A stretch of DNA of 64,000 nt, from NCBI RefSeq assembly GCF_009720385.1, contig NZ_WARX01000006.1, positions 372,001-436,000 on the forward strand, read 5' to 3'. A program made the translations under genes and the position numbers. Below are positions 1 to 64,000 of the stretch, piece after piece (position 1 is the stretch's first letter; each line of letters begins with the position of its first letter). The DNA comes from Catellatospora vulcania (lineage in GTDB: Bacteria > Actinomycetota > Actinomycetes > Mycobacteriales > Micromonosporaceae). The notes beneath the pieces are model-generated. The model was not told where the DNA came from and searched no databases. It was given only the letters and a program-made list of their open reading frames with translations.

Positions 1-1146
1 GTCTACGACCGGGCCGAGCGCTGGATCGAGGCGGCTGACTGGATCATCTGGCAGCTCTGCGGGGTCGAGACCCGCAACGTCTGCACCGCCGGTTACAAGG
101 GCATCTTCCAGGACGGCAGCTACCCGTCGAAGGACTACCTGGCCGCGCTGAATCCCGGCTTCGCCGGCTTCGTCGCCAAGCTGGACGGTCCGCTGCTGCC
201 GCTGGGCGCGCGGGCCGGCTCGCTGACCGCCGAGGCGGCCGCGTGGACGGGGCTGCCGGAGGGCATCGCGGTCGCGGTCGGCAACGTCGACGCGCACGTC
301 ACCGCCGCCGCCGCGCAGGCCCTGGACCCGGGCCGGCTGGTCGCCATCATGGGCACCTCGACCTGCCACGTCGTCAACGGCACGGTCCCGGCCGAGGTGG
401 CCGGCATGTGCGGCGTCGTCGACGGCGGCATCAGCCCCGGCGCCTGGGGATACGAGGCGGGGCAGAGCGGCGTCGGCGACATCTTCGGCTGGTTCGTGGA
501 CCACGCCGCCCCGGCGGGCTTCGACTCGCACGAGCGGCTGTCCGAACTGGCCGCCGCCCAGCCGGTCGGCGGGCACGGGCTGATCGCCCTGGACTGGTGG
601 AACGGCAACCGCTCGCTGCTGGTCAACCATGACCTGTCCGGCCTGATCGTAGGCCTGACCCTGGCGACCCGCCCGGCCGACGTCTACCGGGCGCTGCTGG
701 AGTCCACCGCGTACGGCACCCGCATGATCATGGAGGCGTTCGCGGCGGCGGGGGTGCCGGTCACGGAGCTCGTGGTCGCGGGCGGCCTGACCACGAACCG
801 GCTGCTGATGCAGATCTACGCCGACGTGACCGACCGGCCGCTGAGCATCATCGGCTCGGCACAGGGCCCGGCCCTGGGCTCGGCGATCCACGCCGCGGTC
901 GCCGCCGGGGCGTACGCCGACGTGCACGAGGCGTCGGACGTGATGGGCCGCGTGGAGCGGGGCGTCTACCAGCCCGATCCGGCGCGCGCCCGCGCCTACG
1001 ACGCGCTCTACGCCGAGTACCGCACCCTGCACGACCACTTCGGACGCGGCGCCAACGACGTGATGTCGCGCCTGCGCGCCATCCGCAACGCCGCCCAGCT
1101 GCGCTCGGTCGACGAGCCGACGGTGGCACTGGGGGTGGCGGCATGA
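1..1146 (+). CDS. araB: L-ribulokinase (FGGY family), C-terminal 381 residues
   Basis: ATP-dependent phosphorylation of L-ribulose, the second step of cytoplasmic arabinose breakdown. The frame is open from base 1, so the start lies outside the window; family members have about 550 residues, so roughly a third is missing. Visible are the end of the FGGY_N domain and the FGGY_C domain: the glycine-rich ATP-contact stretch IMGTSTCHVV and the late motif VAGGLTTNRLLMQI. The TGA stop shares bases with the ATG of the next gene (ATGA at 1143-1146), so the two are translationally coupled. The assignment as ribulokinase rather than another FGGY kinase rests on the coupled araD, the downstream araA and the GISPGAWGYEAGQ-type sequence of ribulokinases. 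Confidence 0.93.
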   Translation, partial: VYDRAERWIEAADWIIWQLCGVETRNVCTAGYKGIFQDGSYPSKDYLAALNPGFAGFVAKLDGPLLPLGARAGSLTAEAAAWTGLPEGIAVAVGNVDAHVTAAAAQALDPGRLVAIMGTSTCHVVNGTVPAEVAGMCGVVDGGISPGAWGYEAGQSGVGDIFGWFVDHAAPAGFDSHERLSELAAAQPVGGHGLIALDWWNGNRSLLVNHDLSGLIVGLTLATRPADVYRALLESTAYGTRMIMEAFAAAGVPVTELVVAGGLTTNRLLMQIYADVTDRPLSIIGSAQGPALGSAIHAAVAAGAYADVHEASDVMGRVERGVYQPDPARARAYDALYAEYRTLHDHFGRGANDVMSRLRAIRNAAQLRSVDEPTVALGVAA

Positions 1147-1808
1147 GCGATGTCATCGCCGTGCTCCGCGAGACGGTCTCGTCGCTGCACGGGGAGCTGA
1201 CGCGATATGGACTCGTGGCCTGGACGGCGGGCAACGTGTCGGCCCGGGTGCCGGGGCAGGAGCTGCTGGTCATCAAGCCCAGCGGGGTGTCCTACGACGA
1301 CCTGAGCCCGGCCAACATGATCGTCTGTGACCTGGACGGCGTGGTCGTCGAGGGCGACCTGTCGCCGTCCAGCGACACGGCCGCCCACGCCTACGTCTAC
1401 CGGGCCATGCCCGAGGTGGGCGGGGTGGTGCACACGCACAGCACGTACGCCACCGCGTGGGCGGCGCGCGGCGAGGCGATCCCGTGCCACCTGACGGCGC
1501 AGGCCGACGAGTTCGGCGGGGAGATCCCGGTCGGGCCCTTCGCGCTGATCGGCGGCGACGACATCGGCAAGGGCATCGTGGCCACCCTGTCCGGGCACCG
1601 CTCGCCGGCGGTGCTGATGCGCAACCACGGGGTCTTCACCATCGGCAAGGACGCCCGCGCCGCGGTCAAGGCGGCGGTGATGTGCGAGGACGTGGCCCGC
1701 ACCGCCCACCTGGCCAGGGCGCTCGGGCAGCCGCTGCCGATGGCGCAGGCCGACGTGGACTCCCTCTACGACCGCTACCAGAACGTGTACGGCCAGACCG
1801 GCCGCTAG
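1143..1808 (+). CDS. araD: L-ribulose-5-phosphate 4-epimerase
   Basis: Converts L-ribulose 5-phosphate to D-xylulose 5-phosphate, the last step feeding arabinose into the pentose phosphate pathway. The 221 residues match the class II aldolase/AraD family in length. Zinc-ligand histidines are visible in HTHSTY (about residues 97 and 99) and in NHGVF (about 162); the early GNVSAR and SGVSYDDL phosphate-binding segments are present. The start overlaps the ribulokinase stop by four bases, as in an araB-araD operon. The gene ends at TAG 1806-1808, and 145 bp separate it from the transporter genes, so a second promoter may lie there. Confidence 0.93.
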   Translation: MSDVIAVLRETVSSLHGELTRYGLVAWTAGNVSARVPGQELLVIKPSGVSYDDLSPANMIVCDLDGVVVEGDLSPSSDTAAHAYVYRAMPEVGGVVHTHSTYATAWAARGEAIPCHLTAQADEFGGEIPVGPFALIGGDDIGKGIVATLSGHRSPAVLMRNHGVFTIGKDARAAVKAAVMCEDVARTAHLARALGQPLPMAQADVDSLYDRYQNVYGQTGR

Positions 1809-1953
1809 ATGTCCGCCGGTTCGGCGCCGGCGGTGGCACCACCCCGATCCTCTCACCGCAGCTCCACCGCTCCACCAGCACCACAATGCAGGCCGCGCGC
1901 CGGCGTCCCACACGGCGCGCGGGGGTAGGCCCATCCTCATCCAAGGAGATCGC

Positions 1954-2955
1954 ATGCTCACCATGGGCAAGGCCATCACGCGACGCCGCGCCGTCGCGGT
2001 GCTGACCGCAACTCTGCTCGCGACCGGTATGGCCGCGTGTGGCAACAGCGACACCGGCGACACGCCGGCCGACGACGGCAAGCTGACGCTCGGCTTCTCG
2101 CAGGTCGGCGCCGAGAGCGGCTGGCGCACCGCGAACACCAACTCGATCAAGGAGTCCGCCACGGCGGCCGGCATCGAGCTGAAGTTCGACGACGCGCAGG
2201 GCAAGCAGGAGAACCAGATCACCGCGATCCGCAACTACATCCAGCAGAAGGTCGACGTCATCGCCTTCTCGCCGGTGGTGGAGTCGGGTTGGGACACCGT
2301 GCTCAAGGAGGCCAAGGACGCCGGCATCCCGGTGATCCTGACCGACCGCTCGGTGGACTCGGCGGACAAGTCGCTGTACAAGACGTTCATCGGCTCGGAC
2401 TTCGTCAAGGAGGGCAAGCTCTCCGGGGAGTGGCTGGTCAACGAGACCAAGTCGGCCACCGGCGTGGTGAACATCGTGGAGCTGCAGGGCACCACGGGTT
2501 CGGCTCCGGCCAACGACCGCAAGAAGGGCTTCGCCGACGCCATCGCGGCCAACCCGAACCTGAAGGTCATCGCGTCGCAGACCGGTGACTTCACCCGCGC
2601 CGGCGGCAAGGCCGTCATGGAGCAGTTCCTGAAGGCCAACCCGAAGATCGACGTGCTGTTCGCGCACAACGACGACATGGGTCTGGGCGCGCTCGAGGCG
2701 ATCACCGCCGCGGGCAAGGTGCCGGGCAAGGACATCAAGATCATCACGATCGACGCGGTCAAGGACGGCATGCAGGCCCTGGCCGACGGCAAGTTCAACT
2801 TCATCGCCGAGTGCAGCCCGCTGCTCGGGCCCCAGCTGATGGACCTGGTCAAGAAGGTCTCGAAGGGGGAGACCATCCCCCAGCGCATCGAGACCGAAGA
2901 GGGCACCTTCACGCCGGAGCAGGCCAAGGCCGCGCTGCCGACCCGCAAGTACTGA
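1954..2955 (+). CDS. sugar ABC transporter substrate-binding lipoprotein
   Basis: Extracytoplasmic sugar receptor of the periplasmic-binding-protein/LacI fold (333 residues). The N-terminus carries basic residues (ITRRRA), a hydrophobic stretch and a lipobox ending in Cys at about residue 29 (GMAACGNS), so it should be a membrane-anchored lipoprotein. The body (LGFSQVGAESGWRTANT onward) resembles the YtfQ group of galactofuranose/arabinose-type receptors. AAGGAG at 1943-1948 lies five bases before ATG 1954. It is followed by a perfect 13-bp hairpin and then the ATPase and permease genes, the usual arrangement that lets the receptor be made in excess. The substrate is inferred to be L-arabinose or an arabino-oligosaccharide from the adjacent araA, araB and araD; the sequence alone does not prove it. 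Confidence 0.88.
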   Translation: MLTMGKAITRRRAVAVLTATLLATGMAACGNSDTGDTPADDGKLTLGFSQVGAESGWRTANTNSIKESATAAGIELKFDDAQGKQENQITAIRNYIQQKVDVIAFSPVVESGWDTVLKEAKDAGIPVILTDRSVDSADKSLYKTFIGSDFVKEGKLSGEWLVNETKSATGVVNIVELQGTTGSAPANDRKKGFADAIAANPNLKVIASQTGDFTRAGGKAVMEQFLKANPKIDVLFAHNDDMGLGALEAITAAGKVPGKDIKIITIDAVKDGMQALADGKFNFIAECSPLLGPQLMDLVKKVSKGETIPQRIETEEGTFTPEQAKAALPTRKY

Positions 2956-2963
2956 TTCACCCC

Positions 2964-2992
2964 GGGGCCGCCGCACGCCGTGCGGCGGCCCC
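2964..2992 (+). terminator. intercistronic hairpin after the binding-protein gene
   Basis: Perfect 13-bp stem (2964-2976 with 2980-2992) and 3-base loop GCC, with no T-tract. It sits nine bases after the receptor stop codon. Its likely role is partial termination or protection of the 3' end of the receptor mRNA, giving more receptor than ATPase (inference). Confidence 0.7.
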
Positions 2993-3140
2993 GTCCTCCA
3001 CTTCTCACCGCCAGACGGAGCCGGACCCGCGGGCGCCCCGTGCCGCGTCCGGCCGACGTCCTCGCCGCCGAGCCGAGCCTGGTCCGCTGCCGGACGGCCG
3101 CGGCGGCCCATGCCCAGAACTCAGCGAAAGGTCGGATGGG

Positions 3141-4682
3141 ATGTCGGGTAGGCAACCGGTCCTGACGATGACCGCAATCAGCAAGTCCTTCCCGGGGGTA
3201 CGCGCGCTCGACGGCGTCGACTTCCGGCTGTTCCCCGGCGAGGTGCACGCCCTGATGGGCGAGAACGGAGCCGGCAAGTCCACCCTGATCAAGGTGCTGA
3301 CCGGCGTGTACGCGCACGACGCGGGAGCCATCGAGCTGGCCGGGCAGCAGGTGTCGTTCACCGGCCCCATGCAGGCCGCCGCCGCCGGGGTCAGCACCGT
3401 CTACCAGGAGGTCAACCTCTGCGCCAACCTGTCGGTGGCGGAGAACATCTTCATCGGCCGCGAGCCGCGCACCTTCGGCGCGATCCGCTGGGGCGAGATG
3501 CGCCGCCGGGCCCGTGACCTGCTGGCCAAACTCGACCTGCACATCGACGTCACGCAACTGCTGGGCACGTACTCCCTAGCCGTCCAGCAGATGGTCGCCA
3601 TCGCCCGCGCCATCGACATCCAGGCCCGGGTGCTCATCCTCGACGAGCCGACCTCCAGCCTCGACGCGACCGAGGTCGAGCAGCTGTTCCGCATCATGCG
3701 CCAGCTGCGCGACGAGGGCATCGCGATCATCTTCGTGACGCACTTCCTCGACCAGGTCTACGGCATCGCCGACCGGATCACCGTGCTGCGCAACGGCCGC
3801 CTGGTGGGGGAGTACCCGACCGCGGAGCTGCCGCAGCTCGCCCTGGTCGAGAAGATGATCGGCAAGGAGCTCGACGTGCTGGAGAGCCTGGAAGAGCAGT
3901 CCAAGCGCGACCTGGCCGCGATCGAGGCGAACACGCCGTTCCTGCAGGCCGAGGAGCTGGGGCGCAAGGGCTCGGTGACGCCGTTCAGCCTCACCATCCA
4001 CGCCGGCGAGGTCGTCGGCCTGGCCGGGCTGCTCGGCTCCGGCCGCACCGAGGTGGCCAGGCTGCTGTTCGGCGCGGACCGCGCCGACCACGGCAAGGTC
4101 GCCGTCGACGGCAAGCCCACGGCGCTGCGCAACCCGATCGCCGCCATCGGCCACGACATCGCGTTCTGCTCCGAGAACCGGCGCACCGAGGGCCTGGTCG
4201 GGGAGCTGAGCGTGCGCGAGAACATCATCCTGGCCATGCAGGCGGCTCGCGGCTGGCTGCGCCCCATTCCGCGCCGCCGCCAGGACGAGCTGGTCGACAA
4301 GTACGTCAAGGCGCTGAGCATCCGCCCGGCCGACCCCGAGATCCCGGTGCGCAACCTGTCCGGCGGCAACCAGCAGAAGGTCCTGCTGGCCCGCTGGCTG
4401 ATCACCGAACCGCGGCTGCTGATCCTCGACGAGCCCACCCGCGGCATCGACGTCGGCGCGAAAGCCGAGATCCAGAAGCTGGTCGTGCAGCTGTCCGACG
4501 GCGGCATGGCGGTGCTGTTCATCTCCGCCGAGCTGGAGGAGGTGCTGCGGCTCAGCCACAAGATCGCGGTCATGCGGGACCGGCAGCTGATCACCGAGCT
4601 GGCCAATGACCACACGGTGGACGCCGACCGCGTCATGCAGACCATCGCCAGCGGCACGCACCACGAAGGGCCTCAAGCATGA
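3141..4682 (+). CDS. sugar ABC transporter ATP-binding protein, dual domain
   Basis: Energises the importer; 513 residues in two fused ATPase halves as in the AraG/RbsA/YtfR group. First half: Walker A GENGAGKST (about residue 45), a degenerate signature SLAVQQMVAIARA, Walker B VLILDEPTSSLD. Second half: a degenerate Walker A (GLLGSGRTEVAR), signature LSGGNQQKVLLARW, Walker B LLILDEPTRGIDVG. One degraded site per half is usual for this group. The frame is open upstream to 2811, inside the receptor gene, but homology begins at MSGRQPVLTMTAISKSFPG, so ATG 3141 is chosen; GAAAGG at 3127-3132 is its possible ribosome site. The stop overlaps the next start (ATGA). Confidence 0.92.
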   Translation: MSGRQPVLTMTAISKSFPGVRALDGVDFRLFPGEVHALMGENGAGKSTLIKVLTGVYAHDAGAIELAGQQVSFTGPMQAAAAGVSTVYQEVNLCANLSVAENIFIGREPRTFGAIRWGEMRRRARDLLAKLDLHIDVTQLLGTYSLAVQQMVAIARAIDIQARVLILDEPTSSLDATEVEQLFRIMRQLRDEGIAIIFVTHFLDQVYGIADRITVLRNGRLVGEYPTAELPQLALVEKMIGKELDVLESLEEQSKRDLAAIEANTPFLQAEELGRKGSVTPFSLTIHAGEVVGLAGLLGSGRTEVARLLFGADRADHGKVAVDGKPTALRNPIAAIGHDIAFCSENRRTEGLVGELSVRENIILAMQAARGWLRPIPRRRQDELVDKYVKALSIRPADPEIPVRNLSGGNQQKVLLARWLITEPRLLILDEPTRGIDVGAKAEIQKLVVQLSDGGMAVLFISAELEEVLRLSHKIAVMRDRQLITELANDHTVDADRVMQTIASGTHHEGPQA

Positions 4683-5749
4683 GCACCTCGAAGGCACGGT
4701 GGGCCGCCGTCACCGGTCACGCGCTGTTCTGGCCCGTCGTCGCGCTGATCGCGCTGCTGGTGGCCAACACGATCTACCGGCCGGGCTTCCTGTCGGTGGA
4801 GATGAAGGACGGCCACCTCTACGGCAGCCTCGTCGACATCCTGCGGCTGGCCGCCCCGCTGATCCTGGTCGGCCTCGGCATGACGCTGGTCATCGCGACC
4901 GGCGGCATCGACCTGTCGGTCGGCTCGGTGTGCGCGATCAGCGGCGCGATCGCCTGCCTGCACATCAGCCAGCAGCCCGACCAGAACGCCCTCGGCGGGG
5001 TGCTGGTGGCGCTGGCCCTGGGCGTCGGGCTCTCGCTCGTGGCCGGCGCCTGGAACGGGGCCCTGGTCTCGATCATCGGCATTCAGCCCATCATCGCCAC
5101 GCTGATCCTCATGGTGGCGGGCCGCGGCCTGGCCCAGCTGATCACCGAGGGCCAGATCATCACCATCAACTCCGAGCCGTACAAGTCCGTCGGCGTCGGC
5201 TACCTGCTGACCCTGCCCCTGGCGATCTTCATCGCGGCAGGGGTGGCGCTGGTGGTCGCCGCGGTCACCCGGCGCACCGCCCTCGGCATGATCATCGAGT
5301 CGGTGGGCGGCAACGCCGAGGCCAGCCGCCTGGCCGGCATCCGCTCCGGACGGATCACCTTCCTGGTGTACGTCATCAGCGCGGTGTGCGCGGGCATCGC
5401 CGGCTTCATGATCACGGCGAACGTGTCCAGCGCCGACGGCAACGCGGCCGGGCTGTGGATCGAGCTCGACGCGATCCTCGCCGTCGTGATCGGCGGCACG
5501 TCGCTGGCCGGCGGGCGGTTCTCGCTCGGCGGCACCATCCTCGGCGCGCTGCTCATCCAGACCCTGACCACCACCGTGTACGCCATGAACATCTCGCCGC
5601 AGACGTCGCTGCTGTTCAAGGCGGTCGTGGTCATCGCGGTCTGCCTCATCCAGGCGCCGGCGTTCCGGGCCAGGTTCGCCCGGCGGCCACCCGCCGCCCC
5701 CGCCGCCCCGCTCGCGGCCGACCAGCCGAAGGAGCAGGTGCCGGCATGA
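4679..5749 (+). CDS. sugar ABC transporter permease 1
   Basis: Inner-membrane channel subunit of the sugar importer (356 residues), BPD_transp_2/AraH-RbsC family. About eight to ten hydrophobic helices are visible, and the family signature [23 protein letters not shown] occurs near residue 65. The closest described type is YtfT. The start overlaps the ATPase stop and the stop overlaps the second permease start, both as ATGA, so the three products are translationally coupled. The C-terminal 30 residues are Ala/Pro-rich and probably cytoplasmic. Confidence 0.9.
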   Translation: MSTSKARWAAVTGHALFWPVVALIALLVANTIYRPGFLSVEMKDGHLYGSLVDILRLAAPLILVGLGMTLVIATGGIDLSVGSVCAISGAIACLHISQQPDQNALGGVLVALALGVGLSLVAGAWNGALVSIIGIQPIIATLILMVAGRGLAQLITEGQIITINSEPYKSVGVGYLLTLPLAIFIAAGVALVVAAVTRRTALGMIIESVGGNAEASRLAGIRSGRITFLVYVISAVCAGIAGFMITANVSSADGNAAGLWIELDAILAVVIGGTSLAGGRFSLGGTILGALLIQTLTTTVYAMNISPQTSLLFKAVVVIAVCLIQAPAFRARFARRPPAAPAAPLAADQPKEQVPA

Positions 5750-6735
5750 CCACGACCTCACTCACCCCCACCCGCGACTGGTGGCGCATCCCGCAGCGGT
5801 ACGTGCCGGTGCTGGCCACGCTCACCCTGCTGCTGGTCATGTACGCGGTCGGCGTCTCGCAGTACCGCGCCTTCTCCAACGTGCAGGTCGTCTTCAACGT
5901 CTTCATCGACAACGGCTTCCTGCTCGTCGTCGCGGTCGGCATGACGTTCGTGATCCTCACCGGCGGCATCGACCTGTCGGTCGGCTCGGTCGTCGCGATG
6001 ACCGCCATGATGTCGGCCTCGCTGCTGCAGGGCGGCATGGATCCCGGAGCGGTACTGGTTATCGCGCTGCTCGTCGGCCCGACGCTGGGCTTCCTGATGG
6101 GCTGCGTCATCCACTTCTTCGAGATCCAGCCGTTCATCGTGACGCTGGCCGGGATGTTCTTCGCCCGCGGCATGTGCACGTTCATCAGCAAGTCGTCGAT
6201 CCCGATCACCGATCCGTTCTGGACCACCATGGCCCAGGAGCGCATCGGCGACCCGAAGGGCAACTTCGTGTCGATCAGCGTGCTGGTCGCCTTCGTGGTG
6301 GTGCTGATCGGCGCGTTCGTGCTCGCGTACACCCGGCTGGGCCGCAACGTGTACGCGCTCGGCGGCAACCAGCAGTCGGCGCTGCTCATGGGCCTGCCCG
6401 TCGGCCAGACGAAGATCGCGGTGTACGCCATCAGCGGCCTGTGCTCGGCGATCGGCGGCATCCTGCTGTCGTTCTACACCCTGTCCGGCGCCCCGCTGAT
6501 CGCCGTCGGCATGGAACTCGACGTCATCGCGGCCGTCGTGATCGGCGGCACGGTGCTCACCGGCGGCTCCGGCTACGTGTTCGGCACCGTGCTCGGAGTG
6601 CTCGTCCTCGGCGTGATCCGGACCCTCATCACCTTCGACGGCAGCCTCAACTCGTGGTGGACCAAGATCGTGATCGGTGGGTTGCTGTTCGCGTTCATCC
6701 TGCTCCAACGCCTCATCGGCATCCGCAAGAAGTAA
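5746..6735 (+). CDS. sugar ABC transporter permease 2
   Basis: Second channel subunit (329 residues), paired with permease 1 to form a heterodimer as YtfT/YjfF do. The same signature [21 protein letters not shown] is present near residue 65. The frame is open upstream to 4606, but ATG 5746 gives the correct family N-terminus and overlaps the preceding stop. The protein ends in a basic tail (RLIGIRKK), consistent with the positive-inside rule. It is 28 bp upstream of araA. Confidence 0.9.
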
Positions 6736-6763
6736 CCCCACCCGTTTCGCGGAAGGCACGCTC

Positions 6764-8266
6764 ATGACAACGCATTCCCAGCCCGAGGTCTGGTTCCTCA
6801 CCGGCAGCCAGGGCATGTACGGCGAAGAGACCCTGCGTCAGGTCGCCGGCCAGTCCCGGGAGATCGCCCGCATCCTCGACGAGTCGCCGGGCATCCCGGC
6901 GCGGGTGGTCTGGAAGCCGGTCCTCACCTCCAGCGGCGAGATCCTGCAGGTGTGCCGCGAGGCTGCCGCCCAGGGCGCCGTCGGGGTGATCGCCTGGATG
7001 CACACCTTCTCCCCGGCGAAGATGTGGATCTCCGGGCTGGATGCGTTGACCACGCCGCTGCTGCACCTGCACACCCAGGCGAACGTGCTGCTGCCCTGGG
7101 ACGAGATCGACATGGACTTCATGAATCTCAACCAGGCGGCCCACGGCGACCGCGAGTTCGGGTACATCCAGACCCGGCTCGGGGTCGCCCGCAAGACCGT
7201 CGCCGGCCACGTCTCCGATCCGCGCGTCGTCGCCCGGGTCGGGGCGTGGGCCCGCGCGTCGATCGGCTGGTCGGCGATGCGCTCGCTGCGGCTGGCCCGC
7301 TTCGGCGACAACATGCGCGACGTGGCGGTGACCGAGGGCGACAAGGTCGAGGCCGAGCTGCGCTTCGGCGTCTCGGTCAACACGTACGGCGTCAACGACC
7401 TGGTCGCCGCGGTCGACGCCGTCGCCGCCCCGCAGATCGACGAGCTGGTCAAGGTGTACGACGACAGCTACCGGGTGGCCGCCGAGCTGCGTCCCGGCGG
7501 CGACCGCCACGAGGAGCTGCGCTACGCCGCCCGCATCGAGGCGGGCCTGCGCAACTTCCTGGAGGCGGGCGGCTTCCGCGCGTTCACCACCAACTTCGAG
7601 GACCTCGGCGGCCTGCGGCAGCTGCCCGGCATCGCGGTGCAGCGGCTGATGGCCGACGGCTACGGCTTCGGCGGCGAGGGCGACTGGAAGACCTCCGTGC
7701 TGGTGCGCACGCTCAAGGCGATGTCGGTCGGCACCACCGGCGGCACCTCGTTCATGGAGGACTACACCTACGACCTGACCCCCGGCCAGGAACTGGTGCT
7801 CGGCGCGCACATGCTGGAGGTCTGCCCGACCATCGCGGCGGACACCCCGAACGTGGAGATCCACCCGCTGAGCATCGGCGGCCGGGAGGACCCGGTGCGC
7901 CTGGTGTTCGACGCCCAGCCCGGTCCCGCCGTGGTGATGGGCCTGGCCGACATGGGCGAGCGGTTCCGGCTGGTGGCCAACGAGATCGACGTCGTCGCCC
8001 CGCCGCAGCCGCTGCCGAAGCTGCCGGTCGCCCGCGCGGTGTGGCGTCCCCGGCCGTCGCTGGCGGGCTCCGCCGAGGCGTGGATCACCGCCGGGGCCCC
8101 GCACCACACCGTGCTGTCCCAGGCCGTGGGCGTCGAGGAGCTGCACGACCTGGCCGAGATGTCGCGCACCGAGCTGGTGGTGATCGACGCGGACACCACC
8201 ACCCGCCGGTTCGCCGACGAGATCCGCTGGAACCAGGCGTACTACCGGCTGGCCCGCGGATTCTGA
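6764..8266 (+). CDS. araA: L-arabinose isomerase
   Basis: Interconverts L-arabinose and L-ribulose (EC 5.3.1.4), the first catabolic step. It has 500 residues, the same length as the Escherichia coli enzyme. The four conserved metal-site/catalytic regions are visible: [32 protein letters not shown] and APHHTVLS, which hold the Glu, Glu, His and His ligands. ATG 6764 follows GGAAGG at 6751-6756 and begins the family N-terminus ([14 protein letters not shown]); an in-frame upstream extension to 6677 lies inside the permease gene and is discarded. It is the last gene of the catabolic/transport run and is followed by a very stable hairpin. Confidence 0.96.
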
Positions 8267-8284
8267 CCCCCGCTCCACCGATGA

Positions 8285-8330
8285 CGACGGATGCGTGTGC
8301 CCGAGGGGGCCTGGGCACACGCATCCGTCG
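8285..8330. terminator. strong hairpin terminator after araA
   Basis: Perfect 18-bp inverted repeat (8285-8302 with 8313-8330) around a 10-base loop, 18 bp after the araA stop and 66 bp before the repressor start. There is no T-tract, as is common in high-G+C actinomycetes. It should insulate the repressor gene from the ara operon. Confidence 0.85.
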
Positions 8331-8396
8331 GCCTGTCGGCCGTCCGCGACGAAAGATGATCAACATGCGATACGATGTGCCGTCAGGGGAGTCACC

Positions 8397-9351
8397 ATGA
8401 GCCAGCAGCCGGCCGCCCGCGCGGCGGTGATGAACGACGTCGCCCGCCTCGCCGGGGTCTCGCACCAGACGGTGTCCCGGGTGCTCAACAACCACCCGAG
8501 CGTGCGCGACGAGACCCGAGAGCGCGTGCTCGTGGCCGTCAAGCAGCTCAACTACCGCCCCAACGCGCTGGCCCGCGGCCTGGCCGGGCGGCGCTCGCGC
8601 GTGATCGGCGTGGTCAGCTTCGACACCATCCTCTACGGCCCCGCGGCCACCCTGCTCGGCGTCGAGCGCGCCGCCCGGCACGCGGGGTACGGCATCAGCA
8701 TCGTCGCCCTGGAGAAGCTCGACCGCGCCGGTGTCACCGAGGCGGTCAACCGGCTCACTGAGCAGTCCGTGGCAGGCGTCGTCATCATCGCGCCGCTGCT
8801 GACCGCCGCCGCGGCCGCACACAGCCTGCCGACCGGGGTGCCCGCCGTGGTCGTGGAGTCCGACATCGCCGGGGACCTGCCGAGCATCTCCGTCGACCAG
8901 GTGGCCGGGGCCCGGCTCGCGGTCGAGCACCTGCTCGGGCTGGGACACGAGACCGTGTGGCACCTGACCGGGCCGCGGGACTGGCTGGAGGCGCGCGACC
9001 GCGTCGACGGCTGGCGGCAGGCCCTCGAAGCCGCGGGCCGCCGGGTCCCGGCGGCGATCGTCGGCGACTGGAGCCCGCGTTCGGGTTACGAGGCCGGGCA
9101 CCGGATCGGCTCCGACGTCACCGCCGTGTTCTGCGCCAACGACCAGCAGGCCCTGGGCATGCTGCGGGCGCTGCACGAACGCGGCATCCGGGTGCCGGAG
9201 GACGTCAGCGTCGTCGGCTTCGACGACATCCCCGAGGCCGAATACCTGTCCCCGCCGCTGACCACCGTCCGCCAGGACTTCGACGAGGTCGGCCGCCGCT
9301 GCCTCGCGGCCCTGCTGGACCTCCTCGATGCCCACGACGCCCCCGACGCCC
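8397..9351 (+). CDS. LacI-family transcriptional regulator, 3' end lost in a C tract
   Basis: Sugar-responsive DNA-binding repressor, probably of the arabinose genes. N-terminal helix-turn-helix and hinge: DVARLAGVSHQTVSRVLNN, then NYRPNALARGL. The periplasmic-binding-type effector domain follows, up to VRQDFDEVGRRCLAALLDLL. AGGGGAG precedes ATG 8397. The intact paralogue at 12483 is close to 90% identical by eye over about 315 residues and continues about 25 more residues; here that tail is replaced by a C-rich tract from 9349. The frame stays open through the tract and on, antisense to the GH127 gene, to 12197, which is not a plausible protein. I treat it as a real gene with a damaged or mis-assembled 3' end. 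Confidence 0.82.
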
Positions 9352-9426
9352 CCCCCCCCCCCCCCCGCCCCCCCCCCCCCCAACCCCCCCCCCCCCCCCC
9401 CACACCCACCCCCCCCCCCCCCCCCC
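9349..9426. repeat. C-homopolymer tract (72 of 78 bases C)
   Basis: Only one G and five A interrupt the C run. It begins exactly where the first LacI gene should encode its last residues and ends 32 bp before the stop of the convergent GH127 gene. No such tract follows the paralogous repressor. It could be a low-quality or gap-bridged assembly segment (homopolymer read artefact); a genuine slipped-strand repeat is the alternative. Confidence 0.85.
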
Positions 9427-9458
9427 GACTCTTTAAAAGTTTGCGGAGGGGTGCCGGC

Positions 9459-12203
9459 CTAGAGGAAGCGCCAGAGGCGGTCGGAGGCGGTGGAGTCGTC
9501 GGCGGTGACGATCTGGGCGCCCTGCGCCGTCGAACCGCCGGTGACGGCGACGACCTTGCCGCCGTTGGCGCACTGGATGCGGAAAGCGCCGTTGGCGGCG
9601 TGGCGCAGGCGCCAGCGGTGGTCGGCGGTGCCGTTGTCGGCCCACTGCATGATCCGGGCGCCGGTCGCGGTGGACATGTTCTCCACGCCGAGCACCTTGG
9701 CGCTGTTGCCGTTGCGCAGCCGCAGGTAGCCGCCGGTGTCGACGACGGCGGTCCAGAGGTGGTCGGCGGTGCCGGTGTCGCCCCACTGCAGGACCAGGCC
9801 GCCGTCGGCGGTGGACATGTTCTGCACGCCGAGGACCAGCCCGGACGCGACGTTCTGGATGCGGCGCGCGCCTTCGGGTACGAACCGCCAGAGGTTGTCG
9901 GCGGTGCCGTTGTCGGGGTCCTGCACGGCCTGCGCGCCGTTGGCGGTGGAGCCGTTGAGGATCGCCAGCACCTTGCCGGTGTGCACGTTGCGGAGCTTGT
10001 GCGAGCCGTCGCCGTTGTCTACGACCGTCCAGCGGTGGTCGGCGGTGCCGTTGTCGGCCCACTGCATGACCCGGGCGTTGTCGGCGGTGGACATGTTCTC
10101 CACGCCGAGCACCTTGCCGCTGTTGGCGTTGCGCAGCCGCAGCGCCGAGCCGTCGACGATCAGCTCCCAGTTGTGGTCGGCGGTGCCGCTGTCGGTCCAC
10201 TGCACCGCGAGCCCGCCGTCGGCGGTGGACATGTTCTGCACCCCGAGGACCAGCCCGCTGGCCGCGTTGGCCAGCCGGAACACCGCGCCCGCGGTGGTGC
10301 CGCCCTGGCCTGCGGCGTTCCAGTAGACCGTGTAGTTGTAGCCGTGCGCGTCGTAGAACGGGCCGAGGTTGACCGTCGCGCCGTTGGCGGTGGCGGTGAA
10401 CGCCAGCGAGCTGGTGCTGCTGCGGGTCACCGTGCTCGTGGTGAGGCTGGGCAGCGCGGACAGGGCCGTGTTGCCGTAGTTGCCGGCGAGCACGACCGGA
10501 CCGTAGGTGACCGCGGAGACGTTGGCGTTGTCGTTGGCCGCCTTCATGACCACTCGCATGGGCAGCTTGACTGTCACCGTGTCGCCGGAGGTCCAGGACC
10601 GGGTCAGGACGGCGTAGGCGCCTGGCGTCGTGGTGATGCTCTGGGCGACGCCGTTGACGCTGACGGTGGCCCCGGTGGTCCAGGACGGAATGCGCAGCCG
10701 CATCGTCCACGATCCGCTGACGCTGCCGGCCACCTGGAGGGTGGTGGTGTCGCTGACCGGGTAAGTCGTGGTCTGGGTGACCGTGATCCCGCGGGAGGAC
10801 CAGGTCAGCACCGACGGCGCGTACAGGTTCACGGTCAGCGTGGTGCCGTTGTAGAAGTAGATCGAGTCGGCCAGCTTCGTATTGGTCTCGATACCCGTGC
10901 CCTGGCAGCACCAGAACGTGGTGTAGTCGGTGCTCCACGTGCCGCCGCCCCAGGCCGGGCCGACGCCGCGGCGGCCGCCGGGGTTGAGCGGCGTGAAGTA
11001 GGTGAAGTGCCCGTGGCCGTCGGCCGGGTTCTGCTGGCCGATCAGGTGGTTGAGCAGCGCGCGCTCGTAGAAGTCGAAGTAGGCTGCGTTGTCGGGGTTC
11101 GTCAGCCACAGCTCGCGGGTCAGCTTGAGCATGTTGTACGTGTTGCAGGCCTCGGCCGTGTCGGTGTTGAGGTACGCGGCGACGGCGTTCGGGGCGCGGA
11201 AGTGCTCGGCCTGGCTGTTGCCGCCGATGACGTAGCTGTGGGCGTTGACGCAGATGTTCCACGCGTTGCTGGCGATGTCGCGGTAACGCGTGGTGCCGGT
11301 CGCCTTGTACTCGCGGGCCGCGCCGATCCACTTGGGCACCTGGGTGTTGGCGTGCAGCCCGGCGAGCTGGTCGGAGTTGGACGCCAGCGGGTTGAACACG
11401 GCCGCGTGGTCGAAGCGCTGGGCCGCGGTCAGCCAGCGGGCGTCGCCGGTCTGCTGGTAGAGGTCGGTCAGCACGGCGTTCATGCCACCGAACTCGGTGC
11501 CCAGCACCGACTGCATCTGCGAGCCGCTCAGCCGGCCGGTGCGCCAGTCGACCCAGCCGGCGAAGCTCAGCAGCACGTCGCGGGCCTGGGTGCTGCCGAT
11601 CAGACGCCACACGTCGAGCAGTCCGGCCAGCGTCTTGTGCAGGGCGTACCAGGGCACGTTGCCGTTGCTCAGGCTGCCCGCTTCGAGCGCGGTGAAGTCG
11701 GACTCGGGGAAGCCCGACAGGTATCCGGCGGTGAACCCGGCGGCGCCGTTGTTGGCCTGGCAGGCGGCCAGGGCGGCGACCATCTGGTTGGCCTTGTCGC
11801 GGCACGTGGTGTCGCCGAGCACGGCCCAGGCCTGGGCCCACGCGGTGAGGAAGTGGCCCTGGCTGTGGCTGCGGAACGGGAAGGTGGGAGCCTCCCAGCC
11901 GCCGGTGGCCGCGGCGCCGTTGGTGGACAGCCGGTGGTTGGCGCGGAACACGTAGAGCAACCGGTCGACGTTGACGTCACGCAGATAACTGAGAGTGCGG
12001 TTCTGGTTGTCCAGCCAGCGGCCGGTGGTGAGCCGCACCTGGCCGAGGTCGAAGGCGTACGCCGAGACCCCGGTGTCGGCGCGGGCCGGGGGGATCGCCG
12101 CGGCGGCGGCCTCGGTGGCGGCGAGTACAGGCGCCGCGGTGGCCGCGGTGGCGACGCCGGCCGCCTGGAGCAGGCGCCGGCGACTGAGGGACGGTGACCA
12201 CAT
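9459..12203 (-). CDS. secreted GH127-type beta-L-arabinofuranosidase with two beta-trefoil lectin domains
   Basis: Exported glycosidase expected to release beta-linked L-arabinofuranose. The N-terminus has a twin-arginine signal (SLSRRRLLQAAGVA, then an Ala-rich stretch). The catalytic part (to about residue 600) matches GH127/DUF1680: NVDRLLYVFRANHRL, the Glu-x-Cys motif in TAEACNTYN (about 350) and the Cys-Cys motif in TFWCCQGTGIE (about 431), which in the family give the zinc ligands and the nucleophilic cysteine. Residues 638-914 hold six about 46-residue repeats with the pattern NGTADHRW/NGTADNLW, i.e. two ricin-B-type trefoils for carbohydrate binding. It is divergent from the second LacI gene and has operator-like sequences upstream, so control by arabinose is likely. 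Confidence 0.88.
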   Translation of the reverse strand: MWSPSLSRRRLLQAAGVATAATAAPVLAATEAAAAAIPPARADTGVSAYAFDLGQVRLTTGRWLDNQNRTLSYLRDVNVDRLLYVFRANHRLSTNGAAATGGWEAPTFPFRSHSQGHFLTAWAQAWAVLGDTTCRDKANQMVAALAACQANNGAAGFTAGYLSGFPESDFTALEAGSLSNGNVPWYALHKTLAGLLDVWRLIGSTQARDVLLSFAGWVDWRTGRLSGSQMQSVLGTEFGGMNAVLTDLYQQTGDARWLTAAQRFDHAAVFNPLASNSDQLAGLHANTQVPKWIGAAREYKATGTTRYRDIASNAWNICVNAHSYVIGGNSQAEHFRAPNAVAAYLNTDTAEACNTYNMLKLTRELWLTNPDNAAYFDFYERALLNHLIGQQNPADGHGHFTYFTPLNPGGRRGVGPAWGGGTWSTDYTTFWCCQGTGIETNTKLADSIYFYNGTTLTVNLYAPSVLTWSSRGITVTQTTTYPVSDTTTLQVAGSVSGSWTMRLRIPSWTTGATVSVNGVAQSITTTPGAYAVLTRSWTSGDTVTVKLPMRVVMKAANDNANVSAVTYGPVVLAGNYGNTALSALPSLTTSTVTRSSTSSLAFTATANGATVNLGPFYDAHGYNYTVYWNAAGQGGTTAGAVFRLANAASGLVLGVQNMSTADGGLAVQWTDSGTADHNWELIVDGSALRLRNANSGKVLGVENMSTADNARVMQWADNGTADHRWTVVDNGDGSHKLRNVHTGKVLAILNGSTANGAQAVQDPDNGTADNLWRFVPEGARRIQNVASGLVLGVQNMSTADGGLVLQWGDTGTADHLWTAVVDTGGYLRLRNGNSAKVLGVENMSTATGARIMQWADNGTADHRWRLRHAANGAFRIQCANGGKVVAVTGGSTAQGAQIVTADDSTASDRLWRFL

Positions 12204-12244
12204 AGGAGCTCCTTGGACGGGGGTGAGTGCGGTACGGGGCTGAA

Positions 12245-12256
12245 GTTACCGATCAC
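12245..12256. promoter_or_regulatory. LacI-type operator candidate, GH127 side
   Basis: GTTACCGATCAC, 42 bp upstream of the GH127 start codon. It and the sequence at 12356-12367 both fit the degenerate palindrome GTKACCGATMAC with a central CG, typical of LacI-family sites. Assignment to the adjacent repressor is inferred from position. Confidence 0.4.
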
Positions 12257-12355
12257 ACGACTGCCGAAGGATGCGTCCTTGAAATGGCAGCCCTGGGCCA
12301 TGCCTAGCTGGTTGACACGGTAGGTATCGCGTGCCCTCGATCCCGCCCCATGAAT

Positions 12356-12367
12356 GTGACCGATAAC
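12356..12367. promoter_or_regulatory. LacI-type operator candidate, repressor side
   Basis: GTGACCGATAAC, the inverted counterpart of the site at 12245-12256 (10 of 12 positions match after reverse complementing), 115 bp before the second lacI start. Two such sites bracketing the intergenic region would allow looping and autoregulation. Confidence 0.4.
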
Positions 12368-12482
12368 AATCGAGGCGTCAAGGTGTTCCGAAAAGGTTTC
12401 CGTGAGGTTGCTGGTCGGCGCAGGGTTCGGGCACGAAGGCGAAGATCGTAGGTGAGGTACGATGCGCCGACAGGGGGTCACC

Positions 12483-13511
12483 ATGAGTCAGCAGCCGGCC
12501 GCCCGGGCAGCGGTCATCAAGGATGTCGCGCGCCTTGCGGGTGTGTCGCACCAGACGGTGTCCCGGGTGCTGAACGACCACCCGAGCGTGCGCGACGAGA
12601 CCCGCGAACGGGTGCTGCTCGCCGTCAAACAGCTCAACTACCGCCCGAACGCGCTGGCCCGCGGCCTGGCCGGGCGGCGCTCGCGGGTCATCGGCGTGGT
12701 CAGCTTCGACACCATCCTGCACGGCCCCGCCGCCACCCTGCTCGGCATCGAGCGGGCCGCCCGGCATGCCGGATACGGCATCAGCATCGTGGCGCTGGAG
12801 CGCCTCGACCGCAGCGGTGTCGTCGACGCGGTGAACCGGCTTGCGGAGCAGTCCGTGGCCGGTGTCGTGATCATCGCGCCGCTGCTGACGGCGGCCGCGG
12901 CGGCGGGCAGTCTGCCGACCGGCGTACCGGCCGTCGTGGTCGAATCGGACCTGGCCGGTGACCTGCCGACCGTCTCCGTCGACCAGGTCGCGGGCGCGCG
13001 CCTGGCCGTCGAGCATCTGCTCGGCCTGGGCCACCAGACGGTGTGGCACCTGTCCGGGCCCAAGGACTGGCTGGAGGCGCGGGACCGGGTCGACGGCTGG
13101 CGGGCCGCGCTGGAGGCGGCCGGACGCCGCGTGCCGCCCGTGCTCGCCGGGGACTGGAGCCCGAAGTCGGGCTACGAGGCGGGCCGTGAACTGGCCGAGC
13201 GCGGCGACGTGACAGCCGTGTTCTGCGCCAACGACCAGCAGGCGCTGGGCATGCTGCGGGCGCTGCACGAGCGCGGTGTGCGGGTGCCCGAGGACGTGAG
13301 CATCGTCGGGTTCGACGACATCCCCGAGGCCGCATACCTGTCGCCGCCGCTGACCACCGTGCGGCAGGACTTCGACGAGGTCGGCCGCCGATGCCTGGCG
13401 GCACTGCTGGAGCTGCTCGGCGTCGACCGCCCGCCCGGCGTGCCGCGCCATCCGCGGGTGCCGCCGTCGCTGGTCGTACGCGCCAGCAGTGGCCCACCGC
13501 CGGCGTCCTGA
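12483..13511 (+). CDS. LacI-family transcriptional regulator, intact paralogue
   Basis: Repressor of 342 residues; close to 90% identical by eye to the regulator at 8397, including the whole helix-turn-helix except two positions (IKDVARLAGVSHQTVSRVLND). The start ATG 12483 follows CAGGGGGTCACC, and the segment TACGATGYGCCGWCAGGGG just upstream is shared with the first copy, so the duplication included the translation start region. The effector domain ends VVGFDDIPEAAYLSPPLTTVRQDFDEVG-like, then a Pro/Arg-rich tail. It is divergent from the GH127 gene and probably controls it; the near-identical recognition helix suggests both paralogues read the same operators. Confidence 0.9.
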   Translation: MSQQPAARAAVIKDVARLAGVSHQTVSRVLNDHPSVRDETRERVLLAVKQLNYRPNALARGLAGRRSRVIGVVSFDTILHGPAATLLGIERAARHAGYGISIVALERLDRSGVVDAVNRLAEQSVAGVVIIAPLLTAAAAAGSLPTGVPAVVVESDLAGDLPTVSVDQVAGARLAVEHLLGLGHQTVWHLSGPKDWLEARDRVDGWRAALEAAGRRVPPVLAGDWSPKSGYEAGRELAERGDVTAVFCANDQQALGMLRALHERGVRVPEDVSIVGFDDIPEAAYLSPPLTTVRQDFDEVGRRCLAALLELLGVDRPPGVPRHPRVPPSLVVRASSGPPPAS

Positions 13512-13515
13512 CCGC

Positions 13516-14022
13516 TCAGCGCGGCTCGATCAGCCGTACCTCGGCCTCGGCGATCGCGTCGTCGAGGCGGGTCTTGCCGTCGAGGGAGAACCCGGCGCGC
13601 TGATAGAAGCGCACCGCGCTTTCATTGGGCCGGTAGGCGTACACGCACACGGGCCGGTGGCCCCGGGCGCGCAGATCGGCCACGGCGTGGCCGAACAGGC
13701 GCCTGCCGAACCCGGTGCCCACGCGGTCGGGATCGACGTACAGCCCGTACACCTCACCGGCACCCGCGCCGAGATCCGGATCGTGGTCGGCGGGTCCCGT
13801 GCGGCAGAAGCCGACGACGGCACTGTCGTCTTCGGCCACCCACAGCCGGTGCTCGCCCGGCATGGCGGCCATGTACTCGGCCCAGTCCGCGGCCTCCTGG
13901 ACCGGGTCGAGCGCGCCGAGCAGCGTGGCGGGCATGAACTCCGCATACGCCGAACTCCACGAGCGGACCTTGATCCGGCCTATCGCGGCGGCATCCCCGA
14001 CGGTGGCAGCGCGTATCACCAT
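13516..14022 (-). CDS. GNAT-family N-acetyltransferase
   Basis: Acetyl-CoA-dependent acetyltransferase of unknown substrate (168 residues). The GNAT fold is indicated by VYGLYVDPDRVGTGFGRRLFGHAV, the acetyl-CoA pyrophosphate loop (R/Q-x-x-G-x-G/A region), followed by YRPNESAVRFYQRAGFSLDG, the usual C-terminal core. The frame is open upstream to 14145, but the homologous N-terminus MVIRAATVGDAAAIGRI supports ATG 14022. It is convergent with the LacI gene, with four bases between stop codons, so the two share the 3' region. Confidence 0.85.
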   Translation of the reverse strand: MVIRAATVGDAAAIGRIKVRSWSSAYAEFMPATLLGALDPVQEAADWAEYMAAMPGEHRLWVAEDDSAVVGFCRTGPADHDPDLGAGAGEVYGLYVDPDRVGTGFGRRLFGHAVADLRARGHRPVCVYAYRPNESAVRFYQRAGFSLDGKTRLDDAIAEAEVRLIEPR

Positions 14023-14068
14023 CACAGGGTACGGATCGCCGGCGGGTGAGTCGTCTCGGCCATATTCA

Positions 14069-14083
14069 TGCACCGGGGGTGCA
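14069..14083. promoter_or_regulatory. short palindrome in the divergent promoter region
   Basis: TGCACC-GGG-GGTGCA with partly matching AT-rich flanks (TATTCA/GAAATA), midway between the acetyltransferase and DUF2855 starts. It could be an operator or a short hairpin; no regulator is identified. Confidence 0.25.
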
Positions 14084-14114
14084 GAAATATCGGCGGATCC
14101 GTTACCGTGACGCC

Positions 14115-15209
14115 GTGACGGATTCGTGGACCCTCGCCATCGCACGTGACGACCTGTCCCGCACCGAGCTGGTGCGGCACCCCGTGCCCGAACTCGCCGA
14201 CGGCGAAGCCCTGCTGCGGGTGGACCGGGTCGGCATGACCGCGAACAACGTGACCTACGCCGTGCTCGGCGACGCCTACCGCTACTGGGACTTCTTCCCG
14301 GCCGCCGCCGCGGGACTCGACGAGCGATGGGGCCTCGGACCGCTGTGGGGGTTCAGCGAGGTCGTGGCCTCGCGGGCGGACGGCGTGCAGGTCGGACAGC
14401 GTCTGTACGGCTACCTGCCGCCCGCCGGGCACCTCGTGGTCCGCCCCGGACGGGTCGACGAGCGCGGCTTCCGCGACACCAGCCCGCACCGGGTGGAACT
14501 GCCGTCGCCGTACAACGCCTACGCGGCCACCACCGGCGACCCGGCCTACGACGCGGATCAGGAAGACCTGCTGATCCTGTTCCGTCCGCTGTTCGTGACC
14601 TCGGCGATGCTCGCCGACCGGTTGCAGGACAACGGCTTCTACGGCGCCGGCACGCTGGTGCTGTCCTCGGCGTCGAGCAAGACCGCGTACGCCGCCGCGT
14701 TCGAGCTGCAGGGCAAGGGCCCGCGCCTGATCGGCCTCACCTCGCCCGGCAACGTGGCCTTCACCCGCGAGCTGGGCTGCTACGACGCCGTGCTGCCGTA
14801 CGACGGGATCGGCGAACTCGACCCGGCCGCCCCGACGGCATACCTCGACCTGTCGGCGAACCCGGCCGTTCGCACGGCGCTGCGCGCCCACCTCGGCGAC
14901 CGCCTCGTGCACGACGTCGCCGTGGGCCTGACCCACCAGGAGCGGGCCACCGAAGCGGCCGACGTGTTCTTCGCCCCCGACCAGATCCGCAAGCGCACCG
15001 TCGACTGGGGCCGCCCAGAGCTGGACCGGCGGCTCGCCGAGTCCTGGCACCGCTTCGCCGCAGTGGCCGAGAGCTGGGTCGACATCACGGTCAGCCACGG
15101 CCCGGACGGGCTGCGCGAAGCCTGGCTCAGCATGCTCGCGGGCACGACCCCGCCACGGGTCGGCCACATCATCGCGCGGTTCGTGGGAAACCTCGGGCCA
15201 CAGTCTTGA
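14115..15209 (+). CDS. DUF2855 family protein
   Basis: 364 residues resembling the DUF2855 family, whose fold is related to medium-chain dehydrogenase/reductases (quinone-reductase-like), although no activity is established. Visible segments: RTELVRHPVPELADGEALLRVDRVGMTANNVTYA (typical MDR N-terminal fold), WGLGPLWGFSEVVASRADGVQVGQRLYGY, and LVLSSASSKTAYAAAFEL at the position where MDRs have their nucleotide loop. GTG 14115 is chosen because homology starts at VTDSWTLAIARDDLSRTE; an in-frame ATG at 14046 would add unconvincing sequence. It is monocistronic and divergent from the acetyltransferase. Confidence 0.8.
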   Translation: MTDSWTLAIARDDLSRTELVRHPVPELADGEALLRVDRVGMTANNVTYAVLGDAYRYWDFFPAAAAGLDERWGLGPLWGFSEVVASRADGVQVGQRLYGYLPPAGHLVVRPGRVDERGFRDTSPHRVELPSPYNAYAATTGDPAYDADQEDLLILFRPLFVTSAMLADRLQDNGFYGAGTLVLSSASSKTAYAAAFELQGKGPRLIGLTSPGNVAFTRELGCYDAVLPYDGIGELDPAAPTAYLDLSANPAVRTALRAHLGDRLVHDVAVGLTHQERATEAADVFFAPDQIRKRTVDWGRPELDRRLAESWHRFAAVAESWVDITVSHGPDGLREAWLSMLAGTTPPRVGHIIARFVGNLGPQS

Positions 15210-15399
15210 CAATCGTGGGTGAGGCCGTAGTAGGGCTCATGTTTCCGGAGGCTGCCAACCCGGTCCAGAGCCCAGCCCGACGTCCGATAAAGGGCAGTGA
15301 ACTTCGCCGTCGTGATGCCCAAGGAGGCGCGCGGCCGGAGGGGAAGTCAAGCCCCTCCTCTGTGAAGCGCCGGGTCACGCGCTCGGCAGCTCGACGGCC

Positions 15400-15963
15400 T
15401 CAGGGGCGTGGGCGCCTGCCGTCGGCGAGGTCGGCGATCGCCCTGCTCAGCCGGGCCGCGCGGGTCTCTGCCTCGACTGCCTTCAGGATCGGCAGCATCA
15501 CCAGGTACTGGTCGGTCTTGCCGAGCTGCGCGAAGAAGTCCCCGGCTGCGGCATTCGCCGCCAGGGCTGCGGCCAGGTCCGGGGGCACGGTCGCTTCGCT
15601 CTGCTTGACGTACGCGGCGTCCCAGCGCCCGTCGGCCTTGGCCGCCTCGACCTCGGCCAGGCCCGGCGCACGCACCCGCCCCTGCGCCATGAGTGCCTCC
15701 ATGCGCTCCACGTTCACCCGCGACCAGGAGCCCTTCGGCCTGCGGCGGGAATACCGCTGCAGGAAGTGGTCGGCGTCCAGGGACTTGCGGACGCTGTCGA
15801 TCCAGCCGTAGCACAGGGCCACGTCGGCCGCCTCGGTCACGCTGACCGCGGGCATCCGCGAGTTCTTCTTGCGGACCTTCAGCCACGCGCCGTCGGGGCT
15901 CCCGTGGTGCTCGGCCAGCCAGGCCTCCCACTGGTGGGGCTGCTCGAAGCTCAGGATCTCCAC
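15400..15963 (-). CDS. YdeI/OmpD-associated family protein
   Basis: 187 residues of the YdeI/OmpD-associated (bacteriocin-protection-like) family: the N-terminal EQPHQWEAWLAEHHGSPDGAWLKVRKKN and the conserved CYGWIDSVRKSLDADHFLQRYSRRRPKGSWSRVNVERMEAL, then a helical C-terminal half with LGKTDQYLVMLPILKAVEAETR. The biochemical function is unknown; members are associated with resistance to cationic peptides in a few bacteria. Start is GTG 15963 (VEILSFEQ); the frame is open much further upstream, but that part lies opposite the methyltransferase gene and is discarded. The 190 bp beyond its stop up to the DUF2855 gene contains nothing I can identify. Confidence 0.8.
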   Translation of the reverse strand: MEILSFEQPHQWEAWLAEHHGSPDGAWLKVRKKNSRMPAVSVTEAADVALCYGWIDSVRKSLDADHFLQRYSRRRPKGSWSRVNVERMEALMAQGRVRAPGLAEVEAAKADGRWDAAYVKQSEATVPPDLAAALAANAAAGDFFAQLGKTDQYLVMLPILKAVEAETRAARLSRAIADLADGRRPRP

Positions 15964-16116
15964 TCCGGCGACTCTAGGCGCTGTGGCCGACAAGTTGCCG
16001 GGACCGGAGTCAGGAACCCCGCTCTCCACCTTCGCAACGCAGGGACACGGGTCAATCCGTGCGGGCGGCGCGTCCAGGCTGGTAACGCTAGGCTGACCCG
16101 GCGGGAAGGAGGCCGG

Positions 16117-16845
16117 ATGAACCGCGATATCCGCGACATCGAGGACGTGCTGAAGCTGCTGGACGGGCTGCTCGCGACGGGTGCCGACCGGTGGACGCCC
16201 GGCGGCGGCGCCGACTGGTGGGACGGCTTCTACGCCGACCGGGACCGGCCCGTGCCGTTCTTCGCGGACAAGCCCGATGAGAACCTGGTGTCGTACCTCG
16301 ACCGAGGGTTGGTCACCCCCGGCCGGGCCCTGGACCTCGGCTGCGGCCCCGGCCGCAACGCGCTGCACCTGGCCGCCGCGGGCTTTCAGGTCGATGCCGT
16401 CGACCTGTCCCCCACCGCGATCTCCTGGGCCCGCGATCGGGCCACCGCGGCCGGACTCGACATCGCGTTCCACTGCGGCGACGCGTTCGCCGAGACGGCC
16501 CCGTCCGGGCCATACGACCTGATCTACGACTCGGGCTGCTTCCACCACCTGCCACCGCACCGGCGCGTCAGCTATCGCGCAATGCTTGCCCGGGCACTGG
16601 CCCCCGGCGGCCACTTCGGGCTCAGCTGCTTCGCCGCGGGGGCGATGGGCTCCGAACTGCCCGACGCCGAGCTCTACCGGCAGGGCGGGCTGCAGGGCGG
16701 CGTCGCCTACACCCCGGAGGCACTGCGCTGGATCTTCGCCGACATGGCCGAGGTCGAGTTGCGCCGCATGCGCGACGAGCCCGCCGACTCGCCCCGGTTC
16801 GGCGAGCAGTTCCTGTGGACCGCCCTGTTCCGCCACGACGGCTGA
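16117..16845 (+). CDS. class I SAM-dependent methyltransferase
   Basis: Cytoplasmic methyltransferase of unknown substrate (242 residues). Motif I, the SAM-binding glycine loop, is ALDLGCGPGRNALHLA (about residues 69-84), followed by the acidic loop VDAVDLSP and the post-motif YDLIYDSGCFHHLPPHRR. The N-terminus DWWDGFYADRDRPVPFFADKPDENL is typical of the thiopurine/TehB-like small-molecule group. GGAAGGAGG at 16104-16112 is an ideal ribosome site for ATG 16117. It is transcribed divergently from the YdeI-like gene, with 153 bp between starts. Confidence 0.85.
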   Translation: MNRDIRDIEDVLKLLDGLLATGADRWTPGGGADWWDGFYADRDRPVPFFADKPDENLVSYLDRGLVTPGRALDLGCGPGRNALHLAAAGFQVDAVDLSPTAISWARDRATAAGLDIAFHCGDAFAETAPSGPYDLIYDSGCFHHLPPHRRVSYRAMLARALAPGGHFGLSCFAAGAMGSELPDAELYRQGGLQGGVAYTPEALRWIFADMAEVELRRMRDEPADSPRFGEQFLWTALFRHDG

Positions 16846-17041
16846 CTCCGGGACGCCCGGCGGTCCCGCGGCTCGGCGGCGTACGCGCGCCCACTTACCG
16901 TACGAAGCGGGTCTGAGATGCGGATTGGCGTGTGCTGGGTCGTCCTGCATGCGCGCACCTCGGCGCAGGGCTGATGTGTCGCGTGTGGTTGTCCCGAGGT
17001 GTGGAGCGTTGCCGTGCGGGCTAGGAGCTGGGGGACGCATG

Positions 17042-17072
17042 GTCCGGCCGGTCCTGGTCGGACCGGCCGGAC
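17042..17072. terminator. hairpin terminator between convergent genes
   Basis: Perfect 13-bp stem (17042-17054 with 17060-17072), 5-base loop. It sits nine bases beyond the stop of the minus-strand glycosidase gene and can serve both it and the methyltransferase gene. Confidence 0.75.
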
Positions 17073-17080
17073 GGTAGGAA

Positions 17081-19096
17081 TCAGCGCGTCGTGCAGAGGT
17101 TGCCGTTCAGCTTGAACAGCGGCGGGAGCACGTTCGGTCCCTGGTAGTTGCCGACGTAGCCGACGTTCACGGTGGCTCCCGGTGCGATGACCTTGTTGAA
17201 GTCGGCATTGGACACGGTGACCGCCGAACCGGTCTGTGTCCAGGTGCCGTTCCAGCCGCTGCCGAGCTGCTGCCACGCCGTCGGCCAGCTGAACGCCAGC
17301 GTCCACGTGTCCACCGGGTTGGCGCCGGTGTTCGTGATGTCGACGCTGCCGACGTACCCGTTGCCCCAGTTGCTGGCGTCGGTGAGGGTGACCGCGCAGG
17401 GTGCGCTGGTGGGCGTGCCCGTCTGGAAGGTCACCGGCGGCGAGGCCCAGGAGACCCGGCCGGAGCCGTCCCGCGCGACGATGTTCGCGGTGTACCGGGT
17501 GCCGGGGTTGAGGTTGTGCACGGTGAACGTCGTCCCCGTGGTCTCGCCCCACTGCTCGGTGATCGTGCCGAGCTGCCGGTGGATCTCGTACTTGAGCCCG
17601 GCGGCCCCGGCGGGCCAGGTCAGCGTGACGCCGTTGGCCGTGACCGCGGAGGCGACCGGCCGGGCGGGCGTCGCCGGCCGGGCCGTCGAGCCCGCCGGCT
17701 TCAGGACCAGCGTCGTCAGCGAGTTCGGGGCCAGCGTCACCGACGTGGCGCTGCCGGATGCGGTCGCGATGGCGGTGTCACCGTTGCCGAAGGTGTGCAC
17801 CTGTGCCGTCGCGGCGGGGGAGTATCCGGCGTAGCTGAGGCTGACCTGCTTGCTCGCGGCCTCGTCGGTGTTGACGAGCAGCACCGCGAGATCGCCGTTG
17901 GCGCGCCGGGCGGCGTGCGCCTTGATAGCCGGATCGGCTGCGCCCGCCCGGATCAGCTGGTCGCCGGCCTTGACGAAGCGTGACGCCATGGCCAGGCCGA
18001 AGTACGGCGCGAACGGCGTGTTCATCGGTGGCTCGCAGACGGTGCCGTCGGCGTTGCAGGAGGCGCTGGACAGCAGGCCGAAGTCGCCGTAGTCGGTGTG
18101 CCCGCCCACCGTGGACACGGTGCCGATGCCGTTGTGCACGTTCCACCAGTCGATGTTGAACACGCCCGCGGCGAGCAGGCTCGCGTAGGAGTCGGCGGCG
18201 AACAGCGCGCCGGGCTGGGTGTTCTGGCCGTAGCCGGTGTTGATCTCGGTCAGCGCGATGCCGAGGTTCTTGCCCGCGTGCCGGTTGATCTGCTGGCGGG
18301 CGAGCCAGACCGCATCGGTGACCTGGGCGGTCTTGGACAGCGCCTCGGCTGAGGAGGAGCCGCCCGGATACCAGTGCAGGATGGCGAAGTCGGCGGACGG
18401 GCCCGCGATGGACAGCACGACCTGGTTCCACGTGCCGGCGTCGCCGCCGCCCACGATGCCGTCGGGCCAGTTGCCGGGTGTGGTGAGCACGATGCCGATC
18501 TTGATGGTGGGGTCGACGGCCTTCATCGCCTCGATGTACTGCTTGGCGACGGTGGCGTAGCCGGCCGGGCTCTTGTCGGCGTGGTCGTCGGCCTCCCAGG
18601 CGGACCCGTAGTGGCCGTTGCCGTACAGCTCGTTGCCGATCTCCCAGTACTTCACGCCGTAGTTCTTCTCGACGTTGGCGTAGCGCACCCAGTCGGCCGC
18701 CTCCTGCGGCGTGCCGGTGCCGTAGTTGGCGATGACCATGGCCTGCGCGCCGGCCCGGTTGACGCCGGCCATGAAGTGGTCGAAGTCGGTGTCGGGGGCG
18801 ACGTAGCCGCCGGGCGCGGTGTTGGTCTTCCAGTGGTAGATGTCCGAGTAGGACCCGCCGGGGTAGCGCATGGTCTGCACACCGGCGTTCTTCAGCAGGT
18901 CCGCGACCGGCGCGGTGCCCAGCTGCGAGTCCCAGACGGCATGGTTGACGCCGATCGCGGCGTCGCCGACCGTCTCCAGCCCGGCTCGGGCGTTGACGGT
19001 CACGGTGACGGCAGGATCGGCGGTGGCCGGGGTCGGGACGGCGAGAGTTGCCGCTGCCAGCGTGAACGCCAGCAGGGCGGTGCGGCTCTTTCTCAT
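17081..19096 (-). CDS. secreted clan GH-A glycosidase (GH51/GH39-like) with FnIII and CBM2 modules
   Basis: Exported plant-polysaccharide hydrolase of 671 residues, probably an alpha-L-arabinofuranosidase or related retaining enzyme. A Sec signal peptide (RKSRTALLAFTLAAATLAVPTPATA) is followed by a TIM-barrel domain with the likely acid/base Glu in KYWEIGNELYG (about 154) and nucleophile Glu in LTEINTGYG (about 284). A fibronectin type III domain spans about 469-565, then a CBM2 cellulose-binding module (CAVTLTDASNWGNGYVGS to the final Cys) with conserved Trp residues. AAGGAGG precedes ATG 19096; the longer in-frame start at 19201 is discarded. A CebR-like operator lies about 29 bp upstream, so induction by cello-oligosaccharides is likely. 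The exact GH family is uncertain. Confidence 0.8.
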   Translation of the reverse strand: MRKSRTALLAFTLAAATLAVPTPATADPAVTVTVNARAGLETVGDAAIGVNHAVWDSQLGTAPVADLLKNAGVQTMRYPGGSYSDIYHWKTNTAPGGYVAPDTDFDHFMAGVNRAGAQAMVIANYGTGTPQEAADWVRYANVEKNYGVKYWEIGNELYGNGHYGSAWEADDHADKSPAGYATVAKQYIEAMKAVDPTIKIGIVLTTPGNWPDGIVGGGDAGTWNQVVLSIAGPSADFAILHWYPGGSSSAEALSKTAQVTDAVWLARQQINRHAGKNLGIALTEINTGYGQNTQPGALFAADSYASLLAAGVFNIDWWNVHNGIGTVSTVGGHTDYGDFGLLSSASCNADGTVCEPPMNTPFAPYFGLAMASRFVKAGDQLIRAGAADPAIKAHAARRANGDLAVLLVNTDEAASKQVSLSYAGYSPAATAQVHTFGNGDTAIATASGSATSVTLAPNSLTTLVLKPAGSTARPATPARPVASAVTANGVTLTWPAGAAGLKYEIHRQLGTITEQWGETTGTTFTVHNLNPGTRYTANIVARDGSGRVSWASPPVTFQTGTPTSAPCAVTLTDASNWGNGYVGSVDITNTGANPVDTWTLAFSWPTAWQQLGSGWNGTWTQTGSAVTVSNADFNKVIAPGATVNVGYVGNYQGPNVLPPLFKLNGNLCTTR

Positions 19097-19124
19097 CGTC
19101 GGACCTCCTTTCGGGAGAGGGTAT

Positions 19125-19138
19125 TGGAAGCGCTCCCA
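19125..19138. promoter_or_regulatory. CebR-like operator
   Basis: TGGAAGCGCTCCCA differs at one base from the TGGGAGCGCTCCCA palindrome recognised by the LacI-family cellobiose repressor CebR of streptomycetes. It is placed just upstream of the CBM2 glycosidase gene. No cebR gene is in the window. Confidence 0.7.
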
Positions 19139-19275
19139 AGAGTCGTACGCGCATCGATCGATGTCAACCGTGCGATCCGGACGGTTCTGCTGGCAGATCA
19201 ACGTCGCTGCATCGAAATCGGGTGATGGGTGCCCTAGATTGACGGCACCCTATCCCACCTCGTCGGAGGTATCCC

Positions 19276-20364
19276 GTGAAACTCCGTCGCGCCCTCGTGG
19301 CGCTGCTCACCGCCGTCTCCGCGGTCGGCGCCGCAGCCGTCGTGTCGGCTCCGGCCGCGCATGCCGCCACGCCCGATCGCTGGGCGTTCGCGTTCATGGA
19401 CAACCCCGTGCCGCCGGCCGCCTACCTGATGGACCCGACCCGGCAGTGGAAGAGCGACAACATCCCCAACAGCACGGTCAGCCCGCTCGTGGTCGGCCGC
19501 TACCGGGTGAAGTTCCCGAGCATCGCCTCCACCAACGGCGTCGCCCACGTCACCGCCGTCGCCGGTGATCCGCGCTGGTGCCAGGTCTGGAACTACTTCG
19601 CGTCCGGTGCCGACCAGTACGTCGACGTGCAGTGCTACAAGTACACCGGCGCCGTGATCACCCCCGACTGGTCGGCGTTCACGGTCATGTACTCGACCAG
19701 CTCAGGCCTGCTCGCCGGCCCGGGGACGTACGCGTACGTGCAGGGTAAGTCCACCGGCGGCACCCAGACGTCCTACAGCCCGGTCGGCGGCGTCAACACG
19801 GTCACCCACGGCGGCATCGGGACCGGTGTCTACAAGGTCTGGTTCCCCGGCGTCAGCACCGGGCTGCAGGACGGCAACCTCCAGGTGACCGCGCAGCACC
19901 CGAACAGCCCGCGCCGCTGCAAGGTCGACAACTGGATCCCCGGCGGTGCCGGCCTGGACGTCGTCGTGCGCTGCTACGACCACACCGGCGCGCCGGCCGA
20001 CAGCTGGTTCGACCTGACCTACCACCGCGCCCGCTCGGTCTACGGGGCGTTCAACCCGCCGAAGTACTTCGGCTACCTGTGGAGTCCCGGATTCCCCGGT
20101 CCGTCCAGCTACAACTCGGTCGGCTCGATCAACACTTCGACCCCGGGGGGCCCGGGGCTGCAGTACGTCGAGTTCCACAAGGTCGGGTTCCGGGAGGGGC
20201 ACGTGCAGGTCAGCGGATACAAGAGCGGCTCGAACTACTGCAACCTGCAGAACGTGTGGCTGCTCTCGGGCGGCGTCGTGATCGTCCGCAACGTCATCTG
20301 CTGGAGCGCCGCAGGCGCTCCGGTGACCCCGGAGTTCTTCATCAGCTACAGCTCGCGGATCTGA
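19276..20364 (+). CDS. secreted triple-repeat protein of unknown function
   Basis: 362 residues with a Sec signal peptide (KLRRALVALLTAVSAVGAAAVVSAPAAHA). The mature protein is three tandem repeats of about 105 residues (roughly 37-145, 150-258, 262-362). Each opens with an aromatic strand (WAFAFMDN, YAYVQGKS, FGYLWSPG), continues with a VYKVWFPGV-like strand, and carries a two-cysteine core: WCQVWNYF with VDVQCYKY, RCKVDNWI with VVVRCYDH, YCNLQNVW with NVICWS. One disulphide per repeat and a beta-rich fold are inferred. GTG 19276 follows CGGAGG. I do not recognise a named family; a binding or cell-surface role is a guess only. Confidence 0.85.
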   Translation: MKLRRALVALLTAVSAVGAAAVVSAPAAHAATPDRWAFAFMDNPVPPAAYLMDPTRQWKSDNIPNSTVSPLVVGRYRVKFPSIASTNGVAHVTAVAGDPRWCQVWNYFASGADQYVDVQCYKYTGAVITPDWSAFTVMYSTSSGLLAGPGTYAYVQGKSTGGTQTSYSPVGGVNTVTHGGIGTGVYKVWFPGVSTGLQDGNLQVTAQHPNSPRRCKVDNWIPGGAGLDVVVRCYDHTGAPADSWFDLTYHRARSVYGAFNPPKYFGYLWSPGFPGPSSYNSVGSINTSTPGGPGLQYVEFHKVGFREGHVQVSGYKSGSNYCNLQNVWLLSGGVVIVRNVICWSAAGAPVTPEFFISYSSRI

Positions 20365-20814
20365 ACCCCAGCGGTCGTGCGGCGCGGGGCGGGGGGGCCG
20401 GTGGCAGGACGACCAGCGCCGGCGGGGGAAGGGCCTGGACGGGGACGGGGCCGGCGGGGCCGGTGGCGCGGGCGTCACCGCGGGTGGCCGCGGCGGAGTC
20501 ACGGGTGGCACCGGGGCCGGCGGCACCGGGGCGGGTGGCGCGGGTGGGTACTGCCGGTCGCGGTCCCACCACTCGGGGCGCTCGTGCCACCGGTCGCGGT
20601 CATCGTGCCAGCGGTCCTCCATGCGCTCGTGGCGTATGCCATGGGCGGCCGCGACCAGGGCCGCGCCCACGCATCCGGTCAGGCACGAGCCGGCCAGGAA
20701 CGCCCCGACCAGTGCGAGAGCGAACCTGCCGGACGGCTCGCGCCTGGCCGGGGGTGGTGCGACCGGGCGTGGTGCGACAGGCTCGTCGGCGGTCGTGCCG
20801 GGCTCATCGGTCAT
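20365..20814 (-). CDS. proline-rich membrane protein, 3' end uncertain
   Basis: From ATG 20814 (GGAGG immediately upstream) the product starts with a short Pro-rich cytoplasmic segment, one strong hydrophobic helix (RFALALVGAFLAGSCLTGCVGAALVAAA), then a charged His/Arg/Trp stretch (RWHDDRDRWHERPEWWDRDR) and a long Pro-Ala tail. The open frame does not stop at 20365 but runs antisense through the whole triple-repeat gene to 19702, which is implausible. A run of seven G at 20389-20395 near the expected 3' end suggests an indel in the sequence or a real frameshift; the neighbouring frame would stop at 20342. Function unknown. Confidence 0.45.
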
Positions 20815-20945
20815 GCCTCCATCGTGGGCCAGATCGGTCCTGCGGACAGGCGGCGTCGCGAGATGGCGCCGGATTCAGTGCCTGGTGGTCCCTGATGCGA
20901 CCAGCGTGACGTCGGTGCCGCCGGTCGCGGCGGGCCCGCCCGCTC

Positions 20946-21020
20946 GATCGTCCGACTTGCCTGGCAGGTGGGCGAATGGAGGCCCACGATACGCACAGGT
21001 GCCAGGCAAGTCGGACGATC
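20946..21020. repeat. dispersed palindromic element, family A copy 1
   Basis: Perfect 21-bp inverted repeat: left arm 20946-20966, beginning GATCGTCCGACTTGCC, right arm 21000-21020, separated by 33 bp that contain a nested GTGGGC/GCCCAC stem. A second copy with the same arms and the same inner GATACGCACA segment is at 56429-56505. Intergenic, REP-like or MITE-like. Confidence 0.75.
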
Positions 21021-21046
21021 ATGATCGGCGACACCGCAGGTGGCCG

Positions 21047-22522
21047 TCAGTGGGCGGGTTCCTCCTCGCGCGCCTGCCGGGGGAGCAGGAACGCGGCCAG
21101 GAAGGTGACGGCCAGCAGCGCCACCTCGACCCACAGCACCAGGCGCATCGCGTCGCCGAAGGAGGCGGGGTCGGGGCCTAGCGGGCCGAAGCTGACGGTG
21201 TTGAAGAACAGCGTGCCGAGCAGGGCGATGCCGACCGCGCCGCCGAGCTGCTGCACGGCGGTGAGGGAGCCCGACGCCGAGCCGGTCTCGTGCGGCTGCA
21301 CCCCGGCCAGGATGATGTCGAAGAACGGGGCCATGACCAGGCCCATGCCGATGCCGAAGACGCCGAGCGCGGGTGCGAGCTGCCACGGCGTGACGCCGAC
21401 CCCGGCCTGGTCGAGGGTGATCACGAAGCCGATCGTGGCGGCGGCCATCACGGCCAGGCCCAGGTGCAGCAGGCGGCGGCCGAGCTTGCGGGTCAGGCCC
21501 GCGCCGCCCGCGATGCCGAACCCGACGACGATGCCCAGTGACTGCGGCACGCTGGCCAGACCAGCCTTGAGCGGGCTGTAACCCAGGCCCAGCTGGACGT
21601 ACAGGCTGAAGGCCAGGCCGAAACCGATCATGCCGGCGAAGAAGGCGAGCCCGGCGACCAGGCCGCCGGTGAAGGCACGGCGGCGGAACAGGGACGGCTC
21701 GACGAGCGGGTCGCCGCCGCGCCGACGGCGGGCGATCTGCTGGCGGCCGAACAGGAAGAAGACCGGCAGGCTGGCGGCCATCATGACGAAGGTCCAGGCG
21801 GGCCAGCCCAGCTCACGACCTTGGACCAGGGGGTACAGCAGCAGCAGCGCGCCCGCGCTGACCAGCGCGACCCCGGTCAGGTCGAGCCGGGACGCGTGCT
21901 CGGAGCGGGACTCCGGCAGGAACTTGGCCGCGCCCAGCAGGGCGAGCAGGCCGAGCGGCAGGTTGATGAGGAAGATCATGCGCCAGCCGGTGCCGAGCAG
22001 GTCGGCGTCGACCAGCCACCCGGCCAGGATCGGGCCGCCGACCGCGGACAGGCCCATGACCGGCCCGAACGCGCCGAAGGCGGCGCCGGCCTCCTTGGGC
22101 GGGAACATCTCCTTGATCATGCCGAGGCCCTGCGGGAGCAGCACGGCGCCGAGCAGGCCCTGCAGCACACGCGCGCCGATGAGCAGCTCGGGTGTGGTGG
22201 CCGCCGCGCACAGCGCGGACGCGGCGACGAACCCGGCCGCGCCGATCATGAACATGCGCTTGCGGCCGTAGAGGTCGCCGAGTCGGCCGCCGGTGATCAG
22301 GCCGACCGCCATGGCCAGGGTGTAGCCGGCGCCGAGCCACTGGATCAGGCTCTCGGAGCCGCCCAGCTCGGCCTGGATCGAGGGGCCCGCGATGGTGGTG
22401 ACCAGCGCGTCGAGCAGGTCCATCACCTCGGCGGCGAGGATGACGAACAGGGCTGCCCAGCGCCAGCGGTACGCCGCGGGCCGGGTATCGGGTGGGGCGG
22501 TGTCGGGCAGGACGGTGGTCAC
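21047..22522 (-). CDS. MFS drug exporter, DHA2/14-TM type
   Basis: Proton-driven efflux pump of 491 residues with about 14 hydrophobic helices. Motif A of the major facilitator superfamily is visible as GGRLGDLYGRKRMFMIG, and motif C-type glycines occur in GPVMGLSAVGGPILAGWLV, the antiporter signature. GTG 22522 is chosen because CGGAGG lies upstream and the cytoplasmic N-terminus VTTVLPDTAPPDTRPAAYRW is typical; the frame is open to 22567 inside the operator region. It is divergent from a TetR gene and has TetR boxes overlapping its start region, so it is probably repressed by that regulator and induced by its own substrate. Confidence 0.9.
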   Translation of the reverse strand: MTTVLPDTAPPDTRPAAYRWRWAALFVILAAEVMDLLDALVTTIAGPSIQAELGGSESLIQWLGAGYTLAMAVGLITGGRLGDLYGRKRMFMIGAAGFVAASALCAAATTPELLIGARVLQGLLGAVLLPQGLGMIKEMFPPKEAGAAFGAFGPVMGLSAVGGPILAGWLVDADLLGTGWRMIFLINLPLGLLALLGAAKFLPESRSEHASRLDLTGVALVSAGALLLLYPLVQGRELGWPAWTFVMMAASLPVFFLFGRQQIARRRRGGDPLVEPSLFRRRAFTGGLVAGLAFFAGMIGFGLAFSLYVQLGLGYSPLKAGLASVPQSLGIVVGFGIAGGAGLTRKLGRRLLHLGLAVMAAATIGFVITLDQAGVGVTPWQLAPALGVFGIGMGLVMAPFFDIILAGVQPHETGSASGSLTAVQQLGGAVGIALLGTLFFNTVSFGPLGPDPASFGDAMRLVLWVEVALLAVTFLAAFLLPRQAREEEPAH

Positions 22523-22542
22523 GATGTGCCTCCGGGATTGAG

Positions 22543-22593
22543 CGAACGGTGTTCGTTTAACGAACACCGTTCTACACAGCGAACGCCGTTCGC
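22543..22593. promoter_or_regulatory. cluster of three TetR-type operators
   Basis: Three related sites: CGAACGGTGTTCG at 22543-22555, its inverted copy CGAACACCGTTC at 22561-22572, and the palindrome GCGAACGCCGTTCGC at 22579-22593. The first two together form a 14-bp inverted repeat around one T. They lie between the divergent exporter and tetR starts. Confidence 0.75.
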
Positions 22594-22612
22594 GTCAAGT
22601 ACGATGTGCGCC

Positions 22613-23335
22613 ATGTCCGAGATCCCGGCCCCGCCCTGGCGTGCCCCGCGCCGCAGCGCCCCCGCCCGCAAGCCGCTCAGCCGGGACGCGATCGTGGACG
22701 CCGCGCTGGGCCTGCTCGACCGCGAAGGCCTGGACGCGGTGAGCATGCGGCGCGTCGCCGAGGAGCTGAACACCGGAGCCGCCTCGCTGTACGCGCATGT
22801 GGCGAACAAGGACGAGCTGCTGGAGCTGGCGTACGACCGGGTGCTGGGCGAGATCGAGCTGCCCGAGCCGGACCCGGCCCGCTGGCGCGAGCAGGTCCGC
22901 GAGATCGCGCGGGCGTCCTACCAGGTGCTCGGCAGGCACGGCGACATCGCCCGGGTCAGCCTCGCCAACGTGCCGACCGGGCCCAACGCGGTCAAGATGG
23001 GCGAGGCCATGCTGGGCGTGCTGATCAGCGGCGGCGTGCCGCCCCAGCAGGCAGCCTGGGCGGTGGACCGGATCTCGATGTACATCAGCGCCGACGCCTA
23101 CGAGGGCTCGCTCTACCAGAGCCGGCAGCGGACCAGCGGCAAGCCGATCGACGAGTTCATCGCCGACTACTTCGGCCAGATCCACGAGTATTACCGCAGC
23201 CTGCCGCCGGAGCGCTTCCCCTTCCTGACCCGATACGCCGATGTGCTGGTGCAGGGGGATGGGGAGGAGCGGTTCGAGTTCGGGCTGGAGCTGATCATCA
23301 ACGGTCTCGCCCGCTACCTGCCCGCGGCGGACTGA
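22613..23335 (+). CDS. TetR-family transcriptional regulator
   Basis: Ligand-responsive repressor of 240 residues. The N-terminal helix-turn-helix is SRDAIVDAALGLLDREGLDAVSMRRVAEELNTGAASLYAHVANKDELLELAYDRVLG, the standard TetR_N pattern; the C-terminal domain resembles the TetR_C group with INGLARYLP near its end. ATG 22613 is preferred; an in-frame ATG at 22604 would add three residues and cannot be excluded. Divergent from the MFS exporter, with operators in the shared promoter, so it controls the pump and itself. Confidence 0.88.
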   Translation: MSEIPAPPWRAPRRSAPARKPLSRDAIVDAALGLLDREGLDAVSMRRVAEELNTGAASLYAHVANKDELLELAYDRVLGEIELPEPDPARWREQVREIARASYQVLGRHGDIARVSLANVPTGPNAVKMGEAMLGVLISGGVPPQQAAWAVDRISMYISADAYEGSLYQSRQRTSGKPIDEFIADYFGQIHEYYRSLPPERFPFLTRYADVLVQGDGEERFEFGLELIINGLARYLPAAD

Positions 23336-23643
23336 GCCCACCGTGCGCCGGACGATGCTGCCGAGCACATCGGACGGACCCCGTATGCCAACATTGCGCC
23401 CGTGGCGGGCAGTCCACTCGCGCCCGTCTAACGCCTGCCGGTAAAAGAGCGTAGGGTGGGAACGTCGCCCGGGTCCCCGGTGGCTGTCTTTCGCCGCCGC
23501 CCATGCACGACCCGCCCTCGGCCGGAATCCCCTCGCACGCCGCGTCTGCGGCGGCACGCCCGGCACGGCAGTCGTCGTCACCGCAGCCCCTCCCTCGTGC
23601 GCGCACGCCCCGGGAGCCTGATCCACCCGTCAAGGTAGGGAAC
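23336..23643. other. 308-bp intergenic region, no gene seen
   Basis: It lies between the TetR stop and the DoxX-like start. It contains only short weak stems (for example GCCCG-TGG-CGGGC near 23398) and an in-frame upstream extension of the next gene that is Pro/Arg-rich and unconvincing. No RNA gene or promoter could be assigned. Confidence 0.5.
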
Positions 23644-24306
23644 GTGAGCGCGATGGACGACATCGCCGACAATCACGACCGCACGAACGGCACCTCGATG
23701 CCGGGCATGGCTCCGGTCGCGACGGTGCCGGACACCGCCGCCCGCAGGGCTGCCGACAGCAGGCACTCGATCCCGGTCGGCAGGCACACGCTGCCGGTTG
23801 TCGCGCCGGCACTGCCGGAACCCTCGGCTGCCGCACGTTACCTGCTCGCCGCCATCCGGATCGCGCTCGGCTGGATCTTCCTCTGGGCGTTCCTGGACAA
23901 GCTGTTCGGGTGGGGATTCGGCACCCCGTCGGCGAAGTCCGTGCTCAGCGGCGGCAGCCCCACCCTGGGCTTCCTCTCCTCGGCCAAGGGCCCGTTCAGC
24001 GGATTCTTCCAGTCGATCGCCGGCAACCCCGTGACCGACCTGCTGTTCATGGCTGCGCTGCTCGCCATCGGCGGTGCCCTGATATTGGGCATCGGCATGC
24101 GAGCGGCCGCGGTAGCCGGCGCGGTCCTGACCGTCCTGATGTGGGCCGCGGTCCTCCCCCCGGCCAACAACCCGCTCCTGGACGAACACCTCGTCTACGC
24201 GGCGATCCTGATAGTCCTGGCCGTCCTCGGCGCCGGAGACACCTTCGGCCTCGGCCGGAGCTGGGCGGCGACGGCACTGGTGCGGCGAGCCGCCTGGCTC
24301 CGGTAG
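23644..24306 (+). CDS. DoxX-like membrane protein
   Basis: 220 residues: a hydrophilic N-terminal 60 residues, then four hydrophobic helices (LLAAIRIALGWIFLWAFLDKLFGW; LLFMAALLAIGGALILGIGM; AAAVAGAVLTVLMWAAVLPP; LVYAAILIVLAVLGAGDTFGLG). This matches the DoxX/DoxD-like group, small subunits linked to thiosulfate-quinone oxidoreductase or to redox stress complexes, but no substrate can be assigned. GTG 23644 has GGTAGGG just upstream; ATG 23653 is the alternative. It precedes the sigma factor gene with an intervening hairpin. Confidence 0.75.
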   Translation: MSAMDDIADNHDRTNGTSMPGMAPVATVPDTAARRAADSRHSIPVGRHTLPVVAPALPEPSAAARYLLAAIRIALGWIFLWAFLDKLFGWGFGTPSAKSVLSGGSPTLGFLSSAKGPFSGFFQSIAGNPVTDLLFMAALLAIGGALILGIGMRAAAVAGAVLTVLMWAAVLPPANNPLLDEHLVYAAILIVLAVLGAGDTFGLGRSWAATALVRRAAWLR

Positions 24307-24347
24307 CCACCCCGACGCACCCGCGAACACGTGCACAACGCACCGAT

Positions 24348-24384
24348 CATGTCGGGCGCCGCCACCTCGGCGGCACCCGACATG
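24348..24384 (+). terminator. hairpin between the DoxX-like and sigma factor genes
   Basis: 16-base arms (24348-24363 with 24369-24384) with one mismatch and a 5-base loop. It lies 41 bp after the DoxX-like stop and 39 bp before the sigma factor start; termination is likely, leader control of the sigma gene is possible. Confidence 0.6.
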
Positions 24385-24423
24385 CGCTGCCATGCCACCT
24401 CAACGATGGTCGAAAGGTCGAAG

Positions 24424-25287
24424 ATGGTCACCAACGTGCACGTCACCGCCATACCCCTCCGACCGCCGGAGAGGGCCGATCACTGGCAGCCGCGGACCCG
24501 GTTCCGCGGCAGCGCCATGGCAGCAGACCTGGGCACGCCGGGCGAGACCGATCCCCTGCTGGTGTCGCTGCACGCGATGGCGGTCGGGGACCCGGCCCGG
24601 GCCGGCGCCCGCGACAGGGCCATCGAGTGGTACCTGCCCATGGCCGGCTACCTGGCCCGTCGATTCCGGAACTACGGCGAACCCCTCGACGACATCACCC
24701 AGGCCGCGGTGATCGGGCTGATCAAGGCGATCGACAGGTACGACGCCGAGCGCGGCGTCCCCTTCGTCGGCTTCGCGTTCCCCACTGTCCTCGGCGAGAT
24801 CCGGCGGCACTTCCGCGACACCACCTGGGACATCCGGGTGCCGCGCCGCATTCAGGAGCTGTACCGGGAGGTCGCCGTGGTGACCGAGGAACTGACCCAT
24901 GAGCTGCGGCGCTCGCCGACCACAGGGCTGGTGGCACAACGGCTCGGGGTCAGTGAGCGGGACGTGGGCCTGGCCCGTCTGGCCGCCCACTCCTACCGGC
25001 TGCTGTCGCTGGACCAGCCGCGCAGCGACGGCGACTGGGAAGGCGACGGGGACGGCCGGCTGGCCGACCTGCTCGGCGTGCGGGACCCTGCCCTGGCCGC
25101 CGTCGAGAACCGGATGGTGCTGCGATACCGGCTCTCCCGCCTGTCCGAGCGGGACCGGAGCATCATCGTCATGCGTTTCGACGCGGAGCTGACCCAGTCG
25201 CAGATCGCGGCACGGCTGGGCGTGTCGCAGATGCACATCTCGCGCCTGCTGTCCCGCACGCTGTCACAGTTGCGGCTGATGGCATGA
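24424..25287 (+). CDS. SigB/SigF-family RNA polymerase sigma factor
   Basis: Alternative sigma-70 factor of the stress/development SigB-SigF-SigG group (287 residues). Region 2 is DDITQAAVIGLIKAIDRYDAERGVPFVGFAFPTVLGEIRRHFRDTTW, region 3 TGLVAQRLGVSERDV, region 4 SERDRSIIVMRFDAELTQSQIAARLGVSQMHISRLLSRTLSQLR. AAAGG at 24413-24417 precedes ATG 24424; an in-frame ATG 24331 upstream is inside the hairpin region and is discarded. Such factors are held by RsbW-type kinases and released by a partner-switching cascade; exactly that machinery is encoded at 30044-37140, so this is the likely output sigma factor (inference). Confidence 0.9.
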   Translation: MVTNVHVTAIPLRPPERADHWQPRTRFRGSAMAADLGTPGETDPLLVSLHAMAVGDPARAGARDRAIEWYLPMAGYLARRFRNYGEPLDDITQAAVIGLIKAIDRYDAERGVPFVGFAFPTVLGEIRRHFRDTTWDIRVPRRIQELYREVAVVTEELTHELRRSPTTGLVAQRLGVSERDVGLARLAAHSYRLLSLDQPRSDGDWEGDGDGRLADLLGVRDPALAAVENRMVLRYRLSRLSERDRSIIVMRFDAELTQSQIAARLGVSQMHISRLLSRTLSQLRLMA

Positions 25288-25293
25288 GCCTGA

Positions 25294-25339
25294 CCGCCCC
25301 CGCCCTCGTCGGCTTCGGCCGGACGCGGGGTGGGGGCGG
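25294..25339 (+). terminator. possible terminator after the sigma factor gene
   Basis: 8-bp GC stem (25294-25301 with 25332-25339) around a 30-base loop, nine bases before the stop of the next, convergent gene. Weak evidence. Confidence 0.3.
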
Positions 25340-25347
25340 CTGCACGT

Positions 25348-25872
25348 CTACGCCGACCGGATCCCGGCGCGTCGGCGTTTCGGCGGCCGGCTGCGGGGGA
25401 GCGGTCCCTCGGCGGGCAGTCCCAGCGCGGCCCGCTCCGCCGCCGTCAGCATGCGCTTGTCGGGTGTCGGAACCGGTGGCGGCGCAGGCGGCGCCACCGG
25501 CCCCGCCGCGGGCACGTACTGCGCCTTCTTCGGCGGGGCCGCCTTGGGCGGCTTGGCCGTGGTCGCGGCGCGCACCCGCTCGGTCTCCCCGGCCAGGCTG
25601 ATCAGCTTGCGGACCCGCGGCACGGTCGCGAGGTTGGTCTTCGCGGCGACCTCGGGCAGCGGCATGCCGGAGACCACCAGCTCGGCCACGGCGCGGCCGC
25701 GCTCACGCTGGATCGCCGCGACGATGCCGTCGAACAGGACCTGCTGGTGGGTGAGGTCGGCGTAGCGCTGCATCGGGTCGGGCTCGCTCAGCGCGTACGC
25801 GCAGAGGTTGCGCACCATGCCCTCGATCTCGGCGGCGGTGACCGTGTAGCCCTCGGTCGTCGGGTCGGACAT
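25348..25872 (-). CDS. hypothetical protein with a helix-turn-helix-like segment
   Basis: 174 residues, no named family recognised. The N-terminal half is helical (EIEGMVRNLCAYALSEPDPMQRYADLTHQQVLFDGIVAAIQRERGRAVAELV) and is followed by SGMPLPEVAAKTNLATVPRVRKLISLAGE, which reads like a helix-turn-helix, then a Pro/Ala/Lys-rich linker and a basic C-terminus (PPKRRRAG). AAAGGAG lies seven bases before ATG 25872. A small DNA-associated protein is plausible. It is convergent with the sigma factor gene. Confidence 0.7.
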   Translation of the reverse strand: MSDPTTEGYTVTAAEIEGMVRNLCAYALSEPDPMQRYADLTHQQVLFDGIVAAIQRERGRAVAELVVSGMPLPEVAAKTNLATVPRVRKLISLAGETERVRAATTAKPPKAAPPKKAQYVPAAGPVAPPAPPPVPTPDKRMLTAAERAALGLPAEGPLPRSRPPKRRRAGIRSA

Positions 25873-25948
25873 CGTCGGCTCCTTTCACCGCGCGACGGTC
25901 GGTCCTCGTCGGGCGGCGAAGGGACTGTATCGGCAACCGCCGACCTTG

Positions 25949-26728
25949 TCAGCGGGCGATCATCCCCGCGGACAGATCGACGTCCGCGCCGGTCATGCCC
26001 GGCATCCGCAGCATGGCGACCACCGCCGCGCCCACCTCCTCCTCGGTGACCATGCGCTGCAGCGCGGCCCGGGAGACGAACGCGTGCTCGGCCTCGGCCT
26101 CGGTGACCCCGGTGCGCTGCGCCTCCAGCCGGAAGTTGCGGGCCATCCGCGGGCCCGCGACCGGCCCCGGGGACAGGCTGTTGACGGCCACGCCCAGCGT
26201 GCCGACCTCGTGCGCCAGGGTCACGGTCAGCCCCAGCACCGCCATCTTCGACGCCGTGTACGGCGTGCGCCGCGCCAGCGGCCGCTTGCCGCTCACCGAC
26301 GCGATGTTGATCACATCGCCCCGCCCGGCGGCGGTCATCGCGGGCAGGAACGCCCGGCACATCAGGTACACCCCCCGCACGTTGACGGCGAAGACCTCGT
26401 CCCAGTCGTCGGGCTCGATGTCCACGAGCGCGTCGACCGGCCCGGCGATCCCCGCGTTGTTGACCAGGACGGACACGTGCTCGTCGGCCAGCTCGCGGTG
26501 CAGCGCCGCGACCGAGTCCGGATCGGACGTGTCGCACACCGCGACCCGCACCCCCGCGGCGGCCCCGGCCAGCTCGGCCGCGACGCCGTCAAGCGTCGCC
26601 CGGGTGCGTCCGGTCAGCACCACCCGCGCCCCGGCACCCGACAGCGCGTGCGCGATGGCCCGGCCGAGCCCGTTGCCCGCCCCGGTCACCAGCGCGGTGC
26701 GCCCGGCGACGCGGTCGTCCGCGCTCAT
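25949..26728 (-). CDS. SDR-family oxidoreductase
   Basis: Short-chain NAD(P)-dependent dehydrogenase of 259 residues. Rossmann glycine motif TGAGNGLG near residue 15, NNAG near 91, catalytic Ser in NIASVSG, and YTASK with the catalytic Tyr and Lys. The frame is open further upstream, but ATG 26728 gives the standard N-terminus (VAGRTALVTGAGNG) and overlaps the stop of the HisD-like gene (ATGA), so the two dehydrogenases are coupled and probably act on the same pathway, for example successive oxidation of a diol or sulfonate (inference). Confidence 0.88.
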   Translation of the reverse strand: MSADDRVAGRTALVTGAGNGLGRAIAHALSGAGARVVLTGRTRATLDGVAAELAGAAAGVRVAVCDTSDPDSVAALHRELADEHVSVLVNNAGIAGPVDALVDIEPDDWDEVFAVNVRGVYLMCRAFLPAMTAAGRGDVINIASVSGKRPLARRTPYTASKMAVLGLTVTLAHEVGTLGVAVNSLSPGPVAGPRMARNFRLEAQRTGVTEAEAEHAFVSRAALQRMVTEEEVGAAVVAMLRMPGMTGADVDLSAGMIAR

Positions 26729-28035
26729 GCCGCGGCCTGCGCGGGCGACCACGGCAGCGGGTCCCCGGCGTACTTCGCCGCCCGCACGTCGCCGGACCGG
26801 GCGTGCCCCTCGAACAGCTCCACCCGGCTCGCCCGACCGCACAGCCGGCCGAGTTCGGCGCTCGCAGCGGGGTCGACGACCTCCTGGTAGGTGACCGTCT
26901 TGAGATAGCGGCCGACCCACAGCCCGCCCGTGAACCGTGCGCCGCCGCGGGTGGGCAGCGTGTGGTTGGTGCCGATGACCTTGTCGCCGTACGAGACGCA
27001 GGTGCCCTCGCCGAGGAACAGCGCGCCGTAGTGGCGCATCCGGTCCAGCGCCTCCCGCGGCCGCCGGGTCAGGACCTGCACGTGCTCGCTGGCGAAGTCG
27101 TCGGCCAGCGCGTACGCCTCGGCCAGGTCGTCGACGACGATGACCTGGCCGTGGTCGCGCCAGGCCGGGGCCGCGAAGTCACGCGTCGGCATGTCGGCCA
27201 GGATGTGTTCGACGTGCCCGATCACTTCGCGGGCGAGCGTGTCGGACGTCGTGATGAGCACGGCGGGCGAGTCGGGCCCGTGTTCGGCCTGGCTGAGCAG
27301 GTCGACCGCGACGATGAACGGGTCGGCGGCGTCGTCGGCGACGATCAGGATCTCGGTGGGCCCGGCCAGCAGGTCGATGCCGACCTCGCCGAACAGCTGC
27401 CGCTTGGCCTCGGCGACGTAGGCGTTGCCCGGTCCGGTCAGCATGTCGACGGCGTCGATCGACTCGGTGCCCAGCGCCATCGCGGCCACTGCCTGCACCC
27501 CGCCGAGCAGGTAGATCTCGTCCGCGCCGGCCAGGTGCATCGCCGCGACGGTGGCCGCGGGCACCTGACCGCGGATCGGGGGCGTGCAGGCGGCGACCCG
27601 GCCCACCCCGGCGACCTTCGCTGTCACGATCGTCATGTGCGCGGACGCGACCAGCGGGTAGCGGCCGCCGGGGATGTAGGCCCCGGCCGCCGCCACCGGG
27701 ATGCTGCGCTGGCCGAGCAGCACCCCGGGTGAGGTCTCCACCTCGAAGTCGTGCAGCGACGCGCGCTGGTGCCGCGCGAACGCGCGCACGTTGCCCTGCA
27801 CCGTGCGGATGTCGTCGAGGACCTGGTCGGGCACCGTCGCCACGATCGCGGCGGTCTGCTCGGGGTCGAGGCGGAAGCGTGCGGGCTCCCAGCCGTCGAA
27901 GCGGCGGGAGTATTCACGCACCGCCTGGTCGCCGCGGGCGCGCACGTCGGTGACGACGGCGGCGACCGTCGCGGTGACCTCGGGGTCGACCGCGCCGGCG
28001 GACTTCTTCGCGGCGCGTTTGAGATGGACCGGCAT
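26725..28035 (-). CDS. histidinol-dehydrogenase-like enzyme (HpsN type possible)
   Basis: NAD-linked zinc dehydrogenase oxidising a primary alcohol to an acid (436 residues). HisD-family residues are present: SQAEHGPDS (zinc-binding Gln/His), SEHVQVL (catalytic Glu-His), NHTLPTRGGARFTGGL, and the C-terminal EGHARS His. No other his gene is nearby; instead it is coupled to an SDR dehydrogenase, which is the context of HpsN-type dihydroxypropanesulfonate dehydrogenases and other HisD paralogues, so I do not call it biosynthetic HisD. A 14-bp inverted-repeat operator lies about 106 bp upstream, so substrate induction by an IclR- or GntR-type regulator encoded elsewhere is likely. Confidence 0.85.
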   Translation of the reverse strand: MPVHLKRAAKKSAGAVDPEVTATVAAVVTDVRARGDQAVREYSRRFDGWEPARFRLDPEQTAAIVATVPDQVLDDIRTVQGNVRAFARHQRASLHDFEVETSPGVLLGQRSIPVAAAGAYIPGGRYPLVASAHMTIVTAKVAGVGRVAACTPPIRGQVPAATVAAMHLAGADEIYLLGGVQAVAAMALGTESIDAVDMLTGPGNAYVAEAKRQLFGEVGIDLLAGPTEILIVADDAADPFIVAVDLLSQAEHGPDSPAVLITTSDTLAREVIGHVEHILADMPTRDFAAPAWRDHGQVIVVDDLAEAYALADDFASEHVQVLTRRPREALDRMRHYGALFLGEGTCVSYGDKVIGTNHTLPTRGGARFTGGLWVGRYLKTVTYQEVVDPAASAELGRLCGRASRVELFEGHARSGDVRAAKYAGDPLPWSPAQAAA

Positions 28036-28140
28036 GAGCGCTCCCTGCGCAGGCGGGCGGCGTGGGCTGTGCGAAGTCTGTGGCCGCCGCGCGGGACGGT
28101 CAATCGGCCGATGTCCCGCTTGTCTCGCCGTCCCAGATAC

Positions 28141-28171
28141 GCCATTATGGAAACGGTGTTTCCATAATGGC
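28141..28171. promoter_or_regulatory. operator: perfect 14-bp inverted repeat
   Basis: Arms 28141-28154 and 28158-28171 with a GGT centre; core TGGAAAC-GGT-GTTTCCA. AT-rich palindromes with TGGAAA/TTTCCA halves are typical of IclR-family sites. Located between the HisD-like gene start and the downstream end of the acetyltransferase gene. Confidence 0.75.
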
Positions 28172-28225
28172 CGGCGTCCGTCCAGGACCTGCGATACATC
28201 AATCAGTTTCGAAACCTCTGTGCCG

Positions 28226-28750
28226 TCACGGCCGGTCGTGGGCGAGGAGCTGGAACAGGATGTGGTCCTGCCAGACGCCGGCGATCTGGATGTACTTCTC
28301 GGCCAGTCCGAAGCGGACGAAGCCGTTGCGGGCCAGCACCTTCTGCGAGGCGACGTTGTCCACCAACGTGCCCGCCTGGATGCGGTGCAGCCCCTGCTCC
28401 TCGAACGCCACCCGGATCATGCTCGCCACCGCGGCCGAGGCGACACCGCGGCTGTTGACGTCCTGGCTCACCCAGTAACCGAGGTGGCTGTTCAGGAACG
28501 GGCCGCGCACGATGTCGTTGAGGGTGATCCGGCCGACGACGCGACCGTCGAGCAGGATCACGTGCGGCACGCACTCGCCGCGCGCGTGCCGTTCCAGCGC
28601 GTTGCCGAGCACGTCGAGCTGGCCCTCCGGCGAGAACCAGCCCTCGGGCCGGACCGGCTCGAACGGCAGGAGGAAATCCAGGTTCGCCTGGTAGAGGGCG
28701 CTGACGGTCGGTGCGTCGGCGAGGGTCACGAGCCTGGTGCTGACGGTCAT
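28226..28750 (-). CDS. RimJ/RimL-type GNAT acetyltransferase
   Basis: N-acetyltransferase of the ribosomal-protein-alanine type (174 residues): VSTRLVTLADAPTVSALYQANLDFLLPFEP at the N-terminus, then LGYWVSQDVNSRGVASAAVASMIRVAFEEQGLHRIQAGTLVDNVASQKVLARNGFVRFGLAEKYIQIAGVWQDHILF, the acetyl-CoA loop and the RimJ/L C-terminal signature. Two in-frame ATG codons are possible, 28750 and 28759; GGAG sits only three bases before 28750, so the exact start is uncertain. The substrate is not known. It is divergent from the HEAT-repeat gene. Confidence 0.83.
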   Translation of the reverse strand: MTVSTRLVTLADAPTVSALYQANLDFLLPFEPVRPEGWFSPEGQLDVLGNALERHARGECVPHVILLDGRVVGRITLNDIVRGPFLNSHLGYWVSQDVNSRGVASAAVASMIRVAFEEQGLHRIQAGTLVDNVASQKVLARNGFVRFGLAEKYIQIAGVWQDHILFQLLAHDRP

Positions 28751-28880
28751 GCCCTCCATGATCGCAAAGCCGGCCGTCGGGGCGCTGCGCGGCCCCGTTG
28801 GGATGATCGCCGCCCACCTCGATGCCTTCGGTCGCACAAACTGGCCGATTGATGTCGGGGATAGTGGGCATCATCGAAGG

Positions 28881-30047
28881 ATGCTGGAAAAGCTCGACAC
28901 GGTCGGCTGGGGCGGGCTGACGCACGCCTTCGGCACGGCCGAGGAGATCCCCGCCTTCATCACCGCACTGCGTGCCGAAGACCCGCAGATGCGCGGCGAC
29001 GCCCGCGACGAACTCTGGAGCAGCCTGCTGCACGAGGGCAGGCGCTACGAGGCGGACGTCTACACGGTGCCGTTCCTGGCCGACCTGGCCGCGGACCCGA
29101 CCACCTTCGACCGTGCCGCGATCGTCGACCTGCTGGCCGCGCTGGCGATCGGCTCGGACCATCCGTACCTGGTGACGGGCTTTCCCATCGAGCGGCTGCG
29201 GCCGTCGCCGGACGCGGTCGACGAGTCCTGGCACCTGCTCTACAGCGAGTGGAGCGGCCGCGCGCCCGGCGCACCGCCGGGCGAGGCCGACGAGCTGCGG
29301 GTGTACGACGCGGTCCGGGCCGAACTGCCGCGGATGCTGACCCTGCTGGACGACACCGACGGCGCCGTGATCGAGGCGGCGGCATACCTGCTCGCCTGGT
29401 TCCCCGAGGCGGCGCGCGACACCGTCGGGCCGCTGCTGGCCGTGGCCGGACAGCGCGGCTGGCGGCGCGACCTGCGGGTGACCGCGCTGCTCGCGGCCGG
29501 GTTGGCCGCTCGCGGGCCGGTGCCCGAGTCGGCGGTGATCGCGAGCCTGGCGCACGACGACGACGAGGAGGTCCGCTGGGCCGCCGCGGTGGCATGGACG
29601 CTCACCGCGGGCGCGACCGTGCCGGAGGAGCCGAGAGGCGTCCTGCGGGCACGGGCGGGCGGGGGGATCGGCCCCGAGGAGCCGGTGCTCGCGCCGTGGG
29701 GGCTGGGCCGGGCCGAGTGGTCGGTGCGGCTGCTGGAACACCTCGGTGACCCGGCAGCCGCCGACTCGCGGGCCGCGCTGGTCCGCGCGGAGGCCACGAA
29801 ACGACACCTGGGCCCCTGGGTCGAGCGCCTCGGTGAGGCTTTCTACCTGGCGTTCGGGGACGACGAGCGGACGGCCTCGCTGCGTTATGCCGACCTCACA
29901 CCCGCGCAGCGCTGGCTCGTCGACCACCTGGTCCGGCACCCGGACGCGCTGATCGCGGAACCCGACGAGGTGACCGAGCTGCTGCGCTGGTACGGCCTGC
30001 CCGACAGCCACCCGGCGCTGACCGCTTACGCGGCCGCAGCGGCCTAA
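28881..30047 (+). CDS. HEAT-repeat-like protein
   Basis: 388 residues of alpha-helical repeats, no enzyme motif. Segments such as DAVRAELPRMLTLLDDTDGAVIEAAAYLLAWFPEAARDTVGPLL and PESAVIASLAHDDDEEVRWAAAVAWTL have the HEAT pattern of paired helices with DxxxxVRxxAAxxL. A protein-interaction scaffold is likely. ATG 28881 is directly preceded by GAAGG, an unusually short spacing. The stop overlaps the convergent STAS gene by four bases. Similar proteins are common in actinomycetes without assigned function. Confidence 0.78.
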   Translation: MLEKLDTVGWGGLTHAFGTAEEIPAFITALRAEDPQMRGDARDELWSSLLHEGRRYEADVYTVPFLADLAADPTTFDRAAIVDLLAALAIGSDHPYLVTGFPIERLRPSPDAVDESWHLLYSEWSGRAPGAPPGEADELRVYDAVRAELPRMLTLLDDTDGAVIEAAAYLLAWFPEAARDTVGPLLAVAGQRGWRRDLRVTALLAAGLAARGPVPESAVIASLAHDDDEEVRWAAAVAWTLTAGATVPEEPRGVLRARAGGGIGPEEPVLAPWGLGRAEWSVRLLEHLGDPAAADSRAALVRAEATKRHLGPWVERLGEAFYLAFGDDERTASLRYADLTPAQRWLVDHLVRHPDALIAEPDEVTELLRWYGLPDSHPALTAYAAAAA

Positions 30048-30379
30048 TCGCCGCTGGTCAGGAAGTCGTACACGGCGACGATCTCGAGCACTTCGCGGAC
30101 CGTGCCGGACGCCCTGGCCAGCCGGAAGGATCCGCCGAGCCGCGCCGCCTCGGCGTGCGCCTGCAGCAGCACCCGGATGCCGCTGGAGTCGATGAAGCCG
30201 ACGTCGTGCATGTCGACCTCGACCGGGCGGCCGGGACCGGCCTGGATCGCGTCGACCAGCCAGCTCGTCAGCGCCTGCTCGTTCGCCAGATCGAACTCAC
30301 CGGCCAGGGTGATCCGGACACGGTCCGGCAGGATCTCCACGTCATGTGTGGCCTGCGGCGGGTTGCTAGCTCGATCCAT
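30044..30379 (-). CDS. STAS-domain anti-sigma factor antagonist
   Basis: RsbV/SpoIIAA-like antagonist of 111 residues. The STAS fold and phospho-acceptor serine are visible in VDMHDVGFIDSSGIRVLLQAHAEA. When unphosphorylated, such proteins bind RsbW-type kinases and free the sigma factor. ATG 30379 (MDRASNPPQ) is taken; an in-frame start at 30391 adds four residues. It is the last gene of the stressosome operon, 12 bp after the response regulator-PP2C gene, whose phosphatase domain is the obvious candidate to dephosphorylate it. Confidence 0.88.
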   Translation of the reverse strand: MDRASNPPQATHDVEILPDRVRITLAGEFDLANEQALTSWLVDAIQAGPGRPVEVDMHDVGFIDSSGIRVLLQAHAEAARLGGSFRLARASGTVREVLEIVAVYDFLTSGD

Positions 30380-30391
30380 GCACGAAGCCAA

Positions 30392-31933
30392 TCACAGACG
30401 TCTGACGGCGACAACGGCGACGTCGTCGGCGTGGGGCGGGTTGGTCAACTGCCTGAGCAGCCGGTCGCAGTAGCGGCCGAGGTCGGCGTCGACGTCCCCG
30501 GCCAGCCGGCTGAGGTCGGCGATGCCGTCGCGGATCGTGATGTCGCGCCGCTCGATGAGGCCGTCGGTGTAGAGCAGCAGCGTGCCGCCCTCGGGGATGA
30601 CGAACTCCAGGTCATCCGACCGGGGGTGGTTGATGCCCAGCAGCGGCGCGCGGTGCCAGATCTCGCTGACCCGGCCGTCGGCGACGAGCAGCGGCGGCAG
30701 GTGCCCGGCGTTGGCCAGGCGGGCACGGCCGGTCCGGGGATCCAGGAGCAGCAGGCAGAGGGTCGCCATCTCGCCGGGCAGCAGCCGGACCATCAGCTCG
30801 TCGATGAGCGTGACGATGCGGCCGGGACAGTGGCCTTCGACGGCGTACGCCCGCAGCGCATGGCGGATCTCGGCCATCACGGTCGCGGCATGCAGGGAAT
30901 GCCCGACGACGTCGCCGATGGCGATGAGCAGCTGGTCGCCGAGGGCCGACAGCTCGTAGAAGTCGCCGCCGATCTCGGCCTGCGGGCTGGCCGGCTCGTA
31001 GCGTACGGCCAGGTCGATCCCGGGCACCGTGGGCAGGTGCCGCGGCAGCAGGCTGCGCTGCAGCGTGACCGCGATCCGGTGATCCTGGTCCTGGGCCCGC
31101 TGGGCCTCGGCCGCCGCGCCCAGCGCCTGGGTCAGCTGCGTCAGCAGCTGGGTGTGGACCTCCTCGTGGGGCGCACACGTGAACAGGTACAGCGGCGGGC
31201 GGTCGGGGCGGAACCGGGCGGTGGTCACGGTGACGGGATCGGGCCAGTCGGCGGGCAGCTGCCACTGCGCGGCGAGGCCCGTGATCCGGTGTGAGCCGAT
31301 CGGCACGTCGTCGCCGGGCGGCTCCCAGCCGCCGACGGTGACCTTGCCGGCTTCGGTCGCCAGGGCCAGGGCCCAGCCGGCGTCGGTGGTCTGGGTCGCG
31401 ACCGCGGCGGCCGTGCCGAACAGTCGGGCGGCTCCGGCGGCGGCCTGGCCGAGCAGCTCGGTGAAGTCGCGCGCCATCGTGACCGCGAGCGTCGTCTGGG
31501 CGAGCCGGGACAGGCCCTCGGCGAGCTGCTCGGCCCTGCGGCGCGCCTGGTAGTAGCGCAGCACCGCCTGCACCGTGGCCACCAGCTCGTGCGGGTCGAT
31601 CGGTTCGACGAGGTACGCGTCCGCGCCGCCGACCAGTCCCAGGGTCCGGTCGGCGGCGTCGACCGCGTGCGCCGACACGTGGATGACGGGTGTGCTGGTG
31701 GTGGCGGGGTCGGCCTTGATGTGCCGGCACACGTCCAGCCCGCTCATGTCGGGCAGCTTGACGTCGAGCACGACCATGTCGAAGGGGCGCTGCCGGAGCT
31801 TGTCGAGGGCGTCGTGGCCGTCCTCGGCCTCGGCGACCGCGAAGCCGGCCCGGGTGAGCCAGTTCTTGAGCAGGTAGCGCTTGGGTGCGCGGTCGTCGAC
31901 CACCAGAATGGTCGTCTCGGCGGGGGTGGTCAC
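30392..31933 (-). CDS. response regulator with PP2C/SpoIIE phosphatase output
   Basis: 513-residue signalling protein. Residues about 8-125 form a receiver (ILVVDDRAPKRYLLKNWL, the phospho-acceptor Asp in FDMVVLDVKLPDMSG, and the Lys position replaced within AYLVEPIDP). A middle GAF-like region follows, and the C-terminal half is a SpoIIE-type PP2C phosphatase with EIGGDFYEL, GDVVGHSLHAATVM and LLLYTDGLIE metal-binding Asp residues. RsbU-like role: dephosphorylates a STAS antagonist on signal. GTG 31933 overlaps the kinase stop (GTGA). The receiver sequence VEPIDP where KP is usual is worth noting. The cognate kinase is probably the preceding gene product. Confidence 0.9.
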   Translation of the reverse strand: MTTPAETTILVVDDRAPKRYLLKNWLTRAGFAVAEAEDGHDALDKLRQRPFDMVVLDVKLPDMSGLDVCRHIKADPATTSTPVIHVSAHAVDAADRTLGLVGGADAYLVEPIDPHELVATVQAVLRYYQARRRAEQLAEGLSRLAQTTLAVTMARDFTELLGQAAAGAARLFGTAAAVATQTTDAGWALALATEAGKVTVGGWEPPGDDVPIGSHRITGLAAQWQLPADWPDPVTVTTARFRPDRPPLYLFTCAPHEEVHTQLLTQLTQALGAAAEAQRAQDQDHRIAVTLQRSLLPRHLPTVPGIDLAVRYEPASPQAEIGGDFYELSALGDQLLIAIGDVVGHSLHAATVMAEIRHALRAYAVEGHCPGRIVTLIDELMVRLLPGEMATLCLLLLDPRTGRARLANAGHLPPLLVADGRVSEIWHRAPLLGINHPRSDDLEFVIPEGGTLLLYTDGLIERRDITIRDGIADLSRLAGDVDADLGRYCDRLLRQLTNPPHADDVAVVAVRRL

Positions 31934-33255
31934 GAAGCCCTCGCGACCGGCAGCGTCACGGTGAACGTGCTCCCCTCGCCAGGTTCGCTGATCAAGGTCA
32001 TCTCCCCACCCAGGATGCCGACGAGCCGCCGGGCGTACGGCAGGCCGAGGCCCGTGCCGTTGACCTTGTGGCGGTTGGGGAGCTGGACGAACTCCTCGAA
32101 GATGCGCTCGTGCTGGGCGGCCGGGATGCCGACGCCGGTGTCGGCGACGGTGATCGTCCAGAGCCCGCCGTCGCAGTCGGCCCGCATGGTCACCGCGCCC
32201 TGGTCGGTGAACTTGACCGCGTTGTGCAGCAGGTTGCGCAGCACCTGGGTCAGCAGCGCCTCGTCCGACTCGATCCAGGCGCCGTCGCCGGGGGTTTCCA
32301 CGACCAGCTCGACGTCGGGGTTGTTCAGCACGGCCTTGAGCGTGCCGCGCAGTTGTTTGAACAGCTCGCTGAGATCGACCAGCCCCCACTGGGGTTCGAG
32401 ATGGCCGGACTCCGCCTTGGCCAGGTCGAGCAGGTCGTTGACCAGTGACAGCAGGTCCGACGCCGAGCCGCGCATCAGCGCCATCTGCTCGGCCTGGGCC
32501 TCGGTGAGCGGGTCGGAGTCAGGGTCGGACAGCAGCCTGATCAGCCCGATGACCGCGGTGACGGGGGCGCGCAGCTCGTGGCTCACGTTGGCCAGGAAAC
32601 GCGTCTTGGCCTCGCTGGCGGCCCGCAGCTGCCCGGACTTCTCGTCCAGCTCGGCGTACAGGGCGACCACGCCGCGATTGGTCTCTTCGAGTTCGGAGCT
32701 GAGCTGAAGATAGAGCGCCATCACGCCGCGGTTCGTCTCCTCCAGCTCGTCGTTGAGCGCCTTGAGCCGCTCCTGTTGCTGGCGGGCTTCCTCGAGCGCC
32801 GTCAGCAGGTGCTCGTTCTGGGAAGCGAGCTCGTCGAGCGGGCTGGCCACCGCGGAGGCCGCCAGCTTGCGCCGGGCCTGCTCGACGCGGTTCGCGTCGA
32901 GGTCCGGGGTGGGCAGGCGGCGTGACAGCATGACCACTGTCCCCTGCCCAGTTTCGGTGACTTCCAAAACATCGACGAGGCGGCCCGCAGGTCGCAGCGC
33001 CTGCCGGTCCACCGTGCCGGGCACGGCGAGGTCGATGCGGAGGTTCTCCGGCGATCCGTGGATCCGGAAGGTGACCTCGACGCCGGTCCCGCCGGCCAGC
33101 AGTTGGCGGCCGACGTCGCTGAGGGCGGTGGCGACCCGGATCTGGTCCTGGTGCTCGAAGCCCAGCGCGGCGGCGGCCTCCCGGCCACGCTGCCTGACAG
33201 CGAAGACATCCTGCTCGCGACGCAGCACCAGGTGCAGCAGGACGGTGTCGGTCAT
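31930..33255 (-). CDS. soluble histidine kinase with an RsbT-like N-terminal domain
   Basis: 441 residues, no transmembrane helix. Residues 1-70 resemble the N-box half of RsbT-type ATPases (EHQDQIRVATALSDVGRQLLAGG) but lack the glycine boxes. A coiled coil follows, with a tandem duplication ELEETNRGVMALYLQLSS / ELEETNRGVVALYAELDE. Then HisKA with the phospho-His in FLANVSHELRAPVTAVIGL, and a HATPase_c domain: NLLHNAVKFTDQG, DTGVGIP, GTGLGLPYARRL. ATG 33255 is chosen from the RsbT-like start; upstream in-frame sequence is inside the phosphatase gene. Coupled on both sides to phosphatase genes, it probably phosphorylates the downstream receiver and senses stressosome state. Confidence 0.88.
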   Translation of the reverse strand: MTDTVLLHLVLRREQDVFAVRQRGREAAAALGFEHQDQIRVATALSDVGRQLLAGGTGVEVTFRIHGSPENLRIDLAVPGTVDRQALRPAGRLVDVLEVTETGQGTVVMLSRRLPTPDLDANRVEQARRKLAASAVASPLDELASQNEHLLTALEEARQQQERLKALNDELEETNRGVMALYLQLSSELEETNRGVVALYAELDEKSGQLRAASEAKTRFLANVSHELRAPVTAVIGLIRLLSDPDSDPLTEAQAEQMALMRGSASDLLSLVNDLLDLAKAESGHLEPQWGLVDLSELFKQLRGTLKAVLNNPDVELVVETPGDGAWIESDEALLTQVLRNLLHNAVKFTDQGAVTMRADCDGGLWTITVADTGVGIPAAQHERIFEEFVQLPNRHKVNGTGLGLPYARRLVGILGGEMTLISEPGEGSTFTVTLPVARAS

Positions 33256-34265
33256 GGCCGGATCCTGGCCGCCAGCACACAGGCGTCGTCGCGGCGTACG
33301 CCCGCTTCGCGCAGCACCGTGGCGGCGATCAGCAGCGGCGACTTCGTCTCCAGACCCGGACTGGCGTGCAGGCTCCACTTGTCGCTGACCCCGTCGGAGT
33401 GCATCACCAGCAGCGACTCCGCCCCGAACGGGTATTCGAACTCCCTGATGACGGCCCTGCCGTGCCCGGCGATGCCGGGCATGGACACCGTGCCGCGTCG
33501 CAGGTCACCGGTGATGACGGTCGCCGCGACGTTGCCCATGCCGCACGTGCGCACGACGCCGGCGTCGGGGTCGATCTCCGCGACGGTCAGCGCGGCCCCA
33601 CGGGTGTGGGACATGCCCCGGTGCAGGCGCTCCACCATCATCGCGGGCGGGCCCTCGGGCGCGGTGTGGAAGATGTTGAGGGCGGCGTGGGAGGCGGCCG
33701 CGGCGAGCGGGCCGTGACCGAGCCCGTCGCACACCATCACCTGCCGCCGGCCGCCGACGGTGCGCACGGCGAAGCTGTCGCCGCTGACGGTCTCGCCGGT
33801 CAGCGGGCGGGTCAGCCCGTCGGCCCAGGCCGGTGGCGGCTGTGCGTCGCGCCACAGCTGGGCGGTGAGGACCGAGCCGCGTCCCGGCACGGAGAAGCCG
33901 TCCGACCGGTGCGCGAGCCTGGCGACGGCGCCCAGCCCGATGCCGAGTGTGCCGGTGGTGGAGCGGCCGTCCTCGTACATGGCGGTCAGGTCGGCCATCC
34001 CGGGCGCCGAGTCGATACTGATGATCTCGATGCCGACGTTGTCGTCGTGCCGGATGGGACGCACCAGCAGCGTCCCGTCCTCAGCGTGCTTGACCAGGTT
34101 CGAAGCGAGTTCGGTGGCGATGATCGCGACGTCGGCGGTGTGCCGCTCGCCGAGGTCGACGGCGTTGGCCAGCTCGACGGCGAACCGCCGGACGGACCCC
34201 ACGGCGCTCGCGTCATCCAGCCGGAACCATGACGAAGTGGGGGTCAGCGAGCTCAGCGCGCCCAC
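33252..34265 (-). CDS. RsbX/SpoIIE-like phosphatase with N-terminal HATPase domain
   Basis: 337 residues. The N-terminal third is an RsbW/RsbT-like ATP-binding fold (IIATELASNLVKHAEDG, SIDSAPGMADL, GIGLGAVARLAHRSDGFS). The C-terminal part is a PP2C phosphatase: VSGDSFAVRTVG, VMVCDGLGHGPLAAAASHAAL, LLVMHSDGVSDKWSL. In stressosomes RsbX resets RsbR/RsbS by dephosphorylation; the fused ATPase domain is common in actinobacterial versions. GTG 34265 overlaps the rsbT end by 13 bp, and the stop overlaps the kinase start, so expression is coupled. Confidence 0.88.
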   Translation of the reverse strand: MGALSSLTPTSSWFRLDDASAVGSVRRFAVELANAVDLGERHTADVAIIATELASNLVKHAEDGTLLVRPIRHDDNVGIEIISIDSAPGMADLTAMYEDGRSTTGTLGIGLGAVARLAHRSDGFSVPGRGSVLTAQLWRDAQPPPAWADGLTRPLTGETVSGDSFAVRTVGGRRQVMVCDGLGHGPLAAAASHAALNIFHTAPEGPPAMMVERLHRGMSHTRGAALTVAEIDPDAGVVRTCGMGNVAATVITGDLRRGTVSMPGIAGHGRAVIREFEYPFGAESLLVMHSDGVSDKWSLHASPGLETKSPLLIAATVLREAGVRRDDACVLAARIRP

Positions 34266-34669
34266 TTGACCACCGCCACGGTGGTCCCAGACCCGACCGC
34301 GGTGTCCAGTTCGAACTCGTCGACGAGCCGCCGTGCCCCGCTCAGGCCCAGCCCGAGCCCGCCGCCGCTGGTGTAGCCGTCGGTGAGCGCCAGGTCGAGG
34401 TCGGCGATGCCGGGGCCGGAGTCGCTGAGCACGACCCGCACCCCGCGCCGCACCCCGTTGTCCACGGTGGAGACGACCGCCTCGCCACCCCCGCCGTAGA
34501 CCAGGGTGTTGCGGGCCAGTTCACTGGCCGCGGTGACCACCTTCGTCTGATCGACCAGGGAGAGCTTGGCCGCGACCGCGGCGGTGCGGACCAGCTGACG
34601 GACCCGGACCACGTCCGCGTCACTGCCGATGGCCTGTACCTGGGGATCGGAGCCCTCGCTGCCGGTCAC
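34253..34669 (-). CDS. rsbT: stressosome serine/threonine kinase RsbT
   Basis: Switch kinase of 138 residues that phosphorylates RsbR and RsbS and then leaves the stressosome to activate the downstream phosphatase. HATPase (GHKL) motifs are complete: ASELARNTLVYGGGG (N box), LSDSGPGIADLDLAL (G1), GGGLGLGLSGARRLVDEFE (G2). GTG 34669 overlaps the RsbS stop (GTGA). The length and motif order match Bacillus RsbT. Confidence 0.92.
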   Translation of the reverse strand: MTGSEGSDPQVQAIGSDADVVRVRQLVRTAAVAAKLSLVDQTKVVTAASELARNTLVYGGGGEAVVSTVDNGVRRGVRVVLSDSGPGIADLDLALTDGYTSGGGLGLGLSGARRLVDEFELDTAVGSGTTVAVVKWAR

Positions 34670-35076
34670 GACGAGGTCGCCTCAGGGCCGCCGATGAGGT
34701 CGAGGTCGTCCAGAGTGTCCGGTTCGGCGTTGCGGGCCAGCAGCTCCAGGCCGCGTTCCACGTTGAGGGCCGTGCGGATCCCGTTGAGGGACAGGCCCAG
34801 CTCCACCAGCGTGATGGCGACCGCGGGCCGCATCCCGACGACGATCGTCTCGGCGTCGAGCACCCGGGAGATCGACGCGATCGTCGACAGGGTGCGCCCG
34901 ACGAAGGAATCGACGATGTCCAGGCCCGTGATGTCGATGATGACACCTTTGCAGCCGGTGTCGACGATGCGCTGGCCGAGGTCCTCCTGCAGTTGCAGCG
35001 CCATCTGATCCTGCATGTCGACCTGGATGGAGACCAGCAGCACCGCACCGATTTTGAGGATCGGCACCCGTTCCAT
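34666..35076 (-). CDS. rsbS: stressosome scaffold RsbS
   Basis: STAS-domain scaffold protein of 136 residues that sequesters RsbT until phosphorylated. The phospho-acceptor Ser corresponds to VDSFVGRTLSTIASIS; the hydrophobic STAS core is GAVLLVSIQVDMQDQMALQLQEDLGQRI and GVIIDITGLDIV. ATG 35076 shares its A with the rsbR TGA. A 15-residue acidic C-terminal extension (EPDTLDDLDLIGGPEATSS region) is longer than in Bacillus. The order rsbR-rsbS-rsbT is the canonical stressosome core. Confidence 0.92.
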   Translation of the reverse strand: MERVPILKIGAVLLVSIQVDMQDQMALQLQEDLGQRIVDTGCKGVIIDITGLDIVDSFVGRTLSTIASISRVLDAETIVVGMRPAVAITLVELGLSLNGIRTALNVERGLELLARNAEPDTLDDLDLIGGPEATSS

Positions 35077-35933
35077 CAGGACTCCCGCTTGCCGGCGCGC
35101 ATCTCGGCGCCGCCGTGCCGGATCGCGTGCCGCAGCGCGTCGGCCAGGGTGGCCTTCGTCGCGATGTCGCCGAACTCGATGCCCAGCGCCACGATGGTCT
35201 GCGCGATCTGCGGGCGGATGCCGGAGACGATGCACTCCGCGCCCATCAGCCGCGCCGCCATGACCGTCTTGAGCACGTGCTGGGCCACCTGGGTGTCGAC
35301 CGCCGGCACGCCGGTGATGTCGATGATCGCGTACGGCGAGCCGGTGTCGACCAGCGCCTGCAGCAGCCGCTCCATCACGACCTGCGCGCGGGCCGAGTCC
35401 AGGGTGCCGACGAGCGGGACGGCGACCACGCCCTCCCACAGCTTCACGACCGGCGTGGACAGCTCCAGCAGCTGCTCGCTCTGCTCGGTGATGATGTGCT
35501 CGCGGGCCTTGGAGAAGGCCTCGAAGGTGAACAGGCCCAGCTCGTCGATGAACGCCGACCAGGCCACGTAGTCGCGCAGTGCGGTCTCGCCGCCCTTCTC
35601 CACCTCGCCGATCTCGTACAGCGCGGACTTGAGGGCGAAGATGCTGGTGGCGGTCTCGGTGGCGGTGAAGCCCTGCCGCGCGCGGCCGCGCGACAGCTCG
35701 GTGAGCACGGCACGCAGCTCCGCGGTATGCGAATTGTCGAGGTTGACGGCGCCGTCGCTGAGTGACTTCTGCAGCTGCAGCTGCAACTCGGTCGTCTGGC
35801 GGCCCGATTCCGCGACGGTCAGCCGGCCCTTCAGGGGGGCGGCCGCGGCCTCCGCCCAGCGCTTGGAGATCTTTTCCGACCGCTCCGACAACAGCTTGCC
35901 GAGTCGCTCGCTTTGCTCTGCTTTCAGCGCCAT
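35076..35933 (-). CDS. rsbR: stressosome sensor RsbR
   Basis: 285 residues: an N-terminal RsbRD-type four-helix sensor domain (about 1-150, EQSERLGKLLSERSEKISKRWAEAA) and a C-terminal STAS domain with the two usual threonine sites, VDTQVAQHVLKTV and GIRPQIAQTIVALGIEF. The sensor is not the haem-globin type, so the signal is unknown. AAAGG just before ATGACA makes ATG 35933 (MALKAEQ) better spaced than ATG 35939. First gene of the seven-gene operon; a GTTT-N14-GGTACA promoter candidate lies about 50 bp upstream. Confidence 0.92.
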   Translation of the reverse strand: MALKAEQSERLGKLLSERSEKISKRWAEAAAAPLKGRLTVAESGRQTTELQLQLQKSLSDGAVNLDNSHTAELRAVLTELSRGRARQGFTATETATSIFALKSALYEIGEVEKGGETALRDYVAWSAFIDELGLFTFEAFSKAREHIITEQSEQLLELSTPVVKLWEGVVAVPLVGTLDSARAQVVMERLLQALVDTGSPYAIIDITGVPAVDTQVAQHVLKTVMAARLMGAECIVSGIRPQIAQTIVALGIEFGDIATKATLADALRHAIRHGGAEMRAGKRES

Positions 35934-35983
35934 TGTCATCCTTTATTGCGTATTGTGACTGGTCAGCCCAGCAAAGTGGCGAC

Positions 35984-36007
35984 TGTACCACTGCTGGTCG
36001 GGCAAAC
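35984..36007 (-). promoter_or_regulatory. SigB-like promoter candidate for the rsb operon
   Basis: On the minus strand GTTT (36007-36004), 14-base spacer, GGTACA (35989-35984), about 50 bp before rsbR. It fits the GNTT-N14-16-GGGTA type only partly. Confidence 0.35.
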
Positions 36008-36163
36008 CGGATACTCCGCGGCGGCTGTGAGATGCGCCCGGACGGCGGCCCCGCAGGACGGCTGAGTACCCGGAACGGATCCCCGAAATCATGCACGATC
36101 GGCAATAGGTGCTCGGGCATGAGCGGCCCATCGCCGACTGCGGCGACCTGTTCGCGATGTCGT

Positions 36164-36188
36164 GTTTCGGCCGGTCTCCGGTGGGGCA
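36164..36188 (+). promoter_or_regulatory. SigB-like promoter candidate for the CsbD gene
   Basis: GTTT (36164-36167), 15-base spacer, GGGGCA (36183-36188), placing the start about 40 bp before the CsbD gene. The element type matches the stress sigma factors SigB/SigF, and CsbD is a SigB-controlled gene in Bacillus. Confidence 0.5.
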
Positions 36189-36235
36189 GTCAGTGCCAGG
36201 CGGTCGGTGGGGCCGCCGGTGAGAAGGGAAGTTCG

Positions 36236-36412
36236 ATGGGCGACATCTCGAACAAGGCCGAAGAACTCGTGGGCAAGGCCAAGGAGGTCGTGGGCGACCT
36301 GACCAACAACGAGAGCCTGGAGGCCAAGGGTCTGGCCGAGCAGGCCGCTGCCAAGGCCAAGCAGGCGGCCGAGGACGTCAAGGACGCGGCGGAGGACGCC
36401 ACCAACAGGTGA
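36236..36412 (+). CDS. CsbD-family stress protein
   Basis: 58-residue charged helical protein: GDISNKAEELVGKAKEVVGDLTNNESLEAKG followed by AEQAAAKAKQAAEDVKDAAEDA. The segment KAEELVGKAKEVVGDLTNNESLEAKG is the CsbD signature. The family is induced under general stress; its molecular role is unknown. AAGGGAAG at 36224-36231 precedes ATG 36236; the much longer open frame upstream is not coding. It is followed by a long hairpin. Confidence 0.92.
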   Translation: MGDISNKAEELVGKAKEVVGDLTNNESLEAKGLAEQAAAKAKQAAEDVKDAAEDATNR

Positions 36413-36451
36413 GCTGCCCGGGGGTGTGATCGTCAAGGCCTGTAGAAGCTG

Positions 36452-36496
36452 ACGCGAAGAGTGCCCAGCCGGGTCTGGCTGCGGCGCTCTTCGCGT
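36452..36496 (+). terminator. hairpin terminator after the CsbD gene
   Basis: Outer stem of 14 bases with one G-T pair (36452-36465 with 36483-36496) and a nested AGCC/GGCT stem. Confidence 0.75.
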
Positions 36497-36564
36497 ATGC
36501 GTCCCGGGACTGCCTTCGGCGGGCAGGGCCGCGACACGGGCCGGCAATCCGATGGCGGGAACGG

Positions 36565-36591
36565 GTTTCCACGGCTCCCGCGTGAGGGTAG
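36565..36591 (+). promoter_or_regulatory. SigB-like promoter candidate for the RsbW-like gene
   Basis: GTTT (36565-36568), 17-base spacer, GGGTAG (36586-36591), with about 130 bp of leader to TTG 36727. Confidence 0.4.
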
Positions 36592-36726
36592 GCGTGCTGT
36601 GGGACATTCCTGTGGCAGGCGCGAAAGGCGGTCGCCGATGCGGCCGGCGGGGCGGCGACCGATGCGCCGTGCCACCGAGGTTCGTCAGCTCACCTCGAAC
36701 ATCAACCTCGGGCCTGCGGAGGAGTC

Positions 36727-37140
36727 TTGCGCCAGGTAGTCAGGCCGTTCGCGCCGCCCCCGTCGGGTGCGGCGGCGATCTCGTTCGCCACCGCCGACGA
36801 CCTGGCGGCGGTCCGCGAGTTCGTCGGGGCGCACGCACACGCATCCGGACTCACGTCAGAGCGGGTCCCCGGGCTCAAGCTGGCGGTGAGCGAACTCGTC
36901 ACCAATACGCTCCGGCACACCTCGGGCGGCGGCGTCACGCGGGTGTGGGCCGACGGCGACACGATCATCATCGAGCTGACCGACAGCGGCACGTTCCGCA
37001 GGACCGCCCCTCAGCAGCCCGCCGCACGGCCCGCGGCCTCCGGCGGCTGGGGGCTGTACATCACCGGTGAGGTCTGCGACGAGTTCCTGTACCACAGCCT
37101 GCCCGGCCGCACCGTGTGGCGGCTGGTGTTCAAGCCGTGA
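36727..37140 (+). CDS. RsbW-like anti-sigma factor kinase
   Basis: 137-residue GHKL ATP-binding protein, the anti-sigma type of serine kinase. N box LAVSELVTNTLRHTSGG, G1 ELTDSGTF, which lacks the second glycine of DxGxG, and a G2-like GGWGLYITGEVCDEF. It could hold the SigB-type factor and phosphorylate a STAS antagonist. The start is TTG 36727, with GGAGGAG immediately upstream; the preceding reading frame shows no better start. It converges on the DUF1232 gene across a 52-bp palindrome. Confidence 0.82.
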   Translation: MRQVVRPFAPPPSGAAAISFATADDLAAVREFVGAHAHASGLTSERVPGLKLAVSELVTNTLRHTSGGGVTRVWADGDTIIIELTDSGTFRRTAPQQPAARPAASGGWGLYITGEVCDEFLYHSLPGRTVWRLVFKP

Positions 37141-37145
37141 ACCGT

Positions 37146-37197
37146 AGGCCCTCGGGCCAGGACACGGCCTCGAGGCCGTGTCCTGGCCCGAGGGCCT
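37146..37197. terminator. 52-bp perfect palindrome, bidirectional terminator
   Basis: Every base of 37146-37171 pairs with 37172-37197 (centre TCGA). It lies six bases beyond the RsbW-like stop and seven before the DUF1232 stop, so it can end both transcripts. Confidence 0.85.
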
Positions 37198-37203
37198 GAG
37201 TCC

Positions 37204-37539
37204 CTAGTTTCGGGGGCTGTCGTGTTTGGTGGAGGGCTTGGTGCGGGGGCCCGGCAGGAGTTTGCCGCCGTTGCGCTTGCGCAGCAGGTTGGTGAGGTAC
37301 ATGAGGGCCAGGGCGAGCACGCCCATGTCGTCGAGGTAGATCGGGTCGGGTAACAGGTCCACGGGCAGGATCGTGTAGATCAGGGCGCCCCAGAAGGCGA
37401 CCTTGCCGCCCGTGCCCAGCTCACCGAGCATCCGTTTGGTGACGAACAGGCGCTTGCCCAGTTTGATCGCGCCGATCAGCGTGATGATGCCGACGATCGC
37501 GACGGCGATGCCGATGATGATCCACGTATTCCGAGACAC
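37204..37539 (-). CDS. DUF1232 (YkvA-like) membrane protein
   Basis: 111 residues. N-terminal membrane helix (TWIIIGIAVAIVGIITLIGAI), then the DUF1232 signature KVAFWGALIYTILPVDLLPDPIYLDDMGVLALALMYL, and a basic hydrophilic tail. Function unknown. GTG 37539 is the start; a near-consensus SigB-like promoter ends about ten bases upstream, which would give an almost leaderless mRNA. Confidence 0.85.
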   Translation of the reverse strand: MSRNTWIIIGIAVAIVGIITLIGAIKLGKRLFVTKRMLGELGTGGKVAFWGALIYTILPVDLLPDPIYLDDMGVLALALMYLTNLLRKRNGGKLLPGPRTKPSTKHDSPRN

Positions 37540-37549
37540 GCATGTGTTC

Positions 37550-37573
37550 TACCCTGCCGCCGGTCGGCTAATC
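37550..37573 (-). promoter_or_regulatory. SigB-like promoter candidate for the DUF1232 gene
   Basis: Minus strand GATT (37573-37570), 15-base spacer, GGGTA (37554-37550), followed by GAACACATGC and GTG 37539. Closest match in the window to the GNTT-N15-GGGTA type. Confidence 0.5.
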
Positions 37574-37579
37574 CAGTGT

Positions 37580-38770
37580 TCACGCGGCGGCGCGCAGGGC
37601 CAGCGTCAGGAACTCGTCGCGGCCGCCGCCGAACAGGAAGTCCGACGTCTGCGCGAAGGCCAGCGCGGTGACGTCGCGGTACGGGTCGTTGCACCAGACG
37701 GTGCCGTAGCCGCCGTCCCAGCCATACCGGCCGGGGACCGCCGAGACGTCGTCGGGCTTGGTGGCGACCGCCATGCCGTATCCCCACCCCTGCGGCTCCA
37801 GCAGCATGCCGGCGGTGCCCTGCTGGTAGGCGGTGAGCTGGTTGGCCGTCATCGCGGCGACGGACGCCGGTGACAGCAGCGCGCGGCCCTCGTGCACACC
37901 GCCCGCGGCGAGCATGCGGGCGAAGCGCAGCACGTCGTCCACGGTGGACAGCAGCCCGGCCGCGCCGGACGGGAACACCGGCGGCCTGCCCCAGTCCTCG
38001 GCGGGCGTGGCCGTCTGCCGGGTGAGCTCGCCGGTGGCGAAGTCGGTCAGGTAGTGCGGGGGGATCCGCCCGGCGTCGCCGGTGAAGAAGCCGGTGTCGG
38101 CCATGCCCAGCGGCCCGAACAGCCGGGTGCGCAGCACGTCGCCCAGCGAGGCGTCCGCGGCCCGGGACACCAGCACGCCGAGCACCAGGGCGCTGGCGTT
38201 GTACTGCCAGCGCTCGCCCGGCTGGTACATCAGCGGCAGCGTGCCGAACACCTTGATCCACTCGTCGGGCGGGTACGGGGTGCGCGGGTCGGGCTCGGCC
38301 AGCACCAGACGCAGCTCCCGGGCCGCGGCGACGATCGGGTAGGGCGGCTCGTAGTGCGGCTCGGTCAGGATGCCGAAGCCCATCCGGAAGGTGAGCAGGT
38401 TCTCCACGGTGATCGGCCGCCGCGCGGGCACGGTGTCGTCGAGCGGGCCGTCGATCCTGGCCAGTACGCGGCGGTCGGCCAGTTCGGGCAGCAGTCGGTC
38501 GACCGGTTCGGCGAGGTCGAGCAGGCCCTCCTCGACCAGCGTCATGGTCGCCGCGGCCAGTATCGGCTTGGTGATCGAGCCGATGCGGAACAGCGTGTCC
38601 CGCCGCATCGGCGTCGCGCCGTCGAAGTCGAACGTTCCGATGGCCTCGACGTGCACCTGGTCGCCGCGGGTGACGGCCAGCACCAGGCCGGGAAGTTCGG
38701 CCGCGGCGACGCGGGCGGTCATGGCGTCGTGCAGTCGCCGCAGGCCGGCGGCCGACAGTGCATCGCTCAT
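37580..38770 (-). CDS. beta-lactamase-fold serine hydrolase
   Basis: Class C beta-lactamase/esterase-like hydrolase of 396 residues with no clear signal peptide. The catalytic SxxK is in RIGSITKPILAAATM (about residue 65), the tyrosine motif is YNA in ERWQYNASALVLG, and DGGYGTVW near the C-terminus resembles the third conserved box. Substrate unknown: esters, D-amino-acid peptides or beta-lactams are possible in this family. ATG 38770 (MSDALSAAGLRRL) is the start; the frame remains open to 40897 antisense to other genes, which is a shadow. Confidence 0.87.
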   Translation of the reverse strand: MSDALSAAGLRRLHDAMTARVAAAELPGLVLAVTRGDQVHVEAIGTFDFDGATPMRRDTLFRIGSITKPILAAATMTLVEEGLLDLAEPVDRLLPELADRRVLARIDGPLDDTVPARRPITVENLLTFRMGFGILTEPHYEPPYPIVAAARELRLVLAEPDPRTPYPPDEWIKVFGTLPLMYQPGERWQYNASALVLGVLVSRAADASLGDVLRTRLFGPLGMADTGFFTGDAGRIPPHYLTDFATGELTRQTATPAEDWGRPPVFPSGAAGLLSTVDDVLRFARMLAAGGVHEGRALLSPASVAAMTANQLTAYQQGTAGMLLEPQGWGYGMAVATKPDDVSAVPGRYGWDGGYGTVWCNDPYRDVTALAFAQTSDFLFGGGRDEFLTLALRAAA

Positions 38771-38826
38771 CGCCTCAGCGTGCCGCAAACCGGGCGCTCG
38801 CGCACGCCGACCGGACCCGGCTCCTG

Positions 38827-38871
38827 GTGGGACCGGCTGGTCGCGACGAATGCCCGCCCGGCCGGTCCCAC
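38827..38871 (-). terminator. hairpin after the GH43 gene
   Basis: Perfect 11-bp arms (38827-38837 with 38861-38871), 23-base loop, directly after the minus-strand GH43 stop. Confidence 0.55.
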
Positions 38872-38877
38872 GGTGGC

Positions 38878-39936
38878 TCAATAGACGAACGGCCACCCGG
38901 CGCTGTCCCAGCCCAGCAGGTTGATGCCGAGCCGGGCGGCGCCGCTGTCGGTGTAGTAGTGGTAGAACAGCACGTCCTGGCCGTTGTCGGCGAGCACGGC
39001 CTGATGGCCCGGTCCGTGGATCGAGCCGTGGCCGGCCAGGAGCTGCGTGCCTCCGCCGGAGGTCAGGGCGGTGCCGTTGCGGTCGGTGAACGGCCCGGTC
39101 GCCGAGACCGACCGGCCGACCATCACGCGGTACGTGCTGGACGCGCCCCGGCAGCACAGGTCGAACGACGTGAACAGGTAGTAGTAGCCGCCGCGGCGGT
39201 AGACGAACGGGGCCTCGACCGCACCGGACGCGGTCTGCCGCTGGGCCAGCGCGCGCACCGCGGTGTCGGTGGCGGAGCGCCGGCCCGTGGCGGGGTCGAG
39301 CCTGATCGACTTGATGCCGGTCCAGAACGAGCCGAAGGTCAGCCACCACTGCCCGGCGGCGTCGACGAACAGGTTCGGATCGATGGCGTTGTAGTTCACC
39401 GCGCCGCTGCTCTCGATGACCAGGCCCTGGTGGGTCCAGCTGCCGGCCGCGCCGGTGGGGCTGGTGGCGAGGAAGATCGCCGAGCGCTGCGAGCCGAAGG
39501 TGGAGGCCGAGTAGTACAGCAGGAAGCGGCCGTCGTGGTAGGAGATGTCGGGGGCCCACAGGTTCGCCCCGCCGCCCGTGTAGGTGGTGGTCCACGGTGC
39601 GCCGCCGGGCCACACGACGCCGGCGTCGCGCCAGTTGACCCGGTCGGTCGACGTCTTGAGCGGCACGTTGTCGCCGGTGCTCGCCAGCAGGTAGGTGCCG
39701 TTCGGGGCGCGTACCACGGCGGGGTCGTGGGCGCCGGTGGAGCCGGTGACGCGGCCCGGGTTCGGGTAGGACGGCGGTGGCGTGGTCGGGGCCGCTGCGG
39801 GCAGCGCCGAGCCGGCGGGGCCGGAAGTCGACGGCGGCGCTGAGGCGCGGGCCGCGGCCTGGACGCCGGTGACCGCGGCGCCGGCGAGGACGGCGGCCAG
39901 GCCGAGGGCGGCGAGCCGGGATGACGGGTGGGGCAT
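38878..39936 (-). CDS. secreted GH43 endo-1,5-alpha-L-arabinanase
   Basis: Exported arabinan hydrolase of 352 residues. Sec-type signal (SSRLAALGLAAVLAGAAVTGVQAAARA), a Ser/Pro/Thr linker, then a five-bladed propeller with the catalytic triad of GH43: Asp in GAHDPAVV, Asp in YNAIDPNLFV and Glu in GAVEAPFVYRRG. LWAPDISYHDGRFLLYYSAS and HGSIHGPGHQAVL are typical of endo-arabinanases. It would feed arabino-oligosaccharides to the importer and ara enzymes at 1-8266, although it is 30 kb away. No carbohydrate-binding module is present. Confidence 0.9.
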   Translation of the reverse strand: MPHPSSRLAALGLAAVLAGAAVTGVQAAARASAPPSTSGPAGSALPAAAPTTPPPSYPNPGRVTGSTGAHDPAVVRAPNGTYLLASTGDNVPLKTSTDRVNWRDAGVVWPGGAPWTTTYTGGGANLWAPDISYHDGRFLLYYSASTFGSQRSAIFLATSPTGAAGSWTHQGLVIESSGAVNYNAIDPNLFVDAAGQWWLTFGSFWTGIKSIRLDPATGRRSATDTAVRALAQRQTASGAVEAPFVYRRGGYYYLFTSFDLCCRGASSTYRVMVGRSVSATGPFTDRNGTALTSGGGTQLLAGHGSIHGPGHQAVLADNGQDVLFYHYYTDSGAARLGINLLGWDSAGWPFVY

Positions 39937-40151
39937 GGCTGACTCCGATCGCGAAACGGGACGTGACGTTCCGCGTACGCGACGATCGGGGGTTCGGCAC
40001 GCGGCACTGCCGCCGGACCGGCCTGCCCGGACCTGCCGGCGATGAAGGGGACGTGCGGTGTCGCTCCCGCAAGGATGCTAACGACCGCATCAGCGGATGT
40101 CGATCGATACGGCCGGGATCACCCGATCGGGCCATGCCTGCCCGGATCGCC

Positions 40152-40176
40152 GTTTCCCTGCGCGGTCGGCGGGGAA
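40152..40176 (+). promoter_or_regulatory. SigB-like promoter candidate for the MscS-like gene
   Basis: GTTT (40152-40155), 15-base spacer, GGGGAA (40171-40176), about 50 bp before the ATG. The same layout as the CsbD promoter candidate. Confidence 0.45.
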
Positions 40177-40228
40177 TGGGGCAGCTGACCCCCATACCCC
40201 CTCGTTTCCGCTGGAAAGGAAGAAGCCC

Positions 40229-41107
40229 ATGGATCTCGGAGAGGTGATGACCGACGCGCTGCGCTCGGTCGCGCTGTTCCTGCCCAAGGCGCTGGCCTTC
40301 GTGGCGATCCTGTTCGCCGGCTGGCTCGTCGCGCGGGGCATCCGCATGCTCGCCGACAAGGGCCTCGAACGGGTCCGGTTCGACCAGCTCGCCGCCCGGG
40401 GCGGGGTGACCTCCGCGCTGGCCCGCGGCGGGGTGGACCCGTCCGACCTGGTGGCGCGCCTGGCCTACTACGCGGTGCTGCTGTTCACGCTGCAGCTCGC
40501 GTTCGGGATCTGGGGACCGAACCCGGTCTCCGACCTGATCAACGCGGTGGTGTCGTGGCTGCCCAAGGCGTTCGTCGCGATCGTCATCGTGGTGGTCGCC
40601 GCGGCCATCGCCTCCTGGGTCAAGGACCTGGTCACCGGCGCGCTGGGCGGCCTGTCGTACGGCCGGTTCCTGGCCACGACCGCGTCGGTGTTCATCGTCG
40701 GCCTCGGCGTGATCGCGGCGCTCAACCAGATCGGCGTCGCCACCACGGTGACCATGCCGATCCTGATCGCGGTGCTGGCGACCGTCGCCGGCATCCTGAT
40801 CGTGGGCGTCGGCGGCGGCCTGGTCCGCCCGATGCAGGCGCGCTGGGACAGCTGGCTCGACCGGGCCGGCGAGGAGTCGACCCGGGTCGCCGAGCACGCC
40901 CGCGCGTACGCCGCCGGGCAGGCCGACGCCACCCAGGTGCTCGCGGACCGGCCCACCGGCACGGTGTACCCGTCGCAGCGCACCGCCCCGGCCGACCCGG
41001 ACCTGTACCAGGCCCCGGCCGACCCGGACGAGTTCCCGGAGCCGCTGGTGCCCGGGTTCGACAGCGACCAGACGCAGCCGCTGCGTCCGGCCCCCCGGCG
41101 GAAGTAG
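40229..41107 (+). CDS. MscS-like membrane protein with conserved TM-helix repeats
   Basis: 292 residues related to the N-terminal TM-helix repeats of small-conductance mechanosensitive channels. Helices: VALFLPKALAFVAILFAGWLVARGI, LAYYAVLLFTLQLAFGIWG, LPKAFVAIVIVVVAAAIASWV, TASVFIVGLGVIAALNQIG and TMPILIAVLATVAGILIVGVGGGL. The pattern PKALAFVAI...GWLVARGI recurs as PKAFVAIVIV..IASWVKD, an internal duplication. The C-terminal 80 residues are hydrophilic and Pro-rich. The beta domain of classical MscS is absent. GGAAAGGAAG precedes ATG 40229. An osmotic-stress role under SigB-like control is inferred. Confidence 0.82.
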   Translation: MDLGEVMTDALRSVALFLPKALAFVAILFAGWLVARGIRMLADKGLERVRFDQLAARGGVTSALARGGVDPSDLVARLAYYAVLLFTLQLAFGIWGPNPVSDLINAVVSWLPKAFVAIVIVVVAAAIASWVKDLVTGALGGLSYGRFLATTASVFIVGLGVIAALNQIGVATTVTMPILIAVLATVAGILIVGVGGGLVRPMQARWDSWLDRAGEESTRVAEHARAYAAGQADATQVLADRPTGTVYPSQRTAPADPDLYQAPADPDEFPEPLVPGFDSDQTQPLRPAPRRK

Positions 41108-41117
41108 CCGCCGACCG

Positions 41118-41154
41118 GCCGATGGGCGCGGCCTGACCGGTCGCGCCCATCGGC
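41118..41154 (+). terminator. hairpin terminator after the MscS-like gene
   Basis: Perfect 13-bp stem (41118-41130 with 41142-41154), 11-base loop, ten bases after the stop. Confidence 0.75.
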
Positions 41155-41273
41155 GGGTGTCGACCCGGCTGTCCCTCCGGCGGGTGGAGCCGGTCGGGCA
41201 GCGTTGTCCTCTGTTCGGTCATAACGGACGCCAAGCCGCATTCAAGGCTCGGATGCTGACCTAATCTCGCGGC

Positions 41274-41624
41274 ATGGACCGTGGCCCCACCAGCCCAGAC
41301 CAAGCCCGCCAGGTGCTCGCGCGCTATGCCGCCGTCGTCGGCGACGCCGGCCGTGCCGCCGCCGCAGCCGACCCGGGCGTGCTCGCCATCCTCGACCAGG
41401 CGACGGCGAGCGTCGGCGACGCGCTCGACCCGCAGCGGCAACCGCCCCTGATCGAGCTCGCGAGCTACGCCGACGGGCTGACCGACAAGGCGACCGCGCT
41501 GGGCTGGAACCTGCCCGACGTCACCACGCTGGACTGGCGGCGCGCCGACCAGATCACCTGGCGGCTGGTCGCGGTGTGCGACATCGCCGCGGCGATGCTG
41601 GGCAGGGACGTGACCGCGGGCTGA
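41274..41624 (+). CDS. small hypothetical protein
   Basis: 116 residues, soluble and mostly helical, no family recognised. Notable segments: SPDQARQVLARYAAVVGDAGRAAAAADPGVLAILDQATASV and a Trp-containing C-terminal half (GWNLPDVTTLDWRRADQITWRLVAVCDIAAAML). No ribosome site is evident before ATG 41274, but codon use looks like that of real genes and the frame is clean. It lies alone between the MscS-like and PhoX-like genes. Confidence 0.65.
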   Translation: MDRGPTSPDQARQVLARYAAVVGDAGRAAAAADPGVLAILDQATASVGDALDPQRQPPLIELASYADGLTDKATALGWNLPDVTTLDWRRADQITWRLVAVCDIAAAMLGRDVTAG

Positions 41625-41652
41625 GCAGGGGGAATGCGGCGAAGTAGGCAAC

Positions 41653-41674
41653 GTTTGCCTGCTGTTCGCCTGAT
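41653..41674 (+). promoter_or_regulatory. PHO-box-like direct repeat
   Basis: Two 11-base units in tandem, GTTTGCCTGCT and GTTCGCCTGAT, matching the GTTCACC-type units bound by PhoP in actinomycetes. It is 86 bp before the PhoX-type phosphatase start. Confidence 0.6.
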
Positions 41675-41759
41675 CTTGGCGCGGTGCGCGCGGGCCGTTC
41701 TCGGATGCGGACTTGCATGTCGGAGGTAGACATGAAGGCCCATCGAAAGGCAGCTATCC

Positions 41760-43166
41760 GTGCACACCCCTCTGTCCCGCCGCAACCTGCTGCGCGCCGG
41801 CACCCTCGGCGGCCTCGGCATCGCGTTCGCCGGCAGCATCCAGGCGGTCGCCGGTCCCGCGTACGCCCACCCGACGGTCCCCGGCTACGGCCCGCTCGTG
41901 CCGGACCCGGCCGGCATCCTGTCCCTGCCGGAGGGCTTCTCCTACCGGATCGTCGCCGAGGCCGGCAAGACCCTGCTGTCGACCGGCGAGGCGACGCCGA
42001 GCGACCCCGACGGCACCGCCTGCTTCGGCACCCGCCGCGGCTTCACCCTGGTCAACAACCACGAGATCGGCGGCGACGAGCCCTACCGGGTGCCCGCCCG
42101 TCCCGGCTTCACCTTCGACCCCGGCGCGGGCGGCGGCACGACCAACATCGAGGTCGACCACCACGGCAACCGGGTCCGCCAGTACGTCAGCCTGGCCGGC
42201 ACGCACAACAACTGCGCCGGCGGCATCACCCCCTGGGGCACGTGGCTGACCTGCGAGGAGACCGAGCAGCGTAAGGGCGGCGCGTTCCTGCAGGACCACG
42301 GCTGGGTGTTCGAGGTCGACCCGTTCGACCAGGAGGCCAACCTGGACCCGGTGCCGCTGAAGTTCCTCGGCCGGTACTCCCACGAGGCCGTCGCCGTCGA
42401 CCCGAAGACCGACGAGATCTACCTGACCGAGGACGCGAGCGGTCCCAACGGGCTCTACTTCCGCTGGGTCCCGCCGAAGGGCTTCAAGGGCCGTGACGGC
42501 GCCCTGCGCAAGCTCGCGCTCAGCGAGGGCGGCGACACCGCGGGCCGCCTGCAGGCGCTCAAGGCGTCCCTGGACGGCCTGCACATCACCGATCTGTCCG
42601 CGGCCACCGAGCCCGGCACCAAGTACAAGGTGAGCTGGGTGGACGTGCCGGACCGGCTGGCCGCCACGGTCTCGGTGCGCAAGCAGTTCACCAACGACCA
42701 GGTCACCCGCGCCCGCAAGCTCGAAGGCCAGTGGTACGGCGACGGCGGCGTGTACTTCGTCTCCAGCTACGCCCGGATCACCGACGGCAGCGTGCACGAG
42801 CACGACGGCCAGGTCTGGTTCTACGACCCCAAGCGCGAGACGATCGAACTCAAGACCATCTTCGGGCTGAACCCGGACCCGAAGGAGGAGGGCCACTTCG
42901 ACGGCCCGGACAACATCACCGTCTCGCCGTACGGCGGCATCATCCTCGCCGAGGACGGCGAAGGCCTGTCGCACCTGATCGGCGTCAGCGACAAGGGCGT
43001 CACCTACCCGCTGGCCCGCAACGAGATCAGCGAAAGCGAGTTCACCGGCCCGACGTTCAGCCAGGACGGCCGGATCCTGTTCGCCGGCATCCAGGCCGAC
43101 GGCCTGGTCGTCGCGATCACCGGTCCGTGGGGCCGCCGGGGCCACGACCACGGTCACGGCCACTGA
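41760..43166 (+). CDS. PhoX-family (DUF839) secreted phosphatase
   Basis: Extracellular calcium-dependent alkaline phosphatase type of 468 residues for phosphate scavenging. Tat signal TPLSRRNLLRAGTLGGLGIAFAG, then PhoX/DUF839 landmarks: GTRRGFTLVNNHEIGGDEPYR, NNCAGGITPWGTWLTCEETE, LGRYSHEAVAVDPKTDEIYLTED and FDGPDNITVSPYGGIILAEDGEG. The product ends in a His-rich tail (RGHDHGHGH) that could bind metal. GTG 41760 is used because the Tat signal starts there. A PHO-box-like repeat upstream suggests PhoP control under phosphate limitation. Confidence 0.88.
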   Translation: MHTPLSRRNLLRAGTLGGLGIAFAGSIQAVAGPAYAHPTVPGYGPLVPDPAGILSLPEGFSYRIVAEAGKTLLSTGEATPSDPDGTACFGTRRGFTLVNNHEIGGDEPYRVPARPGFTFDPGAGGGTTNIEVDHHGNRVRQYVSLAGTHNNCAGGITPWGTWLTCEETEQRKGGAFLQDHGWVFEVDPFDQEANLDPVPLKFLGRYSHEAVAVDPKTDEIYLTEDASGPNGLYFRWVPPKGFKGRDGALRKLALSEGGDTAGRLQALKASLDGLHITDLSAATEPGTKYKVSWVDVPDRLAATVSVRKQFTNDQVTRARKLEGQWYGDGGVYFVSSYARITDGSVHEHDGQVWFYDPKRETIELKTIFGLNPDPKEEGHFDGPDNITVSPYGGIILAEDGEGLSHLIGVSDKGVTYPLARNEISESEFTGPTFSQDGRILFAGIQADGLVVAITGPWGRRGHDHGHGH

Positions 43167-43186
43167 CCTTCTCGCGTCCCAGTGCC

Positions 43187-43221
43187 GCGCCCGCTCCGGA
43201 ATGTGCCACCGGAGCGGGCGC
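43187..43221 (+). terminator. hairpin terminator after the PhoX-family gene
   Basis: Perfect 13-bp stem (43187-43199 with 43209-43221), 9-base loop. The in-frame ATG 43201 of the next gene falls in this loop, which argues against that start. Confidence 0.75.
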
Positions 43222-43269
43222 TCCCGTAACCTGCTTGCTCGGGCCGACGCGTCCTGGTTGCCTGCTCCG

Positions 43270-44250
43270 GTGATCTTCGAAACCGCCTGGCGGCACAGCC
43301 TGCACCAACGCGCCTTCCTGAGCCGGTCCGCGGTGGGCAGCGGGCGGGTGGTCGTGCACGAGCGCCGCAGTCGGCTCGTCGGGCTCGACGTGCGCGACGG
43401 CGGCGTGCGCTGGGATGTGCCACTCGGGCTGTGGCCGTACGCGCTGACCGTCACCGCCGGGTGGTGCCTGGCCATCCCGCAGTGGCTGCCCTGGCTGTCC
43501 TGCCACGAGGCGGTCGCGGGCGAGCGGCTGTGGCGCGCCGAACTGCCCCGGTTCACGGGGCATCTCGCGGTGGCCGGGTCGGTCGCGGTGGTCGGCGGCT
43601 GGCGCGGATACACCCCGCAGGCCGGGTACGACCTGGCAGACGGCTCGCTGCTGTGGCGCACCGACGGCCCGGTGGCGATCGAGCGGCCCCACGCCTTCGA
43701 CGACCGGGTACTGGTGGCCGATCAGGACACCGGCCTGATCCGGGCGCTGGACCCGCGAACCGGCACGGACCTGGCGACCTGGCGGCTGCCGGAGCCGGTG
43801 TTGAAGGTCGACTCGGGTCCGGTGTTCCTGCGGCTGGACGCCGAGCGGGTGCTGGTGCGGGCCGCGTCCGGGTCGTTGTGGGAGCTGCGTCCCGGCAGCG
43901 GCGCGCTGCGACGGCTGCCGGGGGTTCCCGACCAGGTCCGGTCGGTGACGGTGACGGGCGGCCTGATCTGGTGCAACACCGGTGACCGGCAGGTGGTCGT
44001 CCTGGAGCCGGGCGAGGCGGTGCCGTGGGCACGGGTGAAGCAGTACGGCTGGGCCGCCGGGGTCGCCGCCGTCGCCTCGGGCTTCGTGATCGCCTCTGAG
44101 CTGGGCGGGCTCACCCTCGTGAACCCCGCGGGCGAGGAGGTGGGCCACGCCACGGTGGACAAGCGGATCGGCGGGCTGCATGGGGTCGACCGGGATCGGG
44201 TGCTGGTTCGCGGCAAGAGCGAGCTGCTGGCGGTGGACCTGCGTCCGTGA
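43270..44250 (+). CDS. PQQ-type beta-propeller protein
   Basis: 326 residues with repeated propeller-blade patterns, no signal peptide. Examples: GSGRVVVHERRSRLVGLDVRDGGVRWDVPL, GYDLADGSLLWRTDG, LIRALDPRTGTDLATWRLPEPV and GSLWELRPGSGALRRLPG. These are the strand-turn-W repeats of PQQ-like/outer-membrane-assembly-type domains. No enzyme residues are identifiable; probably a scaffold or ligand-binding propeller. GTG 43270 is preferred to ATG 43201, which lies in the upstream terminator. The stop overlaps a GTG that could start the following epimerase. Confidence 0.72.
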   Translation: MIFETAWRHSLHQRAFLSRSAVGSGRVVVHERRSRLVGLDVRDGGVRWDVPLGLWPYALTVTAGWCLAIPQWLPWLSCHEAVAGERLWRAELPRFTGHLAVAGSVAVVGGWRGYTPQAGYDLADGSLLWRTDGPVAIERPHAFDDRVLVADQDTGLIRALDPRTGTDLATWRLPEPVLKVDSGPVFLRLDAERVLVRAASGSLWELRPGSGALRRLPGVPDQVRSVTVTGGLIWCNTGDRQVVVLEPGEAVPWARVKQYGWAAGVAAVASGFVIASELGGLTLVNPAGEEVGHATVDKRIGGLHGVDRDRVLVRGKSELLAVDLRP

Positions 44251-44291
44251 CGGGATACGTTGTCAGCGGATCTTCGGGAGAGGTGTGGACG

Positions 44292-45137
44292 ATGACGCTG
44301 GTGGCAGTGACGGGCGGTAGCGGCAAGCTGGGCCGGGCGGTGGTGCGCGACCTGCTCGACTACGGGTACGACGTGGTGAATCTGGACGTGGCGCCGCCGC
44401 GGGAGCAGCTGTGCCCGTACACCCGGATCGATTTCACCGACTACGGCCAGGCGGTGGAGGCGTTCAGCGCGATCGACAGCCGGTACGCGAAGGTGGATGC
44501 GGTGGTGCACCTCGCGGCGATCCCGGGGCCGGGGGTGACCGGCAACGCGGCCACGTTCGCCAACAACATCACGGTCAGCTACAACGTGTTCGCGGCCGCG
44601 CGGGCGGCGGGCATCCGCAACGTGGTGTGGGCGTCCAGTGAGACGGTGCTCGGGCTGCCGTTCGACACCCCGCCGCCGTACCTGCCGGTGGACGAGGAGT
44701 ACGCGGGGCGGCCGGAGACGGCGTACTCCCTGGCCAAGCACCTCGACGAGCAGATGGCGGCGCAGTTCTGCCGGTGGGACCCGCAGCTGAAGATGATCGG
44801 CCTGCGCTTCTCCAACGTGATGGAACCCGGCGACTACCCGAACTTCGCCTCGTGGCAGGACGAGCCGCGGGCGCGGATGTGGAACCTGTGGTCGTACATC
44901 GACTGCCGGGACGGCGCGCAGGCGGTGCGGCGGGCGCTGGAGTACCCGCAGCCGGGCCTGGAGGTGTTCATCATCGCCAACGCCGACACGGTCATGCGCC
45001 GCGAGACCGTGGACCTGGCTGCCGAGGTCTTCCCCGACCTGCCCTGGCAGCGCCCGGTGTCCGGCAACGAGACCCTGCTCTCCATCGACAAGGCCCGCCG
45101 CGTCCTCGGCTTCGAACCGGTCCACGGCTGGCGCTGA
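44292..45137 (+). CDS. NAD-dependent epimerase/dehydratase (extended SDR)
   Basis: 281-residue Rossmann enzyme acting on a sugar or nucleotide-sugar. Glycine motif VAVTGGSGKLGRAVVRDLL at the N-terminus, cofactor Asp in VVNLDVAPP, the active-site Tyr/Lys in ETAYSLAKHLDEQM, and SSETVLG upstream of it. The C-terminal half (YIDCRDGAQAVRRALE) matches the family. ATG 44292 gives the standard N-terminus; GTG 44247, which overlaps the preceding stop, would add 15 residues. Substrate unknown. It converges on the polysaccharide-lyase gene. Confidence 0.85.
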   Translation: MTLVAVTGGSGKLGRAVVRDLLDYGYDVVNLDVAPPREQLCPYTRIDFTDYGQAVEAFSAIDSRYAKVDAVVHLAAIPGPGVTGNAATFANNITVSYNVFAAARAAGIRNVVWASSETVLGLPFDTPPPYLPVDEEYAGRPETAYSLAKHLDEQMAAQFCRWDPQLKMIGLRFSNVMEPGDYPNFASWQDEPRARMWNLWSYIDCRDGAQAVRRALEYPQPGLEVFIIANADTVMRRETVDLAAEVFPDLPWQRPVSGNETLLSIDKARRVLGFEPVHGWR

Positions 45138-45192
45138 CCTGCTGTGCCGGTCGCCCGCTCCGTCGCGGCGGGGCGGGCCACCCGGCCGTGTG

Positions 45193-46899
45193 CTACAGGG
45201 TGGTCTCGCCGGTGAGGCCGAAGAAGTCGTGCCACTTCGCGCCGCCGAGGAATCCGGTGCCGGTGGACAGGCCGACGTACACGTCGTTGGTCGTGCCCTT
45301 GGTGAACACGATGATGTCGTCCTTGCCGTCGCCGTTCACGTCACCCAGGTACGGGAACTCCCCGGCGGTGCAGAAGAAGTCGTTCCACTTCACCGTGGTG
45401 CCGACGAAGGCGCTGCCGTTGGAGACGGCGGCGTACACGTCGGCGTTGGCGTCGCAGGTGAACGTGACGATGTCGGCCTTGCCGTCGCCGTTGACGTCGC
45501 CGAGCCGGGGCTGCTCGGCGCCCACCGCGAACAGGTCGTGCCAGAGCGCGCCGCCGGCGAAACCGGAACCGGTGGACAGGCCGACGTACACGTCGGCGTT
45601 CGTGCCCTGGGTGAACACCACGATGTCGTCCCGGCTGTCGCCGTTGACGTCGGCCACCCCGGGATACTCCCCGGCCACCGCGAAGAACTCGTTCCACTTG
45701 GCGGCCGGTCCGAACCCGGCGCCGGTGGACAGGGCCACGTACACGTCGGCGGCGGTGTCGTGGGTGAAGCTGACGATGTCGTCGCGGCCGTCGCCGTTCA
45801 CGTCGCCGACGGCCGGGACCTGCGCGCCCGGGGAGAAGCCGTCGTGCCACTTCGCGCCCGTGGCGAAACCGGTGCCGGTGGACAGGCCGACGTACACGTC
45901 GTCGGTCGTGCCCTTGGCGAACGTGACGACGTCGTCCCTGCCGTCGCCGTTGAAGTCGCCGGTGGACTGCTGCTCGCCGTCGACGCCGAAGTAGTCGTTC
46001 CACTTGACCGCGGTGCCCGCGAACGCGGTGCCGGTGGAGGTGGCGGCGTAGACGTCGTTGGTGGCGCCCCTGGTGAAGGTGAGCACGTCGGCCCTGCCGT
46101 CGCCGTTGACGTCGGTCGACGAACCCGCGTGGTATTCCGTGCCGGGCACCGGGGGCGGGGGAGTGCTGCCGGGTGTACCGATGATCAGGCTCTTCATGAA
46201 CCGCTCACCGGCCTGGCTGATGCCGGTGCTGCGGTAGAGGCCGGTCTTGAGGTAGCTGGACTGCCCGGAGTAGAGCGTGCCCGCGCCGCGCGGGTGCTGG
46301 CCCGACACCGTCTGCACGCCGTTGTGCCAGGCGTCCATGACCGCCACGCTCGTGCTGGTGGAGAACTTGATGCGCACCGTGATGGTGGTGGCCCGGCCGG
46401 CGATCGCATCGCCGATGTCGTAGTGCCAGGCCCCGTTGTTGCCGTCCAGGTAGTACTTCCCGTGCCCGATCTTGATCTCGACCGGCGGCGACCCGGTCGA
46501 CGCGTTCTTGAACTGCATGACGACCTGCCAGTCGCTGGTCGCGGTCGGGAAGCCGGTGGGCAGGTAGTCGGTGAACCGCACGATCAGCGTCTGGCCCTCG
46601 GTGATGTTCTGCGCCGCCGTGGGCTGCGACTCGTTGCGCTGCTGGCCCCCGGCCAGGTAGAAGCGCGCGGCCATGCCCTGCCCGTCGGGCGACGGCCGCA
46701 CCGTCGGCCGGGCCACCGCGCCCTGCGGCTGGTCGTTCCACGGGGTGCTGAGCCAGCCGGCCCACCCGTTGCTGAAGTCGGTCGACCAGACGACGTTCAT
46801 GCCGGGTTCGGCCGCGGTGGCGCCGACCGCCGGGGCGAGGGCCGTGCCGCTCAGCGCTAGCGCGACGGCGACCAGGCCACAGCTCAGATGCCTGCTCAT
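45193..46899 (-). CDS. secreted polysaccharide-lyase-like protein with six FG-GAP repeats
   Basis: 568 residues, exported by a Sec signal (RHLSCGLVAVALALSGTALAPAVGA). Residues about 35-245 resemble the heparin-lyase-I-like Polysacc_lyase domain: VVMQFKNASTGSPPVEIKIGHGKYYLD, TTITVRIKFSTSTSVAVMDAWHNG and SSYLKTGLYRSTGI. Residues 260-568 hold six FG-GAP/VCBS repeats, each with a calcium-binding DVNGDGRDD-type loop and a WNDFF/WHDFF turn, which should fold as a propeller for adhesion or sugar binding. Catalytic competence cannot be judged from motifs. The gene is downstream of and co-oriented with the chitinase gene. Confidence 0.82.
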   Translation of the reverse strand: MSRHLSCGLVAVALALSGTALAPAVGATAAEPGMNVVWSTDFSNGWAGWLSTPWNDQPQGAVARPTVRPSPDGQGMAARFYLAGGQQRNESQPTAAQNITEGQTLIVRFTDYLPTGFPTATSDWQVVMQFKNASTGSPPVEIKIGHGKYYLDGNNGAWHYDIGDAIAGRATTITVRIKFSTSTSVAVMDAWHNGVQTVSGQHPRGAGTLYSGQSSYLKTGLYRSTGISQAGERFMKSLIIGTPGSTPPPPVPGTEYHAGSSTDVNGDGRADVLTFTRGATNDVYAATSTGTAFAGTAVKWNDYFGVDGEQQSTGDFNGDGRDDVVTFAKGTTDDVYVGLSTGTGFATGAKWHDGFSPGAQVPAVGDVNGDGRDDIVSFTHDTAADVYVALSTGAGFGPAAKWNEFFAVAGEYPGVADVNGDSRDDIVVFTQGTNADVYVGLSTGSGFAGGALWHDLFAVGAEQPRLGDVNGDGKADIVTFTCDANADVYAAVSNGSAFVGTTVKWNDFFCTAGEFPYLGDVNGDGKDDIIVFTKGTTNDVYVGLSTGTGFLGGAKWHDFFGLTGETTL

Positions 46900-46987
46900 G
46901 CGCGACCTTCCGTCCTGTGTTCGGCGAAAACCTCCCGCCAGTCAACCATCGACGAAACTAAATGACAATGCGGACTCCGCACACGAA

Positions 46988-47016
46988 CGGGCCCGCACCA
47001 TCCCGGTGCGGGCCCG
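46988..47016. terminator. hairpin terminator downstream of the chitinase gene
   Basis: Perfect 12-bp stem (46988-46999 with 47005-47016), 5-base loop, between the chitinase stop and the FG-GAP gene start on the minus strand. Confidence 0.7.
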
Positions 47017-47029
47017 CTGCGCGTTCAGT

Positions 47030-47092
47030 GGTCGATCATGAAGTTGTGGCGGGGACACGCCGGTGAACCGTGCCATAAGTTCATGATCGACC
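47030..47092. repeat. dispersed palindromic element, family B copy 1
   Basis: 21-base arms (47030-47050, starting GGTCGATCATGAAGTT, with 47072-47092) with two mismatches. The inner GACACGCC and the right arm CCGTGCCATA-GTTCATGATC recur at 57066-57131. It lies directly at the 3' end of the chitinase gene. Confidence 0.75.
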
Positions 47093-47094
47093 GG

Positions 47095-48495
47095 CTAGGG
47101 GAGGGTCCAGATCTGGTTGCCGGAGGCGGCGCAGGTCCAGATCTGGAGGCGGGTGCCGTCGGCGGTGCCCAGGTCCTTGGCGTCGAGGCACTTGGCGGAC
47201 TGGGGGTTGCGGAGGTTGCCGTTGGACTGGGGCTGCCAGACCTGGGCTCCGGAGCCGTTGCAGTCCCAGAGCTGGATCAGGGCGCCGTTGGCGGTGGAGC
47301 CGCTGGTGATGTCCAGGCACTTGCCCAGCGCGCGGATGGTGCCGTCGGTGCCGACGGTCCAGTTCTGCGCGGTGGTGCCGTTGCAGGTGTAGAGCTGGAT
47401 CGCGGTGCCGTTGGCGCTGCTGGCGGCGGCGACGTCGACGCACTTGCCGGACGCCTGGCCGACGATCCGGCCGGTGCGGCCGCCCGGGGGCGGCGACGAC
47501 GGCGGGGTGGTGCCGCCGATCGCGACCTCGTAGATGGCACTGACCAGCGACGTAGCGCCCGTGGTGTCCTGGGACAGCTCCCAGTTCATCATGCCGCCGG
47601 CGTTGGCCTTGGCCCACGCGGTCTTGCTGCGGATGGTCGGCAGGCCGTTGTAGCACTGCTGCACGCCGCTGACCGTGGTGCAGTCGCGGTTGGCGTTGGC
47701 CGGGTCGATCGCGACGAGCTGGCTGTACGTGTAGTACGTCGGGCGGCTGTAGAACGGCACGCCCAGCACGGCCTTGCTCGCGGGCAGGCCGCGGCCCTTC
47801 CAGAAGTTGACCGCGTTGATCGACCAGTTGTAGTTGGCGTGCGGGCTGCCGCCGTCGTACGCCATGATGTTGAGCCAGTCGACGTAGCCGAACACGGCCG
47901 GCTGCACGCCGCCGGCGGTGCCGCCCTCGGACACGACCGCGGCGGTGAGCAGCTTGCCCTGGTTGTGCAGGGCGGTGCTGAGCTGGCCCATCAGCGCGGT
48001 GTAGTTGTTGCCCGAGGTGCCGGGGTCCGGGTACTCCCAGTCGATGTCGACGCCGTCGAGACCGTACTGGTTGACGAGGTTCATCATGTTGTTGACGAAC
48101 GCGGTGCGCGCGGTGGCGTTGCCCGCCAGGGACTCGAACGCCGAGTCGTTGCCGTCGTTCCAGCCGCCGACGGCGATGGAGACCTTCACGTTGTTGGCGT
48201 GGGCCAGCGAGACCAGCGAGGACAGCTTGGACGGATTGTCCAGGCCCTGCAGGCTGCCGTTGGCGTTGGGCAGGATGAACGCGTAGTTGATGTGCGTCAG
48301 CTTGCCGTACTGGATGGAGTTGACGCTGCCGGCCCACGAGGGCATGTAGCCCACGCTCTTGAAGCCGTTGGGCAGCACGACCGCCTGGGCCGTCGTGGCC
48401 GGGGCCAGCGCGACGGCGGCGCCGACGGCCGCGGCGGCCAGGGCGAGCCCGGCGGCGGCCCAGCGGCCGCGGCGGGCCTTGGGGGTGTCGGACAT
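47095..48495 (-). CDS. secreted GH18 chitinase with C-terminal ricin-type lectin domain
   Basis: Exported endochitinase of 466 residues. Signal peptide (RRGRWAAAGLALAAAAVGAAVALAPATTAQA), GH18 barrel with the catalytic signature GLDGVDIDWEYPDP and the substrate motif VDWLNIMAYDGG, a Pro-rich linker, then a CBM13/ricin beta-trefoil (three repeats: GKCVDVAAASSANG, GKCLDITSGSTANG, AKCLDAKDLGTADG, each followed by a QxW). AAGGGAT precedes ATG 48495; the longer frame to 48612 is discarded. A palindromic AGTTTAGT-type sequence lies about 180 bp upstream and could be an operator. Confidence 0.93.
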   Translation of the reverse strand: MSDTPKARRGRWAAAGLALAAAAVGAAVALAPATTAQAVVLPNGFKSVGYMPSWAGSVNSIQYGKLTHINYAFILPNANGSLQGLDNPSKLSSLVSLAHANNVKVSIAVGGWNDGNDSAFESLAGNATARTAFVNNMMNLVNQYGLDGVDIDWEYPDPGTSGNNYTALMGQLSTALHNQGKLLTAAVVSEGGTAGGVQPAVFGYVDWLNIMAYDGGSPHANYNWSINAVNFWKGRGLPASKAVLGVPFYSRPTYYTYSQLVAIDPANANRDCTTVSGVQQCYNGLPTIRSKTAWAKANAGGMMNWELSQDTTGATSLVSAIYEVAIGGTTPPSSPPPGGRTGRIVGQASGKCVDVAAASSANGTAIQLYTCNGTTAQNWTVGTDGTIRALGKCLDITSGSTANGALIQLWDCNGSGAQVWQPQSNGNLRNPQSAKCLDAKDLGTADGTRLQIWTCAASGNQIWTLP

Positions 48496-48675
48496 GGGGA
48501 TCCCTTCGGTGTCCGGTGCCGGGGCGGGTTGTCGCCACGGCACATCGACTGACCGGGCAGGCGGTGCGCCCCTCCCCGGTGCGGCCTGGGGGCAGGCGGC
48601 GGCCGGGGGCACGCGACGATCCGGTCGGGTGCGGTTTCGGACGAGGAAGCGGCTCGCCCCGAGTGGTGCGGATGG

Positions 48676-48693
48676 AGTTTAGTAAACTTAACT
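48676..48693. promoter_or_regulatory. AT-rich imperfect palindrome upstream of the chitinase gene
   Basis: AGTTTAGTAAACTTAACT pairs at 14 of 18 positions and stands out in otherwise GC-rich sequence. It lies between the divergent chitinase and STM4015-like genes; the binding protein is unknown. Confidence 0.45.
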
Positions 48694-48794
48694 ATCTAAT
48701 GCAATGAATGACTGCCGAGTGCTCGGCGACAGCGTCGGTGGCGGGTGTTAATCTCCGTCGTCCCAGACCCGATGCGGCCCGGCGGAGGCAGCCC

Positions 48795-49718
48795 ATGACG
48801 ATCGGCTCCCACATCACGGTGTTCGCCGGCCGGCCCGTCGCGGAATACCCCGCTGACCTGGGCAAGGCCTCCCGATCCGGCACCGCCTGGCGCCTGGAGG
48901 ACCCGGACTACGACAACACCGGCGAGTTCCTGGTGCGGCTGGAGGCGCTGGCCGCGGAGGACTGGGCGGGCCAGGTCGGCGCGCTGGTCATCGGCAACTG
49001 GGGCGGCGCGTACGACAGCGCCCCGCCGATCGGCCGCATCGCCGCCGTGCTGCCGCGGTTCACCGGGCTGAAGGCGCTGTTCCTCGGCGAGATGACGTTC
49101 GACGAGTGCGAGATCTCCTGGATCCAGCAGGCCGACATCACTGCGCTGCTGGAGGCGCTGCCGGCGCTGGAGGTGCTGACCGTGCGCGGCGCGACGGGCC
49201 TGGGCCTCAAGCCGTTGCGGCACACCGCGCTGCGCGAGCTGACCATCGAGTCCGGCGGCCTGCCCGCCGACGTGGTGCGCGCCGTCGGCGAGTGCGACCT
49301 GCCCGCGCTGACCCACCTGGAGCTGTGGCTCGGCACCGACAACTACGGCGGCGACGCGACCGTCGAGGACCTCGCGCCGATCCTGGCCGGCACCCGGCTG
49401 CCCGCGCTGACCTCGCTCGCCCTGCGCGACGCCGAGATCGCCGACCTGGTCGCGGTGGCCCTGGCCGGTGCGCCGGTCGTCGCCCGGCTGCGGGAGCTGG
49501 ACCTGTCGCTGGGCATGCTCGGCGACGAGGGCGCAGCCGCGCTGCTGGCCGGCCAGCCGCTCACCCACCTGCGCAAGCTGGACCTGCACCACCACTTCAT
49601 CGGCGCGGCGGTGCTCGAACGGCTGACCGGCGAACTCGGCGCGGCCGGCGTGGAGCTCGACGTCTCCGGGGCCGACGAGCGCGACTGGGACGAGCGCTAC
49701 ATCGCGGTCTCCGAGTAG
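48795..49718 (+). CDS. STM4015-family leucine-rich-repeat protein
   Basis: 307 residues. After an N-terminal segment with the conserved VFAGRPVAEYPADL, the protein is a run of LRR-like strand-loop units: LKALFLGEMTFDECEISWI, LPALEVLTVRGATGLGL, LRELTIESGGLPADVV, LTHLELWLGTDNYGG, LTSLALRDAEIADL, LRELDLSLGMLGDEG and LRKLDLHHHFIGA. A binding or scaffold role is likely. GGAGG at 48784-48788 precedes ATG 48795. The gene abuts the STM4014-like gene with no gap, opening the conserved but uncharacterised STM4015-4011 set. Confidence 0.88.
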   Translation: MTIGSHITVFAGRPVAEYPADLGKASRSGTAWRLEDPDYDNTGEFLVRLEALAAEDWAGQVGALVIGNWGGAYDSAPPIGRIAAVLPRFTGLKALFLGEMTFDECEISWIQQADITALLEALPALEVLTVRGATGLGLKPLRHTALRELTIESGGLPADVVRAVGECDLPALTHLELWLGTDNYGGDATVEDLAPILAGTRLPALTSLALRDAEIADLVAVALAGAPVVARLRELDLSLGMLGDEGAAALLAGQPLTHLRKLDLHHHFIGAAVLERLTGELGAAGVELDVSGADERDWDERYIAVSE

Positions 49719-50795
49719 ATGCACCTCACCGTCGTCGGCAACCCCGGCCACCGCCGCGTCACCCTGTTCACCGCCGCGGCGGTGCGCGCCGGGCTGGCCG
49801 AACCCGAGGTGGTGTCCTGGCAGGACGTGCTCACCGGCGTCCCGCTGCGGCTGCGCCCCGGCACCGTCGTGCGCGTCGAGTCCCCGGGCGAGGACGCCGA
49901 GGTGGACCGGCTGCTACGCGGGGCCGTCGTGCCCGCCGAGCCCGGCGAGATCGTCGGCGGCCGGGCCTGGTACGCAGGCTTCGCCGCCGCCCTGGACCGG
50001 GTCGCCGCCGCCGCCCGCGACCAGGGCGCACATCTGCTCGCCGACCCGGCCGAGACCCTGCTGATGTTCGACAAGACCGCCTGCCACGCCCGGCTGCTCG
50101 GGGCCGGCATCCCGGTGCCCGCGGCGCTGCCCGGGTCCCCGGCGAGCTGGGCGCAGCTGCGGTCCTGGCTCGACGAGACCGGCTGGCGGCGGGTGTTCGT
50201 CAAGCCGTGCCACGGCTCCTCGGCGTCCGGGGTGATCGCGCTGCAGCTCGGCAGCGGCGGCCGGATCCTGGCCACCACCTCGGTCGAGCTGTCCGGTGGG
50301 CGGCTGTTCAACTCGCTGCGGGTGCGCCACTACCGCGACGAGCGCGACGTGGCCGCGATCGTGGACCGGCTCGCCCCGGACGGGTTGCAGGTGCAGCGCT
50401 GGCTGCCCAAGGCGGGGCTGGACGGCCGCGTCGTCGACCTGCGCGTGGTGACCGTGGCCGGCGAGCCGTCGCATGTGGTCGTGCGCGGCAGCCGCTCCCC
50501 GATGACGAACCTGCACCTGGGCGGCGTACGCGGCGACCTGTGCGCGCTGCGCGCCGCCGCCGGGCGGCACTACGCCGAAGGGCTGGCCACCTGCCGTGCC
50601 GTCGCCGCCTGTTTCCGCGGCAGCCTGCACACCGGCGTCGACCTGATGTTCGCCGCAGGCTGGCGCTCGCACGCCGTCGCCGAGGTCAACGCCTTCGGCG
50701 ACCTGCTCCCCGGCCTGCACGTCGACGGCCGCGACACCTACGACGCCGAAGTAGCCGCCCTGCTCACCTGCGCCCGCACCGGAGCCGTCGCATGA
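49719..50795 (+). CDS. STM4014-family protein (ATP-grasp-like)
   Basis: 358 residues starting directly after the STM4015 stop. The middle contains VNLFDKTACHARLLGAGIP-type sequence (here LLMFDKTACHARLLGAGIPVPAALPG), followed by RRVFVKPCHGSSASGVIALQL, which has the Lys-Pro-x-x-Gly-Ser-Ser character of ATP-grasp nucleotide loops, and a late AEVNAFGDLLPG metal-site-like segment. ATP-dependent ligation of a carboxylate to an amine is therefore plausible. The substrate is unknown. The gene is followed by a 210-bp GC-rich hairpin region before the rest of the set. Confidence 0.85.
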   Translation: MHLTVVGNPGHRRVTLFTAAAVRAGLAEPEVVSWQDVLTGVPLRLRPGTVVRVESPGEDAEVDRLLRGAVVPAEPGEIVGGRAWYAGFAAALDRVAAAARDQGAHLLADPAETLLMFDKTACHARLLGAGIPVPAALPGSPASWAQLRSWLDETGWRRVFVKPCHGSSASGVIALQLGSGGRILATTSVELSGGRLFNSLRVRHYRDERDVAAIVDRLAPDGLQVQRWLPKAGLDGRVVDLRVVTVAGEPSHVVVRGSRSPMTNLHLGGVRGDLCALRAAAGRHYAEGLATCRAVAACFRGSLHTGVDLMFAAGWRSHAVAEVNAFGDLLPGLHVDGRDTYDAEVAALLTCARTGAVA

Positions 50796-50829
50796 CCCCA
50801 CCCGGCCTCCACCACCCGGCCGTGGGCTC

Positions 50830-50978
50830 GCAGTTTCGGGGGGGCGGCGCGCAACCGGGCGGGGGGTAGGGCCGGGGCCCCCCAACAGCAGGGGCCCCGC
50901 GCCCCGGGCGGGGGGCCCGCCGTTCGGGGGCGCCGGCGCGACCCGGGCCGTGAGTTCGCGCAGTCTCCCCGAAACTGC
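50830..50978. repeat. GC-rich block bounded by a 12-bp inverted repeat
   Basis: GCAGTTTCGGGG at 50830-50841 and its complement at 50967-50978 enclose about 125 bp of extreme G+C with long G and C runs and an internal hairpin. It interrupts the STM4014/STM4013 gene junction. Confidence 0.6.
50873..50899. terminator. GC hairpin inside the STM gene set
   Basis: 9-bp stem (50873-50881 with 50891-50899), 9-base loop. It could terminate or attenuate transcription between the first two and last three genes of the set. Confidence 0.4.
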
Positions 50979-51005
50979 AGGGCCGCGTCGCGGCGGGGGC
51001 GCGGC

Positions 51006-51821
51006 GTGAGCGTCGACATGGCCTCGCTTGTGGGGGTTTATGACATCGCGATGGTCACGGTCGACACCTTGCGGTATGACGTGGCGGCGGAGGAGGCCGC
51101 GGCGGGGCGGACGCCCAACGTGGCGCAGGTGCTGCCCGGTGGGCGGTGGGAGCCCCGGCACACCCCGGCGAGCTTCACCTACGCCGCGCACCACGCCTTC
51201 TTCGCGGGCTTCCTGCCGACGCCGGTGACGCCCGGACGGCACGAGCGGCTGTTCGCAGCCCGGTTTCCCGGCAGCGAGACCACCGCGGACGGCACCTGGG
51301 TGTTCGACGCCCCGGACCTGGTCACCGGGCTGCGCAAGGCCGGATACCACACGCTGTGCCTGGGCGGGGTCGGCTTCTTCAACCGGCTCTCGCCGCTGGG
51401 CAGCGTGCTGCCGGACCTGTTCGCCGAGGACCACTGGCGGCCCGAGTTCGGGGTGACCGAACCGGACTCGCTGCGCCACCAGCTCGACCAGCTCGAAATG
51501 AGCGTGGTCGCCGCGCCCGCGGCCCGGCCCCTGTTCACGTTCCTCAACATCTCGGCCCTGCACCAGCCCAACCGGCACTACCTGCCCGGCGCAACCGAGG
51601 ACGGCCCGGACAGCCACGCGGCCGCGCTGCGTTACGTCGACACCCGGCTGCCGCGCCTGTTCGAGCTGCTCACCTGGCGTCGGCGGCCGTGTTTCGTGGT
51701 GCTGTGCGCCGACCACGGCACCGCGTACGGCGAGGACGGCCACCAGGGGCACCGGGTCGGCCACGACGTGGTGTGGACGGTGCCGTACGCCGAGTTCACG
51801 CTGTCGCCGGGGGAGTGGTGA
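51006..51821 (+). CDS. STM4013/SEN3800-family hydrolase (sulfatase/alkaline phosphatase fold)
   Basis: 271 residues. The N-terminal DIAMVTVDTLRYDVA has the first metal-binding Asp and the position of the nucleophilic Thr/Ser of the alkaline phosphatase superfamily; the C-terminal FVVLCADHGTAYGEDGHQGHRVGHDVVWTVPYAEF carries the Asp-His and His ligands. Expected to hydrolyse or transfer a phospho- or sulfo-group; the substrate is unknown. GTG 51006 is the annotated start; there is no strong ribosome site, but GGCGGGGGCGCGGCGTGAG lies just upstream. One base separates its stop from the STM4012-like start. Confidence 0.85.
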   Translation: MSVDMASLVGVYDIAMVTVDTLRYDVAAEEAAAGRTPNVAQVLPGGRWEPRHTPASFTYAAHHAFFAGFLPTPVTPGRHERLFAARFPGSETTADGTWVFDAPDLVTGLRKAGYHTLCLGGVGFFNRLSPLGSVLPDLFAEDHWRPEFGVTEPDSLRHQLDQLEMSVVAAPAARPLFTFLNISALHQPNRHYLPGATEDGPDSHAAALRYVDTRLPRLFELLTWRRRPCFVVLCADHGTAYGEDGHQGHRVGHDVVWTVPYAEFTLSPGEW

Positions 51822-51822
51822 C

Positions 51823-53139
51823 GTGCTCGACGGCTCGCCCTACCAGGGCTACCTGTACGCGTACCCGCACAAGTCGGCGTACCGGCCGCTGCGGCCGCGC
51901 CCGGCGCTGCGCGAGGTGTGGGCCGGGCAGCCCCGCGACGCGCTGTTCCTGTACCTGCACATCCCTTTCTGCGAGATGCGGTGCGGGTTCTGCAACCTGT
52001 TCACCCGCGCCCAGCCGCCCGCCGAGCAGGTCGGCGCGTACCTGCGCCAGTTGCGGACACAGGCCGAGCAGGTCGCGGCGGCGCTCGGCCCGGCCCGCTA
52101 CGCACGGGCGGCGATCGGCGGCGGCACCCCCACCCACCTGACCGCCGACGAGCTGACCGAGCTGTTCGCGATCACCACCGGCGTGCTCGGCCTGGCACCG
52201 GCCGCGGCACAGCTGTCGGTGGAGACCTCGCCCGCGACCGCGACGCCCGACCGGCTGGCGGTGCTCGCCGCGCACGGCACCCACCGGGTCAGCATGGGCG
52301 TGCAGAGCTTCCTCGACGGCGAGGCCCACGCCGCCGGGCGGCCGCAACGGCGCACCGAGGTCGACCGGGCCCTGCTCGCGCTGCGCGACGCGGCGATCCC
52401 GCTGCTCAACGTCGACCTGATCTACGGCATCCCCGGGCAGACCCGCGACACCTGGACCTACTCGCTGCGCGAGGCGCTGGCCTGGCGACCCGAGGAGGTC
52501 TACCTCTACCCGCTGTACGTACGCCCGCTGACCGGCCTCGGCCGCCGGCACGGCGACGGGCCTGACCCGGACTGGGACCGCCAGCGCCTCGACCTGTACC
52601 GGCACGGCCGCGACCTGCTGCGGGAGGCCGGCTACCGGCAGTTGTCCATGCGTCAGTTCCGCCGCGCCGACGTGCCCGACCCGGACGGCGCCGACTACTG
52701 CTGCCAGGACGACGGCATGGTCGGCGTGGGCTGCGGCGCCCGGTCCTACACCGCCGACCTGCACTACTCGTTCGACTACGCGGTCAGCGTGCGCGAGGTG
52801 CGTGCCATCATCGACGACTACCTGGCCCGGCCTGCCGCCGACTTCGGCTTCGCCGAGTTCGGGTTCGCGCTCGACGGCGGCGAGCAGCGGCTGCGCTGGC
52901 TGGTGAAGTCGCTGCTGCGGGCCGAGGGCGTCGACCTGTCCGGCTACGCGGCCCGCTTCGGGTCCACGGTGGACGATGACTTTCCGCACCTGGCGGAGCT
53001 GACCGCGCGGGGCTGGGCCGCGGGTGACGATGATCGGCTGGCGCTGACGGACGAGGGCCTGGCGCACGGCGACGCGATCGGTCCGTGGCTGGTGTCGGGG
53101 CCGGTGCGGGCGGCGATGGGCCGGGCGGTGCTGCGGTGA
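51823..53139 (+). CDS. STM4012-family radical SAM protein (HemN-like)
   Basis: 438 residues. The radical SAM cluster motif CEMRCGFCN (CxxxCxxC) sits in LYLHIPFCEMRCGFCNLF near residue 50, as in HemN-like enzymes; GGGTPTHL, the VSMGVQSF region and LLNVDLIYGIPGQTRDTW are the further SAM-binding and HemN family segments, and the C-terminal half has the HemN_C character. Despite the similarity it is not coproporphyrinogen dehydrogenase by context. GTG 51823 starts one base after the previous stop; the TGA overlaps the GTG of the next gene. Two radical SAM enzymes in series suggest successive radical chemistry on one substrate. Confidence 0.9.
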   Translation: MLDGSPYQGYLYAYPHKSAYRPLRPRPALREVWAGQPRDALFLYLHIPFCEMRCGFCNLFTRAQPPAEQVGAYLRQLRTQAEQVAAALGPARYARAAIGGGTPTHLTADELTELFAITTGVLGLAPAAAQLSVETSPATATPDRLAVLAAHGTHRVSMGVQSFLDGEAHAAGRPQRRTEVDRALLALRDAAIPLLNVDLIYGIPGQTRDTWTYSLREALAWRPEEVYLYPLYVRPLTGLGRRHGDGPDPDWDRQRLDLYRHGRDLLREAGYRQLSMRQFRRADVPDPDGADYCCQDDGMVGVGCGARSYTADLHYSFDYAVSVREVRAIIDDYLARPAADFGFAEFGFALDGGEQRLRWLVKSLLRAEGVDLSGYAARFGSTVDDDFPHLAELTARGWAAGDDDRLALTDEGLAHGDAIGPWLVSGPVRAAMGRAVLR

Positions 53140-54050
53140 ACCTGCTGCTGCTCTACCGCGGGCCGCTGGCCAGCTGCAACTTCGACTGCCCGTACTGCCC
53201 GTTCGCGAAACGCCGGGACAGCCGCGCGCAGCTGGCCGCCGACCGGGCCGCGCTGGCCCGGTTCGCCGACTGGGTCGCCGCCAACCCGGACGGGGACACG
53301 CTTTCGGTGCTGTTCACGCCATGGGGTGAGGGGCTGACCCGCTCCTGGTACCGCGACGCGCTGGTGCGGCTGTCGCACCTGCCGCACGTCGCGAAGGTCG
53401 CCATCCAGACGAACCTGGCCGGGCGGCTGGGCTGGGTCGCCGACGCCGATCCCGCGCGGCTGGCGCTGTGGGCCACCTACCACCCCGGGCAGGTGCGCCG
53501 GGAGCGGTTCCTGGCCGCCTGCGCGACGCTGCGCGGGCACGGCATCCGGCACTCGGTCGGCATGGTGGGGCTGCCGGAGCACCACGCGGAGGCGGTCGCG
53601 ATGCGGGCGGCGCTGCCGGAGTCGACCTACCTGTGGATCAACGCCGCCGACGGGCACACCTACGACACGGCCGCCGAGGCGGCGTGGACGGCGCTGGACC
53701 CGCTGTTCGGGTACAGCGTGCGCCCGCACGCCTCCGCCGGGCACGAGTGCGGCGCGGGCGAGACGTCGCTGTCGGTGCTCGGCGACGGCACGGTGCGGCG
53801 CTGCCATTTCCTGCCCGAGCCGCTGGGCAGCCTGTACGACGGCAGCTACCGCGCCGCGCTGCGACCCCGCCCGTGCGGCAAGCCGACCTGCGACTGCCAC
53901 ATCGGGTACGTGCACCTCAAACGCCTCGGCCTGCACCAGGTCTTCGCGGGCGGCGTGCCCGAGCGGATCCCCGCCGGGCCGCCGCCGACCTGGGGCGTGC
54001 CGAGCGCGATGCTCACGTCTGCTGCTGGGGCAGGTATTCCTCCGGGGTGA
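53136..54050 (+). CDS. STM4011-family radical SAM protein
   Basis: 304 residues. Cluster motif CNFDCPYC in LASCNFDCPYCPFAKR at the very N-terminus. At the C-terminus further cysteines (GHECGAGET, RRCHFLP, RPCGKPTCDCHIG) could bind one or more auxiliary iron-sulfur clusters, as in SPASM-type enzymes that act on peptides. GTG 53136 overlaps the STM4012 stop. The 3' end overlaps the convergent DUF6745 gene by 38 bp. With the previous four genes it forms the conserved STM4015-4011 set; no function is known to me. Confidence 0.9.
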   Translation: MNLLLLYRGPLASCNFDCPYCPFAKRRDSRAQLAADRAALARFADWVAANPDGDTLSVLFTPWGEGLTRSWYRDALVRLSHLPHVAKVAIQTNLAGRLGWVADADPARLALWATYHPGQVRRERFLAACATLRGHGIRHSVGMVGLPEHHAEAVAMRAALPESTYLWINAADGHTYDTAAEAAWTALDPLFGYSVRPHASAGHECGAGETSLSVLGDGTVRRCHFLPEPLGSLYDGSYRAALRPRPCGKPTCDCHIGYVHLKRLGLHQVFAGGVPERIPAGPPPTWGVPSAMLTSAAGAGIPPG

Positions 54051-55176
54051 GGCCGAACGTCCACGCCACGCCCTCCCGCGCGGTGCGCACCGTCGGCGGC
54101 ACCCGCAGGAAGTAGGTCCGGAAGCTGCCGTCGGGCTCGGGGCTGGAGTTCAGCACCTCGACCATCACCAGCGGCTCGTCGCCGGGCAGCTCGACGCGCC
54201 ACAGCGTGCCGCACACATCCGACTGCGTCTTGGACGCGCCGGACTCGCGCAGGTAGCGGTCGAACCCGAAGTGCTCCAGCATGACCCGGCGCATCTCGGC
54301 ATTGGCCTCGGCGCGGATGCGGGCGACGGTCAGCGTCGGCAGCTCGGCGGCGATCTCCGCGGGCATCGGCATGCCGCTCCACGCGTGCAGGCCGAAGCCG
54401 TCCGGGTAGGACAGCGCCGGGCCGTCGCCGTGATGCAGGCGGCCCAGGTTGTCGCGGTGCACCTCGCGCGGGCGCTCGGTGAGGATCGCGACGTGCTCGA
54501 AAGCCCACCACCAGCCCGCGCTGCCGGCCACCCGGGCCAGGCCGTCGACGTCGGGATGACTGTCGAACGCGCCCAGCCAGGCCGCGTCGTGCTGGCCGTG
54601 GATCACGTCGAGCAGCGCGTCCTGCTGCGCCTGGCCGAACTCGCCGCCCTGGGCGCGGAACTGCTCCGTCAGGCGGGTGCGCAGCGGCGTGGCCAGCTGG
54701 TCGACGAGCTGCTGCCACGGCCGGCGCGCGGTGGCGGCCCAGTGCCGGGCGAAGCCGACCCCACCGAGCCGGGTGATCAGCGCGGCGCGGGCCAGCGCCC
54801 ACGGCCGGGTGCGGACCTGCGGGCGCACGCTGCGGCCGAGCTGGAGCCCGCCCGGCCGGACGCCCTGCGCGGCCAGTGCCTCGCGGACCTTCGTGTCGCC
54901 GGTCAGGCCGGTGCGCAGCATCGCCACCGCCGTCGCACCCGCGGCGGGCGAGCCCAGCCACAGCACCCGCTTCGGGGCGGGCAGTCCCGCGAGGGCGTAC
55001 GCGACGCGTACCCCCGCCTCGGCGCCCGCCCGGTCGGCCGGTTCGGTGCTCAGGCCGGTCGCCATCCAGCGCTCGGCGCGCGCGGCCAGCGCCATGTCGT
55101 CGTTGCGGCGGGCCTCGCGCCGGTTCGGCGGCTGCTCACCGTTCTTCTGCGCGGTCGTCGTCAGCGTCGTGTCCAT
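54013..55176 (-). CDS. DUF6745 family protein
   Basis: 387 residues. The C-terminal half is highly characteristic of the domain I know as DUF6745: HRDNLGRLHHGDGPALSYPDGFGLHAWSGMPMPAEI, ARIRAEANAEMRRVMLEHFGFDRYL, LWRVELPGDEPLVMVEVLNSSPEPDGSFRTYFLRVPPTVRTAREGVAWTFGL. The N-terminal half is helical and variable. Function unknown. ATG 55176 is placed seven bases after the preceding small gene; a longer start at 55224 would overlap it. The 3' end overlaps the STM4011 gene tail to tail, which may affect both mRNAs. Confidence 0.83.
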   Translation of the reverse strand: MDTTLTTTAQKNGEQPPNRREARRNDDMALAARAERWMATGLSTEPADRAGAEAGVRVAYALAGLPAPKRVLWLGSPAAGATAVAMLRTGLTGDTKVREALAAQGVRPGGLQLGRSVRPQVRTRPWALARAALITRLGGVGFARHWAATARRPWQQLVDQLATPLRTRLTEQFRAQGGEFGQAQQDALLDVIHGQHDAAWLGAFDSHPDVDGLARVAGSAGWWWAFEHVAILTERPREVHRDNLGRLHHGDGPALSYPDGFGLHAWSGMPMPAEIAAELPTLTVARIRAEANAEMRRVMLEHFGFDRYLRESGASKTQSDVCGTLWRVELPGDEPLVMVEVLNSSPEPDGSFRTYFLRVPPTVRTAREGVAWTFGLTPEEYLPQQQT

Positions 55177-55183
55177 GCCGCGC

Positions 55184-55504
55184 TCAGTCCGCGACCGGGC
55201 GGATCGCGCCGGGGAAGTACTCACGCTGGCGGACCACCCGGTAAGCCCCGGCGGCCAGCGCGATCGGCCCGTGCTCCTCGTGCACGAGGCGGCCGTAGCC
55301 CTCGATCAGCAGGAACAGCCGGCCCGGGTCGTCGGGCGGGCACAGCATCGCCACCCGCTCGCCGGTCACCACGTGCGCGTGGCCGGTCGCCTCGCCCAGC
55401 GCCAGCACCATGCGGTTGCGCCGGTCCCGCGGTGCGGGCATCAGCTCCGGCGGCAGCTCCTCCCGCGCGATCGGGACCACCAGCACATCGCCCTGCCGAA
55501 ACAT
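55184..55504 (-). CDS. small beta-rich protein beside DUF6745
   Basis: 106 residues: FRQGDVLVVPIAREELPPELMPAPRDRRNRMVLALGEATGHAHVVTGERVAMLC and HEEHGPIALAAGAYRVVRQREYFPG, a cupin-like or small barrel pattern. No catalytic role is visible. ATG 55504 has GGAG seven bases upstream; GTG 55510 is the alternative. It is directly upstream of the DUF6745 gene on the same strand and such small genes accompany DUF6745 in other actinomycetes, so the two probably function together (recollection, not verified). Confidence 0.72.
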   Translation of the reverse strand: MFRQGDVLVVPIAREELPPELMPAPRDRRNRMVLALGEATGHAHVVTGERVAMLCPPDDPGRLFLLIEGYGRLVHEEHGPIALAAGAYRVVRQREYFPGAIRPVAD

Positions 55505-55543
55505 AAGCACGCTCCACAGTCGACCATCGTGTCGCGGGCGACG

Positions 55544-56362
55544 CTAGCGGGCGGGTACGACACCGCCGCCGATGCCGAACAGCTCCTCCAGCACCACGGC
55601 CACGCCGTCCTCGTCGTTGCTCGCGGTGACCCGGTCCGCGCAGGTCAGGGCAAGTGGATGGGCGTTGGCGACGGCGACCCCGAGGCCCGCCCAGCGCAGC
55701 ACGGGCACGTCGTTCGGCATGTCCCCGAACGCGATCACCCGCTCGGCGTCGACGCCCCAGCCTGCGCACAGCCGGGCGAGCGTGTCCGCCTTGGACACCG
55801 ATGCCGCGCTGATCTCCAGCATGCCCTTGCCGCCGGAGTAGGTGATCGCGACGTCCGGCACCAGCGCCTGCAACCGGGTCAGCAGCTCCTCGGTGACCGG
55901 AGCCGGTGACCAGGCGAGCAGCTTCACGCAGCTCTCGGCCTCGGCCCACAGCTGCGCCCGGGTGGACACGGGCACCCGTACCACGCTGCGGGAGCTGACG
56001 TGGTCGAAGCCGGGGCCGGTCAGCGCCCGATGCCCGGTCTCGACCGCGAAGGCGATGCCGTCCAGAGCCGGGGTGAGCACGTCGGCGACCCGCTCGGCCA
56101 GCGCGATCGGCAGCGGCCCGACGATGGCGACCTCGCCGGTGGCCAGGTCGTAGACGGCTGCGCCGTTCGAGCACACCGCGACCCCGGTGATGCCCGCCGC
56201 CTCGGCGACGTCGCGGATCTCCCGGGGCGGCCGCGCGGTGCCGATCACGATGCGCGCGCCGGCCTGCGCGGCCCGCGCCAGGGCCGCCACCGTGCGGGCC
56301 GAGACGGTGTGGTCGGAGCGCAGCAGGGTGCCGTCGAGGTCGACGGCGACGACGTTGATCAC
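55544..56362 (-). CDS. HAD-superfamily Cof-type phosphatase
   Basis: 272-residue hydrolase of phosphosugars or nucleotide cofactors. Motif I DLDGTLL with catalytic Asp 8 and Asp 10, Ser/Thr motif II near IGTARPP, the C2B cap, motif III Lys in SKADTLARL, and motif IV FGDMPNDVPVLRWAG. ATYSGGKGMLEI-like sequence (here ITYSGGKGMLEISA) is typical of the Cof/YbjI type. GTG 56362 is the start. It precedes the small DUF6745-associated gene by 39 bp and may be co-transcribed, although a functional link is not evident. Confidence 0.87.
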   Translation of the reverse strand: MINVVAVDLDGTLLRSDHTVSARTVAALARAAQAGARIVIGTARPPREIRDVAEAAGITGVAVCSNGAAVYDLATGEVAIVGPLPIALAERVADVLTPALDGIAFAVETGHRALTGPGFDHVSSRSVVRVPVSTRAQLWAEAESCVKLLAWSPAPVTEELLTRLQALVPDVAITYSGGKGMLEISAASVSKADTLARLCAGWGVDAERVIAFGDMPNDVPVLRWAGLGVAVANAHPLALTCADRVTASNDEDGVAVVLEELFGIGGGVVPAR

Positions 56363-56428
56363 CGCCGGACCCTACCGCCCACTACTGACCTGCCCCCGAC
56401 GGGCACGGCCGCGGCTCCCGCCGGGCCT

Positions 56429-56505
56429 CGATCGTTCGACTTGCCAGGCACCCGGGCGTGCGGGCGGTCAAGATACGCACACCTGCCAGGCAGGTCGAAC
56501 GATCG
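56429..56505. repeat. dispersed palindromic element, family A copy 2
   Basis: 22-base arms (56429-56450, CGATCGTTCGACTTGCC start, with 56484-56505) with two mismatches; shares GATACGCACA and TGCCAGGCA-GTCG with copy 1 at 20946-21020. Located between the divergent HAD and membrane-protein genes. Confidence 0.7.
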
Positions 56506-56575
56506 AACGTCAAGCGCACGGGTTCGGCGCGGTCAGGGGCGCGGCGGGCCCGGCAGTCCGTGGCACACTCGGGGC

Positions 56576-57115
56576 ATGTCGATATCCGGGCTGCGGATGG
56601 CCGTTTTCCTGTGCGCCGGGGTGGCCAGCGCGGCGATCGGCCTGCTCGCCCTGGTGACGCACGTCGGCATCGACTATTACACCGTCTTCGGGATGGTGCT
56701 CGGCTGTGCCGGCGCGGTGCTGGCCTGGCTCGGACTCGCCGGGCTGCGTCCCGGCCCGATCGTCTGGGCCGCGGTGGCGGTGCTCGCGGCGGCCGGTCTG
56801 CTGGCCGGGCTGCTGGTGGTACGCGAGGACGTGTGCTGCATGTTCGGCTACCACCGGGGGCTCGGCTATCCCTGGGCGTGGTTGGACAGCGGGGCGTCTG
56901 CGGACACCCTGGACGAGATCGAGGAGATCGCGGCGGCCCCCGAGCAGCTGCCCCTGCACCTCGACCCGGTGAAGCTGCTGCTGGACAGCCTGTTCTGGAC
57001 CCAGGCCGCGGTCCTGGCCGTCATCCCGGCGGTGCTGGTGCTGCGCCGTGCGGAAACCGACACCCGGGGTGACCATGAGGTTGTGCCGCCGACACGCCGC
57101 CGAGCCGTGCCATAG
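56576..57115 (+). CDS. small membrane protein, C-terminus encoded by repeat B
   Basis: 179 residues with three to four hydrophobic helices (LRMAVFLCAGVASAAIGLLALVTHVGI; YTVFGMVLGCAGAVLAWLGLAGL; VWAAVAVLAAAGLLAGLLVV; WTQAAVLAVIPAVLVL) and an extracytoplasmic loop with CCMFGYHRGLGYPWAWLDSG. No family is recognised. ATG 56576 starts the protein. The final 17 codons (HEVVPPTRRRAVP end) lie inside the family B palindromic element, so the present C-terminus is probably acquired from the repeat. Confidence 0.7.
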   Translation: MSISGLRMAVFLCAGVASAAIGLLALVTHVGIDYYTVFGMVLGCAGAVLAWLGLAGLRPGPIVWAAVAVLAAAGLLAGLLVVREDVCCMFGYHRGLGYPWAWLDSGASADTLDEIEEIAAAPEQLPLHLDPVKLLLDSLFWTQAAVLAVIPAVLVLRRAETDTRGDHEVVPPTRRRAVP

Positions 57116-57131
57116 GTTCATGATCACCCCG
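57066..57131. repeat. dispersed palindromic element, family B copy 2
   Basis: Imperfect inverted repeat with arms starting GGGGTGACCATGAGGTTGTG and ending CCATAGGTTCATGATCACCC, and the same GACACGCCG inner segment as copy 1. The left half is translated as the end of the membrane protein. Confidence 0.7.
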
Positions 57132-57142
57132 GGTGGGGGTGG

Positions 57143-58465
57143 TCACCAGTCGGAGTTGGACGCGCCCAGGCCGAGGCGGATCTGGTCGAACAGGTTGCCG
57201 TCGTTGTCGTCGGTGAAGGTCAGGGCGATCTCGCCCCAACCGGAGACGGCCACGGCGGGCTGGTCCTGTCGGCCGGTGGTGATGTCGGTGTAGAACTGCG
57301 CGGTCAGGCGGCCGGCGGTGGTGCCGTCGGGGTTGAAGCCGCGCGCCCAGACGTCGCCGCCGTTGGCCGGGATCGACCAGCCGACGACCACGTTGGCCTG
57401 GTCGTCGATACCGGTGGAGGGTGCGGTCGCGCCCGGCTGCGGGGACACCTCGACGTCGGCGTGGCGGGCCGTGCCGGTCGAGGTGAACGAGCGCGTCCAC
57501 ACGGTCGGGGCTCCGGTGTGGTCGGACTCCCAGGCCACCGTGAACTCGCCGGTGACGTTCGCCGCCACGGACGCGTTGCGCTGCTGGCCGGCGGTGGTGG
57601 CGTTGGCGGTGCGCCGGGACAGGGTCACCGCACCGTTGGCTTTGGCGAGCCGGACGAGGCCGATGTTGTCGGAGCCGTTGGCGTCGCCGTCCTCGTTCCA
57701 CACGACGGTCGCGTCGCCCGCGGCGGACACCGCCACGTCGGGCCGGTGGTGCGCGCCGGTGGTCTGGCTCGCGGTCACCTCGTACGCCTTGGTGGTCACG
57801 TTGGTGAACCCGGATGCCTTGACCGTGGCCGGGCTCGGGTCCTGGATGTCCTCCCAGACCACGGTGAACGCGACCGCGCTCGGGCTGCCCGGCGTGCCGT
57901 CGGGGTCGACCGCGACCGCGGGCAGGATCTGCTGGCCGGTGGCCGAGGCGTTGGCGTTGCCGGAGCCCAGCACCGTGCCGGCCGGGGACACCACGCGGTA
58001 GGGGATGTTGTAGAAGCCGTTGCCGTCGGGGTCGTCGGCCCAGACCACCACGGCGTTGCCCTTGTCGTCGAGGCCGACGTCGGGCGACAGGTGCCGCCAG
58101 GCGGCGCCGGCGGTGCCGCCCGCGGAGAGCTTCAGCTCGTACAGGGCGACGCCGTCGCGGAACAGGCGCAGGAAGATCTCGGTGTGGGCGGCGTCCTCGG
58201 GGGCGGTGGTGTCGCGGTCGTCCTCCCAGACCACGGCGACGTGGCCGGACCGGTTGGTGGCCACGGCGGAGACGTCCTGGTCACCGGATGCGGTGCTGTT
58301 GGCGGTGGTCCAGGTGACCGAGGCCGGCGTCAGCGCGGCCATGGCGCGCACGGCGGACACCGGCAGGCCGGCGGCGAGCGGTGCCGCGGCTGGCGCCGGG
58401 GCGGCGACGGCGGCCGCGACCAGCGCCGCCGTCGCGGACAGGGCCAGGGTGGTGAGGGACTTCAT
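57143..58465 (-). CDS. secreted repeat (propeller-like) protein linked to PhoD
   Basis: 440 residues, Sec signal (KSLTTLALSATAALVAAAVAAPAPAAA). The mature part has recurrent units of about 55-60 residues with VxVVWEDD-type strands: HVAVVWEDDRD, NAVVVWADDPDGNG, FTVVWEDIQDP, DATVVWNEDGDANGSDN, FTVAWESDHTGAP and VVVGWSIPANGGDV, suggestive of a beta-propeller with acidic, possibly calcium-binding loops. No enzyme motif is seen. The AGGAG ribosome site overlaps the PhoD stop, nine bases upstream of ATG 58465, so the two are made from one mRNA. A partner or anchor for the phosphatase is a possible role. Confidence 0.72.
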   Translation of the reverse strand: MKSLTTLALSATAALVAAAVAAPAPAAAPLAAGLPVSAVRAMAALTPASVTWTTANSTASGDQDVSAVATNRSGHVAVVWEDDRDTTAPEDAAHTEIFLRLFRDGVALYELKLSAGGTAGAAWRHLSPDVGLDDKGNAVVVWADDPDGNGFYNIPYRVVSPAGTVLGSGNANASATGQQILPAVAVDPDGTPGSPSAVAFTVVWEDIQDPSPATVKASGFTNVTTKAYEVTASQTTGAHHRPDVAVSAAGDATVVWNEDGDANGSDNIGLVRLAKANGAVTLSRRTANATTAGQQRNASVAANVTGEFTVAWESDHTGAPTVWTRSFTSTGTARHADVEVSPQPGATAPSTGIDDQANVVVGWSIPANGGDVWARGFNPDGTTAGRLTAQFYTDITTGRQDQPAVAVSGWGEIALTFTDDNDGNLFDQIRLGLGASNSDW

Positions 58466-58474
58466 GTGTTTCTC

Positions 58475-59998
58475 CTAGACCTGCGTCAGGCCGGGCAGGC
58501 CGTCCTGGATGACGTACGAGCGCAGCGTGGACACCGCGGCCCCGTGCTCGGTGACCGCGCCGACCGCGCGGAAATCGGCGCGGACCTGCGCCTGGCTGAT
58601 GGTGGTGCGGACGTAGCCGCGCCGGTCGGAGTAGAACTTCAGGTGCGGGTTGACGGCCGCGTTCGGGATGGTCGTGGTGGCGCTGCCGTCGCCGCCGGAG
58701 CTGATCGACGTGCAGACCAGCTCGGTGCCGATGGTCGCCGAGTTCGGGTCGGCGTAGTCGGCCTTGAGGTTGTTCGCCCAGGACTTGTGCACGTCACCGG
58801 TGAGCACCAGCGGGTTGCGCACGCTCCGGTCGAGCCAGCCCTGCTGGATACGGGCCCGCGAGCCGCGGTAGCCGTCCCAGGCGTCCATGCTGGAGGCTCC
58901 GGCCGCGTCGAACTGCCGGGCGAAGAACACCTGCTGACCGAGGATGTCCCAGGTGCCGTAATGCTGGGCGAGGCCGTCGAGCAGCCATGCCTCCTGCGCC
59001 GCGCCGGTGAGGCTGCGGGTGGGCAGGTCGGCGTCGGCGCACACCTTCCAGCCGTCGCCGCAGGCCTGGTCGTCGCGGAACTGGCGGGTGTCGAGCATGT
59101 GGAAGGTGGCCAGCCTGCCCCACCGGACACGGCGGTACAGCGGGATGCTGTTGCCGTTGGGCGTCGAGGCCGGGCGCAGCGGCATGTTCTCGTAGTAGGC
59201 GCGGTACGCCGCGGTGCGCCGGGCGGTCCACTGGGCCGCGGTCAGCGCCGGGGAGCTGTCGGCGCGCACGTTGGTGGCGTAGTTGTTCTCGACCTCGTGG
59301 TCGTCGGGCACCACCAGCCAGGGGGCTGCGGCGTGCGCGGCCTGCAGGTCGGGGTCGGTCTTGTACAGCGCGTACCGGCGGCGGTAGTCGGCCAGCGAGA
59401 CGATCTCCGCGCCGACGTGCTCGCGCACCGAGCCGGCCGTCGCCCCGCCCTCGTAGATGTAGTCGCCCAGGTGCAGCACCAGCCCGGGGCTGTCCTCGGC
59501 CAGGCGGCGGTACGCGGTGAAGTAGCCCGCCTGCCAGTTCGAGCAGGATGCGAACGCCATCACCAGGTCGCGGCCGAAGGCGGTCGGGGCCGGCGCGGTG
59601 CGGGTGCGCCCGACCGGCGAGATGTGGCCCTGCGCCCGGAAGCGGTAGTAGTAGTCGGCGTCGGCGGCCAGGCCGCCGGCGATCACGTGCACCGAGTGCG
59701 CGTCGGCGTAGCGGGCGGTGACCGAGCCGGAGGCGGCCAGCGAGCTGAACGAGCTGCTGGTGGAGACCTGCCATTCGACGACGACGTCGGCGTTGGCCAT
59801 GCCGCCCTGGCCGTCGGCGTTGAGCGGCGTCGGCGCGAGGCGCGTCCACAGCACGACGCTGTCGGACTCGGGGTCGCCCGAGGCCACGCCGAGCTTGAAC
59901 GGGTACGGGGCGGCCGCGAAGGCGCTCGCGCCGGTGAGCGCGGTCCCCGCGATCGCGAGTCCGCCGAGGACGAACGTACGGCGATGGAGTGATCTCAT
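58475..59998 (-). CDS. phoD: PhoD-family alkaline phosphatase
   Basis: Exported metallophosphatase of 507 residues acting on phosphomonoesters/diesters. Tat signal RSLHRRTFVLGGLAIAGTALTGASAFAA, an FnIII-like N-terminal domain (LGVASGDPESDSVVLWTRL), then PhoD motifs: FASCSNWQAGYFTAYRRLAE, LVLHLGDYIYEGG, VPDDHEVENNYA, RQFDAAG and LVLTGDVHKSW metal-binding Asp/His. ATG 59998 begins the Tat signal; the in-frame start 60052 is discarded. PHO-box-like GTTCA repeats lie upstream. Coupled to a secreted repeat protein. Confidence 0.92.
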   Translation of the reverse strand: MRSLHRRTFVLGGLAIAGTALTGASAFAAAPYPFKLGVASGDPESDSVVLWTRLAPTPLNADGQGGMANADVVVEWQVSTSSSFSSLAASGSVTARYADAHSVHVIAGGLAADADYYYRFRAQGHISPVGRTRTAPAPTAFGRDLVMAFASCSNWQAGYFTAYRRLAEDSPGLVLHLGDYIYEGGATAGSVREHVGAEIVSLADYRRRYALYKTDPDLQAAHAAAPWLVVPDDHEVENNYATNVRADSSPALTAAQWTARRTAAYRAYYENMPLRPASTPNGNSIPLYRRVRWGRLATFHMLDTRQFRDDQACGDGWKVCADADLPTRSLTGAAQEAWLLDGLAQHYGTWDILGQQVFFARQFDAAGASSMDAWDGYRGSRARIQQGWLDRSVRNPLVLTGDVHKSWANNLKADYADPNSATIGTELVCTSISSGGDGSATTTIPNAAVNPHLKFYSDRRGYVRTTISQAQVRADFRAVGAVTEHGAAVSTLRSYVIQDGLPGLTQV

Positions 59999-60016
59999 GC
60001 GCGGGACATTCACCGA

Positions 60017-60049
60017 CGATGATGAACGTGATCCGTTGGGTGGTTGAAC
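60017..60049 (-). promoter_or_regulatory. possible PHO box upstream of phoD
   Basis: On the minus strand GTTCA elements occur 22 bases apart (60049 and 60027), i.e. two 11-base units, with weaker units between. Less regular than the site before the PhoX gene. Confidence 0.35.
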
Positions 60050-60167
60050 CACGGATTACGGGCGGCCGTCACTCCGTCGTGTCATGTCGTGCTGTCCGAC
60101 CCTTCTGCGAGGATGCTGCGTGGACTGACCACAAACCGGCGAACCATGACGATCAAGGAGGATTCGA

Positions 60168-60575
60168 ATGGCGTCCCGACTCAACCCGTACATCAGCTTC
60201 AACGGCAACGCCCGTGAGGCGATGGAGTTCTACCAGGGCATTCTCGGCGGCAACCTGACGATGAGCACCTTCGGCGAGTTCGGCGACAAGGACGCGCCAT
60301 ACGCCGACCAGATCATGCACGCGATGCTGGAGTCCGACGCCGGCTACACGCTGATGGCCTCGGACACCCCGCCCGGCATGGCCTACCACCCCGGCGACAA
60401 CATCACGGTCAGCCTCAGCGGCGACGACGGCGACCTGCTGCGCGGCTACTGGGAGAAGCTGACCGAGGGCGGCGCCGTCGGCGTGCCGCTGGAGAAGCAG
60501 ATGTGGGGCGACGAGTTCGGCGCCCTGAAGGACCGCTTCGGCGTCAACTGGATGGTCAACATCGCCGGCTCCTGA
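60168..60575 (+). CDS. PhnB-like VOC-fold protein
   Basis: 135 residues of the PhnB/glyoxalase-like VOC family. RLNPYISFNGNAREAMEFYQGILGGNLTMSTFGEFG is the family N-terminus, and the C-terminal VPLEKQMWGDEFGALKDRFGVNWMVNI is diagnostic. The two beta-alpha-beta-beta-beta modules form a dimeric barrel; no substrate is known, and phosphonate involvement in the name is historical. AAGGAGG precedes ATG 60168. Ends in a long terminator. Confidence 0.9.
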   Translation: MASRLNPYISFNGNAREAMEFYQGILGGNLTMSTFGEFGDKDAPYADQIMHAMLESDAGYTLMASDTPPGMAYHPGDNITVSLSGDDGDLLRGYWEKLTEGGAVGVPLEKQMWGDEFGALKDRFGVNWMVNIAGS

Positions 60576-60588
60576 GCCCGTGTTTCAC

Positions 60589-60634
60589 AAGGCGCAGGCC
60601 GACCCGGTGAACGCACCGGATCGGCCTGCGCCTT
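60589..60634. terminator. long hairpin terminator between convergent genes
   Basis: 21-base arms (60589-60609 with 60614-60634) with one mismatch, 4-base loop. Shared by the PhnB-like gene and the ABC permease gene. Confidence 0.85.
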
Positions 60635-60644
60635 CGGGTCGGGA

Positions 60645-61358
60645 TCAGCTGGTCTCGCCCGCGACCGAGAACGAGCGCAGCCGCTGGGTGGCCAGCCAGG
60701 TGCCGACCACCGTGAAGACGACCGTCATCACCGCGGCGACGGCGGTCGAGACCGTGGTCGCGAACAGCGACGACCCGGACACCTCGGCGGCGAACTTGAT
60801 GACGAAGTGCTGCACCGACACGGTGCGGGTGCCCGTGACCAGGTTGCTGAGCAGTCCCTCCCAGATCACCACATAGAGCAGGCCGACGAGCACCGGCCGC
60901 CGGGTGACCACGCTCAGCGCCAGGAACAGCGCGCTGTAGGCGATCGCACCGGCCACGCAGGCCGCGGCGAACCCGAGCCCCAGCTTGACGCCGCCGACCA
61001 TGGCGGCGGCGACGAACATCGGGACCGCGACCGTCACCGCGCTCACGGTCGCGGCGACGACCAGCTTGGACAGGATGATCCGGCTGCGCGGGATGGGCTT
61101 GGTGAGGATGTGCACCACGGTGCCGTCGTCGATCTCCGAGCCGAGCACACCGGTGCCGACGATCAGCGACACCAGCGGCAGGATCACGGCGACCCCGAGG
61201 CCGAGCAGGACACCGTCGATGAGGTCTGCGGCCGGGGCGTCGAAGGCCAGCCCGACCGCGGTGACCCCGATCAGGATGAGAGGCATGGGCAGCAGCAGCC
61301 AGGACCGGCGGCGGCCGAGCAGGCCGCGGGCGGTGATCCAGGCGATGGTCATGTTCAA
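60645..61358 (-). CDS. ABC transporter permease (ABC-2 type), last gene of the export operon
   Basis: 237-residue membrane protein with six hydrophobic helices (LLLPMPLILIGVTAVGLAF onward to TAVAAVMTVVFTVVGTWLA). The loop after the second helix, GSEIDDGTVVHILTKPIPRSRIILSKLVV, is the ABC-2/NosY-like signature. The TTG at 61358 has GGGAG at seven bases and so beats ATG 61352, which is in the same frame. With the ATPase at 61370 it probably forms one exporter; cargo unknown. Confidence 0.83.
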   Translation of the reverse strand: MNMTIAWITARGLLGRRRSWLLLPMPLILIGVTAVGLAFDAPAADLIDGVLLGLGVAVILPLVSLIVGTGVLGSEIDDGTVVHILTKPIPRSRIILSKLVVAATVSAVTVAVPMFVAAAMVGGVKLGLGFAAACVAGAIAYSALFLALSVVTRRPVLVGLLYVVIWEGLLSNLVTGTRTVSVQHFVIKFAAEVSGSSLFATTVSTAVAAVMTVVFTVVGTWLATQRLRSFSVAGETS

Positions 61359-61369
61359 CGCGGTGCTCC

Positions 61370-62277
<908 letters not shown>

Positions 62278-62281
<4 letters not shown>

Positions 62282-63129
62282 AGGGAAACCTTCCGGTAGC
62301 GCAGCACGAGCAGCGAGGTGCAGCCGGCCACGAGCAGCAACGTCACCAGGCCGTACACCGGCCCGTACGGTCCGACCTCGAGGGACGTGCCGTACAGCCA
62401 CTGGCGTACGCCCTCGGGCAGCAGGAACGGGCTGAACATCGGGGCGATCTGGGCCATCGGCCCGTCGCCGCCGAGCGCCATCAGCAGGCCGACGACCGGC
62501 GAGGTGACCATGAAGACGACCACGATCGCGCCCGCGGCGAACGCGCGGCGGCTGGCGATCGAGGCGATCAGCACCGCGAGACTGCTGAAGATCAGGGCGT
62601 ACACGGCGGAGACGACCCAGCCGCCGAGCAGCCCGCGGGCCTCGGCTGCGACACCGGAGGCGTCGGCGGCGGTGAACGCCGAACCCAGGAAGATCAGCGT
62701 CTGTGGTCCGGCCAGCAGCAGCCACACCGCCACGACCAGCGCGGCGAGCTTGGCCAGCGCGTAGTCCGAGCGCCGGATGGGCCGCGAGAAGTACAGCGGC
62801 AGGGTCTGGTTGCGCAGGTCCCGGGAGACCAGCTCCGGCGCGACGACGGCGAGGAACACCATGGCCACCACGCTGATCGTCGAGGGCAGCTGCTGGTAGG
62901 TCAGCACCATCTCCCCGGTCTGCGACTTGATCGCGACCACGACGACGGCCAGCGCGGACACCATGCCGATCACGATCCACGGGAAGATCTTGGCCTTGGC
63001 GCTGCGGCCCAGCCCGAACGCGACCCGCAGGCCGTGCTCGAACAGCGAGCGGGCGGCGTAGCCGCGGCCCAGCCGGGTGCCGGTGTAGCGCTGGTAGCCG
63101 ATGTCGTGGATGACACTCTGGTCAGACAT
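62278..63129 (-). CDS. ABC transporter permease (ABC-2 type)
   Basis: 283 residues, six hydrophobic helices. The N-terminal MSDQSVIHDIGYQRYTGTRLGRGYAARSLFEHGLRVAFGLGRSAKAKI is a well conserved start of actinobacterial ABC-2 permeases, and VAPELVSRDLRNQTLPLYFSRPIRRSDYALAKLAAL is the gating-loop signature. The start overlaps the end of the upstream ATPase by eight bases; the stop overlaps the next ATPase start. The operon thus alternates ATPase-permease-ATPase-permease. Confidence 0.88.
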
Positions 63130-64000
63130 GGCTCACCTCCAGAGACGGGGTCGGGACGGCGGTGGAGAACAGCTCGGCCACCCGGTGGCGGCGCTGGTCG
63201 AGGCGGTGCAGCGGCAGGTCCAGCTCGGCGACGGTACGCAGCACCAGGTCGTAGGTGGCCTCCTCGGTCAGCGGCACCAGCAGCATCCGGCCCTCCGCGG
63301 TGGCGGTCAGCCCCCGCTGCGCCAGCGCCGCCGACAGCTGCTCGGTGCCCTCGGCGACCTCGATGGCCAGCACGTCGGTGCCGGTGGTCATCGCGTCGAT
63401 CCGGTCGGCGCGCAGCAGCCGCCCGCCCTCGATCGCGATCAGCGAGTCGCAGATCCGCTCGATCTCGCCGAGCAGGTGCGAGCAGACCACCACGGAGATG
63501 CCGAACTCGGTGCCGATGCGGTGGATCAGCGTCAGCATCGCGTCGCGTCCGGCCGGGTCCAGGCCGTTGGTCGGCTCGTCGAGCAGCAGCAGGTCCGGGT
63601 CGTGCACCAGGGCCTGGGCCAGCTTCACGCGCTGCTTCATGCCGGTGGAGTAGCCGCCGATCTGGCGGTAGCGCTCCTCGTACAGCCCGACGTGGCGCAG
63701 CGCCTCGGAGGCGCGCTCGCGGGCGACGGTGCGCGGCAGGCCGGTCATCCGGCCCATGTGCGTCACGAACTCCGCGGCGATCATGTCCGGCGGCAGGCAG
63801 TCGTGCTCGGGCATGTAGCCGACGCGGGCGCGCACCTGCTCACCGGCGGTGGTCGGGTCCAGGCCGAGCACCTCCACCCGGCCGCTGGTCGGCGTCAGCA
63901 GCCCGAGCAGGGTTTTTATCATCGTGGACTTGCCGGCGCCGTTGGCGCCGACCAGGCCGATGATGCCCGGTTCGACGGACAGGGTCAGGTCGGACAGGGC
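63122..64000 (-). CDS. ABC transporter ATP-binding protein, N-terminus beyond the window
   Basis: At least 292 residues visible; the frame is open to base 64000, so the start is missing. Walker A GANGAGKSTMIKTLLG near 63925-63950, Q-loop RVGYMPEHDCLPP, signature YSTGMKQRVKLAQALVHD, Walker B LLLLDEPTNGLDPAG, H-loop CSHLLGEIE, then a regulatory tail. About 30 residues are likely missing. First visible gene of the four-gene export operon. Confidence 0.92.
   Translation of the reverse strand, partial: ALSDLTLSVEPGIIGLVGANGAGKSTMIKTLLGLLTPTSGRVEVLGLDPTTAGEQVRARVGYMPEHDCLPPDMIAAEFVTHMGRMTGLPRTVARERASEALRHVGLYEERYRQIGGYSTGMKQRVKLAQALVHDPDLLLLDEPTNGLDPAGRDAMLTLIHRIGTEFGISVVVCSHLLGEIERICDSLIAIEGGRLLRADRIDAMTTGTDVLAIEVAEGTEQLSAALAQRGLTATAEGRMLLVPLTEEATYDLVLRTVAELDLPLHRLDQRRHRVAELFSTAVPTPSLEVSHV

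Follow-up and report, generated by a model that had tools for sequence, protein, structure and literature searches.

The described systems that come closest to the locus analysed here centre on carrier proteins, protein C termini and ATP-grasp ligases, and are characterized below as in those passages of the cited papers that were consulted. The carrier LysW ends in EDWGE, a sequence that is recognised by the GSWGR motif of its ligase (PMC10433800), and electrostatic contacts between carrier and enzymes are reported for LysW systems (PMC9303977). In the pearlins the C terminus of a carrier is the building site, with a PEARL enzyme as loader, tailoring by radical SAM enzymes and a protease (PMC9303977). 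RimK is an ATP-grasp ligase that works on the C terminus of ribosomal protein S6 (PMC4431377), and in graspetides ATP-grasp and SPASM-type radical SAM enzymes co-occur (PMC8939145).

The gene set STM4015-STM4011 was analysed in a 64,000-nucleotide stretch of Catellatospora vulcania DNA (the window), and by the features tested it is no LysW, PEARL or HemN system. With LysW and ArgW it shares the ligase fold and, if the proposal for STM4015 is right, the use of an acidic carrier that accepts at its terminal Glu. The LysW carrier, however, is a zinc protein of about 54 residues with Cys ligands and the tail EDWGE, whereas STM4015 is a leucine-rich repeat (LRR) protein of about 300 residues with a tail that is mostly R[YF]x[AS]VxE; the LysW ligase has GSWGR where STM4014 has G-S-S, and in place of lysine and arginine enzymes the STM set has radical SAM and phosphatase enzymes. 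The likeness to RimK is that of an ATP-grasp enzyme working, as proposed for STM4014, on a protein C terminus, but RimK acts on a ribosomal protein while the STM set has a dedicated partner protein and radical enzymes, and the RimK family model had no STM4014 match at E 0.001, NF038074 being the sole match. Pearlins resemble the set in building on a carrier C terminus with a radical SAM enzyme, yet their loader is a LanB-like PEARL, their carrier a peptide and a protease is present, in contrast to the ATP-grasp ligase, folded protein and absence of a protease in the STM set; the PEARL (LanB-like) family does not appear in the family matches obtained for the set proteins. Unlike graspetides, the STM4015 tail has no constant Ser, Thr or Lys that could form an ester or amide, and the graspetide ligase PsnB ranks below ArgX and LysX as a match to STM4014.

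The STM4015-STM4011 gene set

All five proteins score above the curated NCBIfam cut-offs for STM4015-STM4011 and their genes form one run, and the five genes are therefore real, at the coordinates that a previous sequence-only reading had given. All are on the forward strand. STM4015 (48795..49718, likely start ATG 48795; NF038076, 346 bits, cut-off 275) is an acidic LRR protein with the end ...DERYIAVSE and is the proposed carrier or substrate, its terminal Glu the proposed acceptor. It is followed by STM4014 (49719..50795, likely start 49719; NF038074, 424 bits, cut-off 175), an ATP-grasp ligase and the proposed loader of that Glu, and by STM4013 (51006..51821; NF038075, 406 bits, cut-off 250), an alkaline-phosphatase-superfamily hydrolase probably of the phosphatase or phosphodiesterase type. 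The likely start of STM4013 is GTG 51006, and the sister locus L027 uses the same start, in a GTGA overlap. STM4012 (51823..53139, likely start 51823; NF006067, 607 bits, cut-off 380) is a HemN-like radical SAM enzyme of its own subfamily, and STM4011 (53136..54050; NF038073, 381 bits, cut-off 200) a twitch/SPASM-like radical SAM enzyme that likely starts at GTG 53136, in a GTGA overlap with STM4012, its frame being open upstream from 53085. The identity figure for STM4013 is 250/271.

Among 298 genomes of the window's order, STM4015, STM4014 and STM4011 are confined to the same 15, one of which has STM4015 slightly below the cut-off, and in a second sample the families of the set co-occur in the same 5 of 198 genomes. 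Because families of the set are found in the same genomes of both samples, the view of the five genes as a dedicated set is supported; the sequence-only reading had named a failure of the five families to co-occur across genomes as what would tell against it, and they were found together. Five-gene sets are also present in Deinococcus, Methylobacterium, Paenibacillus, Salmonella and E. coli, and a viral collection screened for other phyla yielded a single relative, the Bacteroides-like contig L152, which carries the complete five-gene set. Across 80 actinobacterial loci, three of the four core junctions measure at most 30 nt in 64/73, 60/78 and 74/80 cases; the STM4014-STM4013 junction does so in just 27/74 (median 50 nt and maximum 331 nt, between family matches). 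The Deinococcus genes overlap or almost touch one another. A hidden precursor peptide, also suggested earlier, is less likely given this tight packing and the three short junctions, although the gap between STM4014 and STM4013 is often longer. In this strain the gap holds an unstranded, imperfect palindrome of 149 bp (50830..50978) with perfect 12-bp terminal inverted repeats, which has partial matches at other sites of the genome and is incidental.

The NCBIfam names of these families are locus tags only. Searches of openly licensed PubMed Central articles by locus and family names returned nothing functional on STM4011-STM4015, the locus names occurring there as isolated single mentions in lists; an iron-stimulon paper that surfaced carries no trace of the set in the portion consulted. 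When PADLOC models of anti-phage defence were compared with eight proteins of the locus, the best E-value was 1.4e-6, for STM4012 and a model without description, and the idea of a defence system was dropped because this support is not convincing.

The C terminus of STM4015

The last residue is Glu in 116 of the 118 STM4015 proteins that matched with at least 200 bits in the fetched loci, a mostly actinobacterial sample from which loci L001-L018 were excluded, and in the two exceptions (L029 and L032) the frame is broken. The ends of other members are ragged, the most frequent last residue accounting for 27/82 in STM4014, 33/86 in STM4013 and 20/89 in STM4011. The tail of STM4015 reads R-Y/F-x-A-V-x-E-COOH and is preceded by a poorly conserved acidic linker. 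Its columns R Y x A V x E carry 3.5, 3.4, 2.5, 3.4, 3.4, 2.5 and 4.2 bits of information, the two filled columns upstream about 1.3 bits, and the terminal Glu, at 4.2 of 4.32 bits, exceeds all other tail residues in conservation. A stricter pattern, R[YF][VTI][AS]V[SAG]E, is met by just 88/116, and in several other phyla Glu alone is constant. Single examples from Salmonella, Bacteroides, Paenibacillus, Methylobacterium, E. coli and Calothrix keep the Glu, as do 19 of 20 distinct STM4015 matches (E 1e-20 or better) in loci of the order sample, which may share species with the 80 loci. One genome (G433) has an STM4015-like protein that falls below the cut-off and is without the tail, the other set genes being absent within about 6 kb.

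Overlap with the next gene was considered as the origin of the terminal Glu and ruled out. The residue is encoded by GAG in 75 cases and GAA in 41, all three stops are used, and in 27 of the 116 Glu-ending copies the next set-gene match is missing or more than 15 nt downstream; overlap therefore does not account for it.

STM4015 has a median net charge of -30.5, with 40% Asp/Glu in the linker, and its PDB homologues include the solved structure 2ra8 (E 8e-103) and ribonuclease inhibitor. In three Actinoplanes genomes STM4015, STM4013, STM4012 and STM4011 lie together and STM4014 elsewhere, behind an STM4015 of its own in both readable cases. Split loci retain STM4015, in two genomes beside both halves; in G490 the sole STM4015 found sits on another contig with its tail intact, and in split locus L082, which is outside the count of 118, the STM4015 adjoining STM4013 is in two frames.

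The STM4014 ligase

A Foldseek search with the AlphaFold model of STM4014 (pLDDT 94) placed ArgX.LysW (3vpb) and LysX/ArgX.LysW (5k2m) at ranks 1-4, the first with a TM-score of 0.58 by query and 14% identity. D-cycloserine synthetase (DcsG), PPIP5K, Ddl and PsnB come next, with E-values within about 1000-fold, and RimK structures are at ranks 17 (4iwx), 22 (5zk6) and 26 (5zct). Because other ATP-grasp enzymes score little lower, the ArgX/LysX-type fold of the model is one shared by ATP-grasps and not diagnostic. The sequence-profile search has LysX first and biotin carboxylase third, and the best Pfam matches are YheC/D-like and sugar-transfer ATP-grasps. Across 40 actinobacterial sequences G166, S167 and S168 are invariant, aligned to a LysX stretch ending at GS, and the GSWGR motif is absent. 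STM4014 is the most basic protein of the set (net charge +4.5; STM4012 -8, STM4011 0).

The hydrolase and the radical SAM enzymes

STM4013 had been described from its sequence as a sulfatase-fold hydrolase, of which only the fold superfamily holds, matches to nucleotide pyrophosphatases/phosphodiesterases (NPP) being slightly better. It passes the Pfam Sulfatase threshold of 25 marginally, with 25.5 bits; in the PDB profile search the best matches are NPPs at 1.6e-6 and 2e-6 (top NPP 7n1s), with an arylsulfatase close behind at 9.4e-6. Thr, Asp and His residues of the metal-ligand type are invariant, and the nucleophile-like position, which was assigned by eye and which we take to correspond to that of the NPP motif, is Thr in 88/88 rows. 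Formylglycine sulfatases have in their motif a Cys or Ser that is turned into formylglycine. Sulfo-hydrolysis by STM4013 thus appears unlikely, and the set is probably not a sulfatase system.

Both radical SAM proteins have conserved Cys of the cluster-ligand type: CxxxCxxC is invariant in 89/89 rows of STM4012, and the extra C-terminal cysteines already noticed in STM4011 amount to five that are invariant in 93/93 rows. STM4012 has PDB profile matches to HemN (1olt, 4e-51) and NocN (9p2u). Against the HutW, HemW and HemN models it reaches 136, 131 and 111 bits, far under the respective cut-offs of 400, 205 (TIGR00539) and 325 (TIGR00538); the genome has a separate HemW above its cut-off, and in E. 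coli LF82 a separate hemN lies past glnALG and shares about 25% identity with STM4012. An identity of STM4012 as HemN or HemW was rejected on these scores and on the separate HemW, and the sequence-only reading's second condition for its refutation, ordinary HemN-type radical SAM proteins, is by these scores not borne out. The C-terminal half of STM4011 matches SkfB (6efn) weakly, at E 2.7e-4.

Partner genes downstream

The set may continue beyond 54050, where three partners that the earlier reading had missed follow, all on the reverse strand. A DUF6745 protein (54013..55224; PF20530, 319 bits), the 3' end of whose gene overlaps that of STM4011 and whose start is more likely at about 55176, and upstream of it a His-rich protein of about 105 residues (55184..55510) are optional partners, while a Cof-type HAD-IIB phosphatase (55544..56362; TIGR00099, 139.8 bits, cut-off 137) is an occasional one. 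Of 59 long actinobacterial loci, 44 have both optional genes. They were rejected as obligatory parts because both are missing from the other 15 and neither was detected next to the set in loci from Paenibacillus, Bacteroides, Salmonella and E. coli; of the 15 genomes in the order sample that carry the set, just 2 have a close DUF6745 protein (>300 bits). Their C termini, Y-x-P-x-x-[QE]-T in DUF6745 and R-x-V-A-D in the small protein, are conserved to the last residue, and are kept in phages and in Deinococcus ficus with no STM gene in the fetched stretch. A conserved C terminus may therefore have other causes, and these tails were downgraded as STM4014 substrates. The model of the small protein has a pLDDT of 86.5, falling below 50 in its tail (residues 105-108), and its fold has no PDB match (best E 0.66). 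HADs similar to that of the window adjoin the set in Salmonella, E. coli and one Deinococcus and are fused to STM4011 in Bacteroides; the HAD was nevertheless dismissed as a general partner, since a profile finds one in just 2 of 80 actinobacterial loci.

Proposed pathway and alternatives

The suggestion that the LRR protein may be a substrate carrier is the best-supported reading of the set, given the terminal Glu, the ArgX/LysX-like fold and the split loci. At a probability of about 0.5, STM4015 is the carrier or substrate, its terminal Glu is loaded by STM4014, and the tethered group is modified by STM4011 and STM4012. The set would then be a carrier-protein-dependent modification or biosynthesis pathway in which STM4015 displays an acidic, probably flexible linker and the conserved R-Y/F-x-A-V-x-E tail. 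STM4014, as an enzyme of the ArgX/LysX/RimK type, would activate the terminal Glu at its carboxylate and join an amine, probably an amino acid, to it; HemN-like STM4012 and SPASM-like STM4011 would perform radical chemistry on the tethered substrate; STM4013, and the HAD where present, may remove phosphate from the substrate or an intermediate; and the product would be either freed by a protease that is not part of the set or left on the LRR protein. Computation establishes the families, their co-occurrence, the terminal Glu, the fold of the ligase and the conserved residues of metal- and cluster-ligand type; we infer the ligation to the tail, the order of steps, the substrate, the release and any role of DUF6745 and the small protein. 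This carrier reading is favoured because the Glu is conserved also in other phyla, the ligase has the corresponding fold and profile matches, split loci keep STM4015, an acidic STM4015 faces a basic STM4014, and the families co-occur. It is weakened because the fold match is distant and non-exclusive, GSWGR and EDWGE are lacking, the set has no releasing peptidase, STM4012 and STM4011 are not basic, partner C termini are conserved too, the protein of G433 lacks the tail, the tail pattern is incomplete, the L082 frames are broken and the sample is heavy in actinobacteria.

A somewhat doubtful alternative is that a permanent modification is built on the C terminus and the modified LRR protein is itself the active product, as a sensor, scaffold or effector. 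The family matches of the set proteins include no peptidase; a locus may hold up to five intact STM4015 copies, and 40 paralogue pairs are on average 73% identical over the last seven residues compared with 57% over the body; and the Bacteroides protein has a WGR domain N-terminal to its LRR part. Two phosphatase-type enzymes, STM4013 and the HAD, would nonetheless fit a small-molecule substrate or intermediate more easily.

RiPP-like chemistry within the tail, in which radical SAM enzymes act on tail residues, the ATP-grasp enzyme closes an intraprotein bond and nothing is loaded, is unlikely. PqqE acts on Tyr and Glu of PqqA, and STM4015 likewise combines an aromatic at position -6 (Y in 92 and F in 23 of 118) with Glu at -1; the SkfB match of STM4011 is to a RiPP enzyme, and PsnB is among the fold matches of STM4014. 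The aromatic, however, is not universal, position -6 being Asn in Salmonella and E. coli, and the tail has no invariant Ser, Thr or Lys, with S in 54, A in 30 and G in 29 of 118 at position -2.

It is rather improbable that the tail serves docking only, with STM4015 scaffolding the enzymes through its C terminus while the substrate ligated by STM4014 is a small molecule in free form. Partner binding is the usual role of LRR proteins, DUF6745 and the small protein have conserved C termini as well, and the free-amino-acid ligases Ddl and DcsG are near ArgX and LysX in the fold search; yet it is the Glu itself that is most conserved, and the best fold matches use a terminal Glu as substrate. Ordinary haem or sulfur metabolism, with STM4012 as HemN/HemW or HutW and the hydrolase as a sulfatase, is very improbable despite the HutW, HemW and HemN scores and the arylsulfatases among the STM4013 profile matches, in view of the distance of STM4012 from the cut-offs, the separate HemW and the hemN of E. 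coli.

Returning to the carrier reading, we put forward tentatively, at rather less than even odds, that these LRR proteins represent a new kind of covalent carrier on whose terminal Glu STM4014 loads an amino acid or other amine and a radical SAM pair builds a novel metabolite or protein modification, in a pathway of several phyla. The groups concerned are actinomycetes, Deinococcus, Bacteroidota, Bacillota, alphaproteobacteria and enterobacteria, including some E. coli and Salmonella. To our knowledge an LRR carrier fold has not been described so far. If the terminal Glu is the acceptor, this multi-phylum gene set would gain a defined first step, a residue that can be mutated and an assay by mass spectrometry; the biochemistry of carrier proteins would, if the proposal is true, gain the LRR as a carrier fold.

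Architecture of the set in Catellatospora

The sequence-only reading had described five genes on one strand, STM4015-STM4014-STM4013-STM4012-STM4011 (48795..54050), and all five are confirmed, each scoring above the curated cut-off of its NCBIfam family. The organism is an actinomycete near Catellatospora, its STM4011 being 92% identical to that of C. methionotrophica (fetched locus L027). The probable start of STM4011 is the GTG at 53136, which overlaps STM4012 as GTGA, and not 53085; STM4013 starts at the conserved GTG at 51006. In C. methionotrophica the stop of STM4014 and the start of STM4013 overlap as GTGA; the window has a longer stretch between these genes, containing an imperfect palindrome of 149 bp (50830-50978) with perfect 12-bp terminal inverted repeats that is missing in L027. 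The palindrome has partial matches of about 25-68 bp at other sites in the same genome and looks like a small mobile element. A gene for a GH18 chitinase-like protein with a ricin-type lectin domain (47095-48612, minus strand) adjoins the set. Directly after the set lie the genes for DUF6745, a protein of about 105 aa and a Cof-type HAD, convergent to the set and with the 3' end overlapping STM4011.

Co-occurrence and gene content

The proposal that these genes form a dedicated set is borne out by the co-occurrence of STM4015, STM4014 and STM4011 in two genome samples (198 and 298 genomes), in both of which the window's own genome is counted. Among the 198 actinobacterial genomes the three families exceed their cut-offs in the identical five, and DUF6745 does so in six, four of them in common with the set. 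Among the 298 genomes of the window's order STM4014 and STM4011 do so in the identical 15, STM4015 in 14 of these, and the fifteenth carries a full-length STM4015 match of 257 bits (cut-off 275). Gene content was followed in 80 actinobacterial loci, the best 80 of 403 relatives with STM4011 as query; because the genome scan gave these best matches the locus sample is mostly actinobacterial, other phyla being represented by few loci each. All five core genes are present in 73 of the 80 and in every one of the 59 loci of at least 18 kb; the seven remaining loci are four short contigs that cut the set and three from Actinoplanes (L053, L082, L092).

The five-gene core stands as first reported, but the set extends beyond it, to a degree that varies between loci. 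Of the 59 long loci, 44 have both DUF6745 and the small gene and 15 have neither; in the 52 loci with both, the two share a strand within 300 bp of each other, the small gene leading, and lie upstream of STM4015 or downstream of STM4011. The pair also adjoins the set on plasmids of Streptomyces, Deinococcus and Methylobacterium; profiles found neither gene in the Paenibacillus, Bacteroides, Salmonella and E. coli loci. A close DUF6745 (>300 bits) occurs in two of the 15 set-bearing genomes of the order sample, and any match above the low Pfam cut-off in 27/298. The HAD gene accompanies only 2/80 actinobacterial loci. HADs with matches to the Cof family stand next to the set elsewhere and score 174 bits (Salmonella) and 180 bits (E. 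coli LF82) against TIGR00099 (cut-off 137), and 115 bits, below cut-off, in one Deinococcus; in a Bacteroides finegoldii plasmid copy (L023, 7924-11941) a Cof-like HAD is fused to the STM4011 C-terminus and reaches 70 bits, again below cut-off. This plasmid copy also has a WGR domain fused to STM4015 and retains STM4013 and STM4012 as remnants only; a Bacteroides-like contig in a viral collection has the full five-gene set.

In E. coli LF82 (L107, 5062-10598), and likewise in Salmonella (L024), the set lies between the sulfoquinovose (yih) genes and typA-glnALG; of 5426 E. coli genomes, 154 have a match that covers 80% or more of the STM4013-STM4011 query. When Salmonella is compared with E. 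coli, pN/pS is 0.20-0.37 for the set genes and HAD, which have diverged faster, versus 0.05 for typA and 0.02 for glnA; with synonymous differences near saturation these are rough values.

The C-terminus of STM4015

The key observation of the analysis is the C-terminus of STM4015. The terminal residue is exactly Glu in 116 of 118 proteins (fetched loci, at least 200 bits, L001-L018 left out), and the remaining two come from broken frames, with a frame-shift ahead of the tail in one and an internal stop in the other; STM4014, STM4013 and STM4011, unlike STM4015, have ragged ends. Aligning 126 sequences gives 3.5, 3.4, 2.5, 3.4, 3.4, 2.5 and 4.2 bits for the last seven positions and 1.3 bits for each of the two filled columns ahead of them; the preceding acidic stretch is gappy. 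Asp and Glu make up 40% of the 15 residues before the tail versus 16% of the body, and across 40 paralogue pairs identity is 57% in the body, 15% in this acidic stretch and 73% in the last seven residues. The strict pattern R[YF][VTI][AS]V[SAG]E is matched by 88/116, and the Salmonella (...MYTE), E. coli (...MFTE) and Bacteroides (...MITE) tails have little beyond Glu in common with it. Actinomadura atramentaria has an array of five intact STM4015 copies and one fragment before a single STM4014 (L070, 1856-6854).

That the terminal Glu is a by-product of overlapping genes is ruled out, because the STM4015 3' ends use both Glu codons and all three stop codons, and in 27/116 the match of the next set gene is absent or starts more than 15 nt downstream. 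In the order sample, which may have species in common with the 80 loci, a terminal Glu is present in 19 of 20 distinct STM4015 matches at E 1e-20 or better. The one that lacks it, in genome G433, is diverged, scores below cut-off and has no further set genes in the surrounding stretch of about 6 kb.

STM4014 and its nearest folds

The STM4014 model, built from 40 actinobacterial sequences (pLDDT 94), has as its closest fold matches the LysW/LysX system, in which the acceptor on LysW is a terminal Glu, as is the last residue of STM4015. Foldseek ranks 1-4 are ArgX with LysW (3vpb) and LysX/ArgX with LysW (5k2m), at E 2e-14 to 4e-12, query TM-scores of 0.58-0.59 and 14-17% identity, followed by D-cycloserine synthetase, LysX, PPIP5K, Ddl, PsnB and RimK; the margin over other ATP-grasps is small, and ATP-grasp folds resemble each other. 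A sequence-profile search placed LysX first, biotin carboxylase third and RimK after, and D-x-R...R...T-N in the C-terminal half is common to STM4014 and LysX; the best Pfam matches, weak ones, are YheC/D-like and sugar-transfer ATP-grasps. LysX couples its substrate, by the amino group, to the gamma-carboxyl of the Glu that ends LysW, and a haloarchaeal strain with a Glu-to-Ala change in ArgW requires arginine (PMC10433800); RimK extends ribosomal protein S6 with Glu at its end (PMC4431377). Because LysX and RimK act on protein C-termini, the match falls in a fitting functional group, and the modeled STM4014 would suit the terminal Glu of STM4015 as its ligase.

DUF6745 and the small protein

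The small-protein model is confident except at its conserved last residues, and a search for a fold match in the PDB found none. Small-protein and DUF6745-like genes also lie together in Microcystis phage Ma-LMM01 (L109, 4968-6499), where genes for DNA polymerase and uracil-DNA glycosylase are nearby, in Deinococcus ficus (L108, 7989-9325), ahead of a VWA-domain gene and near one of the glutathionylspermidine-synthase family, and in L114 (2631-4324); STM genes were not found in the stretches fetched from these three. Since the C-termini of both proteins stay conserved there, in phages as in D. ficus, a conserved C-terminus is by itself no proof of ligation.

The N-terminal half of DUF6745 appears LRR-like in Deinococcus and Methylobacterium (L020, 13085-14086; L021, 6955-7977), and among PDB entries the family profile has a weak match to an LRR protein (E 0.15); this half is of a different form in the window and in Streptomyces.

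The radical SAM proteins and STM4013

In STM4011 the Cys triad of radical SAM enzymes and five more Cys are invariant in 93/93 rows, and over its C-terminal part there is a weak match to the RiPP maturation enzyme SkfB. STM4012 belongs to the HemN-like group, yet its scores do not reach the cut-offs of HemN, HemW and HutW; its first PDB match is HemN and its second NocN, a radical SAM methyltransferase. STM4013 conserves Asp and His of metal-ligand type, and has Thr at what we take, by eye and from the NPP motif, to be the site of the sulfatase formylglycine.

Split loci and the proposed carrier

In the three Actinoplanes loci STM4014 is absent between STM4015 and STM4013, and all three genomes carry it at another site. 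Where the neighborhood is readable, in two of them, it stands behind an STM4015 of its own with the tail intact, in one case with DUF6745 and the small gene also alongside; in the third the contig ends inside the displaced STM4014, and DUF6745 lies on the opposite side. The STM4015 kept beside STM4013 in L082 is split over two frames, probably a broken copy. In genome G490 the sole STM4015 found, terminal Glu kept, is on another contig than STM4014-STM4011. From these splits it follows that STM4015 can function in trans, and that it goes with the ligase as well as with the radical SAM half; they point the same way as the reading of STM4014 as the ligase of STM4015.

The families, their co-occurrence, the terminal Glu, the fold and the residue conservation are established by computation. 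From them we infer covalent loading of STM4015, together with the identity of the substrate, the order of steps and release, and the two phosphatase-type enzymes, STM4013 and HAD, would presumably be used in the same pathway. As the set contains no peptidase, the product may leave STM4015 or may stay on it.
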